From Flavobacteriales bacterium (GTDB lineage Bacteria; Bacteroidota; Bacteroidia; CAIKAF01): DNA of 44,766 nucleotides. The notes beneath the pieces are model-generated. The model made no database searches and was not told the DNA's origin. It worked only from the letters and a program-made list of their open reading frames with translations. The DNA lies in NCBI GenBank assembly GCA_025055575.1, contig JANWWP010000053.1, forward strand, positions 1 through 44,766. The letters are read 5' to 3'. Positions 1 through 44,766 of this stretch are shown here, piece by piece. The position numbers were made by a program, and so were the translations under genes. Position 1 is the first letter of the stretch. Each line of letters opens with the position of its first letter.

Positions 1-6
1 CCTTCC

Positions 7-678
7 TCAATCCACAATTTCCCGCATCAGCATAAAAGCTTCGGCCGCATGGACGCCGATGGTGCTGCCGCGCAGGCGGGCCAAGGCCTCCACATTCTCC
101 GGCGCGCGGGCGGGCGGGCCGTGCAGAATCTGGCTTTGATAACAGGCCAGGGCTTGGAGTTTTCGGTCCAGATGGGCGCTGATGTCCACGAAGACATTGG
201 GCATGAAGGCGTCAGAACTCACAGGCAAGGCCCAGTCCGTTTCGGAAAGGGTTTCGTAGCTGAGCACTTTCTTCACGGTGAAGGGGGGTCTGGGCCGGGC
301 GGCCACCATGGCGGCGTGGTGCACAATCTTGTGATCGGCGTGGATGTCGCCGCTGTGGGGAATGTACATCACGTCGGGCCGGATGCGCACCACCTCGCGC
401 CGCAGGGCATCGGCCACCTGATGGTGTGGGATGGTATCCAGCCGGGGCGCCGGGAAATCCAGAAAGCGGGTTTCACAGACGCCGAGCAGCTCATGGGCCT
501 GGGCCAGTTCGCGGCGGGTTTCTTCGATCTGTTCGGGCGGAAAAATTTCGGGAATACCGCGGGTGATCACCAGCACATGCACGCGGGCGCCCGCGCTGGC
601 ATAGCGGGCTATGATGCCCCCGCAGCCCAGCACTTCATCGTCCGGGTGGGGCGCCAGAATTAATACGTTGAGACTCAT
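7..678 (-). CDS. PIG-L (LmbE-like) zinc deacetylase
   Basis: This is a predicted zinc-dependent N-deacetylase of the PIG-L/LmbE family (223 aa, full family length), expected to remove an acetyl group from an N-acetylated amino sugar in the cytoplasm. The N-terminal HPDDE motif (H11, D14) and a later HADH motif (H113, H116) give the expected metal ligands. The start ATG overlaps the stop of the formyltransferase gene by 4 bp, so the two are probably translationally coupled. With the sugar transferase before them they form a three-gene minus-strand operon for a surface sugar. A deacetylase next to a formyltransferase suggests that an N-acetyl group is exchanged for N-formyl, which is inference. 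The family also includes BshB of bacillithiol synthesis; the context argues for polysaccharide instead. Confidence 0.85.
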   Translation of the reverse strand: MSLNVLILAPHPDDEVLGCGGIIARYASAGARVHVLVITRGIPEIFPPEQIEETRRELAQAHELLGVCETRFLDFPAPRLDTIPHHQVADALRREVVRIRPDVMYIPHSGDIHADHKIVHHAAMVAARPRPPFTVKKVLSYETLSETDWALPVSSDAFMPNVFVDISAHLDRKLQALACYQSQILHGPPARAPENVEALARLRGSTIGVHAAEAFMLMREIVD

Positions 679-1694
679 TTTGAACGGTGAGGGATGTGGG
701 ACAAAAGGTTTTCCAGCGTGGTTTCGAGCTGTTGCAGGCGCTTTTTTAGGCGCACTATTTCGTCAGCGGTTTTCAGCAAGAGCGAAGTGCCCACCTGGAT
801 GGCGGGCGCCTGACCCGGGTCAGCAAAGGCCCATTCGGTAAGCCAAATCAGACCTTGGCCGGTTTGCACCAGCACACCGCGGGGCGTGATGTCGAGCACG
901 CGGCCCACCACGCCTTTCACGGGTAGATGCGGCTCGGGTTCGGCTTTCCAGATGATCAGCTTGGCGTCGTTCACGTAGGTGTAAGCGCCCGGATGCGGCC
1001 TGGAACTGGCCCGGATGAGGCGCACGATCTCGTCGGCGCTGCGGGTCCAGTCGATGTATCCATCTGCAGGAGCCCGGCGGCCATAGAAGGTGGCACGGGA
1101 TGCGTCCTGGGGTTGGGGATTCCAGTGGCCGGCACGCAGTTGGGGCAGCCATGTGTCCAAAGCTTTTTCCAGGGCCCTCTCCATTTTATCAATGACGCTG
1201 CCCGCGTCGTCGTCGCGCGTGACCTCGAAGGGTTCCTGCACCAGGATCGGGCCGGCATCGGCGGCCTCGTTCATCAGGAAAAAGGTGGCCGCTCCCGGGC
1301 GTTGTTCCAGGATGAGCCAGGCGATCGGGGCTCGTCCGCGGCCTTCGGGGAGCCGCGTGGGGTGGAAGCCCACGCATCCAATGCGCGGCAAGGCCATCAA
1401 ATCCGGCTTCACCAGTTGGGACAAGCCCACCACAAAAAAAAGGTCGGGCTGCCAGATTTTTAATTGCTCTGCCACGCGGTCCTCGTTGATGTTTTCGAAA
1501 TCGGCGTAGGGGATACCTGTATTCTCCAGAAGGTCGTCCAGGCGGGTGTAGCCGCTCACCTGGGCAGCCTTGTGGGCCGAGAGGCCCAACACCCCCACCA
1601 GATTCATCCGATGTCGCAGGAGGGCCTGTAGGGTGCGTCGTGTGCTGTACACACTGCCCGCCAGCACAATGCGCGGATTTTCATTAAGAACCAT
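675..1694 (-). CDS. Formyltransferase (Fmt/ArnA-like), catalytic Asn absent
   Basis: This protein (339 aa) belongs to the methionyl-tRNA/sugar formyltransferase fold, which transfers formyl from N10-formyl-tetrahydrofolate to an amine. The core signature GFHPTRLPEGRGRAP (residues 109-123) holds the catalytic His111, and AADAGP holds Asp146. In Fmt and ArnA the residue two before the His is a catalytic Asn; here it is Gly109. A C-terminal Fmt-like domain follows, ending in a short leucine-rich heptad helix. The frame is open to 1724, but I chose the ATG at 1694, which overlaps the sugar transferase stop by 11 bp. Operon context makes a sugar N-formyltransferase more likely than the tRNA enzyme. 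Substrate and activity are unproven. Confidence 0.75.
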   Translation of the reverse strand: MVLNENPRIVLAGSVYSTRRTLQALLRHRMNLVGVLGLSAHKAAQVSGYTRLDDLLENTGIPYADFENINEDRVAEQLKIWQPDLFFVVGLSQLVKPDLMALPRIGCVGFHPTRLPEGRGRAPIAWLILEQRPGAATFFLMNEAADAGPILVQEPFEVTRDDDAGSVIDKMERALEKALDTWLPQLRAGHWNPQPQDASRATFYGRRAPADGYIDWTRSADEIVRLIRASSRPHPGAYTYVNDAKLIIWKAEPEPHLPVKGVVGRVLDITPRGVLVQTGQGLIWLTEWAFADPGQAPAIQVGTSLLLKTADEIVRLKKRLQQLETTLENLLSHIPHRSK

Positions 1695-2298
1695 GAGCGT
1701 CACCGGCCGGCTTTTTATGCACAAAACGTTCTTCCCCTTTAAGAACCACGGCGAAAGTACGGAGCAGGATTTTTAAATCGAGCGCCAAGCTGAGATTTTC
1801 CACATACTGGGCATCGTAGGCCCAGCGTTCGGGCCAGGTAAGAAAGATGTTGCCATTCACCTGGGCCAGCCCGGTGAGTCCGGGCCGCACCCACAAACGC
1901 TTGCAGGCCAGTTCGGTGTAGTCGGCCCGTTGTTCGGGCAGGGCCGGCCGGGGCCCCACCAGGCTCATGTCTCCGGTCAGCACGTTGATGAGTTGGGGCA
2001 ATTCATCCACTTTATAACGCCGCAGCCAGCGGCCCACACGGGTAATTTCGGGATTGTCCAAAAACACTTCCCCTGTGACGGCCCTGGGCCTGTGGGTCAT
2101 CGTGCGGAATTTGAGTAAGTTAAAAACAGCTCCGTTCCGCCCCATCCGCTTTTGCCTGAAAAAGACCGGGCCCCTGGAATCCAACTTGATGAGAACGATG
2201 GTCAGCAGCAGCAAGGGGGCCAGCAGTGTCAGCAAGACCAGTGCTGCGACCGCATCCAAAAGGCGCTTGAAGCAGCAGGAATACAGGTTTTTTTTCAT
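1684..2298 (-). CDS. Initiating sugar transferase (phosphoglycosyltransferase, WcaJ/PglC type)
   Basis: This 204-aa protein is a bacterial sugar transferase (PF02397), the monotopic membrane enzyme that moves a sugar-1-phosphate onto undecaprenyl phosphate to start a surface glycan. It has one N-terminal hydrophobic segment (about residues 13-37), then the family motifs KFRTM, KVDELPQLINVL, GDMSLVGPRP and RPGLTGLAQV. The length fits the short PglC-like form without the extra WcaJ membrane helices. It is the first gene of the minus-strand operon with the formyltransferase and deacetylase. A 248-bp AT-rich gap separates it from the divergent secreted-protein gene, and its promoter should lie there, although I see no clear TAnnTTTG element. 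The sugar donor cannot be read from the sequence. Confidence 0.93.
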   Translation of the reverse strand: MKKNLYSCCFKRLLDAVAALVLLTLLAPLLLLTIVLIKLDSRGPVFFRQKRMGRNGAVFNLLKFRTMTHRPRAVTGEVFLDNPEITRVGRWLRRYKVDELPQLINVLTGDMSLVGPRPALPEQRADYTELACKRLWVRPGLTGLAQVNGNIFLTWPERWAYDAQYVENLSLALDLKILLRTFAVVLKGEERFVHKKPAGDAHGS

Positions 2299-2546
2299 GG
2301 AGGGGAAAGATGGAGCCGATGGGCAGCCACAAATTTCAAAATTGAAAGTTTTTCCGGGCTAAAATTGTTTAACAGCATCTGATGCGTTTGGAAATTTTCA
2401 CCCCCCCACCAGAATAATTTGGAAGGAAATGTCGCACGTCCATGCACAGGTTTGCTTAACAAAAAATTTCATAGAGAAAATCGCTTTTTAAAAAATAGAA
2501 CAACGTTTCATAAAATAAAATTATTTTGAATGAGAAACTTTAATTT

Positions 2547-3020
2547 ATGAAATTAAACTCTTATTCAAAACTTTTTGAATTTGATATGATATTCAGGTTT
2601 AGTGCCCTATTTCTCACATGTATCTTTTCCATATCAGGGGTTCGGGAGGGCAGGCCTCAGAGTCTCTACCGGGTGGAGCACATCGCGCCCGGATACGAAA
2701 CGCTCGTCAATCCCGTTATTGTGCAGTCTGGCATCATCCAGGCGCAGTTTTCGCCACTGCCTTTGCCATTTGATTTTCAGTATGCGGGCGTCACATACGC
2801 GGCCGGGGACACCCTGTGGGTGCACACGGACGGTTTTATTTGCTGGGGTGGGCCCCCGTCGGGTTTGAATATGTCAGCTTTTCCGGGACCTATGGCTTAC
2901 AATGTGCTCTGTCCCTGGTTTGAAAATCTCTATCTGGCCGGTTCGGCCGCGATTCAGTATGAAGTGCTGGGCTCTGCGCCAGAGCGCCGGCTGGTGGTGG
3001 AATGGAAGAATGTGTTTTAA
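2547..3020 (+). CDS. N-terminal fragment of an interrupted large secreted protein
   Basis: This 157-codon frame is the 5' part of the large T9SS protein that continues in the same frame to 7571. It ends at a TAA (3018-3020), after which the same frame stays open and protein-like. A second ATG at 2586 may be the true start, because it places a typical signal peptide (IFRFSALFLTCIFSISG) at the N-terminus. The mature part has a beta-rich domain with the string PLPFDFQ, which also occurs in the decayed copy at 7.6-8.2 kb. I do not recognise a named domain. As written, the gene would yield a short exported fragment of doubtful function. Confidence 0.6.
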   Translation: MKLNSYSKLFEFDMIFRFSALFLTCIFSISGVREGRPQSLYRVEHIAPGYETLVNPVIVQSGIIQAQFSPLPLPFDFQYAGVTYAAGDTLWVHTDGFICWGGPPSGLNMSAFPGPMAYNVLCPWFENLYLAGSAAIQYEVLGSAPERRLVVEWKNVF

Positions 3021-3308
3021 TATTATTACACCAATTTCAGCAGTCCTGCCACGTTTAATGCGCGCAGTTTCCAAGTAAAAATTTTTGAGAACGGATCCTC
3101 GATAGAATACCATTATGCGCCGCCTTCTGCGGCTTCTCCTCCCGGTCCGGAGGAAAATGCCTTTATCGGGCTGGCCTGGCCGCCGGGCGGGGAAGGACAT
3201 TTTCTGGACGGCATCACGGGAAGCCAGCGTTTTGCAGCCTTTTCCGGTAATATTAGCCAGTATCCGGCATTTGCCCTGCGTTTTGAGCCGGGGCCGCCTC
3301 TGCCGCCT
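3018..3308 (+). other. In-frame TAA and the conserved reading frame after it
   Basis: The TAA at 3018-3020 is the only stop between 2547 and 7569 in this frame. The codons from 3021 to 3308 carry on as good protein (for example YYYTNFSSP, then ARSFQVKIFENG and ENAFIGLAWPPGG). The segments after the stop match the decayed paralogue (PRSFQIKLFEGG and a frame-shifted ESARIMLLCTPGG), so the domain originally ran through this point. This is therefore one gene broken by a single nonsense codon, or a base error in the assembly. It does not look like two genes. Confidence 0.8.
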
Positions 3309-6300
3309 TTGCCGGGCGGCGTGTATTCGGTGGGGTCTGGCGGGGCCTTCTCCAGCGTCACAGAAGCCCTGGCCCAGATTGAACAGCGGGGGCTGGCCGG
3401 GCCGGTCACTCTCAGCCTCATAGACTCCGTCTATGCCGTATCGGCTTTTGGGGGACGGGAGGTATTTCCCTGGGTGATGGGCTCAGCTACCGGAGGTGGC
3501 CATCCTTTGGTGATTGAGGCGGCCGATACAGGATATCGTCAACTCCGGGCCTACGGGGTCCGTTTTCAAAATGGCTCGGGCAGCAACCAGCCGGTGCTGT
3601 ATCGGGTTTTTTCCAACACACTTGCCCCGTTGGCCACCACCCGCAGCGACGGACTGGTGTATCTGCTGGGCGCCAATTATGTGACCCTGCGGCGTTTCGG
3701 GTTTGTGGCCCAGACTCCTCTGAACTGGCTTGAAAGGGGTGTCGTAATAGGCGCTTCCGACGGGCAGGATGGAGCCCAGTATAATGTGGTGGAAAAATGG
3801 CGTTTGCATTTTCCCGATAATACTGGCCTGGGGGCTCTGGGCTTACAACTTTCCCGTTTTTTTTCTCCTCTTTCGCAACAGGGAACCAATTCTCACAACA
3901 CTTTCCAGGATCTGGAAATTCGGGGAGCCCTCACCGCTGTGTATCTGGCCGGAGACACCTTGATGCCCGATGAAGGCAATATTCTTGGAACTTCGGAATG
4001 CGCCCGTTTCAATCATTTTGAGTTTGAATCCCAGGGATCATCAAACACCTACCCCGACGGATTTTCAGCTCTTATCTGGATCGTTGGGGGGCAAAAAAAC
4101 TTCAAAATGTTTAATAACCGAGTCGGCTTTTGGACCCTCGGATGGGCCAATTCCAGTGCGTCATTTATCCAGCAATATGCTGTGCGGGCTGAAAGACTGG
4201 AGGGCCTCACAGAAATATACAACAACAGGGTGTTTTCTATGGGGAGCCGTTGGAATTTCCCATCCCGTCTGTTTGGTTTTTACATTCAGAGCGGCGTGCA
4301 ACCGGGCAATGAAGTGCGATTTTACAACAATATGGTGGGCGGACTCCGCACGGCATCGCAATTGACCCAAAACTCGCTGATATGCGGCATCCATGCCGAT
4401 GCCCTCAACGCGGATGCCCTCCACCGGATATACAACAACACGGTGGGCTTCCGGGGCGCCACGACCTACGGAACCGCCTGCCTAAGCCTTAAAAATCCAT
4501 CGGTTCATTACGATGTGCGCAACAATATTTTTGCTAACGCGGCGCTCAAGTTGGCCCCCGCGGGTCGGCCTCATCTGTGCCTCTTGGATTCTCTGGGGGC
4601 CTTTTCCAGTGGCAACGCCAGTGCGGATTACAATATCTACTACGTGACCGACACTGTGCCGGGGCACTATTTGTGCCAGTCGGGCAACAACCTACATGCC
4701 GGACTGCCCGCATGGCAGGCCGCTTCAGCCGGGATGGATGCGCACTCCGTCTCCGGCCTTCCGGCATTTTACAACGCCACCGACCTGCATGTGCTGGACT
4801 CTCTGTGCTTTGCCACAGCCGATCCTACCGTGTTCACAATGGTTTCCGAAGATGCCGACTGCCAGACGCGTCAGCCACCTCCTACAGCCGGCGCCGATCA
4901 ACCCATCCCGTGCGGCACTTGGACGGATTCTCTCATTTTGAGCCTCCCTCAGGCCTGGGGATGCACGGGTGGGGCAATCCCCCTCAACAGCACCCTGCCG
5001 CCTCCGGCTTTGGGTCTCCAATACTTTTGGGAATTCTCCAACGACACCGGCGCGTCCTGGAATGTTTTCAGCAACGGCGCGCCTCCCGTCAGTTACGTGT
5101 TAGGAGGGGAGGGGCTCCATTTTCGATTGAGGGCTGAGTGCAGTCTATCAGGTCAAACTTCGGTGAGCGCGCCCCAGTACGTGGAAGTATTTCAAACCTC
5201 CTGTTCCTGCCCTTCTGCTTATCCCATTGTAGCCCCCACCCAAGCCGACGGCGAAGAAATTGTTCAGGTATCGGTGGGCGCTATGACTAACACTTCGGTG
5301 TGTCAGGACACGGCGGCCGGTTTTCTATCCCAGCCCGGACGCTACAGCAATTTCACCCTGGTGCCAGGGCCCTCCGGCCTACCCGGCACTTTCATTCCCT
5401 TTACGCTGTGGCAACAAAGCTGCGCTTCGGTGCCTCAGCCCAATGGTTTTCAGCTTTATGTGGATTGGAATGAGGACGGGGATTTTTTAGATGCCAACGA
5501 ACGGGTGTTCAATCAGCCCCAAAATGTAGTGGGCAACCACCAGCAATCGGGCATTTTTCAGATACCTTATGGCGTGTCGCCCGGCAGCAAACGCATGCGG
5601 GTGGTCAACATCCGGAAGACATTCCCCACATCTATCAATTATGCTCATTCCCCCGCCGGTTTTCAATATGGGGAAGTGGAAGATTATTGCTTCACCGTGA
5701 CCCCGCCTATACCTTGCTCTGCCCCGCCAGCTGGACTGGACATCGCGGTCAGTACCACGGAGTTCTGCCTTGGCCAGACCTTGACGTTCCACCTTACAGA
5801 TACCTTAACTATTGGGGGCCTGTCCTTCAAATGGCAGACATTGGAGGCCGGGGACACAATTTGGCAAACCTTCAGCCAATCGCCTCCGCCGGCTTATTTA
5901 CCCATCACAAGTCCCGAAGCCCGGCTGATTCGATGCGTCATCACCTGTAATCACACAGGCCTTTCTTACAGCACGCCCGTCAAAGTTTTGCAGCCCAAAG
6001 GGGGGTGCCGTTGCCTGAATTATTCTCCTTTCGCACCTCAGTATGGCCAAGGGGAAGATATTGTGGAAGTGCATCTGGGTTCCATGTTTAATCCATCCGA
6101 TTGTCCGGATTCCCTGGGCGGGAGCACATCTCTCATAGGCCGCTACAGCGACTTCGCCGGACTGGTGCCGCCGGCCCAAACAACGCCCGGGGATTCTCTT
6201 TCATTTTTGCTGAAAAATGCCGCCTGCAATGGGGTTTTATATCCCAACGGGTTTTTAATCTTGGTGGACTGGGATGAGGATGGCCAATTTGAATTGGATG

Positions 6301-7571
6301 AGACGGTTTACACCCAGCCGGAAAGCGCATTAGGCCCCCAGGAGTTGCAAGGGTCTTTCCTGACGCCTTTTTCAGTCACGGCCGGCATCAAGAGAGTGCG
6401 GATTATCAACCGCCGGGGTTATTTTCCATGGTCCATTCAAAACACCGATTATTACTACGGTGAAACCGAAGATTATTGTTTGAAAGTGCTACCTATCCCT
6501 GTATGCTCGGCGTTGGAGCCCGTGGAAATAGTGTCCACGCCCGCCAACGTTTGCTACTCTTCCAATCTAACCCTGAGTCTCTCCCCCACGGCCCATATCC
6601 AATTTCAGAATTTGCAATTTCGGTGGGAAGTGAGCCTGGACAGTGGCGCCACTTGGCAGACCTTCGCCCTCACATATCCCCCCGTGCAAAAATTTCAAAT
6701 CGGGCCGGCCTGGTTCCGTTGCACTATCCGGTGTGCGGCCAGTGGCGACAGTCTGGTGACTCCTATCCTGAAGCTGCCTTTTCATCCTAACTGTTCCTGC
6801 TTGCCGTATCCTGTTTCAGAAGCCTTGAATCCCACTGGTTCGGACATCCTGGACGTGTATTTCGGAGAGACCCACGTGAGCACGCCTTGTGGTCAAATAG
6901 TACCAGGCTCTGAAAATACATTGGGTCAGTTTACTTCTTATTTGGATTTGACACCCCCCATCCAAGTGGAAGCGGGCAAAAGTTATCTCCTGACTGTCAA
7001 GGTAGGCACCTGTAATTATTACGTCAAAGCCGGTGTGAAAGTGTTCATGGACTGGAACCAGGATTTGGACTTCAGCGATTATGGGGAAACGCTTCTGGCC
7101 TTTGGCCCCACGCTTCTGAGCCCGGGCATTCTTCTCTCCACCGGCACCGTGGTCACCATTCCACCAGATATTTCCGTTTCGTCGCTGAGAATGCGGGTAG
7201 TTTGCAAAGAAACAGAGCAACTGGCTTATGTTTCGCCGGTTGGATACTATACTTTTGGCGAAACGGAGGATTACTGTATTCAGGTCATGAATTCAGTAAG
7301 CGCTCCCACCCTACCTTTTGTACATGAAGGGGACAGGGCTTTCCTGAGCGGCGACTTTTTGAACTTGATATTAAATGGCGCGGATGGTTATGGGCCTCTT
7401 ATCCTGAGTCTTTTTGATATGTCGGGGCGTCAGGTGATGAACCATAAGATGTTGTATCAGGGGCCAGGCGTTTATACCGCACCAATGCCAGACTTATCGA
7501 CGGGTCACTATTTGCTGCAGTGGCAATATCCGGGCCATGCCGGAAGACAGAAAATCCAAAAAATATATTAA
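3309..7571 (+). CDS. Large T9SS-exported protein: beta-helix region, three GEVED domains, sorting domain (separated from its N-terminus by a stop)
   Basis: This is the main part (1420 codons) of a secreted surface protein. Roughly 3309-4900 resembles a right-handed parallel beta-helix, with repeated short Asn/Gly turns such as IYNNRV, FYNNMVGG and IYNNTVGF. Three modules spaced about 790 bp apart follow, each with an Ig-like stretch and a GEVED domain: VDWNEDGDF to GEVEDYC (about 5460-5690), VDWDEDGQF to GETEDYC (about 6262-6480) and MDWNQDLDF to GETEDYC (about 7047-7276). The last 90 residues form a T9SS type A sorting domain (LFDMSGRQV, then QKIQKIY at the end). The ATG at 3309 is only the first one downstream of the TAA at 3018. 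A product started there lacks a signal peptide and should not be exported. Function is probably adhesion or matrix binding, by inference. Confidence 0.75.
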   Translation: MPGGVYSVGSGGAFSSVTEALAQIEQRGLAGPVTLSLIDSVYAVSAFGGREVFPWVMGSATGGGHPLVIEAADTGYRQLRAYGVRFQNGSGSNQPVLYRVFSNTLAPLATTRSDGLVYLLGANYVTLRRFGFVAQTPLNWLERGVVIGASDGQDGAQYNVVEKWRLHFPDNTGLGALGLQLSRFFSPLSQQGTNSHNTFQDLEIRGALTAVYLAGDTLMPDEGNILGTSECARFNHFEFESQGSSNTYPDGFSALIWIVGGQKNFKMFNNRVGFWTLGWANSSASFIQQYAVRAERLEGLTEIYNNRVFSMGSRWNFPSRLFGFYIQSGVQPGNEVRFYNNMVGGLRTASQLTQNSLICGIHADALNADALHRIYNNTVGFRGATTYGTACLSLKNPSVHYDVRNNIFANAALKLAPAGRPHLCLLDSLGAFSSGNASADYNIYYVTDTVPGHYLCQSGNNLHAGLPAWQAASAGMDAHSVSGLPAFYNATDLHVLDSLCFATADPTVFTMVSEDADCQTRQPPPTAGADQPIPCGTWTDSLILSLPQAWGCTGGAIPLNSTLPPPALGLQYFWEFSNDTGASWNVFSNGAPPVSYVLGGEGLHFRLRAECSLSGQTSVSAPQYVEVFQTSCSCPSAYPIVAPTQADGEEIVQVSVGAMTNTSVCQDTAAGFLSQPGRYSNFTLVPGPSGLPGTFIPFTLWQQSCASVPQPNGFQLYVDWNEDGDFLDANERVFNQPQNVVGNHQQSGIFQIPYGVSPGSKRMRVVNIRKTFPTSINYAHSPAGFQYGEVEDYCFTVTPPIPCSAPPAGLDIAVSTTEFCLGQTLTFHLTDTLTIGGLSFKWQTLEAGDTIWQTFSQSPPPAYLPITSPEARLIRCVITCNHTGLSYSTPVKVLQPKGGCRCLNYSPFAPQYGQGEDIVEVHLGSMFNPSDCPDSLGGSTSLIGRYSDFAGLVPPAQTTPGDSLSFLLKNAACNGVLYPNGFLILVDWDEDGQFELDETVYTQPESALGPQELQGSFLTPFSVTAGIKRVRIINRRGYFPWSIQNTDYYYGETEDYCLKVLPIPVCSALEPVEIVSTPANVCYSSNLTLSLSPTAHIQFQNLQFRWEVSLDSGATWQTFALTYPPVQKFQIGPAWFRCTIRCAASGDSLVTPILKLPFHPNCSCLPYPVSEALNPTGSDILDVYFGETHVSTPCGQIVPGSENTLGQFTSYLDLTPPIQVEAGKSYLLTVKVGTCNYYVKAGVKVFMDWNQDLDFSDYGETLLAFGPTLLSPGILLSTGTVVTIPPDISVSSLRMRVVCKETEQLAYVSPVGYYTFGETEDYCIQVMNSVSAPTLPFVHEGDRAFLSGDFLNLILNGADGYGPLILSLFDMSGRQVMNHKMLYQGPGVYTAPMPDLSTGHYLLQWQYPGHAGRQKIQKIY

Positions 7572-7624
7572 TTATATGTATAAATGAGAAAAATACATTA
7601 AGCAATAACAAATTTCTATTATTA

Positions 7625-8247
7625 ATGAAATCAAGATATTTTTATTTATAAAATTTCCTCTCATTGGCTTTATTCTTAATGTTTTGTCTAGAATTCAAAG
7701 CGCAAATTCCATATCGCTTAAATGATGTGCCTGGCGTTTAAGAATTTCTTACCCATCCAACTCAGCTCGTAGGGCCCCAGGTGCCATAGGGAGATGTGGC
7801 CCTGGCCCTGCCTTTTGATTTTCAGGTAGCAGGGCCTTCGTTTTCAGGCGGGAGTCTTATTCATGTGGACGCAGGCGGATATCTCTACTTCGGTCCTGCA
7901 GGATTGATACCAGCCCGGGAGGTTAATTTGGCCAGACCCAGAGACATGTTTTGGCGCCTGGTCGGTTGCGCTGAAGACTGATACAGCCGGCGATGTGGAA
8001 TACCAGGTTTTGAGCATCTCCCCCAACAAGCGGCGGGTGATCCGCTGGAAAAGGACGCTTCAGGAAAACCTGAGCCTTTCCATACAGCAGGCAATTTTCC
8101 ACCCGCCGAGGAGCTTTCAAATTAAATTATTCGAAGGAGGCCATATCATAGAATTTCATTACAAACATGAACCGGACGGCACACCGGCGTGGGAGAGTCG
8201 GCCCGAATCATGCTGCTGTGTACACCCGGAGGGCCGGGAAATTTTAT
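7625..8247 (+). pseudogene. Decayed paralogue of the N-terminus of the 2.5-kb secreted protein
   Basis: From the ATG at 7625 this reads as a signal peptide (FLSLALFLMFCLEFKAQ) followed by sequence that parallels the gene at 2547: AQIPYRL, LALPFDFQVAG, VDAGGYLYFG, VEYQVLS, PRSFQIKLFEGGHIIEFHY. The first frame carries three internal stop codons before the tga at 7979-7981. A frameshift near 7970-7985 moves to the frame with VEYQVLS. A second shift near 8180-8190 is needed to read ESARIMLLCTPGGPGNF, which matches ENAFIGLAWPPGGEGHF of the upstream gene. The similarity stops exactly where the insertion-element remnant begins (8248). It is a dead tandem copy; none of the C-terminal modules remain. 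Confidence 0.8.
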
Positions 8248-8265
8248 CCCAAAATTGTCATTAGA
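8248..8265 (+). repeat. Left terminal inverted repeat of the IS remnant
   Basis: The 18 bases CCCAAAATTGTCATTAGA are the exact reverse complement of 8619-8636. Similarity continues beyond with GAAAA here against AAAA at the other end. Confidence 0.85.
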
Positions 8266-8332
8266 GAAAATTTCTAATGGCGGTCATTAAAAATTTTATC
8301 GTAGATATTTGATTGTGAGAATTTTAAACTAA

Positions 8333-8600
8333 TGTTTGGGCTACCACTTAAAAAGACTAATTTGCCACAGAAGCCGCGCTGAACTTCGTGTTGATGGCCT
8401 ACAATTTCATCAGTCTTTTCCGTCGGGTTGTGATCAATACCAAAGTCCATGAGTAAATGAAGACACTCCGATACAGGATGTTTGGCATTGTGGGGGTATA
8501 TTGCCCAAAACGGCAGTCAGCGCATATTCAAACCGGCATGGGCCAGGAAGAGAAGAGAATGGTTCTCCGGCCTTTGGATGAACACTAACAACATCAACGC
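8333..8600 (+). pseudogene. IS1380-family transposase, C-terminal remnant
   Basis: Translation gives the conserved tail of IS1380-type DDE transposases in pieces: FATEAALNFVLMAYNFISLF from 8361, then TLRYRMFGIVG after an in-frame stop near 8454, then in another frame IAQNGSQRIFKPAW and KRREWFSGLW (about 8500-8570). A preceding FGLPLKKTN in a third frame (from 8333) may belong too. The stop codon, two frame changes and loss of the catalytic N-terminal two thirds make it non-functional. Family assignment rests on the ATEAALxFVxMAYNxxSLF and KRREWFxGLW patterns, which I recognise from Bacteroidota elements. Confidence 0.75.
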
Positions 8601-8618
8601 TCCCCCCCGTTTTTGTTT

Positions 8619-8636
8619 TCTAATGACAATTTTGGG
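8619..8636 (-). repeat. Right terminal inverted repeat of the IS remnant
   Basis: TCTAATGACAATTTTGGG is an 18-of-18 inverted match to 8248-8265. It lies about 50 bp downstream of the last recognisable transposase codons. Confidence 0.85.
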
Positions 8637-8707
8637 TAAAAAAGTGTATGAATTGTCATTGAATCTCATTCAGAAAATTTAAAAATTTGCAATAGAATCC
8701 TAAGCTT

Positions 8708-9748
8708 ATGAAGATGAGAATTTTCCTTGCTTGCATTCTGCCGATTCTTCCACTGCAGGCTCAAATCACGATTGAGCGTTACCATTTGGGCATTCTGACC
8801 AACATTCAGCATGTGATGGCGGAAGACACGGCGCATCTGGCCGTAAGTCCCGGAAATCCCGGACCGGCCCAGACCTGGGATTTTTCCACTTTGGCCAATC
8901 ATCTCCAGGATACTCTGCAATTTATGCCGCCCGCCGGCCAGCCCTGTGCATCGGATTTTCCCACAGCCACTTTTGCCCTAAAAATCTCAGATGAAATTGT
9001 TTACGGAAAAGATGATAATAATTCTTTAGAATTTTTGGGCATTTGTTCAGATCCCTTAGGAACAGGAAATGTAGCTATAAAAATGCTCCCACCAGAACGT
9101 TGGATGATTTTTCCGTTGCAATTCGGCAGTTCCTGGACAGATGTGTCACGGCTGGCGGTGCAGATTGGAACTCCGAGCCCGCCGCCGGATTCCATCAGGG
9201 TGGTTTCCACCGTTCAACGTGTCAACCTTGTGGATGGATGGGGCCAGGTGGTGACGCCTTTGGTGACCCAACCCTGCCTGAGAGTGAAGACGACAATATA
9301 CCAAGTAGACAGTGTTTTTATTAAAGTTTTGGGTGTATGGACACTCTTTGGAACCCCTGAAGTGACGGAGGATACGGAATACAATTATTTTCCACAGAAC
9401 GGTTTCCCGGCGGTGTCCCTGAGCATCAACAACACCGACGGTCAGTTAAATTTTGTTAAATATTCCCTGACCACAAATGCCTCCACGCCCTCGGAAGCCT
9501 TGCAGGCTGAAGTGACGGTGGGCCCTAATCCTTTGCAAGGCGGCCCATTGCAGGTGCGCGGCGCCACGCCGGGAAGCCGATTGATGGTGTACGACATGGA
9601 GGGGCGCTGCCTGGGCGCTTTCTATCTGCCTGCTGCTGAGACCTATCTGGAGGTTCCGGATTGGCAGGCCGGTGTGTACCTGTATCGTATTGTTTCTGAG
9701 AAAGCAGAAACAATGCAACAGGGCCGATTGGTTTTAATGGGAAATTAA
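8708..9748 (+). CDS. Secreted protein with T9SS type A sorting domain
   Basis: This 346-aa protein starts with a clear signal peptide (MKMRIFLACILPILPLQAQ) and ends with a T9SS type A sorting domain: VGPNPLQGGPLQV, LMVYDMEGRCLG and GVYLYRIVSE. It should cross the inner membrane by Sec and the outer membrane by the type IX (Por) system, to be released or anchored on the surface. The central 240 residues are beta-rich with no domain I can name; they resemble other Bacteroidota T9SS cargo in the WDFSTL segment. The gene is intact, unlike its upstream neighbours. Its stop codon overlaps the convergent DNA ligase gene by 4 bp, leaving no room for a separate terminator. Confidence 0.85.
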   Translation: MKMRIFLACILPILPLQAQITIERYHLGILTNIQHVMAEDTAHLAVSPGNPGPAQTWDFSTLANHLQDTLQFMPPAGQPCASDFPTATFALKISDEIVYGKDDNNSLEFLGICSDPLGTGNVAIKMLPPERWMIFPLQFGSSWTDVSRLAVQIGTPSPPPDSIRVVSTVQRVNLVDGWGQVVTPLVTQPCLRVKTTIYQVDSVFIKVLGVWTLFGTPEVTEDTEYNYFPQNGFPAVSLSINNTDGQLNFVKYSLTTNASTPSEALQAEVTVGPNPLQGGPLQVRGATPGSRLMVYDMEGRCLGAFYLPAAETYLEVPDWQAGVYLYRIVSEKAETMQQGRLVLMGN

Positions 9749-11388
9749 AAATTATCCCCCGCGCTTTTCTGGGGATGAGATTCTGAATTTCCGGTGGGCT
9801 GGCGCTGAAGGGCCAGATTTTTTAGATGCTCCAGCCCATCGGCTTCCTGGGCTTTTTTGTCGTGCCGCCATCTGAGGATGCGCGGGAAGCGTACGGCCAC
9901 CCCGCTCTTGTGGCGGGAACTGCGGTGGATGCCTTCGAAAGCCAGTTCAAAAACCAACTCGGGTTTCACGCGGCGCACAGGACCAAATTTTTCAAGGGTA
10001 TTGTGTCGGATGAAGCGGTTCACTTCTTCCATTTCTTCGTCTGTGAGTCCACTGTAGGCTTTGGCAAAAGGCACCAGCTGGCCTTCGTGCCACAAGCCAA
10101 AGGTGAAATCGGTACAGAGACCGGCCCTGCGCCCATGACCGGACTGGGCGTACAGAAGCACGGCATCCACCGTGAGGGGGGCCACTTTCCACTTCCACCA
10201 GACTCCCCGTTTTCTTCCGCCGTGGTAAGGGGCCTCCTTGTTTTTGATCATCAGGCCCTCCGCGCCGTAGTTCTTTGCCTTTTCCCGTAAATCCAGCGCT
10301 TCTTCCCAGCTGGCGGGCTGCAAAAGGTTGGAAGCGCGCAGCACAGGGTGCCGGGCCGGCAGGAATTCTTCCAGCATGCGACGCCTTTCGGCAAGGGGCC
10401 ATGTCCGGAGGTCCTGACCTTCCACACTGAGCAGGTCGAAAGCCAGAAAAATGGCCGGGTAGCGCCTTCGGATATCGGGGCCGGGTTTTTTTCGTCCGAT
10501 TCTTTTCTGCAACTCTTGAAAGCTTTGGATCTGGCCCTCGCGCCAAATCAGAATTTCTCCATCCAGGACCCCATCAGACGGCAGGTCTGCCACAGCTTCC
10601 ACAATTTCCGGGAAAGCGGAATTCAGCCATTCCCCGCCTCTGGACCACAGGTCGCAACGGCCCTGGACCCGCAGCAGTTGTCCGCGGATGCCATCCCACT
10701 TATACTCAAAAAAAAAGGTATCCACAGAAAGACTTCCCACATCGTCCAACTCCAGCGGATGGGCCAGGCAAAAAGGAAACGGCCTGTGAAGGTCGGCTTC
10801 TTCTTGGTCCTGTTCTGAAAAGGCAGAATCCATGTCCAATGGATTCCAATCTCCACCCAGACGGCGGGCCACAAAGTCAGGGTCAAGTCCCCGGCTTAAA
10901 GCAAAAGCCTGCAGGGCCATCCGTTGCGCTACACCAATACGAAAACCGCCGGTCAGGAGCTTATTGAAAACAAAACGTTCTGAAGGACGAGTCCCACGCC
11001 ATACGTAAAGGATAAAATCTCGGGCCCTTTCCGGATTCGAAACCAGGTTCTGAAGTGTGGTTAAAACTTCCGTGAGGGAAGTGGGTAGGGCTGAAGGTGT
11101 GGCATTGCCCGGGAAAGGAATGAGAAGCGCCAGGGTTTCGGCGAGATCGCCTGTGAAGTGGTAGGCTTCTTCCACCAACCAAAGCGGGAGGCTGGCCTCC
11201 TTGGCGGCCAGGGAGCGAAGTTCTGAACTGTTGAGGCATCTTCGGGGACGCCAGCCGCTCAGAAGCGCCAGAGCGCACAAAGCATCCCGATCCGGAACGG
11301 ATTGAAAATAACGGACCAGCAGGTCCAGTTTTTCCTGTGTACTGGTGGTGCCGTCCAATTGGCTGATGAGTGCGGCAAATTTTTCCAT
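9745..11388 (-). CDS. ATP-dependent DNA ligase (ligase-associated damage-response type)
   Basis: This 547-aa enzyme seals DNA nicks using ATP. The adenylation motif EYKWDGIR gives the active-site Lys230. LDGEI (motif III), EGLMIKN (motif IV) and WWKWK (motif V) follow, with an OB-fold C-terminal domain and an N-terminal helical DNA-binding domain (residues 1-200). I start it at the ATG at 11388: this leaves a good AGGAG site 5-9 bases upstream, and the 61 further codons open upstream lie inside the exonuclease gene and look unlike protein. It follows the exonuclease by 7 bp. Bacteria of this type also have NAD-dependent LigA, so this is probably a repair enzyme. Confidence 0.93.
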   Translation of the reverse strand: MEKFAALISQLDGTTSTQEKLDLLVRYFQSVPDRDALCALALLSGWRPRRCLNSSELRSLAAKEASLPLWLVEEAYHFTGDLAETLALLIPFPGNATPSALPTSLTEVLTTLQNLVSNPERARDFILYVWRGTRPSERFVFNKLLTGGFRIGVAQRMALQAFALSRGLDPDFVARRLGGDWNPLDMDSAFSEQDQEEADLHRPFPFCLAHPLELDDVGSLSVDTFFFEYKWDGIRGQLLRVQGRCDLWSRGGEWLNSAFPEIVEAVADLPSDGVLDGEILIWREGQIQSFQELQKRIGRKKPGPDIRRRYPAIFLAFDLLSVEGQDLRTWPLAERRRMLEEFLPARHPVLRASNLLQPASWEEALDLREKAKNYGAEGLMIKNKEAPYHGGRKRGVWWKWKVAPLTVDAVLLYAQSGHGRRAGLCTDFTFGLWHEGQLVPFAKAYSGLTDEEMEEVNRFIRHNTLEKFGPVRRVKPELVFELAFEGIHRSSRHKSGVAVRFPRILRWRHDKKAQEADGLEHLKNLALQRQPTGNSESHPQKSAGDNF

Positions 11389-11392
11389 GGTT

Positions 11393-11397
11393 CTCCT
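11393..11397 (-). promoter_or_regulatory. Shine-Dalgarno site that decides the ligase start
   Basis: AGGAG lies 4 bases before the ATG at 11388 and overlaps the exonuclease stop codon (TAG, 11396-11398). Strong sites of this kind are uncommon in Bacteroidota genes, so it supports 11388 as the start and suggests coupled translation of the pair. Confidence 0.7.
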
Positions 11398-12385
11398 ATT
11401 CGGCCTCGGCAGGATTGAATGCAGTTTCCAGAGGGCGGGCATCCAGTCCGTTTTCGGAAAGATACTGGGCCATGGGCCCGGAGAATCCATGGGTGACGCG
11501 CACGGAAGTCGCCTCTGTGTGCCGGATGGTAGCAAGCAACCCAGGCCAGTCGGCATGGTCGCTGATTCCAAATCCCTGATTCAGATTACGGCGCCGTTTG
11601 AACCCCCGAATACTGACCCAACCGGAGCAGGCGGCCGTGACCACCGGCCCTTTGAGGCGGCGGAGAACGGCCTCTTCAGCCGCTGGAGGCACCAGAATGA
11701 CGCCCGTTTCACCCCGGTTTTCCAGAGCGGAAAGCGGAGAAAAATTGCCCACCGGGACGCCCGCCTGTTGGAGGGCCTGACTCATCTCTGCCACGGCCGG
11801 ATGCACATAGGGAACAATCCAAGCTTCGTTGAGGAGGCGGGTGATGCGTTGGGCTTTTCCCAGGGAATACACCGACAATACTACATGGCATCCGGCTTGG
11901 AGCTGATGTGCGGCCCAGCTGCAGAGTCTTTCGGCCAGAAGGGGCGCGGCCTCCCACTGAAACACCGGTAGGCCGAAAGTGCTTTCGGTTATAAAAACAT
12001 GGCAGCGCTGGGGGTCTATGGGAGAGGAAATACCGTCGGCGGAAGTTTTATAGTCTCCGCTCACCACCCACACTTCGCCTTTGTGTTCCACCCGCACCTG
12101 AGCGGATCCTGGGATGTGCCCTGCGGGATGGAGACTAAATCGGACACCCTGGATTCGAAAGGCTCTGGCATAGTCTTTTTCTTCCACCCAAATGTGGGCG
12201 CCCAGCCGGGCTCGTAGCACCGCGGCCGTAACAGGATGGGCCAGATACGCGCGATGGCCAGGCCGGGCATGATCGCTGTGGGCGTGCGTGATGATGGCTT
12301 TTTCCACAGGTCTCCAGGGATCAATGTACACATCTGCAGCCGGCACATACAGGCCCTCCGGTCTGCGTTCGATGAGCTCTGCCAT
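11396..12385 (-). CDS. Ligase-associated DNA damage response exonuclease (MBL fold)
   Basis: This 329-aa protein belongs to the metallo-beta-lactamase/beta-CASP group of nucleases (SNM1/Artemis-related) that is regularly encoded beside an ATP-dependent ligase. The metal motif HAHSDH is at residues 34-39. AGHIPGSAQV, VSGDYK, TESTFGLP and GISDHADW follow as the later metal and CASP motifs. It should trim DNA ends before sealing by the ligase, which is known for the family only by association. In many bacteria the set also includes an Lhr-like DEXH helicase and the PdeM endonuclease; neither is in this window. The gene lies 18 bp after the DUF2079 gene and 7 bp before the ligase start. Confidence 0.9.
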   Translation of the reverse strand: MAELIERRPEGLYVPAADVYIDPWRPVEKAIITHAHSDHARPGHRAYLAHPVTAAVLRARLGAHIWVEEKDYARAFRIQGVRFSLHPAGHIPGSAQVRVEHKGEVWVVSGDYKTSADGISSPIDPQRCHVFITESTFGLPVFQWEAAPLLAERLCSWAAHQLQAGCHVVLSVYSLGKAQRITRLLNEAWIVPYVHPAVAEMSQALQQAGVPVGNFSPLSALENRGETGVILVPPAAEEAVLRRLKGPVVTAACSGWVSIRGFKRRRNLNQGFGISDHADWPGLLATIRHTEATSVRVTHGFSGPMAQYLSENGLDARPLETAFNPAEAE

Positions 12386-12403
12386 CAGGAGGTTTGCGAT
12401 GTT

Positions 12404-13861
12404 TTATTTCCTTCGTAGAATATAAAACGCAGCATCGTGGGTTTGGATTTCAAATGCGCCGCTGTCCAAAAGACGCCGGGTTAAATTCTGAAAATTTTGG
12501 GTGTCCAAGGGGTAAGGATTTTCGTTTTGAGAAAAAACAATATAACGACACTTATCGTAATGCAAGGGAAATTGAAACACGGAGTCCCTTAGAGCCAGGT
12601 GCGGCACAAAAGGACTCTGGGCTGATACGGAGGCTGCGGGTGGCAACTGGCTCAAAGAAAAGTGCACCCGACGCACCGGAAGGCGCGGATTGGAATAATG
12701 TTCCAATGCGTACCAACGAATCCGTGATTTATCACTAAAAGCTACCGTACGGTCCATCAGACGCAGGGATACCCCCACATTACAGCATAGAAGGAGCCAT
12801 CCCAGTCCACGCCTAAAAGCAGCCGATGGCCGGGATGCCAGAAAATCTGTGATCCCCAAGGCAAAAACCGGGGCCAGTTCTACGTTGTACTGCCCATGCA
12901 CGCTCCAAACCATAGGAAGGTCGTGCCAGAATTTTTGACCCAATAAAGGAAGGAGGGCCCAGCCCCAGGGGCCGCTCAACAATACGAAAGGCAATCCTGC
13001 ACAGCATAAAAACAGCCAGGTTTCTGTTTTGATGCCTTCCCAGGCAGGCTGACCGCTGTGGTTGGTGAACCAGATTTTCAATGAATCCAAGGGATGCCTG
13101 ATCACATAATGAAAGGCATCAGCCGGGCTGGATCCCAGAGCCGAATACCAAAAAAGAGGATAGGACCCTTTGGGATTCAGATGGGGAATCAGCCAGCCTA
13201 CCACCAGGCCAAACCACAGAAAGGCCGCGACCGCCATCCAGAAGGCCGCCCGGCGCGCTTTGGGGGAGCCGGAAGCCTGCAGACTGCGGCCCAGGGCCAG
13301 AAAACCTGCCGTCAAAGCCACATTTTCCTGCGCCGCCAAAATCAGAATCCATAAACCCCAGGCCCATGCCCACCGGGACTTAACAAAATATGCCCACCAC
13401 CAAGGCAGCAAGCCGGCAGCTACGGCCACCGAATGATAATCGAAAGCCAAAGCCGAGAGAATTCCGAAAAAAAAAGAATAGAGTGCCATGACTCTCAGGG
13501 CTTCAGGCCGATTTCCTAAACGTTGCCGCGCATAACGATAAACGCCTACACTTCCCAACGCTAAGGCGGCCAATTGAACCCAAAGAAGGGTGGATGTGCC
13601 CAAAACGTAGCGCAGCGGCGACAAAATCGGGAGATATAAGTCAAAATGGTCGCCCAGCATCCAGTGGCCGGAACCGTGGATCATGAGTTCGCGTGCCCAG
13701 CGCAGACGGCTGTATTGATAAAGGCCGTGGGTGTAGTATCCTAAATCCAGGGCATAGGTGCGAAAATGGGCATGATTCACAAGGCTGATGAGGGCGTACA
13801 GGAGAACAGCCCCTACGAGGACCAGCACGGGAGCCGCCCGCTGAAGCGCATTGGGCTTCAT
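12404..13861 (-). CDS. DUF2079 multi-pass membrane protein
   Basis: This 485-aa protein is a polytopic inner-membrane protein of the DUF2079 type, with about ten hydrophobic segments spread over residues 10-370 and a soluble C-terminal tail of about 110 residues. Family-like features are the DLGYYTHGLYQYSR segment after the first helix, GDHFDLYLPILSPLRY, and a C-terminal segment (DKCRYIVFSQN) shaped like the end of a nucleotide-sugar-free GT-C-like protein. No biochemical role is known to me. Its start lies 4 bp after the dnaE stop and it ends 18 bp before the exonuclease, so it appears to be co-transcribed with replication and repair genes, possibly only by chance. Confidence 0.8.
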   Translation of the reverse strand: MKPNALQRAAPVLVLVGAVLLYALISLVNHAHFRTYALDLGYYTHGLYQYSRLRWARELMIHGSGHWMLGDHFDLYLPILSPLRYVLGTSTLLWVQLAALALGSVGVYRYARQRLGNRPEALRVMALYSFFFGILSALAFDYHSVAVAAGLLPWWWAYFVKSRWAWAWGLWILILAAQENVALTAGFLALGRSLQASGSPKARRAAFWMAVAAFLWFGLVVGWLIPHLNPKGSYPLFWYSALGSSPADAFHYVIRHPLDSLKIWFTNHSGQPAWEGIKTETWLFLCCAGLPFVLLSGPWGWALLPLLGQKFWHDLPMVWSVHGQYNVELAPVFALGITDFLASRPSAAFRRGLGWLLLCCNVGVSLRLMDRTVAFSDKSRIRWYALEHYSNPRLPVRRVHFSLSQLPPAASVSAQSPFVPHLALRDSVFQFPLHYDKCRYIVFSQNENPYPLDTQNFQNLTRRLLDSGAFEIQTHDAAFYILRRK

Positions 13862-13865
13862 GGGC

Positions 13866-16800
13866 TTAGGTCAACTTCACGGTGACCCGGCCTTCGGCTT
13901 CTTCGCGCAGGTATTTCAGGAGCTCCGGGGTGGGATGGATTTTCTCATCCCGGGTGAGCACCAGATGCCCCAATTGGGAATCTGTGACCAGCCATTCCAG
14001 GCTGGTGTTGCCCGGCTGGAGAAGCTGACTCAACGCGAGGGTCAGGTTTTCATTCACTTTGCAAAGGTCCGTCTCCACCAGCAGTTTTTTATAGCCACGT
14101 TCTTTGAGGGCCACCAGGGTTTCCATGCTCCGGATCACAAAACGCGTCTGGCCTTCCCGGCCCCGGTCCGCTTCGCCTTCCCCAGTCACCAGCACAATGT
14201 TATTCACCTGCAAGTATTTCTGCACTTTTTCCAAGTCCCGTTCAAAAAGCATCAATTCCTTCTGGGTTTCGTAATCTTCCAAAGTGACCACAGCAAAAGG
14301 TTTTCCGGACTTTCCGGTGCGGTATTCGAGCCGGGTGATAATACAGGGAATTTGAAGTTTTTGGCCGGGTTTGATGTCGTCCAGATGTTGGAGCGTATTT
14401 TTCCCATAGACTTCTATTTCTAAGGCAAACCGATCGAGAGGGTGTTCCGAAAGATACATGCCCACATATTCTTTTTCCAAATTGAGTTTAAAGAGCAGGT
14501 CCCAGGCCGGGGCAGAAGGAATGACAGGTTCGGGGAGGGTGTCGGAAAGGGTTTCCCCAAATAGGCTGCTCACCGCGCTGGACTTGGCTTCACGCCATGC
14601 CTGGCCATAGCGGAGAGCTTTTTCAAGCACGGTCTGGCCTTTGTCGTCGGGTTGGAAATATTGGGCCCGGTGCACTCCTTCGAAGCAGTCAAAGGCACCC
14701 GCATAAGCCATGGCTTCCAGAACGCGCTTATTTAGGGCGCGGTTGCTGACACGGCCGGCCAGGTCGAAAATATTGCGAAAAGGTCCGCCCTTTTGACGTT
14801 CTTCCAGGATGGCTTCCACCACCCCATCGCCGCATCCTTTAATTTTATTCAGCCCAAACCGGATGTGCATTTTAGCGTTCACCGTGAAGCCTAAGCCGGA
14901 TTCATTGATGTCGGGTCCTAAAATCTCCACCCCCAGGCGGCGGGCATCGGCCATGATGGGCGTGATGTCTTCCAGGGCCGTGAAGCTGTTGAGTGTGGCG
15001 GCTGTGAACTCGGGCAGGTAGTGGGCTTTTAAATAAGCGGTGTAATAAGCAATGTAGGCATAGCAGGCCGAGTGGGATTTGTTGAAAGCGTATTTGGCAA
15101 ATTCTTCCCAGTCGCTCCAGATTTTTTCGAGTTTATCCTGAGGATAGCCCCTTTCGATGGCCCCTCTAAGAAATTTATCGTGCTGGGCTTTGAGCACCTG
15201 AGCGTTCTTTTTGCCCATAGCCTTGCGCAATTTGTCGGCATCGGCTTTGGAAAAGCCTGCCAGCTTCTGGGCGATAAGCATCACTTGCTCCTGGTACACT
15301 GTGATGCCATAGGTTTCTTTTAGGAAAGGTTCTAACTCGGGCAGGTCATAAGTTACGGGTTCTTTTCCGTGTTTGCGGGCGATGTAGGCGGGAATGTATT
15401 TCATGGGCCCAGGCCTGTTCAGGGCGTTCAGGGCAATCAGGTCTTCCAGGCAGGTGGGCTTCATCTCCCGCAGAATACGGATGACATGCGGTTTTTCAAA
15501 CTGGAAAATGCCAGCGGTATCCCCACGCTGAAATAGCGCAAAGGTGTCGGGATCGTCCAGAGGCAGGTCTTCAAAACGGATTTCCACCCCCCGGTTCTGC
15601 TGTATCATACGCACCGCTTCCTTCATGACGGTGAGGGTGCGCAGACCCAGAAAATCCATCTTAATGACGCCGGCTTTTTCGATCCATTCCCCCTCAAACT
15701 GAGATACCAGCAGGTCGGCGTCTTTGGCAACCGCGAGCGGCATCAGGTCAGTGAGGTCGCGCGGGGCGATGATAACCCCCGCGGCATGGACGCCGGTTCC
15801 GCGCACGCTGCCTTCCAGCAACAGAGCCTGCTTTAGAACTTGACCTTCCGGACTGTTTTCCTGAGCCAGGAATTCGCGCAACTTTTTCACATTGGTTAAT
15901 TCGTCGCTGCGGAGATTTTCTTTTTCCGGATCCGTGAGCGACTTTTCACCCATCAAGGGGGCATTGAGCACGCGGTCCAAAGTGATACCGGGGCGCTCGG
16001 GCACCAGCTTCGCCAGCATGTCGGAAGTGGCTAAGGGCAGGTCCATTACGCGGGCCACGTCCTTAATACTGTTGCGGGCGGCCAGGGTTTGGAAAGTGAC
16101 GATCTGGGCCACCTGGTTGCGGCCATATTTTTCCACAACATAATCAATCACCCGCTGCCGGCCTTCATCATCGAAATCGGTGTCAATATCCGGCATTTCG
16201 TTGCGCTCTTCGTTCAGGAACCGTTCGAAAAGCAAACCGTAGCGGATGGGGTCAATGTTGGTTATGCCAAGGCAGTAGGCCACACAGGAGCCGGCGGCCG
16301 AACCCCTGCCGGGCCCCACGAAAACCCCCAAATCCCGGGCAGCCCGTATGAAGTCTTGGACAATCAGAAAGTATCCTGCAAAACCTTTGAGCCGAATCAC
16401 AGTCAGCTCATCCCGGAGTCGGTTTTCCACTTCTTCGGTGATCTCCCCGTACCGCCGGCGCGCGCCTTCAAATGTCAAAAACTCCAGATAGCTGTCCTGA
16501 TCGTTGAAGCCGGCAGGCAAGGGAAAGGCCGGTAAGAGAACATCTCTTTTAAGGTCTAAAGTATCTACGCGGTCGGCCAGCATCAGCGTGTTCTCTATGG
16601 CCTCCGGCACGTCCTGAAAGAGGCGGGCCATTTCCTCCGGCGTCTTGAAGAAGAAGTTGTCATTGGGAAAGGCAAATCTTCGTCCGGCCAGCGGGACATC
16701 GTCGTCCGTCAGGCTGTCGATCTTGGGGGTTTTTAATTTTTCCCCAGTGTTGATGCACAACAAAATGTCGTGGGCATTGGCATCGCTTTGCTCCACATAG

Positions 16801-17462
16801 TGCGCGTCGTTGGTGGCCAGCATGGGGATCCGGTATTTACGGGCCAGTCGCATCAGCACTTCGTTCACCTGGTCCTGTTCGCCCAAGCCATGGCGTTGCA
16901 GTTCAATAAAATAGTCTTCGCCAAAAACATCCAGCCACCACCGCAACTCCACTTCGGCCGCTTCTTCCCCTTCGTGGAGGATTTTTTGAGGAATCATGGC
17001 ACCCAGACAGCAGGAAGTGGCCATAAGGCCAGTATGGTATTGCAGAATAAGATCTTTATCTATGCGGGGGTATTTTTGGTAATAGCCTTCAATAAAGCCC
17101 AGAGAGCACAGTTTGCTCAAATTACGGTAGCCTTCCTCATTTTTGGCCAGAAAAAGTTGATGGTAGCGCTTGTCCTTGCGTTCCCTGGTAAATTGTTTTT
17201 GAAATCTGTTTTCCACCAGATAAAATTCACAGCCGATGATAGGCTTCACTTTCAGCCGCTTATCCTGGGGGTCGGCCGGGTTTATCCTGTATTTTTCGGC
17301 CTCTGCCATGAAGGAAAAGACTCCGAACATGTTGCCATGATCGGTGATGGCCAGGGCCGGCATGTTGTTTTCAACAGCCTTTTTAAACAATCTGTCGATC
17401 GGGGCGGCACCGTCCAGCAGTGAATACTGGGTGTGCACATGCAGATGGGCAAATCGGCTCAT
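13866..17462 (-). CDS. dnaE: DNA polymerase III alpha subunit
   Basis: This is the replicative polymerase catalytic subunit (1198 aa, normal DnaE1 length). It begins with a PHP domain (HLHVHTQYSLLDGAA, HGNMFG) and then the palm region with GPGRGSAAGSCVAYCLGIT and the catalytic acidic motif PDIDTDFDDEGR (near 16165-16200). A thumb and fingers region contains HAAGVIIAPRD and MGKKNAQ. A C-terminal OB domain (PCIITRLEYRTGKSGKPF) completes it. I chose the ATG at 17462 because it puts the PHP motif at the N-terminus as in homologues; the frame is open to 17501. It sits 117 bp downstream of the thioesterase and 4 bp before the DUF2079 gene. The PHP metal-binding residues look intact, so proofreading by this domain is possible. 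Confidence 0.97.
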   Translation of the reverse strand: MSRFAHLHVHTQYSLLDGAAPIDRLFKKAVENNMPALAITDHGNMFGVFSFMAEAEKYRINPADPQDKRLKVKPIIGCEFYLVENRFQKQFTRERKDKRYHQLFLAKNEEGYRNLSKLCSLGFIEGYYQKYPRIDKDLILQYHTGLMATSCCLGAMIPQKILHEGEEAAEVELRWWLDVFGEDYFIELQRHGLGEQDQVNEVLMRLARKYRIPMLATNDAHYVEQSDANAHDILLCINTGEKLKTPKIDSLTDDDVPLAGRRFAFPNDNFFFKTPEEMARLFQDVPEAIENTLMLADRVDTLDLKRDVLLPAFPLPAGFNDQDSYLEFLTFEGARRRYGEITEEVENRLRDELTVIRLKGFAGYFLIVQDFIRAARDLGVFVGPGRGSAAGSCVAYCLGITNIDPIRYGLLFERFLNEERNEMPDIDTDFDDEGRQRVIDYVVEKYGRNQVAQIVTFQTLAARNSIKDVARVMDLPLATSDMLAKLVPERPGITLDRVLNAPLMGEKSLTDPEKENLRSDELTNVKKLREFLAQENSPEGQVLKQALLLEGSVRGTGVHAAGVIIAPRDLTDLMPLAVAKDADLLVSQFEGEWIEKAGVIKMDFLGLRTLTVMKEAVRMIQQNRGVEIRFEDLPLDDPDTFALFQRGDTAGIFQFEKPHVIRILREMKPTCLEDLIALNALNRPGPMKYIPAYIARKHGKEPVTYDLPELEPFLKETYGITVYQEQVMLIAQKLAGFSKADADKLRKAMGKKNAQVLKAQHDKFLRGAIERGYPQDKLEKIWSDWEEFAKYAFNKSHSACYAYIAYYTAYLKAHYLPEFTAATLNSFTALEDITPIMADARRLGVEILGPDINESGLGFTVNAKMHIRFGLNKIKGCGDGVVEAILEERQKGGPFRNIFDLAGRVSNRALNKRVLEAMAYAGAFDCFEGVHRAQYFQPDDKGQTVLEKALRYGQAWREAKSSAVSSLFGETLSDTLPEPVIPSAPAWDLLFKLNLEKEYVGMYLSEHPLDRFALEIEVYGKNTLQHLDDIKPGQKLQIPCIITRLEYRTGKSGKPFAVVTLEDYETQKELMLFERDLEKVQKYLQVNNIVLVTGEGEADRGREGQTRFVIRSMETLVALKERGYKKLLVETDLCKVNENLTLALSQLLQPGNTSLEWLVTDSQLGHLVLTRDEKIHPTPELLKYLREEAEGRVTVKLT

Positions 17463-17579
17463 GGGTTTAAGCAGGTAACGCCCAGCTAAACTACCATACA
17501 AGGGTCAAATCGAAGGCTGGGCTATGATGGACTTTTGAACAATGGAACAGCTTCCGGGCTGGAGCTTGCGACCGCAGGG

Positions 17580-18038
17580 TCAGGAAAGATATCTGTTCAA
17601 TCCTTTTCCTTTCAGACGAATGACGGCCATTGTGAGGCGTGCTATACAGGTGAGCCGTTCTTTTTCATCGGAGATGCGGATGTCCCACACCTGGGTGGTA
17701 GTGCCCAGATGCAGCGGACGGGCCACCCCGTGCACGTGTTGGCCTAAACGCACCGCGCGGATATGATTGGCATTAATTTCCAGTCCGACACAGCCGAATT
17801 CTGCCGGATCCACAACAAGGTTAGCGGCCACAGACCCTAGCGTCTCAGCCAGGGCTACCGAGGCCCCGCCATGGAGCAGCCCGGCCGGTTGAATATTTTT
17901 CTCTGTGACGGGCATTTCGCCTTCCAGGGCATCGGGCAGAATAGCCGTTACACGCATATCCAGATGCGCCATCATGGTGCCCCGGCCTATGGCGTTGATT
18001 TCCTCCAGGCTGCGTTCTTTGAACCAGATCGCGGCCAT
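17580..18038 (-). CDS. Hotdog-fold acyl-CoA thioesterase, MenI/YdiI-like
   Basis: This 152-aa protein is a single hotdog domain. The segment GLLHGGASVALAETLGS contains the family's catalytic Glu, and CVGLEINANHIRAVR, PLHLGTTTQVWDIRI and DEKERLTC follow closely the pattern of E. coli YdiI (MenI), which hydrolyses 1,4-dihydroxy-2-naphthoyl-CoA in menaquinone synthesis. No other men genes are in the window, so the substrate is inferred from similarity alone, and a general aromatic or acyl-CoA hydrolase is possible. I use the ATG at 18038; a GTG lies one codon earlier. The gene starts 22 bp after the coiled-coil gene, suggesting co-transcription. Confidence 0.85.
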   Translation of the reverse strand: MAAIWFKERSLEEINAIGRGTMMAHLDMRVTAILPDALEGEMPVTEKNIQPAGLLHGGASVALAETLGSVAANLVVDPAEFGCVGLEINANHIRAVRLGQHVHGVARPLHLGTTTQVWDIRISDEKERLTCIARLTMAVIRLKGKGLNRYLS

Positions 18039-18060
18039 CACCGGATTTTGTATGGATGGA

Positions 18061-19011
18061 TTACTTCAGATTGAAGGTGGATGTGCCAAGCATGAACCCG
18101 TCAATGTAAATCTCGCACTTATAAGTTCCTTTATCCAATTTGCTTTTTGGACTGAATTCCATGCAGAGATCTACATTTTTATTGCTGTAGTAAATCATTT
18201 TCTTGGCGGAATAACCCATCTGGCTGCCCATGTATTCAAAGGTGCCGCCACCTTCAGCCAGCACTTTTCCGGAGGGATTTTTCACCACCAAAAACACTTC
18301 TTTATCGCCCGGTTCGGCCACCAAATTCTCCAAAATTTTGAAGCAACATTCTACCTTATTGGCTTTGGAAGCCTTGTCCGATACTTTTTCTTTTCCGTTT
18401 TTCTTCACTTCGGAGGCAAAGGATTTGATTTCAGCCACCTTTAGGATGGAAGCCAGGTCCACTTTTTCTTGCAAGGTCTTGCACGTGGCTGCTAATTGCT
18501 CGTATTGTTGCTTGGTTTTGCTTAATTCTTGTTCAGTGCGGTATTTACTGTCTTTCAGGGAAGCATTTTCAGCCCGGAGTTTATCCACCTGGGCCAGCAT
18601 TTCGTTGTATTCTTTCCTGAGTTTTTCGAGCTCCTGCTTCACTTTGCCGCGCGGCGTGCCACCGCCGCCTCCACCCCCGCCCGATGCGTAGGCGCTCCGA
18701 AGTTTGGCTTCCAGCTCGGCAATGCGCTTTAGAGCATCATCGCGTTGCGACATTAAGTCAGCATTCTGGACTTTGAGATCTTCAAATTGCTTTTTTAAAT
18801 CTTCCAATTCTTTCAGAGCCTCATCTCTTTCTTTAGTGACGACAACGATTTTCTCTTTTTGCTCTTTGATCACTTTGGCGTTGCCTACAAACTCATATCC
18901 CAAATAACCTGAGGCGCCCAGCAGAAGAACCAACAAAGCCACCAGCGCAATCATGAGGCCTTTGTTGCTTTTCTCTTGCTGCGATTCGGGGGATTCAAAT
19001 TGTGTTTCCAT
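18061..19011 (-). CDS. Membrane-anchored coiled-coil protein with Gly-rich hinge and C-terminal beta domain
   Basis: I do not recognise a characterised relative. The 316-aa protein has a charged N-terminus, one transmembrane helix (about residues 18-40), a long Lys/Glu-rich coiled coil (about 45-108), a run of eight glycines (about 111-118), a second coiled coil (about 122-190), and a compact C-terminal domain of about 110 residues with two nearby Cys (VECCF) and beta-strand-like ends (GTYKCEIYIDG, LGTSTFNLK). It should lie in the periplasm, anchored in the inner membrane. A TAATTTCGC sequence at 19028-19035 may be its promoter -7 element (one mismatch from TAnnTTTG). It heads a run with the thioesterase and perhaps dnaE. 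Confidence 0.75.
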   Translation of the reverse strand: METQFESPESQQEKSNKGLMIALVALLVLLLGASGYLGYEFVGNAKVIKEQKEKIVVVTKERDEALKELEDLKKQFEDLKVQNADLMSQRDDALKRIAELEAKLRSAYASGGGGGGGGTPRGKVKQELEKLRKEYNEMLAQVDKLRAENASLKDSKYRTEQELSKTKQQYEQLAATCKTLQEKVDLASILKVAEIKSFASEVKKNGKEKVSDKASKANKVECCFKILENLVAEPGDKEVFLVVKNPSGKVLAEGGGTFEYMGSQMGYSAKKMIYYSNKNVDLCMEFSPKSKLDKGTYKCEIYIDGFMLGTSTFNLK

Positions 19012-19111
19012 GTAGTATTCGACGTGGCGAAATTAAGATAAAAACGGCGTTTTGTGATTAAAAATCAACAAATAATGAACAGTTCTGTATTGATAACCGG
19101 TGGATTCAAAG

Positions 19112-19804
19112 TTACCTAGCGCTATCCAGATTCTTTGAAACTTTTTCAGACAGGCTTAAAATCCGGTCGTTTTCTATGACTTCCGTGCTTTTGTCTCCGG
19201 ATAAAAAGGTGGCGATCATGGCATCGGCCACGGAGGAGGCATTCACCGGCATATAACGTCGGAAACGGCCCCTCAAAAAAGGCTTGAGAAGTTTAAGAAA
19301 CAAGCGTCCGGCTTCCTCTCCGGGTCGGATTTCCTTCCTTTTGCCCAAAAGGACAGCCGGCCGGAAAATTTTCACGGTAGAAATACCGGCATTTAATACC
19401 GCTTTTTCCGTTTCTCCTTTGATTTTTAAATAAAAATTCTGGGAGTTGACATCGGCCCCCAGCGAGGACATCAGATAAAAATCTATGTTAAACAAAGCAC
19501 AGTACCTGGCCAGATTGACTGGGATATCAAAATCCACTTTCCGAAACGCCTCTTTGCTGCCGGCTTTGGCCATGGTGGTGCCAATGCAGCAAAACAGCAC
19601 ATCGCATTCTGGCCAGAAGGAAAAGCGGTCCAAATCGTTGAACTGGGTGATGTGTTCCACGACCTTGGGATGCTTCACCCCAGCAGATTTCCGGCCCAGA
19701 ATATAAATTTTTTCAAAATGCGGATCGTCCAATAGCTTTTGTAGCAATATGCGGCCGGTGAGACCCCGGGCGCCCACTAAGATGGCTTTGTGCGTTGCGG
19801 GCAT
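19112..19804 (-). CDS. NAD(P)-binding oxidoreductase, TIP30/HTATIP2-like atypical SDR
   Basis: This 230-aa protein has a Rossmann nucleotide-binding N-terminus (ILVGARGLTGRILLQ), the conserved CIGTT strand end, an active-site-like SSLGAD followed by YLKIKGETE (the YxxxK pattern of short-chain dehydrogenases), and VKIFRPAVLLGKRKE, which is typical of the HTATIP2/TIP30-like group. The substrate of bacterial members is not established. It starts 71 bp from the divergent ferredoxin reductase gene and ends 100 bp before the coiled-coil gene on the same strand. Confidence 0.85.
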   Translation of the reverse strand: MPATHKAILVGARGLTGRILLQKLLDDPHFEKIYILGRKSAGVKHPKVVEHITQFNDLDRFSFWPECDVLFCCIGTTMAKAGSKEAFRKVDFDIPVNLARYCALFNIDFYLMSSLGADVNSQNFYLKIKGETEKAVLNAGISTVKIFRPAVLLGKRKEIRPGEEAGRLFLKLLKPFLRGRFRRYMPVNASSVADAMIATFLSGDKSTEVIENDRILSLSEKVSKNLDSAR

Positions 19805-19828
19805 GGGTGGTTGCAGTGCGGATGAAAT

Positions 19829-19836
19829 TATCTTTG
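19829..19836 (+). promoter_or_regulatory. Bacteroidota-type promoter -7 element for the reductase operon
   Basis: TATCTTTG followed by C fits TAnnTTTG(C). It lies 39 bases before the ATG at 19876 and downstream of the other in-frame start at 19795, so it supports the later start. A TTG at 19811-19813 could be a weak -33 element, but the spacing is short. Confidence 0.5.
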
Positions 19837-19875
19837 CCGCGATTTTGGCGCAAGTTTAGAGATTTTTTAGTTACT

Positions 19876-20958
19876 ATGAGTCAGCCGGTACCCTTGAAGG
19901 TGGTGGACATGCGGAGAGAAACACCCGAGGCGGTGTGTCTTTTCCTGGAGCCCCCGGCCCCGGAAGCGGCCGCCTTCAGAAATTTCAAGCCCGGCCAGTA
20001 CCTCACTTTTGAGTTGGATGTACCAGGCCAAGGCACTTTGCGGCGCTCCTATTCTTTGTGTTCTCTTCCGGGTGGGGAGGAACCTTTGGCGGTTGCGGTT
20101 AAAAAAGTGTCAGGAGGGCGCGGGTCGGTATATCTGAACCAACAGGTGAAACCCGGTGACACTTTAAAGGCCTTCAGACCAGAAGGTCGTTTTACCCCCG
20201 CTCTGGAGCCGGGTCGTGCGGTGCATTATTTTTTAGTGGCTGGAGGCAGCGGCATCACGCCCATTTTTTCCATTCTAAAAGCGGTTTTGAAAACGGAACC
20301 CCAAAGTCGAATAACCCTGGTGTATGCCAACCGCCACAAAGATTCGGTCATGTTTGGGCGGGAATTGAAAGAGTTTTCCGATGCCAACCCGGATCGGCTG
20401 ACCTATCTTCAGGCTTTGGATAAACCGGGCTTATTCTGGCGGGGCTTGAAAGGGCCTCTTCAGGCTTCGGATTTCAGAAAAATTTACGAGAAACACTCGC
20501 GCCAAGGCCTTCCAGAAGAATTTTATGTGTGCGGGCCGGCCGGCATGATGCAGGAGGCCATTCATGGTTTTGTTGCAGCCGGCGTGCCGCGGGAGGCCAT
20601 CATCCTGGAATATTTCCAGGCGCCGGGCGAAGGCGTTGGAACTGCCCAAGGACCCAGCCCACAAGGTGCCTCGAAGCCCACCGATGCCAAGGCTCTGGTG
20701 GCCCTGCACGGAAAGGAATTTCAAATTTCCGTACCGGCGGGCACGACCTTGCTCCGGGCAGCCCAGAATGCCGGTTTGGACCCCCCCTATTCCTGCGAGG
20801 CCGGTGTCTGCTCCACGTGCATGGCCCGGCTTCTGGAAGGCCAGGTGAAAATGGTGGAAAACAACATCCTCACAGAAAAAGAGGTGCAGGATGGCTATAT
20901 TCTTACGTGTCAGGCTTTATGCCTGACGCCTCAGGTCAAAATTCAATATATTGATTAA
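19876..20958 (+). CDS. Ferredoxin-NAD(P)H oxidoreductase with C-terminal 2Fe-2S domain (PaaE-like)
   Basis: This 360-aa protein passes electrons from NAD(P)H through FAD to a plant-type 2Fe-2S centre. The FAD-binding motif RRSYSLCS, the NAD-binding GGSGITPIFSILKAVL and CGPAGMM, and the C-terminal cluster motif SCEAGVCSTCM (C-x4-C-x2-C) with the fourth Cys in ILTCQAL are all present. The layout is that of PaaE and other oxygenase reductases, but no Paa or oxygenase subunit genes are nearby, so the partner is unknown. I start it at the ATG at 19876, since the frame open from 19795 overlaps the divergent gene and the likely promoter. asnS follows after 5 bp. Confidence 0.9.
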   Translation: MSQPVPLKVVDMRRETPEAVCLFLEPPAPEAAAFRNFKPGQYLTFELDVPGQGTLRRSYSLCSLPGGEEPLAVAVKKVSGGRGSVYLNQQVKPGDTLKAFRPEGRFTPALEPGRAVHYFLVAGGSGITPIFSILKAVLKTEPQSRITLVYANRHKDSVMFGRELKEFSDANPDRLTYLQALDKPGLFWRGLKGPLQASDFRKIYEKHSRQGLPEEFYVCGPAGMMQEAIHGFVAAGVPREAIILEYFQAPGEGVGTAQGPSPQGASKPTDAKALVALHGKEFQISVPAGTTLLRAAQNAGLDPPYSCEAGVCSTCMARLLEGQVKMVENNILTEKEVQDGYILTCQALCLTPQVKIQYID

Positions 20959-20963
20959 TTCAG

Positions 20964-22352
20964 GTGGCAGCTTTTAAACCTCTTATCCGGGAAATTTTGG
21001 CCTCTGGCACTCCTGGGGAAACTGTGGAAGTGCAGGGCTGGGTGCGTTCCCGGCGGGACAGCAAAACCGTCACTTTTCTGATGCTGAACGACGGCAGCAA
21101 CCAGGTGGGCCTACAAGTGGTGGCCGATACCACACGGTTTCCGGAAGAGCTTATTAAGGCCATCACCACCGGCGCCGCTGTATGGGCCCAGGGCCGCCTG
21201 GTAGAATCTCCCGGCAGCGGCCAAAAACTGGAGGTACAGGCGGACGCCTTACAACTGGTAGGGGCTGCCGATCCACAATCCTACCCTCTGCAGAAAAAAG
21301 GCCACAGCCTTGATTTCTTAAGAACCATTCCACATCTGCGCCTGCGCACCAACACCTTTGGCGCGGTGTTTCGTGTGCGTCATCATCTTTCTCAGGCCAT
21401 CCATCGTTTTTTTGATGAGCGGGGCTTTGTGTGGTTGCACACACCCATCATCGCCGGCAGCGATGCCGAGGGGGCGGGGGCCATGTTTCGCGTCACCACG
21501 TTACCGGTGCTTCCAGAACAAAAGCCCTTAGAGGAGCTGTTGGCGGAGGATTTTTTTGGTACCGAAGCCCGGCTCACGGTGTCCGGGCAGCTTCAAGCTG
21601 AAGCGGGGGCGCTGGCCTTGTCCCGTGTCTACACTTTCGGACCTACCTTCCGTGCCGAAAACAGCAACACCACCCGGCACCTGGCTGAGTTTTGGATGGT
21701 GGAACCGGAGGCCGCCTTTTTTGACCTTCAGGATAATATTCGGCTGGCCGAGGAATTTTTGAAATACCTCATGCGCTACGTGTTGGAACGCTGCCCGGAG
21801 GATTTGGCATTTCTGGCCAGGCATTACCAGGCTGATTTAATCACCCGATTGCAAGCCTGCCTGGAGGCTTCTTTCGCCCGCATCACATACACCGATGCCA
21901 TCCGTTTATTGGAAAGCAGCGGAGAAGCGTTTGAGTTCAAGCCGCAGTGGGGTATGGACCTTCAAAGTGAGCACGAAAAATATTTGGCTGAAAAATATTT
22001 TAAAGGTCCGGTGGTGGTCACCGATTACCCCAAAGACATCAAAGCCTTTTACATGCGTCAGAACGGGGATGGCCTCACCGTGGCCGCCATGGACATCCTT
22101 TTTCCAGGAATCGGTGAAGTGATTGGGGGTTCCCAGCGCGAGGAACGCCTGGAATACCTGCAACAGCGCATGCGAGAAATGCACATTCGCAGCGAAGAAC
22201 TGGAGTGGTACCTGGACTTACGGCGCTTTGGTTCGGTGCCCCATAGCGGCTTCGGCATGGGTGTGGAAAGGTTTCTGGCCTACCTCACCGGAATGAGTAA
22301 TGTGCGCGATGTTATTTTGAGCGCCCGAACACCAAAAAATATTGCTTTCTAA
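20964..22352 (+). CDS. asnS: Asparaginyl-tRNA synthetase
   Basis: This 462-aa class II synthetase charges tRNA-Asn. It has an N-terminal OB-fold anticodon-binding domain (VEVQGWVRSRRDSK, then FLMLNDGS), motif 2 (FRAENSNTTRHLAEFWMVEPE) and motif 3 (GFGMGVERFLAYL). The AsnRS-type segment GEVIGGSQREERLEYL separates it from AspRS. The C-terminus (SARTPKNIAF) is normal. The start is a GTG, 5 bp after the reductase stop; there is no in-frame ATG nearby. Its presence suggests direct charging of Asn, without a need for the transamidation route for this tRNA. Confidence 0.96.
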   Translation: MAAFKPLIREILASGTPGETVEVQGWVRSRRDSKTVTFLMLNDGSNQVGLQVVADTTRFPEELIKAITTGAAVWAQGRLVESPGSGQKLEVQADALQLVGAADPQSYPLQKKGHSLDFLRTIPHLRLRTNTFGAVFRVRHHLSQAIHRFFDERGFVWLHTPIIAGSDAEGAGAMFRVTTLPVLPEQKPLEELLAEDFFGTEARLTVSGQLQAEAGALALSRVYTFGPTFRAENSNTTRHLAEFWMVEPEAAFFDLQDNIRLAEEFLKYLMRYVLERCPEDLAFLARHYQADLITRLQACLEASFARITYTDAIRLLESSGEAFEFKPQWGMDLQSEHEKYLAEKYFKGPVVVTDYPKDIKAFYMRQNGDGLTVAAMDILFPGIGEVIGGSQREERLEYLQQRMREMHIRSEELEWYLDLRRFGSVPHSGFGMGVERFLAYLTGMSNVRDVILSARTPKNIAF

Positions 22353-22377
22353 AATAAATTAAACTCTTGAACTGAGA

Positions 22378-23673
22378 ATGGAAGAGAATGTACGCATAGG
22401 CATCATCGGCCTGGGCTACGTGGGCTTGCCCTTAGCTGTGGAATTTGCAAAAAAATATCCCGTGGTGGGCTTTGACATCAAACCTGAGCGGGTGAAGGAA
22501 CTCAATGAAGCCCGGGATTCCACGCTGGAAGTGGACGAAGCTGAACTCCGCTCGGTGGTGCGCCCGTCAGCGCCGGATGTGCGTGGATTGTTCTGCACGA
22601 CGGATCTTGAAAACCTTCGGCCGTGTAATTATTACATCGTTACGGTGCCTACGCCCACCGACCGACATAACAGACCGGACCTTACCCCCCTCTACAAGGC
22701 CAGCGAAACGGTGGGCAAGGTGCTCAAAAAAGGCGATATCGTCATTTACGAATCCACCGTGTATCCGGGCGTCACCGAAGAAGAATGCGTGCCTGTGCTG
22801 GAGCGTGTATCGGGCTTACGGTTCAACCAAGACTTTTTTGCCGGTTATTCGCCGGAAAGGATCAACCCCGGTGACAAACAACATACCGTTACGAAAATCC
22901 TTAAAGTGACCTCCGGTTCCACCCCCGAAGTGGCCCGCCGCGTGGATAATCTGTACAGAAGCATCATCACCGCAGGCACCCATCTGGCTTCTTCCATCAA
23001 GGTGGCGGAGGCAGCCAAAGTGATAGAAAATGCCCAGCGCGACATCAACATTGCATTCGTCAATGAACTTTCTAAAATTTTCAGGCTGTTGGGGATTGAC
23101 ACGCGGGAAGTGCTGGAGGCTGCCGGCACCAAATGGAATTTTCTGAAGTTTTCACCAGGACTTGTGGGCGGGCATTGCATCGGCGTGGATCCCTACTATC
23201 TGGCTCAGAAAGCTCAGGAAGTAGGCTATCATCCTGAAATCATTCTCGCCGGTCGCCGTCTCAACGATAGCATGGGCAAATATGTGGCGGATGAAGCGGT
23301 GAAATTGATGGTCAAGAAAGGAATCCCGGTGCGAGGTTCCCGGAGTCTGATCCTAGGTTTCACTTTTAAGGAAAATTGCCCGGACGTCCGTAACACCCGT
23401 GTGATTGATATTTACAAAGAACTAAAAGATTACAACCTGGAGGTGGATGTTTTAGATCCCTGGGCTTCTGCTGCCGAAGTGGCTCATGAATATGGCATCC
23501 CTATCAAAACAGCCCCCGACCAACTGTCTGGACGTTCCTATGATTTGGTGATTCTGGCGGTGGCTCATAAAGTCTTTGCGGATATGGATGTCCGGAGTTG
23601 GTTGAAGTCTCCGGGTGTTCTTTGGGACGTGAAAGGTTTTCTTCCGGCGGAATGGGTGGACGCTCGGTTGTAA
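22378..23673 (+). CDS. tviB: Nucleotide-sugar 6-dehydrogenase, TviB/WbpA type
   Basis: This 431-aa enzyme oxidises the C6 of a UDP-N-acetylhexosamine to the uronate, using NAD. It starts with the Rossmann motif [20 protein letters not shown]. It carries [38 protein letters not shown] and the catalytic Cys in [16 protein letters not shown], and ends with [15 protein letters not shown]. The pattern is very close to Salmonella TviB, which makes UDP-GlcNAcA for the Vi antigen. The next gene is the matching 4-epimerase, so the pair should supply UDP-GalNAcA or a related sugar. It begins 25 bp after asnS and may share its transcript. Confidence 0.92.
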
Positions 23674-23724
23674 AAGTTTGAGATCGGTTCAAAAATTAAT
23701 GTTGAACAGCATCCTATCCCATTC

Positions 23725-24723
23725 ATGACGGCCGCTCTCCAGAATAAAAAGATTTTGATAACGGGCGGCGCAGGCTTCATAGGGTCCCATCTCGTGGAGA
23801 AATGCCTTCAGGAAAAGGCGGGTCTGGTGCGGGTGATGGACAACTTTTCCACCGGCTTTCGGGCCAACCTGGAAGGCCTGTCGGCTTTTCCCGCTTTCGA
23901 ATTGCTGGAAGGCGATATTCGCGATTTTGAGACCTGCCGGAGGGCTTGTGCCGGGGTGGACATTGTGTTCCACCAGGCAGCTTTGGGCTCGGTGCCGCGG
24001 TCCATCCAGGATCCCCTCACCACCCACGCCGTCAATGCCGATGGCTTCCTGAACATGATGCACGCAGCCCGGGAAGCCGGTGTACGGCATTTCATTTACG
24101 CTTCTTCCTCCTCAGTGTACGGAGACAATGAAGACCTGCCCAAAAGAGAAGAAAAAACAGGAAACCCTCTTTCGCCTTATGCCCTCACCAAAGCCCTCAA
24201 CGAAAAATACGCGGAGGTTTTTCACAGGTGCTATGGGTTTCGTTCTGTAGGGCTGCGGTATTTTAATGTGTTCGGTCCGCGCCAGGACCCTCAAGGACCC
24301 TATGCCGCCGTGATCCCCCGATTCATTTTCCGCTGTCTGGCGGGAGACCCTCTTGAAATCTATGGAGATGGCTCCATTGAACGGGATTTCACCTACGTGG
24401 ACAATGTGATCCATGCCAACCTGCTCAGCCTCCAGGATGAAAAACTTCCCGGCTGTACAGTGTTTAACGTCGGTTGTGGCACCTCGGCCAGCATCCTCTC
24501 TTTGGCCCAAAAGGTAAAGGCCTTGTATGAGGAGGCCACAGGCCAACCCAGCCGGTCAGATATTGAGTTTTGCCCGCCCAGACCGGGAGACATACTGCGC
24601 TCAGAAGCTTCCATCGAAAATATTCGGTCGCGTCTGGGTTATGAGCCTTTGGTTTCTATGGACGAAGGGTTGCGCCGAACCCTGCGGTGGTTTATTGGTA
24701 AGAAAACTCCTGCCACTGTGTGA
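23725..24723 (+). CDS. tviC: UDP-sugar 4-epimerase, TviC/WbpP type
   Basis: This 332-aa extended SDR enzyme inverts C4 of a UDP-N-acetylhexosamine or its uronate. It has the NAD motif ITGGAGFIGSHL, FHQAALGSVPRSI, the catalytic SSSSVYGD and YALTKALNEKY (YxxxK), then RYFNVFGPRQDP and GDGSIERDFTYVDN. These details match WbpP/TviC more than GalE. Together with the TviB-like enzyme 51 bp upstream it gives a two-step route as in Vi-antigen and WbpP-type O-antigen synthesis. No polymerase or flippase is in the window, so the glycan itself is unknown. Confidence 0.9.
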   Translation: MTAALQNKKILITGGAGFIGSHLVEKCLQEKAGLVRVMDNFSTGFRANLEGLSAFPAFELLEGDIRDFETCRRACAGVDIVFHQAALGSVPRSIQDPLTTHAVNADGFLNMMHAAREAGVRHFIYASSSSVYGDNEDLPKREEKTGNPLSPYALTKALNEKYAEVFHRCYGFRSVGLRYFNVFGPRQDPQGPYAAVIPRFIFRCLAGDPLEIYGDGSIERDFTYVDNVIHANLLSLQDEKLPGCTVFNVGCGTSASILSLAQKVKALYEEATGQPSRSDIEFCPPRPGDILRSEASIENIRSRLGYEPLVSMDEGLRRTLRWFIGKKTPATV

Positions 24724-24836
24724 AATAAAAACTCAATTTTTTTCTTAGAAGGCCTTTCGCTGAGCTTGGCTAAAGAATAAGGGGTCTTCGGGATCGACTA
24801 TTAGACATGTACACCGGTCATCAGGAAATCGCAGAC

Positions 24837-24844
24837 TACTTTTG
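24837..24844 (+). promoter_or_regulatory. Possible promoter -7 element close to the exosortase start
   Basis: TACTTTTG followed by C fits TAnnTTTG(C), in a 127-bp AT-rich gap after the epimerase gene. It is only 6 bases before the ATG at 24851, so a transcript from it would be almost leaderless. There is no good -33 element. Confidence 0.3.
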
Positions 24845-24850
24845 CTTCGG

Positions 24851-25492
24851 ATGTCCTCCCGTGGGGTGTTTTTGAAGAAATGGGATCGCGCTGCGGCCTG
24901 GAGCACCTGGATGTTTTTGTTAAAAATGACCACGGTGTATGGGATGTGGAAAGTTTTTCAATGGACCGGGGGCATGCCGTTACACTGGTGGGAAAGTGGC
25001 ACGGGTTGGATCGGGTGGTGGCACGATGTGTTGGCACCGGCTTTTTCATCTCTCTCGCATGAGGTGGGGAAGGCCCTTTTGAATGTTTCGCATTTCATTT
25101 TAGCGGATGTGTTGCGATTGCCCGCCGGGATGGCTTTGGAGGTTCGCGATTACAAAGGCATTCCCGAAGAATTTCGCCTTATTTGGCTTCCGGGTGCCCG
25201 CGGCATCAACATTGCGGAGAGTTGCCTGGGCATTGCCCCCATGGTGGTTTTAGCGGGTGCTGTGATTGCCTATCCCGGCCCCTGGTACCACAAACTTTGG
25301 TTCATCCCGGCGGGAATGCTGGCAGCCCAGGCCGGAAATGTGTTTCGTGTGGTGGGCTTAGTGCTCATTCAAAAGCACGTGCCCCGTGAGGTGATGTTTA
25401 AATTGAGCCACTCCTACGTCTATTTATTCATATGCTATGGCATAGTTTTTTTATGGATACGATGGTGGATACGGAAATTCGGAACACCCTAA
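24851..25492 (+). CDS. Exosortase/archaeosortase family membrane transpeptidase
   Basis: This 213-aa multi-pass membrane protein shows the three conserved residues of the exosortase/archaeosortase group in order and in membrane context: Cys125 in AESCLGIAPM, Arg166 in AGNVFRVVG and His187 in KLSHSYVYL. Such enzymes cut a C-terminal signal (for example PEP-CTERM) and transfer the protein to another molecule, and in many bacteria they sit among exopolysaccharide genes, as here. The ATG at 24851 is preferred over a TTG at 24842. The C-terminus is strongly basic and Trp-rich (WIRWWIRKF). No protein with a matching C-terminal tripartite signal is evident nearby. The exact subfamily (for instance XrtF, XrtN or XrtY) cannot be told by eye. 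Confidence 0.75.
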   Translation: MSSRGVFLKKWDRAAAWSTWMFLLKMTTVYGMWKVFQWTGGMPLHWWESGTGWIGWWHDVLAPAFSSLSHEVGKALLNVSHFILADVLRLPAGMALEVRDYKGIPEEFRLIWLPGARGINIAESCLGIAPMVVLAGAVIAYPGPWYHKLWFIPAGMLAAQAGNVFRVVGLVLIQKHVPREVMFKLSHSYVYLFICYGIVFLWIRWWIRKFGTP

Positions 25493-25505
25493 CCTCTAAG
25501 CCATC

Positions 25506-26228
25506 GTGCTGTTGAGTATCGTGGTAGCTGCCTACAATGAAGAACACACCGTGGCCGCGGTGCTGGAAAAAGTTTTTTCCGTCCCGTTGCCCAATGGGGT
25601 GGATAGGGAAGTGGTGGTGGTGGACGACTGCTCCCGCGATGGCACCTGGCAGGTTCTGGAGCGCTTTCAAAGCGACCATCCGAACTATCGGCTCCGGTGT
25701 TTTCGCCAGGCATTCAATCAGGGGAAAGGCGCTGCCTTGCGCCGGGCCATCCGTGAAGCTTCCGGGACTTTCATTCTGGTGCAGGATGCCGATCTGGAAT
25801 ACGACCCCGCCGAATACGGCCTTCTCTTGGCCCCCGTGTTGGCAGGCCATGCCGATGTGGTGTACGGCAGCCGGTTTATGGGCGGCAATCCCCACCGGAT
25901 TTTATTTTTCTGGCACAGCCTGGGCAATAAGTTTCTCACGTTTGTGAGCAACATGTTCACCAACCTGAACCTCACGGACATGGAAACCTGTTACAAACTG
26001 TTCCGGGCCGACATTATTAAAAAAATTGACCTGAGGGAAAACCGTTTTGGTTTTGAGCCGGAAGTGACGGCCAAGGTGGCACGTTTTCCCGGGGTCCGTA
26101 TTTACGAAGTAGGCATTTCCTACTATGGGCGCACCTACGCCGAAGGGAAAAAAATCAATTGGAAAGACGGTGTGCGGGCCATCTGGTGCATCCTCAAATA
26201 CAACATTTGGGCCCGCCAGCGCTTTTGA
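25506..26228 (+). CDS. Family 2 glycosyltransferase, DPM1-like
   Basis: This 240-aa single-domain GT2 enzyme is of the dolichyl-phosphate mannose synthase type and probably transfers a sugar from a nucleotide to a polyprenyl phosphate. It has the N-terminal SIVVAAYNEEHTV, VVDDCSRDGT, the metal-binding QDADLEYDP, and later DMETCYKLFR and FEPEVTAKVAR. There is no C-terminal membrane segment, unlike the GtrB form. The start is a GTG 13 bp after the exosortase stop, so it should share the exosortase transcript. The acceptor may be the lipid used in a surface glycan; this is inference from the surrounding sugar genes. Confidence 0.88.
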   Translation: MLLSIVVAAYNEEHTVAAVLEKVFSVPLPNGVDREVVVVDDCSRDGTWQVLERFQSDHPNYRLRCFRQAFNQGKGAALRRAIREASGTFILVQDADLEYDPAEYGLLLAPVLAGHADVVYGSRFMGGNPHRILFFWHSLGNKFLTFVSNMFTNLNLTDMETCYKLFRADIIKKIDLRENRFGFEPEVTAKVARFPGVRIYEVGISYYGRTYAEGKKINWKDGVRAIWCILKYNIWARQRF

Positions 26229-26242
26229 ACGCCCCTGCAATG

Positions 26243-26267
26243 TAACGTCAGAGGCATTTTGACGTTA
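26243..26267. repeat. Perfect 8-bp inverted repeat in the gap before the OmpA-fusion gene
   Basis: TAACGTCA and TGACGTTA are separated by nine bases in the 46-bp gap between the glycosyltransferase stop and the GTG at 26275. It could form a hairpin in the RNA or be a protein-binding palindrome. No T-run follows, so an intrinsic terminator is less likely. Confidence 0.5.
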
Positions 26268-26274
26268 ATAGGGT

Positions 26275-27537
26275 GTGGCAGTGTCTCGGCCGAATTATTC
26301 TTTTAGGGGTTTCTGGAGGTGGCGTGTCTTTTGCTTGGAATGCGCGCTGTGTGTTTTCAGCTTCTTGCCCATCGCGGCCCAGGATCTTTACTTATCCGGC
26401 AGTTATGACCTGGAAAAACTGGTGCGCAATCTGTTTCTGGGAACGCGGGATGTGGAGGTGTCCAATGTCCGCTTCACAGGCGCTAAAGGCAGCCTGGGGA
26501 TATTTTCTTACAAAGGAGGTAAACTCGGCATCGAGGAAGGGTTTGTGATGACCACCGGCGGCCTCAGCGGCATTCGGGGTCCCAATAAAAACCCGGTGTC
26601 CGGTTCCGAAAACCACCAGAGCGGCGATCCCGATTTGGATGCCATTTCAAAAGGCCGATCCATGGATGCTGTGGTGTTGGAGTTTGATTTTGTGCCGGTG
26701 TCGGAATACATCAGTTTTCGCTATGTGTTTGCCAGCGAAGAATATCTGGAATTTGTGAACCGGGGCTACAACGATGCCTTTGGTTTCTTCCTGAGCGGGC
26801 CCGGCATCCAGGGCAAGCTCAATCTGGCCACCGTCATGGGCGGCCAGGATGTGGTGAGCGTGAACAGCATCAACGATGTGGAAAATCCTCATCTTTATAT
26901 AGACAACGGCTCCACCAGCGACCCCAAGACCCAGGCCAACCCGCGACCCATCTACGATAAAAACATTCAGTTCGATGGTTTCACGAAGGTTCTGAAAGCG
27001 CGCGCCAAAGTACAACCCTACAAAACCTACCATATCAAACTGGCCATTGCGGATGTGGGCGACCGCTTTGTGGATTCGGCTGTTTTTCTGGAAGCCCGCA
27101 GCTTCATATCCGAAGGCGAAAAGCTGCCGCCGCCGCCCGGATATCGGGGCAGCACAGCCGCCCCCGGCGACAAAAAGCGCAAGCCCCTGCCCCGCAGCGC
27201 GCTGGTGGAATTTGACTTCGATTCCTGGAAAATCCCCGATACCTCGCGCGACAAGCTCTATTTTATGTGGCGCGACATTAAAGACTATCCCCATTTGGCC
27301 CGCATCGAAATTCGTGGGCACACCGACTTCAAAGGCACGGATGAATACAACAAAAAGTTGTCTGAAAAACGCGTGGCCAGCGTGGTGGAGTTCCTCGTGA
27401 AACTGGGTTATCCGCGCGAACATATCATTCTGCGGGAAGGGTTGGGCGAGAGTTTCCCCAAAATGCCCAACGACACCGACGAGGGAAGAGCCCGCAACCG
27501 CCGGGTGGAAGTGCGTGTGCTCTGGAATGGTAAATGA
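26275..27537 (+). CDS. Choice-of-anchor-L domain fused to an OmpA-like peptidoglycan-binding domain
   Basis: This 420-aa exported protein has a signal peptide ending near FLPIAAQ, a choice-of-anchor-L domain (about residues 40-275; EGFVMTTGG, FRYVFASEEYLEF and NDAFGFFLSGPG are typical), a proline-rich charged linker (about 285-305), and a C-terminal OmpA domain (about 308-418) with VEFDFDSW, IRGHTDFKGTDEYNKKLSEK and ARNRRVEVRV. The anchor-L domain is usually found in T9SS-secreted proteins; here a peptidoglycan-binding module takes the place of the T9SS tail, suggesting a periplasm-facing or outer-membrane anchor. The start is a GTG; no in-frame ATG lies near. It follows the glycosyltransferase by 46 bp. 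Confidence 0.85.
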   Translation: MAVSRPNYSFRGFWRWRVFCLECALCVFSFLPIAAQDLYLSGSYDLEKLVRNLFLGTRDVEVSNVRFTGAKGSLGIFSYKGGKLGIEEGFVMTTGGLSGIRGPNKNPVSGSENHQSGDPDLDAISKGRSMDAVVLEFDFVPVSEYISFRYVFASEEYLEFVNRGYNDAFGFFLSGPGIQGKLNLATVMGGQDVVSVNSINDVENPHLYIDNGSTSDPKTQANPRPIYDKNIQFDGFTKVLKARAKVQPYKTYHIKLAIADVGDRFVDSAVFLEARSFISEGEKLPPPPGYRGSTAAPGDKKRKPLPRSALVEFDFDSWKIPDTSRDKLYFMWRDIKDYPHLARIEIRGHTDFKGTDEYNKKLSEKRVASVVEFLVKLGYPREHIILREGLGESFPKMPNDTDEGRARNRRVEVRVLWNGK

Positions 27538-27598
27538 AAATTTACGGACATAGGCCCATCGGTTAATTCAAAAAATTTTTCTGTTTCATGCAGGGTTA

Positions 27599-27606
27599 TA
27601 CATTTG
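27599..27606 (+). promoter_or_regulatory. Promoter -7 element for the PUR-domain gene
   Basis: TACATTTG followed by C fits TAnnTTTG(C) and lies 18 bases before the ATG at 27625, the same spacing as the element before the ABC-F gene. The TTTTTCTG stretch at about 27576-27583 could serve as a weak -33 element. Confidence 0.5.
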
Positions 27607-27624
27607 CCCCAGTTTCGGGAACCG

Positions 27625-27921
27625 ATGGAAGATAATGTTTTTAAAAAATCAGTGCGCGCTGGGCGCCGGACTTATTTTTTTGATGTGCGGCAAATGCGCG
27701 ACGGCCAGATGTACATTTCGCTGACGGAAAGCAAACGCACCCGCCACGAAGATGGCAGCGTCAGCTATGAAAAGCATAAAATTTTTCTGTACAACGAAGA
27801 TTTTATCAAATTCACCGAAGCCCTTAATGAGGCCATGAGCTTTGTGCGGGCCAACAATCCCACCCCGGTGGAGGAAATGTATCCTGCGGCCGGCGATACG
27901 GATTATCCGGCCGAAGGCTGA
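27625..27921 (+). CDS. DUF3276 / PUR-domain nucleic-acid-binding protein
   Basis: This 98-aa protein is a single PUR-like domain, widespread in Bacteroidota and spirochaetes and related to Borrelia BpuR. The pattern YFFDVRQMRDGQMYISLTES, followed by a basic loop (KRTRHEDG), SYEKHKIFLY and EDFIKFTEALNEA, is characteristic. Members bind single-stranded DNA or RNA, and a regulatory or nucleoid role is likely. The ATG at 27625 fits both the family start and the promoter at 27599. The acidic tail (EEMYPAAGDTDYPAEG) lies outside the fold. It is convergent with dnaG. Confidence 0.85.
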   Translation: MEDNVFKKSVRAGRRTYFFDVRQMRDGQMYISLTESKRTRHEDGSVSYEKHKIFLYNEDFIKFTEALNEAMSFVRANNPTPVEEMYPAAGDTDYPAEG

Positions 27922-27957
27922 ACCCACGTTCCGGCGTTGGGTCGGCTGCCTTTGGCC
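27909..27957. terminator. Hairpin between the convergent PUR and dnaG genes
   Basis: GGCCGAAGGC (27909-27918) pairs with GCCTTTGGCC (27948-27957) with one mismatch, and inside it ACCCAC can pair with GTTGGGT. The stem spans the PUR stop codon. T-rich sequence follows on the plus strand but there is no clean T-run, so termination is only likely. Confidence 0.4.
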
Positions 27958-28039
27958 TCCGGCGATTCTTTTGATCTTACCTTTTGATTATCAAATAATT
28001 AAACAAATCTGACCCGGGAAAGGGCTGTAGCTTTTTACT

Positions 28040-30010
28040 TTATTCCAACACCACGCGGCCCAGGGCTTCGGCGATTTCCTTTTTGGTTTGTTCCCAGGCC
28101 TGTATTTGGCCCAGCGTGAGGTATAGGGTGTCCTGGTCCAGCGGTTTTCGGAGCTGTTCACGGCTTTGTCTCAAATAGTGGCGCACGCGCTCCTCCCGCA
28201 GGGCGTTGAGCAAATGCAGAGTGTTGGAGGACACCACGTCCTTTTCGTGGGTCACATCCACGCCGAAGCGGTTCTGCCAGCCGGGGCTCACTTTTTCCTC
28301 CGCATCGGCGCAAAGCGGGATGATCCAGCGGCGCACGTCTTCCGGGGCCTCATGCATCAGGTAGTCAAAAGCCGTTTCATGCACCGGCAGAGCTTCCTGA
28401 TAGTAGCTTTCCAGGAGGGCCAACACCGTGTCGGCCTGAGGGCACAAAAAGGTATAATGGTCTTCGGACAGTTGCTGCCGCACAAAAGCCCACACGGTGG
28501 TCTGGTGGCGGATGGGAATATTTTCCTCACTGGAAGGCGCCAGGTAACGCATGGTGAGCGAACCATAGAGGATGAGCCAGCGCAGCAGGGCTTTCTCTTC
28601 CGGGTAGTCATGGGCCTCTGCCGGGGCGGTTGTGGATTCCGAGGCGTCGGGGGGTGCGGCCGTGCCGGCTGAGGCTTCCGGCCCCTGGGGCCGGGGCAAT
28701 TTTTTTTCCACATAGTGCCGCCGGGCGCGGTTCAGTTCCTGGATCACCAGGTTTTCGTTCAGCCCGGTGAGGCGTGCCATATTGAGGGCCAGTTCGTTGC
28801 GCGCGAATCCGTCCGGAATCAGGGCGATGCTTTCCACGATTTTGCGCAGGGCCTCGGCCCTGCGCAGGGGATCGGGGCCGGCCTGTTCCAGCAACAGCGC
28901 CGCTTTGAAGCCCACAATATCGCGGGCTTCACTTTCCAGAAAGCGCATCAGCGCCGCCGGGCCGATTTTTCGGGCATAGCTGTCGGGGTCTTCCCCTTCC
29001 GGAAACAGCACCAGGCGCACCTGCAGGCCCTGCTCCAGCATGAGGTCGGCCCCGCGCAGGGCCGCCAGGATGCCCGCTTTGTCCCCATCGTAGAGCAGCG
29101 TCACTTTGTGGGTGAAGCGCCGGATGAGTTTGATTTGTTCCTCGGTGAGGGAGGTGCCGCTGGAGGCTACCACATTTTCCACGCCGGCCTCGTGCAGGGC
29201 GATCACGTCCATGTAGCCCTCGGCCAGGTAGCAGTTGTCCTGCCGCACAATGGCCCGCCGCGCCAGGTGCAGACCATAGAGTGTGCGGCTTTTGGAGTAA
29301 ATGTCGTTTTCGGGAGAATTGAGATATTTCGGGGCGTTGTCCGAGGGCCGGAGGATGCGGCCGCCAAAGCCCACAATACGACCCGTCAGACTGTGGATGG
29401 GGAAAATGACCCGGTCCCTGAAGGCGTCGTACACCTCGCCGCCGCCCTCTTTTTGCTTGAGCAGTCCCAGATGCAGGGCCAGGTCTTCGCGGTAGCCGGC
29501 CTGGCGCAGGGCTTCCCGCAGGCGGTAGCGGTCCGGCGGGGCAAAGCCCAACTGAAATTTTTCGATCACGCTGTCGCTAAGGCCGCGTTCTTTCAGGTAC
29601 GCCAAGCCCACGGCGGGCTCTTCATGCAGCAGAGCCCGGAAGTGCCGCGCCGCAAATTCGTGGATCAAATACAGGCTTTCCCTCCGGCTTTCCTCAGCCT
29701 GAAGCTCGGGCGTGGCCGCTTCTTCCCGGATGTCCACCTGGTACTTGCGGGCCAGCCAGCGCAGGGCGTCTTCGTAGCCCAGTTTTTCATGCTCCATCAC
29801 AAAGCCCACGGCATCGCCCGCCTTGCCGCAGCCGAAGCACTTGTAAATGCCCAGGGCCGGCGACACCACAAAGGAAGGCGTCCGCTCGTCGTGGAAGGGA
29901 CACAAGCCCAGAAAGCGCGGCCCGCTCCGCTTGAGCCGCACAAAATCGCCCACCACTTCCTCCACACGCGCCAGCGCTTTGATCTGATCCCGGGTTTCAC
30001 GCGCTATCAT
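28040..30010 (-). CDS. dnaG: DNA primase
   Basis: This 656-aa enzyme makes RNA primers for replication. The N-terminal zinc-binding domain has the CHC2 ligands C37, H40, C58 and C61 (LCPFHDERTPSF, YKCFGCGKAGD). The RNA polymerase core follows with FGGRILRP and the TOPRIM motifs AEGYMDVIALHEAG and LLYDGDKAG. The C-terminal 200 residues form the helicase-binding region, with a low-complexity Ala/Pro/Thr linker around residue 450. Length and order are normal. It lies downstream of the ABC-F and ACMSD-like genes on the same strand, but a 235-bp AT-rich gap suggests its own promoter. Its stop faces the PUR gene. Confidence 0.97.
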   Translation of the reverse strand: MIARETRDQIKALARVEEVVGDFVRLKRSGPRFLGLCPFHDERTPSFVVSPALGIYKCFGCGKAGDAVGFVMEHEKLGYEDALRWLARKYQVDIREEAATPELQAEESRRESLYLIHEFAARHFRALLHEEPAVGLAYLKERGLSDSVIEKFQLGFAPPDRYRLREALRQAGYREDLALHLGLLKQKEGGGEVYDAFRDRVIFPIHSLTGRIVGFGGRILRPSDNAPKYLNSPENDIYSKSRTLYGLHLARRAIVRQDNCYLAEGYMDVIALHEAGVENVVASSGTSLTEEQIKLIRRFTHKVTLLYDGDKAGILAALRGADLMLEQGLQVRLVLFPEGEDPDSYARKIGPAALMRFLESEARDIVGFKAALLLEQAGPDPLRRAEALRKIVESIALIPDGFARNELALNMARLTGLNENLVIQELNRARRHYVEKKLPRPQGPEASAGTAAPPDASESTTAPAEAHDYPEEKALLRWLILYGSLTMRYLAPSSEENIPIRHQTTVWAFVRQQLSEDHYTFLCPQADTVLALLESYYQEALPVHETAFDYLMHEAPEDVRRWIIPLCADAEEKVSPGWQNRFGVDVTHEKDVVSSNTLHLLNALREERVRHYLRQSREQLRKPLDQDTLYLTLGQIQAWEQTKKEIAEALGRVVLE

Positions 30011-30245
30011 GGCTGAAATGAATTCCTATGCAAAATAAGGGATAGAGAGTTCCATTCCGTATATTTTTCTCTCTTTTTAAGGATTCATAAAATAGATAAT
30101 TTAATTATTAATTTAAATACAAAATACTTTTGAAGTAGCTCTATTATGTCTAAAATATAATTTTATTCAATAATAATTTTCACAATCTGTGCCCCCTCCA
30201 AATAAATAAAAAAAAGAATAAATAGTTTCGTTCAAGTTATTGGAC
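30011..30245. other. AT-rich gap upstream of dnaG
   Basis: No gene is supported here. On the minus strand a TTATTTTGC stretch just upstream of dnaG is one base out of register with TAnnTTTG and may be its promoter. A perfect TACTTTTG on the plus strand (30125-30132) points away from dnaG toward the 3' end of the amidohydrolase gene, with no plus-strand gene behind it, and is probably chance in AT-rich DNA. Confidence 0.4.
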
Positions 30246-31259
30246 TTAGAATGAGTTTCCTTCCCTAGGCGGCAGCCATTCCAAGGCCGCTCGGAAAAAA
30301 AGATCTTCTTTGATGTCTTCGGGCCATTCCATGCTTTCCACCAGGGCGCCGGCCCTTTCTTCGCCCAAAGGAAAGGGGTAATCGCTGCCCACCGCCACAC
30401 GGCGGGAACCGAATAGTTGGACGATGTGGCGCAGCATGGCGGGATCGAAAGTGAGGGTGTCCACCCAGAAGCGGCCCAGATAATGGCTGGGCGGCTTTTC
30501 GTTGTCCACGGCCACCAGGTCGGGGCGCATTCGGAAGCCATGTTCTATGCGGCCTAAAGTGCCGGGAAAGGAGCCCCCGCCATGACAAAAAGCCACCCGC
30601 AACCGGGGAAATTTTTCAAAAATTCCACCGAAGATCATGCTGCAGATGGCGCGGCTGGTCTCCGCCGGCATGCCCACGAGCCAGGGCAGCCAGTAGCGCC
30701 GCATTTTTTCGCTGCCGGGCATATCCCAGGGGTGCACAAGCACCGACGCGTTGAGGCGTTGGCAGGCTTCCCAAAAAGGGTACAACTCCGGCTCGTTGAG
30801 GTTCCAGTCGTTGATGTGGGTGCCGATTTCCGCACCCACCATGCCGAGGTGAAGGATACAGCGTTCCAATTCTTCCACGGCCAGCTGAGGATCTTGCATG
30901 GGCAGGGTGGCCAGGGCCACAAACCGACCGGGATAGCGGGCCACCGTGTCGGCCATGTGATCGTTCAAATAGCGGCACACTTCCAGGCAATCTTTGGGCC
31001 GGGCCCAATAGTTGAAGAGGACGGGAATGGTGCTGAGCACCTGAAGCCGTACGCCGGCTTCGTCCATTTCCTGAACGCGCACCCCACCGTCCCAGCAATT
31101 GTGTTCAATCTCCCTGAAAAATTTGTCCCCCACCATCATGCGGGCTTTGCAAGGCGCATGGTGGTGCAGATGCACAAACCCTTCATAGCCAAACCGCTCG
31201 CTGTAGCGGGGCATGTGCTGGGGCATGATGTGGGTATGAATGTCGATTTTCCGACCCAT
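30246..31259 (-). CDS. Amidohydrolase, ACMSD-like decarboxylase
   Basis: This 337-aa TIM-barrel zinc enzyme matches 2-amino-3-carboxymuconate-6-semialdehyde decarboxylase (EC 4.1.1.45), which diverts the kynurenine pathway from quinolinate. Metal and active-site motifs are IDIHTHIMP at the start, VHPWDMPG, FCHGGGSFPG and AVGSDYPFPLG. The segment VLSTIPVLFNYWARPKD is close to that of known ACMSDs. No other tryptophan- or nitrobenzoate-degradation genes are in the window, so related decarboxylase or hydratase activities are possible. It starts 23 bp after the ABC-F stop and is probably in the same transcript. Confidence 0.85.
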   Translation of the reverse strand: MGRKIDIHTHIMPQHMPRYSERFGYEGFVHLHHHAPCKARMMVGDKFFREIEHNCWDGGVRVQEMDEAGVRLQVLSTIPVLFNYWARPKDCLEVCRYLNDHMADTVARYPGRFVALATLPMQDPQLAVEELERCILHLGMVGAEIGTHINDWNLNEPELYPFWEACQRLNASVLVHPWDMPGSEKMRRYWLPWLVGMPAETSRAICSMIFGGIFEKFPRLRVAFCHGGGSFPGTLGRIEHGFRMRPDLVAVDNEKPPSHYLGRFWVDTLTFDPAMLRHIVQLFGSRRVAVGSDYPFPLGEERAGALVESMEWPEDIKEDLFFRAALEWLPPREGNSF

Positions 31260-31282
31260 CGCCGCCCCAAAGTAAGGGTTTA

Positions 31283-32968
<1,686 letters not shown>

Positions 32969-33108
32969 TTAAAGATGACGCTCCTGGCCCATCATTCCCC
33001 TACCTTCAGGGTGCGGCCTCCACCATTTTCTGGATACTGCGTGGTAGGCCACAGGCATCCGCCCCCTATAGGCTCAGTTTTCTTGACAAAAAGCCGAAGC
33101 CTTTTGAG

Positions 33109-33116
33109 TACATTCG
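33109..33116 (+). promoter_or_regulatory. Possible promoter -7 element for the RND exporter
   Basis: TACATTCG followed by C differs from TAnnTTTG by one base and sits 19 bases before the GTG at 33136, the same spacing as at the ABC-F and PUR genes. A TTGACA lies upstream (33083-33088). Confidence 0.3.
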
Positions 33117-33135
33117 CCGCCTGAACCACAAGGAT

Positions 33136-35502
33136 GTGCAGGTGACACGTTTTTTGAAGCTGCGGTGGGCTTTTCTGGCGCTTCTCGTGGGGGGCACGGC
33201 CTGGATGGGCTGGCTGGGCCTGGATGTGCCTATGAGTTATAAGCCAGCTCAAATTCTGCCGGCGCGGGATTCAGCCTGGGCCGATTACGACAAGCTGCGG
33301 AAGAATTTTGGGGAAGATGCCGGCGTCATTGTGTTGGGCGCCCGGCTTCCGCAATTCTTTGAAAAAAATTTCTTCCGTTCCTTCTGGGTCTTTTGTGATT
33401 CCTTGGACAGCATTCCCGGAGTGGGTCGGGTGATGGCCTTGCCCAGGGCCCCAGTGCCCCTGCGCAACGACAGTCTGAAAAAATTTGACCTGCAACCGTT
33501 GGTACCCCGTCTTCCAGAAACAGCGGAGGAACTGAGCCGGCTGAGAAAAAATATGGAAACGGTCGTGTTCTATGACGGGCTGCTTTGGAATATTAGGGAA
33601 AATGTATTCATGGTGTTGGTGCAGATCGACCAGAAAATTCTGAACACGGCGGCTCGCATGAACACGGTGAAAAAACTGGAGGAAAAAGTCCGAAACTTCG
33701 AGGCGCAAACCGGCACCACATGGCACATTTCAGGTATGCCGTATATCCGCACCATCACAAATATCAGAGCCCGTCGGGAAATAGGCCTTTTTATTGTCCT
33801 GGCCGCACTGGTGACGGCCGTGGTGCTGGCTATCCTGTTTCGCTCCTGGCCCGAGGTGTTGATTCCGCTTTTAAATGTGGGCCTGAGTGTGGTGTGGTCG
33901 CGCGGCCTCATGCACCTGTTGGGCTATGAAATCACTCTGTTGACGGGCCTCCTGCCACCGCTGCTGATTGTTATAGGCATTCCAAACGCTGTGTACCTCA
34001 TCACAAAGTATCATATTGAATGTGGCCGTACGCCAGATAAAATCAAAGCCTTGGAAAAGGTGGTCCGTCGCACAGGCTCGGCCGTCTTTCTCACCAATCT
34101 CACTACAGCTGTGGGTTTTCTCTCGTTCGCGGTCACCGGCAGCGCCTCTTTGGTGGAATTTGGTATTCTGGCTGCACTGAATGTGGCGTTGCTCTTCGTG
34201 CTCACACTGGTTTTCATTCCTGTGGCCTTCAGTTTTTTGCCGCGTCCTTCGGCCCGCTCCACAGCCCACCTCGAAAAACGTCTCAGCCAGGCCACCGTCC
34301 GTAATTTGATTCTCATAAGTCAGTACCGACGTGGCTGGGTGTATGGGCTCGTACTTCTGGCATTGGGTCTGTCTTTGCTGGGCATCACACGCATGCACGT
34401 AGAGGGCACGGTGACTGACGACCTGCCCCGTCATGATCCGGCCATCACGGATCTCCGCTTTTTTGAACGCTATTTCGGCGGCGTCATGCCCCTGGAAATT
34501 CTAATTGAAACCCAACAGGAAAATGGTTTCTGGAAGTCTCCGAAATTGTGGAAAAAAATGGAAGCTCTTCAGGACTACCTGAAGGAACTGGGCATGACAT
34601 CCCGGGCTTTTTCTCTGGTGGATCTGATCAAATTTGCCAATCAGGCTTTCTACAATGGTAATCCCGATTATTATCAGCTCCCCAATCAGTTTGATCGGGC
34701 ATTCCTGGTGGATTATCTCAAACCCGGCAACGGGCGGGATCCCTGGATGAACAATTTCGTGGACAGCAGCGGCCGGCTTACCCGGGTGAGTGTTCAGTTG
34801 GCCGATTTGAAAGCTGCCGACGTGCTGTCGCTTCAGCAAAAAATTCAAACCTATCTGAACGAAGCTTTTCCGGCGGAATCCTATGCCACAGCGGTGACGG
34901 GAGGCAGCGTCATTTTCGCTCACGGTTCAGGATACCTCATTCGCAACTTGGTGTACAGTATGGTGTTGGCTATTACCGTGATTTCCGTTCTGATGGCTTT
35001 GCTTTTCAAAAAAGTAAAGATGGTTTTAATTTCCTTGGTACCCAACATGTTGCCGCTGCTTTTCACCGCCGGCCTGATGGGCGTGGCGGGAATTCCCCTC
35101 AAACCTTCCACCATCTTGGTATTTGGGATTGCCTTTGGCATCGCTGTGGATGATACCATCCACTTTCTCACCAAGTATCGTCAGGAAATAAAAACCAGCA
35201 AAAACGCCCGGACGGCTGTTGTGATCGCATTGCGCGAAACGGGTTTAAGTATGGCCTACACGAGCATCATATTATTTTTTGGATTTTCTGTTTTTATTTG
35301 GAGTGATTTCGGAGGCACCAAAGCTTTGGGCATGCTGGTTTCTTTTACTCTGTTGTCCGCCATGATCACCAACTTGTTTTTGCTGCCGGCCCTGCTGATG
35401 AGCGCCCATGTGTTGAAAGGGATTCAGATTTGGAAGCCCCGCAGCAGAAAATTGAAAACGCGGCACGCAGCCAAAAGGCTTCCTGGCGAAGGGGGCACTT
35501 AA
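33136..35502 (+). CDS. RND-superfamily (MMPL-like) exporter
   Basis: This protein of about 788 aa has the layout of MMPL/RND exporters: one N-terminal membrane helix (FLKLRWAFLALLVGG), a large periplasmic loop, five helices with the GIPNAVYLITKY segment, a second periplasmic loop, and a second helix bundle with FGIAFGIAVDDTIHFLTKYR (the proton-relay-type motif). It probably exports lipids or other hydrophobic compounds, driven by protons. The frame is open to 32932 with no ATG before the first helix. I chose the GTG at 33136, as it leaves a normal N-terminus, room for a promoter and an AAGGA just upstream. rfbA follows after 23 bp. Confidence 0.85.
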   Translation: MQVTRFLKLRWAFLALLVGGTAWMGWLGLDVPMSYKPAQILPARDSAWADYDKLRKNFGEDAGVIVLGARLPQFFEKNFFRSFWVFCDSLDSIPGVGRVMALPRAPVPLRNDSLKKFDLQPLVPRLPETAEELSRLRKNMETVVFYDGLLWNIRENVFMVLVQIDQKILNTAARMNTVKKLEEKVRNFEAQTGTTWHISGMPYIRTITNIRARREIGLFIVLAALVTAVVLAILFRSWPEVLIPLLNVGLSVVWSRGLMHLLGYEITLLTGLLPPLLIVIGIPNAVYLITKYHIECGRTPDKIKALEKVVRRTGSAVFLTNLTTAVGFLSFAVTGSASLVEFGILAALNVALLFVLTLVFIPVAFSFLPRPSARSTAHLEKRLSQATVRNLILISQYRRGWVYGLVLLALGLSLLGITRMHVEGTVTDDLPRHDPAITDLRFFERYFGGVMPLEILIETQQENGFWKSPKLWKKMEALQDYLKELGMTSRAFSLVDLIKFANQAFYNGNPDYYQLPNQFDRAFLVDYLKPGNGRDPWMNNFVDSSGRLTRVSVQLADLKAADVLSLQQKIQTYLNEAFPAESYATAVTGGSVIFAHGSGYLIRNLVYSMVLAITVISVLMALLFKKVKMVLISLVPNMLPLLFTAGLMGVAGIPLKPSTILVFGIAFGIAVDDTIHFLTKYRQEIKTSKNARTAVVIALRETGLSMAYTSIILFFGFSVFIWSDFGGTKALGMLVSFTLLSAMITNLFLLPALLMSAHVLKGIQIWKPRSRKLKTRHAAKRLPGEGGT

Positions 35503-35525
35503 TTCTATTATTCTATTTTTAGACC

Positions 35526-36395
35526 ATGAAAGGCATCATTCTCGCCGGGGGCTCGGGCACGCGTTTATATCCCCTCACGCTGGCTGTGAGCAAACAGCTG
35601 ATGCCCGTGTACGACAAACCCATGATCTATTATCCGCTCAGTACGCTCATGCTGGCCGGCATCCGGGATGTGCTGATCATCAGTACGCCACATGACCTGC
35701 CGGGTTTCCGGCATCTTTTGGGGGATGGCCACCAGTGGGGCATGGCTTTCCAGTACGCTGAACAGCCTGTACCCGATGGTTTGGCCAGGGCGTTCACCAT
35801 CGGCGCTGAGTTTATAGGTTCCAGTCCGGTGGCCCTTATTCTGGGGGATAATATTTTCTACGGAAGCCGCCTTCATGACACTTTGTCGTCCATCCAAATG
35901 CGCCAAGGCCAGGGGGGGCTGGTATTTGCATATCACGTCAGCGATCCGGAGCGCTACGGGGTGGTTTCTTTTGATGCCACAGGCCGGGCTGTAAGCATTG
36001 AGGAAAAGCCGATTCAGCCCCGAAGCCATTATGCTGTGCCCGGATTGTACTTTTATGATGAGCAGGTGGTGGACGTGGCTCGTAATCTGCAACCCAGCGC
36101 CCGTGGCGAATATGAAATCACCGATGTAAACAAGTGGTATTTGGAACGAGGGAGGCTTCAGGTGAAGATTTTAGACCGGGGCACGGCCTGGTTGGATACA
36201 GGCACCTTTGCTTCGCTCATGCAGGCGGGCCAGTTCGTGCAAGTGATAGAGGAACGCCAAGGCCTCAAAATCGGCTGTCCTGAAGAAACGGCCTGGCGCA
36301 TGGGATTCATAGATGACGCCCAATTGGAAGCCCTGGCCCGGCCCTTAATGAAAAGTGGCTACGGCCGGTATCTCCTGCAGCTTTTGGAACATTGA
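35526..36395 (+). CDS. rfbA: Glucose-1-phosphate thymidylyltransferase
   Basis: This 289-aa enzyme joins dTTP and glucose-1-phosphate to give dTDP-glucose, the first step toward dTDP-rhamnose and many surface sugars. The signature [13 protein letters not shown] is at the N-terminus. [50 protein letters not shown] and the WLDTGTF segment near the C-terminus follow. Length is normal. The usual partners rfbB, rfbC and rfbD are not in the window. It follows the exporter gene by 23 bp, and its stop is 52 bp from the convergent cysQ stop. Confidence 0.95.
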
Positions 36396-36447
36396 AACCT
36401 TTTCAAAAAGACGGGTACATTAAGATGCATGAGTATATTCAGGGAAA

Positions 36448-37290
36448 TTATCCAAAGGAAAATTTTTCCCTAAGCGAAGACTGGCCAAAAACAAACATAG
36501 GCATAGGTATCTCGTTAAAAAGTTGGAGGCCGTAAATATCCTCCGGCTGGCTTTCCTGGGGCCACATCACGCAGCCGCCTCCGGCTTCAATCAACGCCTG
36601 ACCTGCCGCCAGGTCCCAGGAAGAACAAGGGCTGTCCCGGACATAAACATGGGCGCTTCCTTCGGCCAACCAGCCAAATTTAAGGGCGCTGCGACCGCTC
36701 TTTAAGATCACCCGGAAACCTTGGCCTTCAAATTGCCTGGCCGCACCGCTCAGGGCTGCACCCTGCAATCCTGAAGTGTTCGACAATAGAATCAGTGTGT
36801 GTTCGGGTTTTCTCCGGTCATTTTCCAGGGTGTGGGCTTCCCAGCCCCGGTCGTGGCGAAAGCACTTGACCACCTTTTCCCCCACGGACCCGGCATACAT
36901 AACTCCGAGAGCCGGAGCGTAAATCAGGCCAAAAATCGGCTTTTTTTGGTGGATGAGTGCAATGTTTACGGTGAATTCTTCAGAACCCTGGATAAAACCC
37001 TTTGTGCCGTCTAATGGGTCGGTCAACCAGAAGGTGTCTGGAAGGGCAACCGCTGGGAAGGGTGCATTTTCTTCCCCAAAGACGGGCAGCCCTGTGGTTT
37101 CTAAGGCTGTGTTCAAGCATCGTTGGGCTTCCAAATCGGCATCGGTGACGGGACTGCGATCCTCTTTTTGCCGCACTTCAAGGCCCCGTCGCCAGTATTT
37201 CAGAAGTCGTTGGCCCGCAAGCCAGGCCGCTTCTGTGACGGCTTCAGGAGAACTGCGACCATGTAATTTTAACGCTTCAAACTCCAGCAC
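36448..37290 (-). CDS. cysQ: 3'(2'),5'-bisphosphate nucleotidase, CysQ-like
   Basis: This 280-aa enzyme of the inositol-monophosphatase fold removes phosphate from PAP and PAPS in sulfur metabolism, dependent on Mg2+. The metal motifs are present: GEENAPF, the key WLTDPLDGTKGFI and the late SSWDLAAGQALIEAGGG. The TKGFI form favours CysQ over plain inositol monophosphatase. The start is a GTG at 37290, because an ATG two bases upstream is out of frame. A TATTTTTG on the same strand (37296-37303) is only 5 bases upstream, so the leader would be very short. folC diverges from it with 20 bp between. Confidence 0.88.
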   Translation of the reverse strand: MLEFEALKLHGRSSPEAVTEAAWLAGQRLLKYWRRGLEVRQKEDRSPVTDADLEAQRCLNTALETTGLPVFGEENAPFPAVALPDTFWLTDPLDGTKGFIQGSEEFTVNIALIHQKKPIFGLIYAPALGVMYAGSVGEKVVKCFRHDRGWEAHTLENDRRKPEHTLILLSNTSGLQGAALSGAARQFEGQGFRVILKSGRSALKFGWLAEGSAHVYVRDSPCSSWDLAAGQALIEAGGGCVMWPQESQPEDIYGLQLFNEIPMPMFVFGQSSLREKFSFG

Positions 37291-37310
37291 ATTTCCAAAA
37301 ATAGCGCACT

Positions 37311-38678
37311 TTGGCTAAAATAATCCCTTATGCCGATGCTTTAGAATGGCTTATGAGCCGCCTTCCCATGTTCCAAAGGGTGGGCGCCGCGGCTTATAAA
37401 AAGGATTTGACCCACATCCGCCTTTTGTGTGAAGCGCTCGGCCAACCCCAAAATCATTACAAGACCCTACATGTGGCCGGTACCAACGGAAAAGGGAGCA
37501 CCTGTCACATGCTGGCTTCCGTACTTCAGGAGGCAGGATACAGAACCGGCCTCACCACTTCGCCCCATCTTGTGGATTTCAGAGAACGGATCCGTGTGAA
37601 CGGGGACCTCATTCCGGAAGACAAGGTGGCCGAATTTGTGACGCTCATTCAGCCGGTCGTGGCACAAATAGAACCCTCTTTTTTTGAGGTGGCCATAGCC
37701 ATGGCTTTCTGGTATTTCCGGGAAGCACAGGTGGATGTGGCTGTGGTGGAAACCGGCATGGGCGGCCGCTTGGATTCCACCAACATTATTCGACCCGAAG
37801 TGTCCGTGATCACCAACATAGGCCTGGATCATACCGAATTCTTAGGATCCACCCTTCAACTCATCGCCACCGAAAAGGCCGGAATCATCAAGCCGGGAGT
37901 GCCCGTGGTGGTGGGCCGGTTTCAACCTGAAACTGCGCAGGTGTTCCAGGAGACCGCGCGCCATACTCAAAGTCCAGTGGTGGAAGCCTGGCGGCATTTT
38001 TCCGCAGAATTTGAACAGGACGCCATCGTTATTCGACACCACGGAGTTATGTGGGTGCGGGCCCAATGCGTTCTGCCCGGCCGGTATCAACTCGAAAATT
38101 ATGCCACTGTGGCGGCCACAATTGAGGTGCTTCGGGGCAAGGGCTGGTCTATCCCAAATCGGGCGGTGGAACGTGGATTGGCCGGAGTGCGCACCAACAC
38201 GGGCCTGTCCGGACGCTGGCAGGTACTGAATGTCCGCCCGGCCATCATCCTGGATACAGGCCATAATCCGGATGGATACCGACATGTGGCCGAACAATTT
38301 AATGCTTTTCCTGCCCGCAGGAAATGGGCCGTGTTGGGCTTCACCCGCGAGAAACAGCCGGAGGAACTGATTTCTCTTCTGGAACCGTCCACCCAGGTGC
38401 TGTTGGCGCCGATGTCCGTGCCGCGGAGCCGTTCTTTTGCAGAGTTATTGCAGGGTGTGAGCCGAAAAAACTTGTTGAAAGGCCGCGTGCTGCAACTGCT
38501 TGGCTCGGCCGGGTCTGCGGCAAAATTGCTAAAACATACTCTAAGCGATGAAGATGCGGTGCTGGTGGGCGGCAGCACGTTTATGGTGGCGGACTTCCTC
38601 CGTACGGGAGCTCCGATTTTAGGGATTCCTGTGGAGACAATGGGAGTCGAACCCACGACCTCTACAATGCCATTGTAG
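37311..38678 (+). CDS. folC: Folylpolyglutamate synthase / dihydrofolate synthase
   Basis: This Mur-ligase-fold enzyme (about 455 codons) adds glutamate to folates. It has PMFQRVGAAAYKKDLTHIR, the P-loop HVAGTNGKGSTCHMLAS, TSPHLVDFRERIRVNG, ETGMGGRLDSTNII, ITNIGLDHTEFLG and DTGHNPDGY. The start is probably the TTG at 37311, since homologues begin shortly before the AYADALE-like helix and no ATG is available. The last 15 codons read through the 3' half of a tRNA-Ala gene on the other strand, and the TAG stop comes from the tRNA anticodon stem. The true enzyme core ends near VGGSTFMVADFL. Confidence 0.93.
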   Translation: MAKIIPYADALEWLMSRLPMFQRVGAAAYKKDLTHIRLLCEALGQPQNHYKTLHVAGTNGKGSTCHMLASVLQEAGYRTGLTTSPHLVDFRERIRVNGDLIPEDKVAEFVTLIQPVVAQIEPSFFEVAIAMAFWYFREAQVDVAVVETGMGGRLDSTNIIRPEVSVITNIGLDHTEFLGSTLQLIATEKAGIIKPGVPVVVGRFQPETAQVFQETARHTQSPVVEAWRHFSAEFEQDAIVIRHHGVMWVRAQCVLPGRYQLENYATVAATIEVLRGKGWSIPNRAVERGLAGVRTNTGLSGRWQVLNVRPAIILDTGHNPDGYRHVAEQFNAFPARRKWAVLGFTREKQPEELISLLEPSTQVLLAPMSVPRSRSFAELLQGVSRKNLLKGRVLQLLGSAGSAAKLLKHTLSDEDAVLVGGSTFMVADFLRTGAPILGIPVETMGVEPTTSTMPL

Positions 38679-38705
38679 CGCTCTAGCCAACTGAGCTATG
38701 TCCCC
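38632..38705 (-). tRNA. tRNA-Ala (anticodon GGC)
   Basis: The minus strand folds as a normal tRNA of 74 bases without encoded CCA. The acceptor arms GGGGACA and TGTCTCC pair with a G3-U70 wobble, the identity mark for alanine. The D arm has AGCTCAGTTGG, the anticodon stem CTACA/TGTAG carries the loop ATGGCAT, and the T arm has GGTTCGACTCC. The anticodon GGC reads GCC and GCU. Bases 38632-38678 are also the 3' end of folC on the plus strand. Confidence 0.93.
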
Positions 38706-38717
38706 AATTTCGAGCTG

Positions 38718-38725
38718 CAAATATA
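38718..38725 (-). promoter_or_regulatory. Promoter -7 element for tRNA-Ala
   Basis: TATATTTG followed by C on the minus strand is a perfect TAnnTTTG(C), 12 bases before the tRNA 5' end. The 75-bp gap to the phosphatase stop leaves room for an independent promoter. No clear -33 element is seen. Confidence 0.5.
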
Positions 38726-38780
38726 CAACCCTTGAAAATTTTCTCGATGCTGGGTCTTTTAAAAAAGGCCTGCCTGAATG

Positions 38781-39902
38781 TCAGGGTTTTAAAAGCGCCA
38801 GAATACGACGGTGGATTTCCGTATTCTCCATGACGCCGGAAAATTTTTCGGCACCGGGTCCAAAGGCAAATACTGGAACCATGCAATACGTATGGTCCTT
38901 GGTCACAAATTGGCCGCCGATGTTTTCGCCTTTCAGATTGCCCTTGGTGAGGCCGAAACCGCCGGTTTCATGGTCAGCGGTCACCACCACAAGGGTTTGC
39001 TTATCGTTTTGGGCAAAATTTAAAGCATTTTCTATGGCCTGGTTAAAATCCAGCATTTCCTGAATGATGTACTGGTCGTCATTGGCGTGGCCGCCCCAAT
39101 CGATTTGCGACCCTTCGATCATGCAAAAAAAACCGCGCGGATTGCGGCTGAGTATTTCCAGGGTTTTGACGGTGAACTCCGGAAGAAATGGCCCCCGACC
39201 TTCCGACATGCGGGGCATACCCTCTTCGGAAGCCAGGCAGGCCAAGCGGTCTGCACGGCTGGTGAGGGCTTGCCGCCAGTCGGTGTGGACATCGTAGCCG
39301 ATGGTGCGCAAGTCCTGAAGCAGGTTACGGCCGTCCTTACGTTGGTCAAAAAACTTTCGTCCGCCTCCAGCCAGCACTTCCAATCGCACTTTCAACACAT
39401 CATTGGCAATTTCTTCTTGCATGCGTCGATCGGGCTGATGGGCATAAAAACAGGCCGGGGTGGCATCCGTGAAAGAGGATGTGGCCACCAGGCCGGTGGA
39501 TAGGCCTTCCTCCTCCAGCACTTCCACCAATGTGCGGAGCGGTTGTTTGTTCACATCCACGGCAATGGCCTTGTTATACGTTTTTTGCCCGCAGGCATAA
39601 GCCGTAGCCCCCGCGGCGGAGTCGGTGATTAAGTCGCTGGCCGAAGCCGTCTTCACCAGCCCCACCACCGGAAATTTTTCAAAAGCTATCTGGTTGCCAT
39701 TAGCATACATCCCAGCCGTAATCTGCGCCAAACCCATTCCATCCCCAATCATCAAAATGACGTTTTTGGGGCGGTTCTCACGTGGAATTTCACGCTGTAC
39801 GCGGGTTTTATCCCGCCGGCCGGCCGGCTCCTTCTGGCACAAGATAGGCGCTGTTATGGCGAACCATAGGGCCCCGACCAGAAATATTCGCTTCGATGGC
39901 AT
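38781..39902 (-). CDS. Alkaline phosphatase (PhoA family)
   Basis: This 373-aa exported enzyme hydrolyses phosphate monoesters outside the cytoplasm. A signal peptide (KRIFLVGALWFAITAPILC) precedes the first metal motif VILMIGDGMG. The nucleophile Ser is in DLITDSAAGATAYACG, and later metal ligands appear in EGSQIDWGGHAND and VVTADHETGGFG. The length is somewhat shorter than E. coli PhoA. I start it at the ATG at 39902; the frame open to 39932 adds ten residues from a TTG. Near the cleavage site PILCQ is only a weak lipobox, so secretion or lipid anchoring cannot be decided. It is transcribed from its own promoter (39917-39924), with the tRNA gene downstream. Confidence 0.92.
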   Translation of the reverse strand: MPSKRIFLVGALWFAITAPILCQKEPAGRRDKTRVQREIPRENRPKNVILMIGDGMGLAQITAGMYANGNQIAFEKFPVVGLVKTASASDLITDSAAGATAYACGQKTYNKAIAVDVNKQPLRTLVEVLEEEGLSTGLVATSSFTDATPACFYAHQPDRRMQEEIANDVLKVRLEVLAGGGRKFFDQRKDGRNLLQDLRTIGYDVHTDWRQALTSRADRLACLASEEGMPRMSEGRGPFLPEFTVKTLEILSRNPRGFFCMIEGSQIDWGGHANDDQYIIQEMLDFNQAIENALNFAQNDKQTLVVVTADHETGGFGLTKGNLKGENIGGQFVTKDHTYCMVPVFAFGPGAEKFSGVMENTEIHRRILALLKP

Positions 39903-39916
39903 ATTCCAATTTTTCG

Positions 39917-39924
39917 CAAAAGTA
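39917..39924 (-). promoter_or_regulatory. Promoter -7 element for the alkaline phosphatase gene
   Basis: TACTTTTG followed by C on the minus strand is a perfect TAnnTTTG(C), 14 bases before the ATG at 39902, and supports that start over the TTG at 39932, which lies upstream of it. Confidence 0.5.
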
Positions 39925-39932
39925 AAAGACAA

Positions 39933-40262
39933 CGGATGTTTTGCCGTATTTTTTAGTTCAAATTTAAATTAATGAATAGATAATAAATTATTAAAGAGTT
40001 TGAGTAATGCAAATTACATAATAAAAATTTGTATTATTTTCAAATTCATTCGATTTAATTCAGTGCATTTTGTAATGCATTCGATGATTTTGATTCTAAA
40101 AATAATACTATTAAACTTAAAAATAATAATAAGATGTGCATTTAATTTCTTCAGAAACTCATTAGTTCTTTTTCTTAGCAAGGAAAAGTTAATTCGATTT
40201 TCTGCCGAAGAAATAATCGACCAAATTTTTTGGGGGCAACCTTTAGCAGCCTTTTCTTGTCC
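39933..40262. other. AT-rich gap between divergent genes
   Basis: About 330 bp without a gene I can support. It holds a direct repeat CATTCGAT (40048-40055 and 40078-40085) and, between them, a small hairpin TGCATT-TTGT-AATGCA (40064-40079), which could be an operator for either neighbour. A 92-codon frame on the plus strand here is Ile/Lys/Phe-rich, as expected for random AT-rich DNA. Confidence 0.4.
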
Positions 40263-40270
40263 TAACTTTG
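40263..40270 (+). promoter_or_regulatory. Promoter -7 element for the collagen-like protein gene
   Basis: TAACTTTG is a perfect TAnnTTTG, 9 bases before the ATG at 40280, so the leader would be only a few bases. A TTTTTTG at 40226-40232 is too far for a standard -33 element. Confidence 0.4.
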
Positions 40271-40279
40271 TCTGATTTC

Positions 40280-43200
40280 ATGGGGACACTTTTACCGCGA
40301 TTGTCTTTTTTGTGGTTTGGAGTGGGGCTGTCCTTCCTTGTAGGATTCGGCAGCCCAAAAGCTCAGGAATGTGGCTACATTTACGTGACGCCTACGGGTG
40401 CCTCCACCCCAGGCAGCGGCACACGGTCCAATCCGGCCTCTCTTCCATATGCCATGACCCTGTTATCACCTGCGGCCAACCATATTCGGATGGCCAGTGG
40501 CACGTATGTGATCCATCAGCCTCTGGATCTTGTGGATAATTGCGTGATCGAGGGGGGCTTTAACCCCAGCACATGGATAAAAAGCAACACCACCCCCACA
40601 ATCATCCAACGCAGCAACCAAAACCCCAGCGGTACGCCAGGCGCGCTGATAGCCGTGCGCGCCGTGAACATTTCCGGATTCCGACTGCAGGACCTCACCA
40701 TCCAAACCGACCATGCCGCCGGGAATTCCGTAACAACGTATGGAGTGTATCTTTCAGGATGCAGCAATTATTTTGTGACCCGCTGTAAGATCAACCCCGG
40801 TAACGGCAGCGCGGGCGCCCCGGGGGGACCCGGAGCTCCGGGGCTGCCTGGTGCACCGGGCCAGCCTGGTCAGCCCGGACAATCGGTGGGCAACTGTTGC
40901 CGTGCGCCAGGTGCCGGGGGCAGTGGCAGCTTTTTTGGATCGCACGCCGGCGGAACTGGCGGCTGGGGCGCCCAGCGGGGCGGCTTTGTCATCACCACGG
41001 TGCCCATCATCAACACCTGTGTGGTGGAGCCGGGTTCGGAATTTACCAATCCCGGCGGCAACGGACAAAGTGGCAGCGGCCCCCAGGGCGGCCTTGGGGG
41101 CCAGGGAGGTGTAGGCTTGTGTGAGCTCACCTACGCCAACAGCAATTGTCAGGCCCAGATCACCAACCACGGTCAGCCTGGAGCCCCTGGTGAGGACGGG
41201 CTTCCCGGATCGCCCGGGAGTGTGGGTGTGGCCCAGTTTATAGGAGGATTTTATGTCCCGGGCACGGGAGGTCAGGGGCAGCAAGGTCAGCATGGCGCCG
41301 GCGGTGGCGGCGGAGGGGGCGGCGGCGCCAAAGGATGTGAACCTGCGGCCATCAATCCCTTCACATGCGACACCGTATATGACACCTCCGGTTCCGGTGG
41401 CGGGGGCGGGGGCGGCGGAGAAGGCGGTCAGGGGGGGCATGGCGGTTTTGGTGGCGGGGGCGGGGGCGGCAGCTTTTGTGTTTTTGTGCACAACAATGGC
41501 ATTAATGGCTATGTTCAGGACTGTGTTTTGATTCCTGGTCAGGGGGGGCAGGGTGGCCCCGGAGGCCCGGGCGGGCCGGGTGGCCAAGGCGGCGCAGGCG
41601 GCCAGGGCGGGCGCCTGGGCGATGCCCCCAACGGAATCAACAGCTGCAACAACGGTGAAGGTGGCAACGGTGGCAACGGCGGCAACGGCGGGCCCGGAGG
41701 CCCGGGCGGGCCGGGATCCAACGGGATCAGTATGGCGCTTTACCAGCATCCAGGCGGTGAGCCCGTTTTTTGGATTGACAACTATAATCCCGGTGAGCCC
41801 CCACTCTTTGTAAATCATTTTGGCTGCACCCATTCGGATGTGGCCATCCAGGCCCAGGCCACAGGCATCATCAACTGGATTTTTGACTACGCCGCCACAC
41901 CGGCCACCGGCCTGGTGGCACAGGACACGGTGCAATATTGGCTGCCGGGCGTCCGTTCCCCCACGCTCCTCGTGGATGGCGTTCCCTACCGTTTTTCCAA
42001 TTTTATCACCATCCGCGATCCTTACACGCCACCCTCCATCATTAAAAATAAGACCACCATCTGTGCCGGCGATCAAATCAACTTTTCCACCCAGAGCGGG
42101 CCGTTCACTTTTCAATGGCAATTTCAGGGTGGCAGTCCCGCTACATCTTCTGTGCAAAATCCGGGCAATGTCACTTTTTCCTCCCCGGGCACCTACGTCA
42201 TCACACTCACCACCACTTCCTGCTGTGGCATCCACGTGACGCGCGATACAGTGTATGTGATCACCCAGCCTTCCGTGAATCTCGGACCCGACATTGGCAT
42301 TTGCTTTACGGATCCGTTGCCGGTTCTGAATGCTGGGAACCCCGGCGCCACCTACAGTTGGACCAAAAATGGGCAGCCCATTGGCGGCAATACCCCAACA
42401 CTTCAAACCACCGGCGCCGGCCTGTATTCGGTCACCATCAGTTATGGACCCGGGTGCACAGCCACGGACCAACTGACGCTTACAGTGGCCAATACTTTGC
42501 CGGTGCACCTGGGCAACGATACCGCGGTGTGCATCAACGGTGTTTTTCCATTGCTCAACTCCGGCATCGCCAACGCCGCCTCTTACCAATGGTATTACAA
42601 TGGCAACCCGGTAGGCTTCAGTCAACCCACCTTTCAGACTTCGGCGCCGGGCCACTATGCCGTCACTGTGGTCAGCCCCACAGGCTGCACCGGCAGCGAC
42701 ACGATCCAGGTGAGCATCAGCAACCCTCAGGTGGAACTGGGTCCCAACACCACGGTGTGCAGCAACGGGCAGTTTCCTATTCTCAACGCCGGTTCGCAGG
42801 GAATTTTGTACCAATGGACTCTCAATGGGAATCCCGTGGGCGGCAACAGCCCCACATTACAAACCACAGGGCCCGGCGTGTACGGCGTCACTGTGACCAA
42901 CCAATTTGGCTGCACCGCCACCGACAATGTCACGCTTTCCACGGCGCCTGCGCCCACTGCTTCATTCAATATGCCGGGGTCGGCCACGGCCGGCGTTCCT
43001 GTGAACTTCACCAACACCAGCGCGCCCACGCCCCTCACATATATTTGGAATTTTGGGGACAATTCGCCCAATACCACCGTCACAAACCCCACCCACATCT
43101 ACGCTGAAGCGGGTATGTACTCTGTGTTTCTGATCGTGAGCAACGGCGTGTGCAGCGACACGATGGTGCAAAGCCTCAATGTGTTGTGGGATTGCAGCCA

Positions 43201-43732
43201 ACTGGGCCTTGTGGCCGCCTTTGCCCACACGCCCACGGTGTATATGGACCTGGACGGGTTATGCCACACCTGGAACAACAGTCAGAATGCCACCGGCTAC
43301 ATTTGGGACTTTGGCGACGGCAGTCCGCTGTACACCACGTTTCAGCCTGTGCATGTGTACACGGCTCCCGGGACTTACACCATCACGCTCACCGCATACA
43401 ATTATAATTGCACCACCAGCGTCACGGGCACTGTGGTGGTCATCGAAAAGCACGATATTGGTCTTCAGCCGGCCACTTCCACTCCGGGTTTTAGGATTTA
43501 TCCCAACCCCTTTGAAGACATTATCCATCTGGAATTTTTGTCAGAAAACTTGCAACAGGAAATCTATACCGTGCGTTTGATGGATGTGGCCGGTCACACC
43601 CTTCGTTCCCTGCGCCTGACGGGGAGCTCCCACCAGGCTTGGCCTGTGGGCGCCCTGGCGCCGGGTCTTTACCTCCTGGAGCTGTCTTCAGCCCACATGC
43701 CCTCCCTCCTTATTAAAATGATCCGATTATGA
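40280..43732 (+). CDS. T9SS-exported collagen-like / PKD surface protein
   Basis: This 1150-aa protein has a signal peptide ending near FGSPKAQ and a beta-helix-like domain (about 30-170) with the YVTPTGASTPGSGTRSNPAS start typical of pectate-lyase-fold surface proteins. Next comes a glycine-dominated region (about 174-484) with true Gly-X-Y runs (GAPGLPGAPGQPGQPGQ; GAPGEDGLPGSPG) and poly-Gly loops. A PKD-like domain (about 590-660), three similar Ig-like repeats of about 75 residues (from LGPDIGIC, LGNDTAVC and LGPNTTVC; about 664-890), two PKD domains (IWNFGDNSP; IWDFGDGSP; about 892-1057) and a T9SS type A sorting domain (FRIYPNPFEDIIHLEF to the end) follow. It is likely a surface adhesin or matrix fibre. 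Its stop overlaps the nfu start. Confidence 0.88.
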   Translation: MGTLLPRLSFLWFGVGLSFLVGFGSPKAQECGYIYVTPTGASTPGSGTRSNPASLPYAMTLLSPAANHIRMASGTYVIHQPLDLVDNCVIEGGFNPSTWIKSNTTPTIIQRSNQNPSGTPGALIAVRAVNISGFRLQDLTIQTDHAAGNSVTTYGVYLSGCSNYFVTRCKINPGNGSAGAPGGPGAPGLPGAPGQPGQPGQSVGNCCRAPGAGGSGSFFGSHAGGTGGWGAQRGGFVITTVPIINTCVVEPGSEFTNPGGNGQSGSGPQGGLGGQGGVGLCELTYANSNCQAQITNHGQPGAPGEDGLPGSPGSVGVAQFIGGFYVPGTGGQGQQGQHGAGGGGGGGGGAKGCEPAAINPFTCDTVYDTSGSGGGGGGGGEGGQGGHGGFGGGGGGGSFCVFVHNNGINGYVQDCVLIPGQGGQGGPGGPGGPGGQGGAGGQGGRLGDAPNGINSCNNGEGGNGGNGGNGGPGGPGGPGSNGISMALYQHPGGEPVFWIDNYNPGEPPLFVNHFGCTHSDVAIQAQATGIINWIFDYAATPATGLVAQDTVQYWLPGVRSPTLLVDGVPYRFSNFITIRDPYTPPSIIKNKTTICAGDQINFSTQSGPFTFQWQFQGGSPATSSVQNPGNVTFSSPGTYVITLTTTSCCGIHVTRDTVYVITQPSVNLGPDIGICFTDPLPVLNAGNPGATYSWTKNGQPIGGNTPTLQTTGAGLYSVTISYGPGCTATDQLTLTVANTLPVHLGNDTAVCINGVFPLLNSGIANAASYQWYYNGNPVGFSQPTFQTSAPGHYAVTVVSPTGCTGSDTIQVSISNPQVELGPNTTVCSNGQFPILNAGSQGILYQWTLNGNPVGGNSPTLQTTGPGVYGVTVTNQFGCTATDNVTLSTAPAPTASFNMPGSATAGVPVNFTNTSAPTPLTYIWNFGDNSPNTTVTNPTHIYAEAGMYSVFLIVSNGVCSDTMVQSLNVLWDCSQLGLVAAFAHTPTVYMDLDGLCHTWNNSQNATGYIWDFGDGSPLYTTFQPVHVYTAPGTYTITLTAYNYNCTTSVTGTVVVIEKHDIGLQPATSTPGFRIYPNPFEDIIHLEFLSENLQQEIYTVRLMDVAGHTLRSLRLTGSSHQAWPVGALAPGLYLLELSSAHMPSLLIKMIRL
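40800..41730 (+). repeat. Glycine-rich, collagen-like repeat tract
   Basis: This coding tract is built mostly from GGN codons. It contains two clean Gly-X-Y runs (about nine triplets near 40810-40880 and six near 41175-41225) and several GGx-type stretches with Asn, Gln and Pro. Short non-Gly islands with paired Cys interrupt it. The DNA is strongly GC-skewed, and this produces long false reading frames on the other strand. Confidence 0.75.
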
Positions 43733-44307
43733 CGCGTCCTGTTCTTGTGTACGCTGAAAGTACGCCCAATCCTGCCACCATGAAGTTTGTGGCCAACGTG
43801 CTGCTGCTGCCGGATGCCAGCGCCGAATACCTCAGCCCTCCGGAAGCTGCGGAAGCGCCCCTCGTGCAAGCCTTATTCCAATTCCCCTACGTGCAGGCTG
43901 TGTATGTCTGCAACAATTTCATCACCCTCACGAAGAAACCATCCGCCCAATGGACGGAAATCATCCTGGAAATCCGGCCATTTTTGAAAGAGTGGTTAGA
44001 ACAAGGCCGCGATGTCATTATCACCCTGCCCCAAAAAAAGAATGACCCGGAGCCACGGCTTCACTTGGCGGACGCTTCCGTGGAACACCGCATCCTGGCC
44101 GTATTGGACGAGTATGTGCGGCCGGCCGTGGAAAGCGACGGGGGCGAAATCGCCCTTCGCTCCTTCAGGGATGGCGTGGTCACCGTGGAACTTAAGGGGT
44201 CCTGCTCCGGCTGTCCCAGTTCCACCGTCACGCTGAAAAACGGCATCGAACATCTTCTGAAACAAATGGTGCCTGAAGTGCGCGAAGTGGTTGCGGCTGA
44301 AGGGTGA
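43729..44307 (+). CDS. Nfu-type iron-sulfur cluster scaffold/carrier
   Basis: This 192-aa protein has an Nfu N-terminal domain (about residues 4-90; YAESTPNPATMKFVAN is diagnostic) and a C-terminal NifU-like domain (about 112-188) with the cluster-binding Cys pair in GSCSGCPSSTVTLKNGIE. It holds an Fe-S cluster at a dimer interface and hands it to target enzymes in the cytoplasm. The ATG overlaps the TGA of the collagen-like gene (ATGA), so its translation is probably coupled to a secreted protein with which it has no evident functional link. A weak hairpin (GGCTTGAAGCC, 44341-44351) followed by T6 downstream could end the transcript. Confidence 0.93.
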   Translation: MTRPVLVYAESTPNPATMKFVANVLLLPDASAEYLSPPEAAEAPLVQALFQFPYVQAVYVCNNFITLTKKPSAQWTEIILEIRPFLKEWLEQGRDVIITLPQKKNDPEPRLHLADASVEHRILAVLDEYVRPAVESDGGEIALRSFRDGVVTVELKGSCSGCPSSTVTLKNGIEHLLKQMVPEVREVVAAEG

Positions 44308-44766
44308 GAGCTATTTAGTAAAAGAAAAATCACGAAATAAGGCTTGAAGCCCAAATTTGATTTTTTGGCCTGGCGAAAGTTCATTTTTCTTTCCCAAAGC
44401 CTGAGTTTTTTCTCAAAAGAAGAGACCTTTATAATGAAATGTGATAACAAGGATTTACTCCAAGAAAATTCTTCTAGGAAGAAATAAAATCTTGAAAAAA
44501 AATCCTTTAAAATCCACCGATAAAATATTAATTCTTTTTTTCGCTTTCTGTAAAATTTTGGTTATATTTTTGTATAAATTTGTTGTATGATTAATAAAAG
44601 TAAATGGTAAATATGGTTTATCAGGCAGAATCCAAAGCATTTGAAAATGCATTGAAAAAATATTTTTTATTTTGAAGCCTCATAATATCTTTTTCTAAAA
44701 GATAATTCAAATCATTTAATAATTTAATTATTGAATGATTAGGAGATAAAAATAGTTTCAAAGGAT
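44308..44766. other. AT-rich terminal region without a supported gene
   Basis: I see no gene in these 459 bp. Items present are a weak terminator-like hairpin (44341-44351, then a T-run), a small palindrome TTCTTC-TAG-GAAGAA (44469-44483), and a perfect TAAATTTG (44575-44582) with TTTG 14 bases upstream, which could be a promoter for a gene beyond the window edge. The 65-codon frame on the minus strand is of random composition. Confidence 0.4.

Follow-up and report, generated by a model that had tools for sequence, protein, structure and literature searches.

The window, a contiguous stretch of 44,766 nucleotides from a Flavobacteriales bacterium, contains a gene in which a choice-of-anchor-L domain is joined to a C-terminal OmpA-like domain. 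A profile search of a sample of 395 class genomes found the same domain order at no fewer than 40 loci, in at least 39 genomes and 13 families. Choice-of-anchor domains are named for occurring with different surface anchors. Here the cell wall is the predicted anchor of such a domain, and the name fits: one head, several anchors. The presence of a predicted peptidoglycan-binding OmpA domain as the anchor in many genomes suggests that the same head works both in the periplasm and outside the cell. The reading that we favor, with moderate confidence, is that the window protein is soluble and periplasmic and serves as an adapter tethered to the wall, with a jelly-roll head for binding; the domains and contact residues are seen in the sequence, and export, binding and role are what we infer.

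Domain structure and predicted wall anchor of the fused protein

The features of the fused gene and its surroundings are given in Table 1. The preliminary description had proposed the joining of the two domains, and both matched far above their cut-offs: NF038133 with 234.1 bits (cut-off, 27) and PF00691 with 53.9 bits (gathering score, 27.2). No further Pfam family was found in the protein at E 0.01, and hence no barrel domain was detected. An OmpA porin is defined by an N-terminal membrane barrel. The N-terminal part of the window protein is the NF038133 domain, modeled as a beta-sandwich, and the protein is not an OmpA porin by that definition.

Table 1. Features of the fused gene and of neighboring genes in the window
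Feature	Position	Strand	Basis or remark
TviB-like UDP-sugar dehydrogenase	22378-23673	+	581 of 592 bits
TviC-like epimerase	23725-24723	+	
Exosortase-family gene	24842-25492	+	TIGR04178, 51.4 bits (cut-off 23)
GT2 glycosyltransferase	25506-26228	+	PF00535, E 2.4e-31; 46 bp upstream of fused gene
Choice-of-anchor-L/OmpA gene	26275-27537	+	420 aa, GTG start, TGA stop at 27535-27537; ORF list, translation, domains, full-length relatives
Likely signal peptide, residues 1-35, ending ..LPIAA before Q36	26275-26379	+	By eye from sequence
Choice-of-anchor-L domain, residues 50-277	26422-27105	+	NF038133, E 1.2e-69; predicted beta-sandwich
Linker, residues 278-312, PPPP stretch and basic residues	27106-27210	+	Alignment A1; pLDDT <50 at 296-306
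OmpA-like domain, residues 313-409	27211-27501	+	PF00691, E 2.4e-14; closest solved sequence relative 5u1h
Peptidoglycan-contact residues D351 (27325-27327), N359 (27349-27351), R366 (27370-27372)	27325-27372	+	Invariant in alignment A1; PorE spacing
DUF3276	27604-27921		Downstream of fused gene
dnaG	28040-30010	-	Downstream of fused gene

By eye, the N-terminus of the window protein combines basic and hydrophobic stretches with a likely cleavage site before Q36, and the protein is probably exported. A hydrophobic stretch followed by A/G/S/C-Q ahead of the domain was recognized by eye in 39 of the 40 fused proteins, the exception being that of G098; a written pattern for this feature flagged only 29 of the 40 rows. 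The lipobox pattern had no match in the window protein and was matched in only 1 of the 40 fused proteins (G001), where it lies ahead of the hydrophobic stretch. At the other end, about 5 residues remain beyond the OmpA domain, which leaves no room for a T9SS tail; no sorting tail of type A or B was found in the window protein, and no Pfam tail was found at E 0.01. The replacement of the sorting tail by an OmpA domain, as described previously, was therefore confirmed. Exosortase substrates carry a C-terminal motif followed by a hydrophobic helix and a basic tail. By eye, this signal is absent from the window protein, which ends in its OmpA domain (RRVEVRVLWNGK).

A crystal structure shows the C-terminal domain of PorE bound to a peptidoglycan stem peptide: the hydrogen bonds come from the side chains of three residues, Asp576, Asn584 and Arg591, that are conserved across OmpA-family proteins (excerpts of PMC7192894). 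D351, N359 and R366 of the window protein have the same spacing (8 and 15), which bears out the usual peptidoglycan-binding pattern noted earlier for this domain. Among the 40 fused proteins, the D and the R are present in all and the N in 38, so that 38 of the 40 have all three. The N is replaced by S in G157 and G186, both of which belong to the six proteins with a T9SS tail described below. On these residues, the OmpA domain of the window protein is predicted to bind the cell wall.

The solved sequence relatives of the C-terminal domain include Outer membrane porin F (OprF; 5u1h, the closest), YiaD, YfiB and Pal. In proteins of these types, what is fixed to the wall is a barrel or a protein bearing a lipid, whereas the partner of the OmpA domain in the window protein is a choice-of-anchor-L domain. 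The OmpA part of the full-length model was of low confidence (block means, 56-77) because the alignment was shallow.

The genome of the window contains six choice-of-anchor-L genes. The five paralogues share 41-44% identity with the window protein over the matched part; four of them have a T9SS type B tail match, which exceeds the cut-off of 35 in three and reaches 27.2 bits in one, and the fifth extends to a contig end. The statement in the preliminary description that this domain usually occurs on T9SS cargo fits this genome, in which the window gene, without a T9SS tail, is the exception. The head is thus common to the window protein and to the choice-of-anchor-L proteins that are T9SS cargo (NF038133), but the window protein has an OmpA domain in place of the tail.

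When residues 36-282 of the head were folded alone with 60 aligned sequences, a beta-sandwich with a mean pLDDT of 91.3 and a pTM of 0.90 was obtained. The best PDB match of this model in Foldseek was a MAM-Ig-FN1 chain (E 6.6e-4). With a second aligner, the best match, meprin MAM (Z 7.6, rmsd 4.5 over 142 residues), was tied with a Cry toxin domain, and further matches included CBM61 (Z 7.4), CBM4, glucanases and others, all at the background level for sandwiches. When the full-length and domain-only models were used as fold queries, the sandwich matches were again at background level only. Since the matches are at the level of unrelated sandwiches, any ligand class is a guess; the modeled shape of the head fits a binding domain and names no ligand. 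Choice-of-anchor A, which is a different domain, is found in Acanthamoeba cellulose-binding lectins (excerpt of PMC6541295).

As the favored wall-tethered adapter, the window protein would be exported by Sec, and its OmpA domain would hold it non-covalently to the peptidoglycan stem peptide through a meso-DAP contact set as in PorE. The jelly-roll head would reach from the wall towards the outer membrane and may bind a partner near it, either a glycan or an outer-membrane protein. The partner would in this way be held to the cell wall.

Distribution of the fusion and relatives with a T9SS tail

In a first set of 60 genomes, including that of the window, the two-domain protein was seen in eight (G000, G001, G002, G006, G007, G019, G025 and G052), and a ninth (G048) was recognized by profile search only. 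The profile of the eight fused proteins was searched in the 395 class genomes, with up to four candidates scored per genome and matches listed to about E 2e-76. At all 40 listed fused loci, separate profiles of the two domains match within one ORF. The fused count leaves out matches that stop within the OmpA part or short of it, for example G021:C80 (to 334) and G043:C10 (to 308). No fused gene was detected in a set of 80 named loci, some of which are short contigs. In a phylum-wide sample searched at E 1e-88, 1 of 296 genomes matched, which was the window's own; this result says little about other classes, because the threshold was stricter than that of the class search and the 20 genomes listed as unmatched all belong to the same class. 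Three loci from metagenome-assembled genomes (MAGs), two of Flavobacteriales and one of Bacteroidetes, contain an ORF of 424 residues that ends in an OmpA domain and lies about 8-8.5 kb from an unfused choice-of-anchor-L gene (L063:824-2095, L080:385-1656 and L098:239-1510).

A tree was built from 102 choice-of-anchor-L domains, of which 40 are fused and 62 unfused. All fused domains lie beyond one branch with an SH-aLRT support of 99, corresponding to one change; the tree was made by a quick method without bootstrap, is unrooted and has unfused rows picked by similarity to the window protein. The four-member clade of the window adjoins the unfused side (support, 81). Because of this position and the way in which the unfused rows were chosen, the fusion may have had two origins. 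The idea that the domains were joined only recently, within the window's genus, was rejected in view of the full-length relatives in 13 families and the single change in the tree.

Most of the fused proteins (34 of 40) have at most 16 residues after the OmpA domain. The remaining six (G116, the second copy of G366, G264, G249, G157 and G186) have 105-111 residues past it. These extra residues match TIGR04183, the T9SS type A sorting domain, with scores that exceed the 23-bit cut-off in five of the proteins and reach 21.7 bits in one. The six proteins form one group in the tree (support, 93), which is joined next by the tail-less protein of G098 (support, 98), and G366 holds both kinds, with and without the tail. 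In this minority of relatives, the type A tail after the OmpA domain would carry both domains out of the cell. Given the predicted tails of these six relatives, an OmpA domain is not always equivalent to a periplasmic location in this fused family. At the corresponding loci (L193, L194, L196, L198, L199 and L200), a peptidoglycan-binding domain is predicted to be secreted. This sub-branch is the part most worth following, since it raises a testable question on the role of a peptidoglycan-binding domain on a secreted protein. A broader idea, which we consider speculative and rather unlikely, is that the fused proteins form an ancient lineage of recognition proteins linked to the wall, with one head used at two sites: inside, on the cell's own peptidoglycan, and outside, through the sub-branch with the T9SS tail, where the peptidoglycan-binding module could grip exposed or shed peptidoglycan of the same or other bacteria.

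PorE of Porphyromonas gingivalis is a periplasmic multidomain lipoprotein that is essential for the T9SS. It belongs to the OmpA proteins that bind peptidoglycan, and it also binds PorP, by way of which it reaches a type B cargo (excerpts of PMC7192894 and PMC9143113). The C-terminal OmpA domain, the three contact residues and their spacing are common to PorE and the window protein, but the window protein has another head and no lipobox match. The PorE model NF052230 gave 49 bits on the window protein against a cut-off of 600, with the OmpA part alone covered, and the protein is not a member of the PorE family. It could instead be an accessory of the PorE kind, tying T9SS parts or the T9SS-exported choice-of-anchor-L paralogues to the wall. 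The reach of PorE to a type B cargo and the type B tail matches of four of the five paralogues argue for such a role, as does the gene before the fusion in G019, whose product carries a T9SS type A tail. The low PorE score points the other way, and 158 of the 197 genomes with a match at E 1e-62 in the class search had no two-domain match among the matches listed. Consistent T9SS neighbors were also not seen. Clustering of the ORFs that lie up to about 6.5 kb from the 40 fused genes revealed no fusion-specific neighbors across families, and none that would indicate a partner; the largest cluster covers 5 families and 11 genomes, and it is a single-linkage cluster with scattered position and strand, one member of which is a response regulator. 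The accessory role is judged improbable.

In the set of papers searched, the phrase 'choice-of-anchor L' did not occur; 20 papers had 'choice-of-anchor', and one of these, on iron response with passages on choice-of-anchor J, also had OmpA. OmpA-like domains together with type IX secretion were found in three papers of the set, two on PorE/PG1058 and one on a database.

Exosortase genes and the neighborhood of the fusion

The fused gene follows exosortase and glycosyltransferase genes, as had been noted: the GT2 gene is directly upstream and is preceded by an exosortase-like gene. The exosortase call is over the superfamily model TIGR04178 and under the XrtX (91.4 of 170) and Pfam EpsH (16.2 of 25.7) models. 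The TviB/TviC-like pair, for a nucleotide-activated uronic acid, is located just upstream of the exosortase-family gene.

The preliminary description had suggested from this gene order that the fusion is a cell-wall-linked scaffold for the surface system encoded upstream and had named a common fusion unlinked to exosortase genes as the finding that would count against it. Such a picture was largely what emerged. Among the 40 fused loci, an exosortase gene two genes upstream was found only in the window and in G001, which is of the same genus. An exosortase gene within about 9 kb was found at three (the window, G001 and G069), a count that could be low since 13 of the 40 stretches are cut on one or both sides by contig ends or record limits. 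Where the stretch extends 7.4 kb or more in both directions (27 loci), there are two such cases. In G069, the exosortase is over the XrtX cut-off and lies about 4 kb from the fusion, but rpsA (S1 ribosomal protein) and two ORFs lie between. The GT2 gene adjoins the fusion in the window, G001 and G006. In G006, which like G002 is of the window's family, a guanylate kinase gene stands in the place of the exosortase, and the exosortases of this genome lie on different contigs. In G002, neither GT2 nor exosortase was found near the fused gene. Conserved linkage was therefore not observed. The proximity is nevertheless above chance by a rough estimate based on two independent neighborhoods (about 0.19 loci expected over 33 genomes; P for at least two, 0.015).

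In whole genomes, an exosortase is more frequent where the fusion is present. Exosortases were detected anywhere in the genome in 33 of the 39 listed fusion genomes and in 198 of the 356 others (p 4.7e-4). The corresponding numbers were 33/35 and 172/303 for high-quality genomes (rounded values) and 4/5 and 2/11 for the window's family (p 0.036). Four of the six fusion genomes without a detected exosortase are <90% complete. Exosortases, however, follow families: in family f33 they are present in all 14 named genomes, of which 7 have the fusion and 7 have none listed, whereas in family f20, for which no fusion is listed, they are present in 1 of 11. The whole-genome co-occurrence is thus confounded by clade, and relatedness may explain it. 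The positive association and the two neighborhoods above chance are the best points left for the scaffold proposal and do not prove it; on this evidence the exosortase link is mainly a genus-level neighborhood. A scaffold dedicated to the upstream exosortase/glycosyltransferase system is not supported, given the wide distribution of the fusion, and is considered even less probable than the PorE-kind accessory.

The least probable of the alternatives is an outer-surface location reached by an unrecognized route, where the OmpA domain would bind peptidoglycan fragments or neighboring cells; most paralogous heads in the genome match T9SS tails and six relatives combine OmpA with such a tail, but the window protein itself stops shortly after its OmpA domain, with no known export tail. 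The periplasmic, wall-tethered adapter remains the preferred reading.

A general exosortase-GT2 unit was also considered and rejected: of 39 exosortase loci (1.8-3.3 kb), only those of the window and G001 had the window's GT2 beside the exosortase. Scans of 24600-27700 for promoters and terminators gave results at or below the shuffle level. An inverted repeat with perfect 8-bp arms (TAACGTCA/TGACGTTA) separated by 9 bases is present at 26243-26267 of the window, within the 46-bp gap between the GT2 and fused genes; its counterpart is imperfect in G001 (by eye), and none is obvious in G006.

The start of the fused gene is abutted, on the same strand, by a gene of about 280 codons in four genomes that belong to one family (L177:8074-8913, L183:10183-11034, L185:8036-8896 and L188:2630-3472). 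The one member scanned, that of L177, is weakly HflK-like (32.5 of 159.4 bits). Elsewhere in the window, a 1420-residue ORF at 3309-7571 has three GEVED domain matches, and on the minus strand at 9745-12385 an ATP-dependent DNA ligase adjoins a protein with a sub-threshold metallo-beta-lactamase match.
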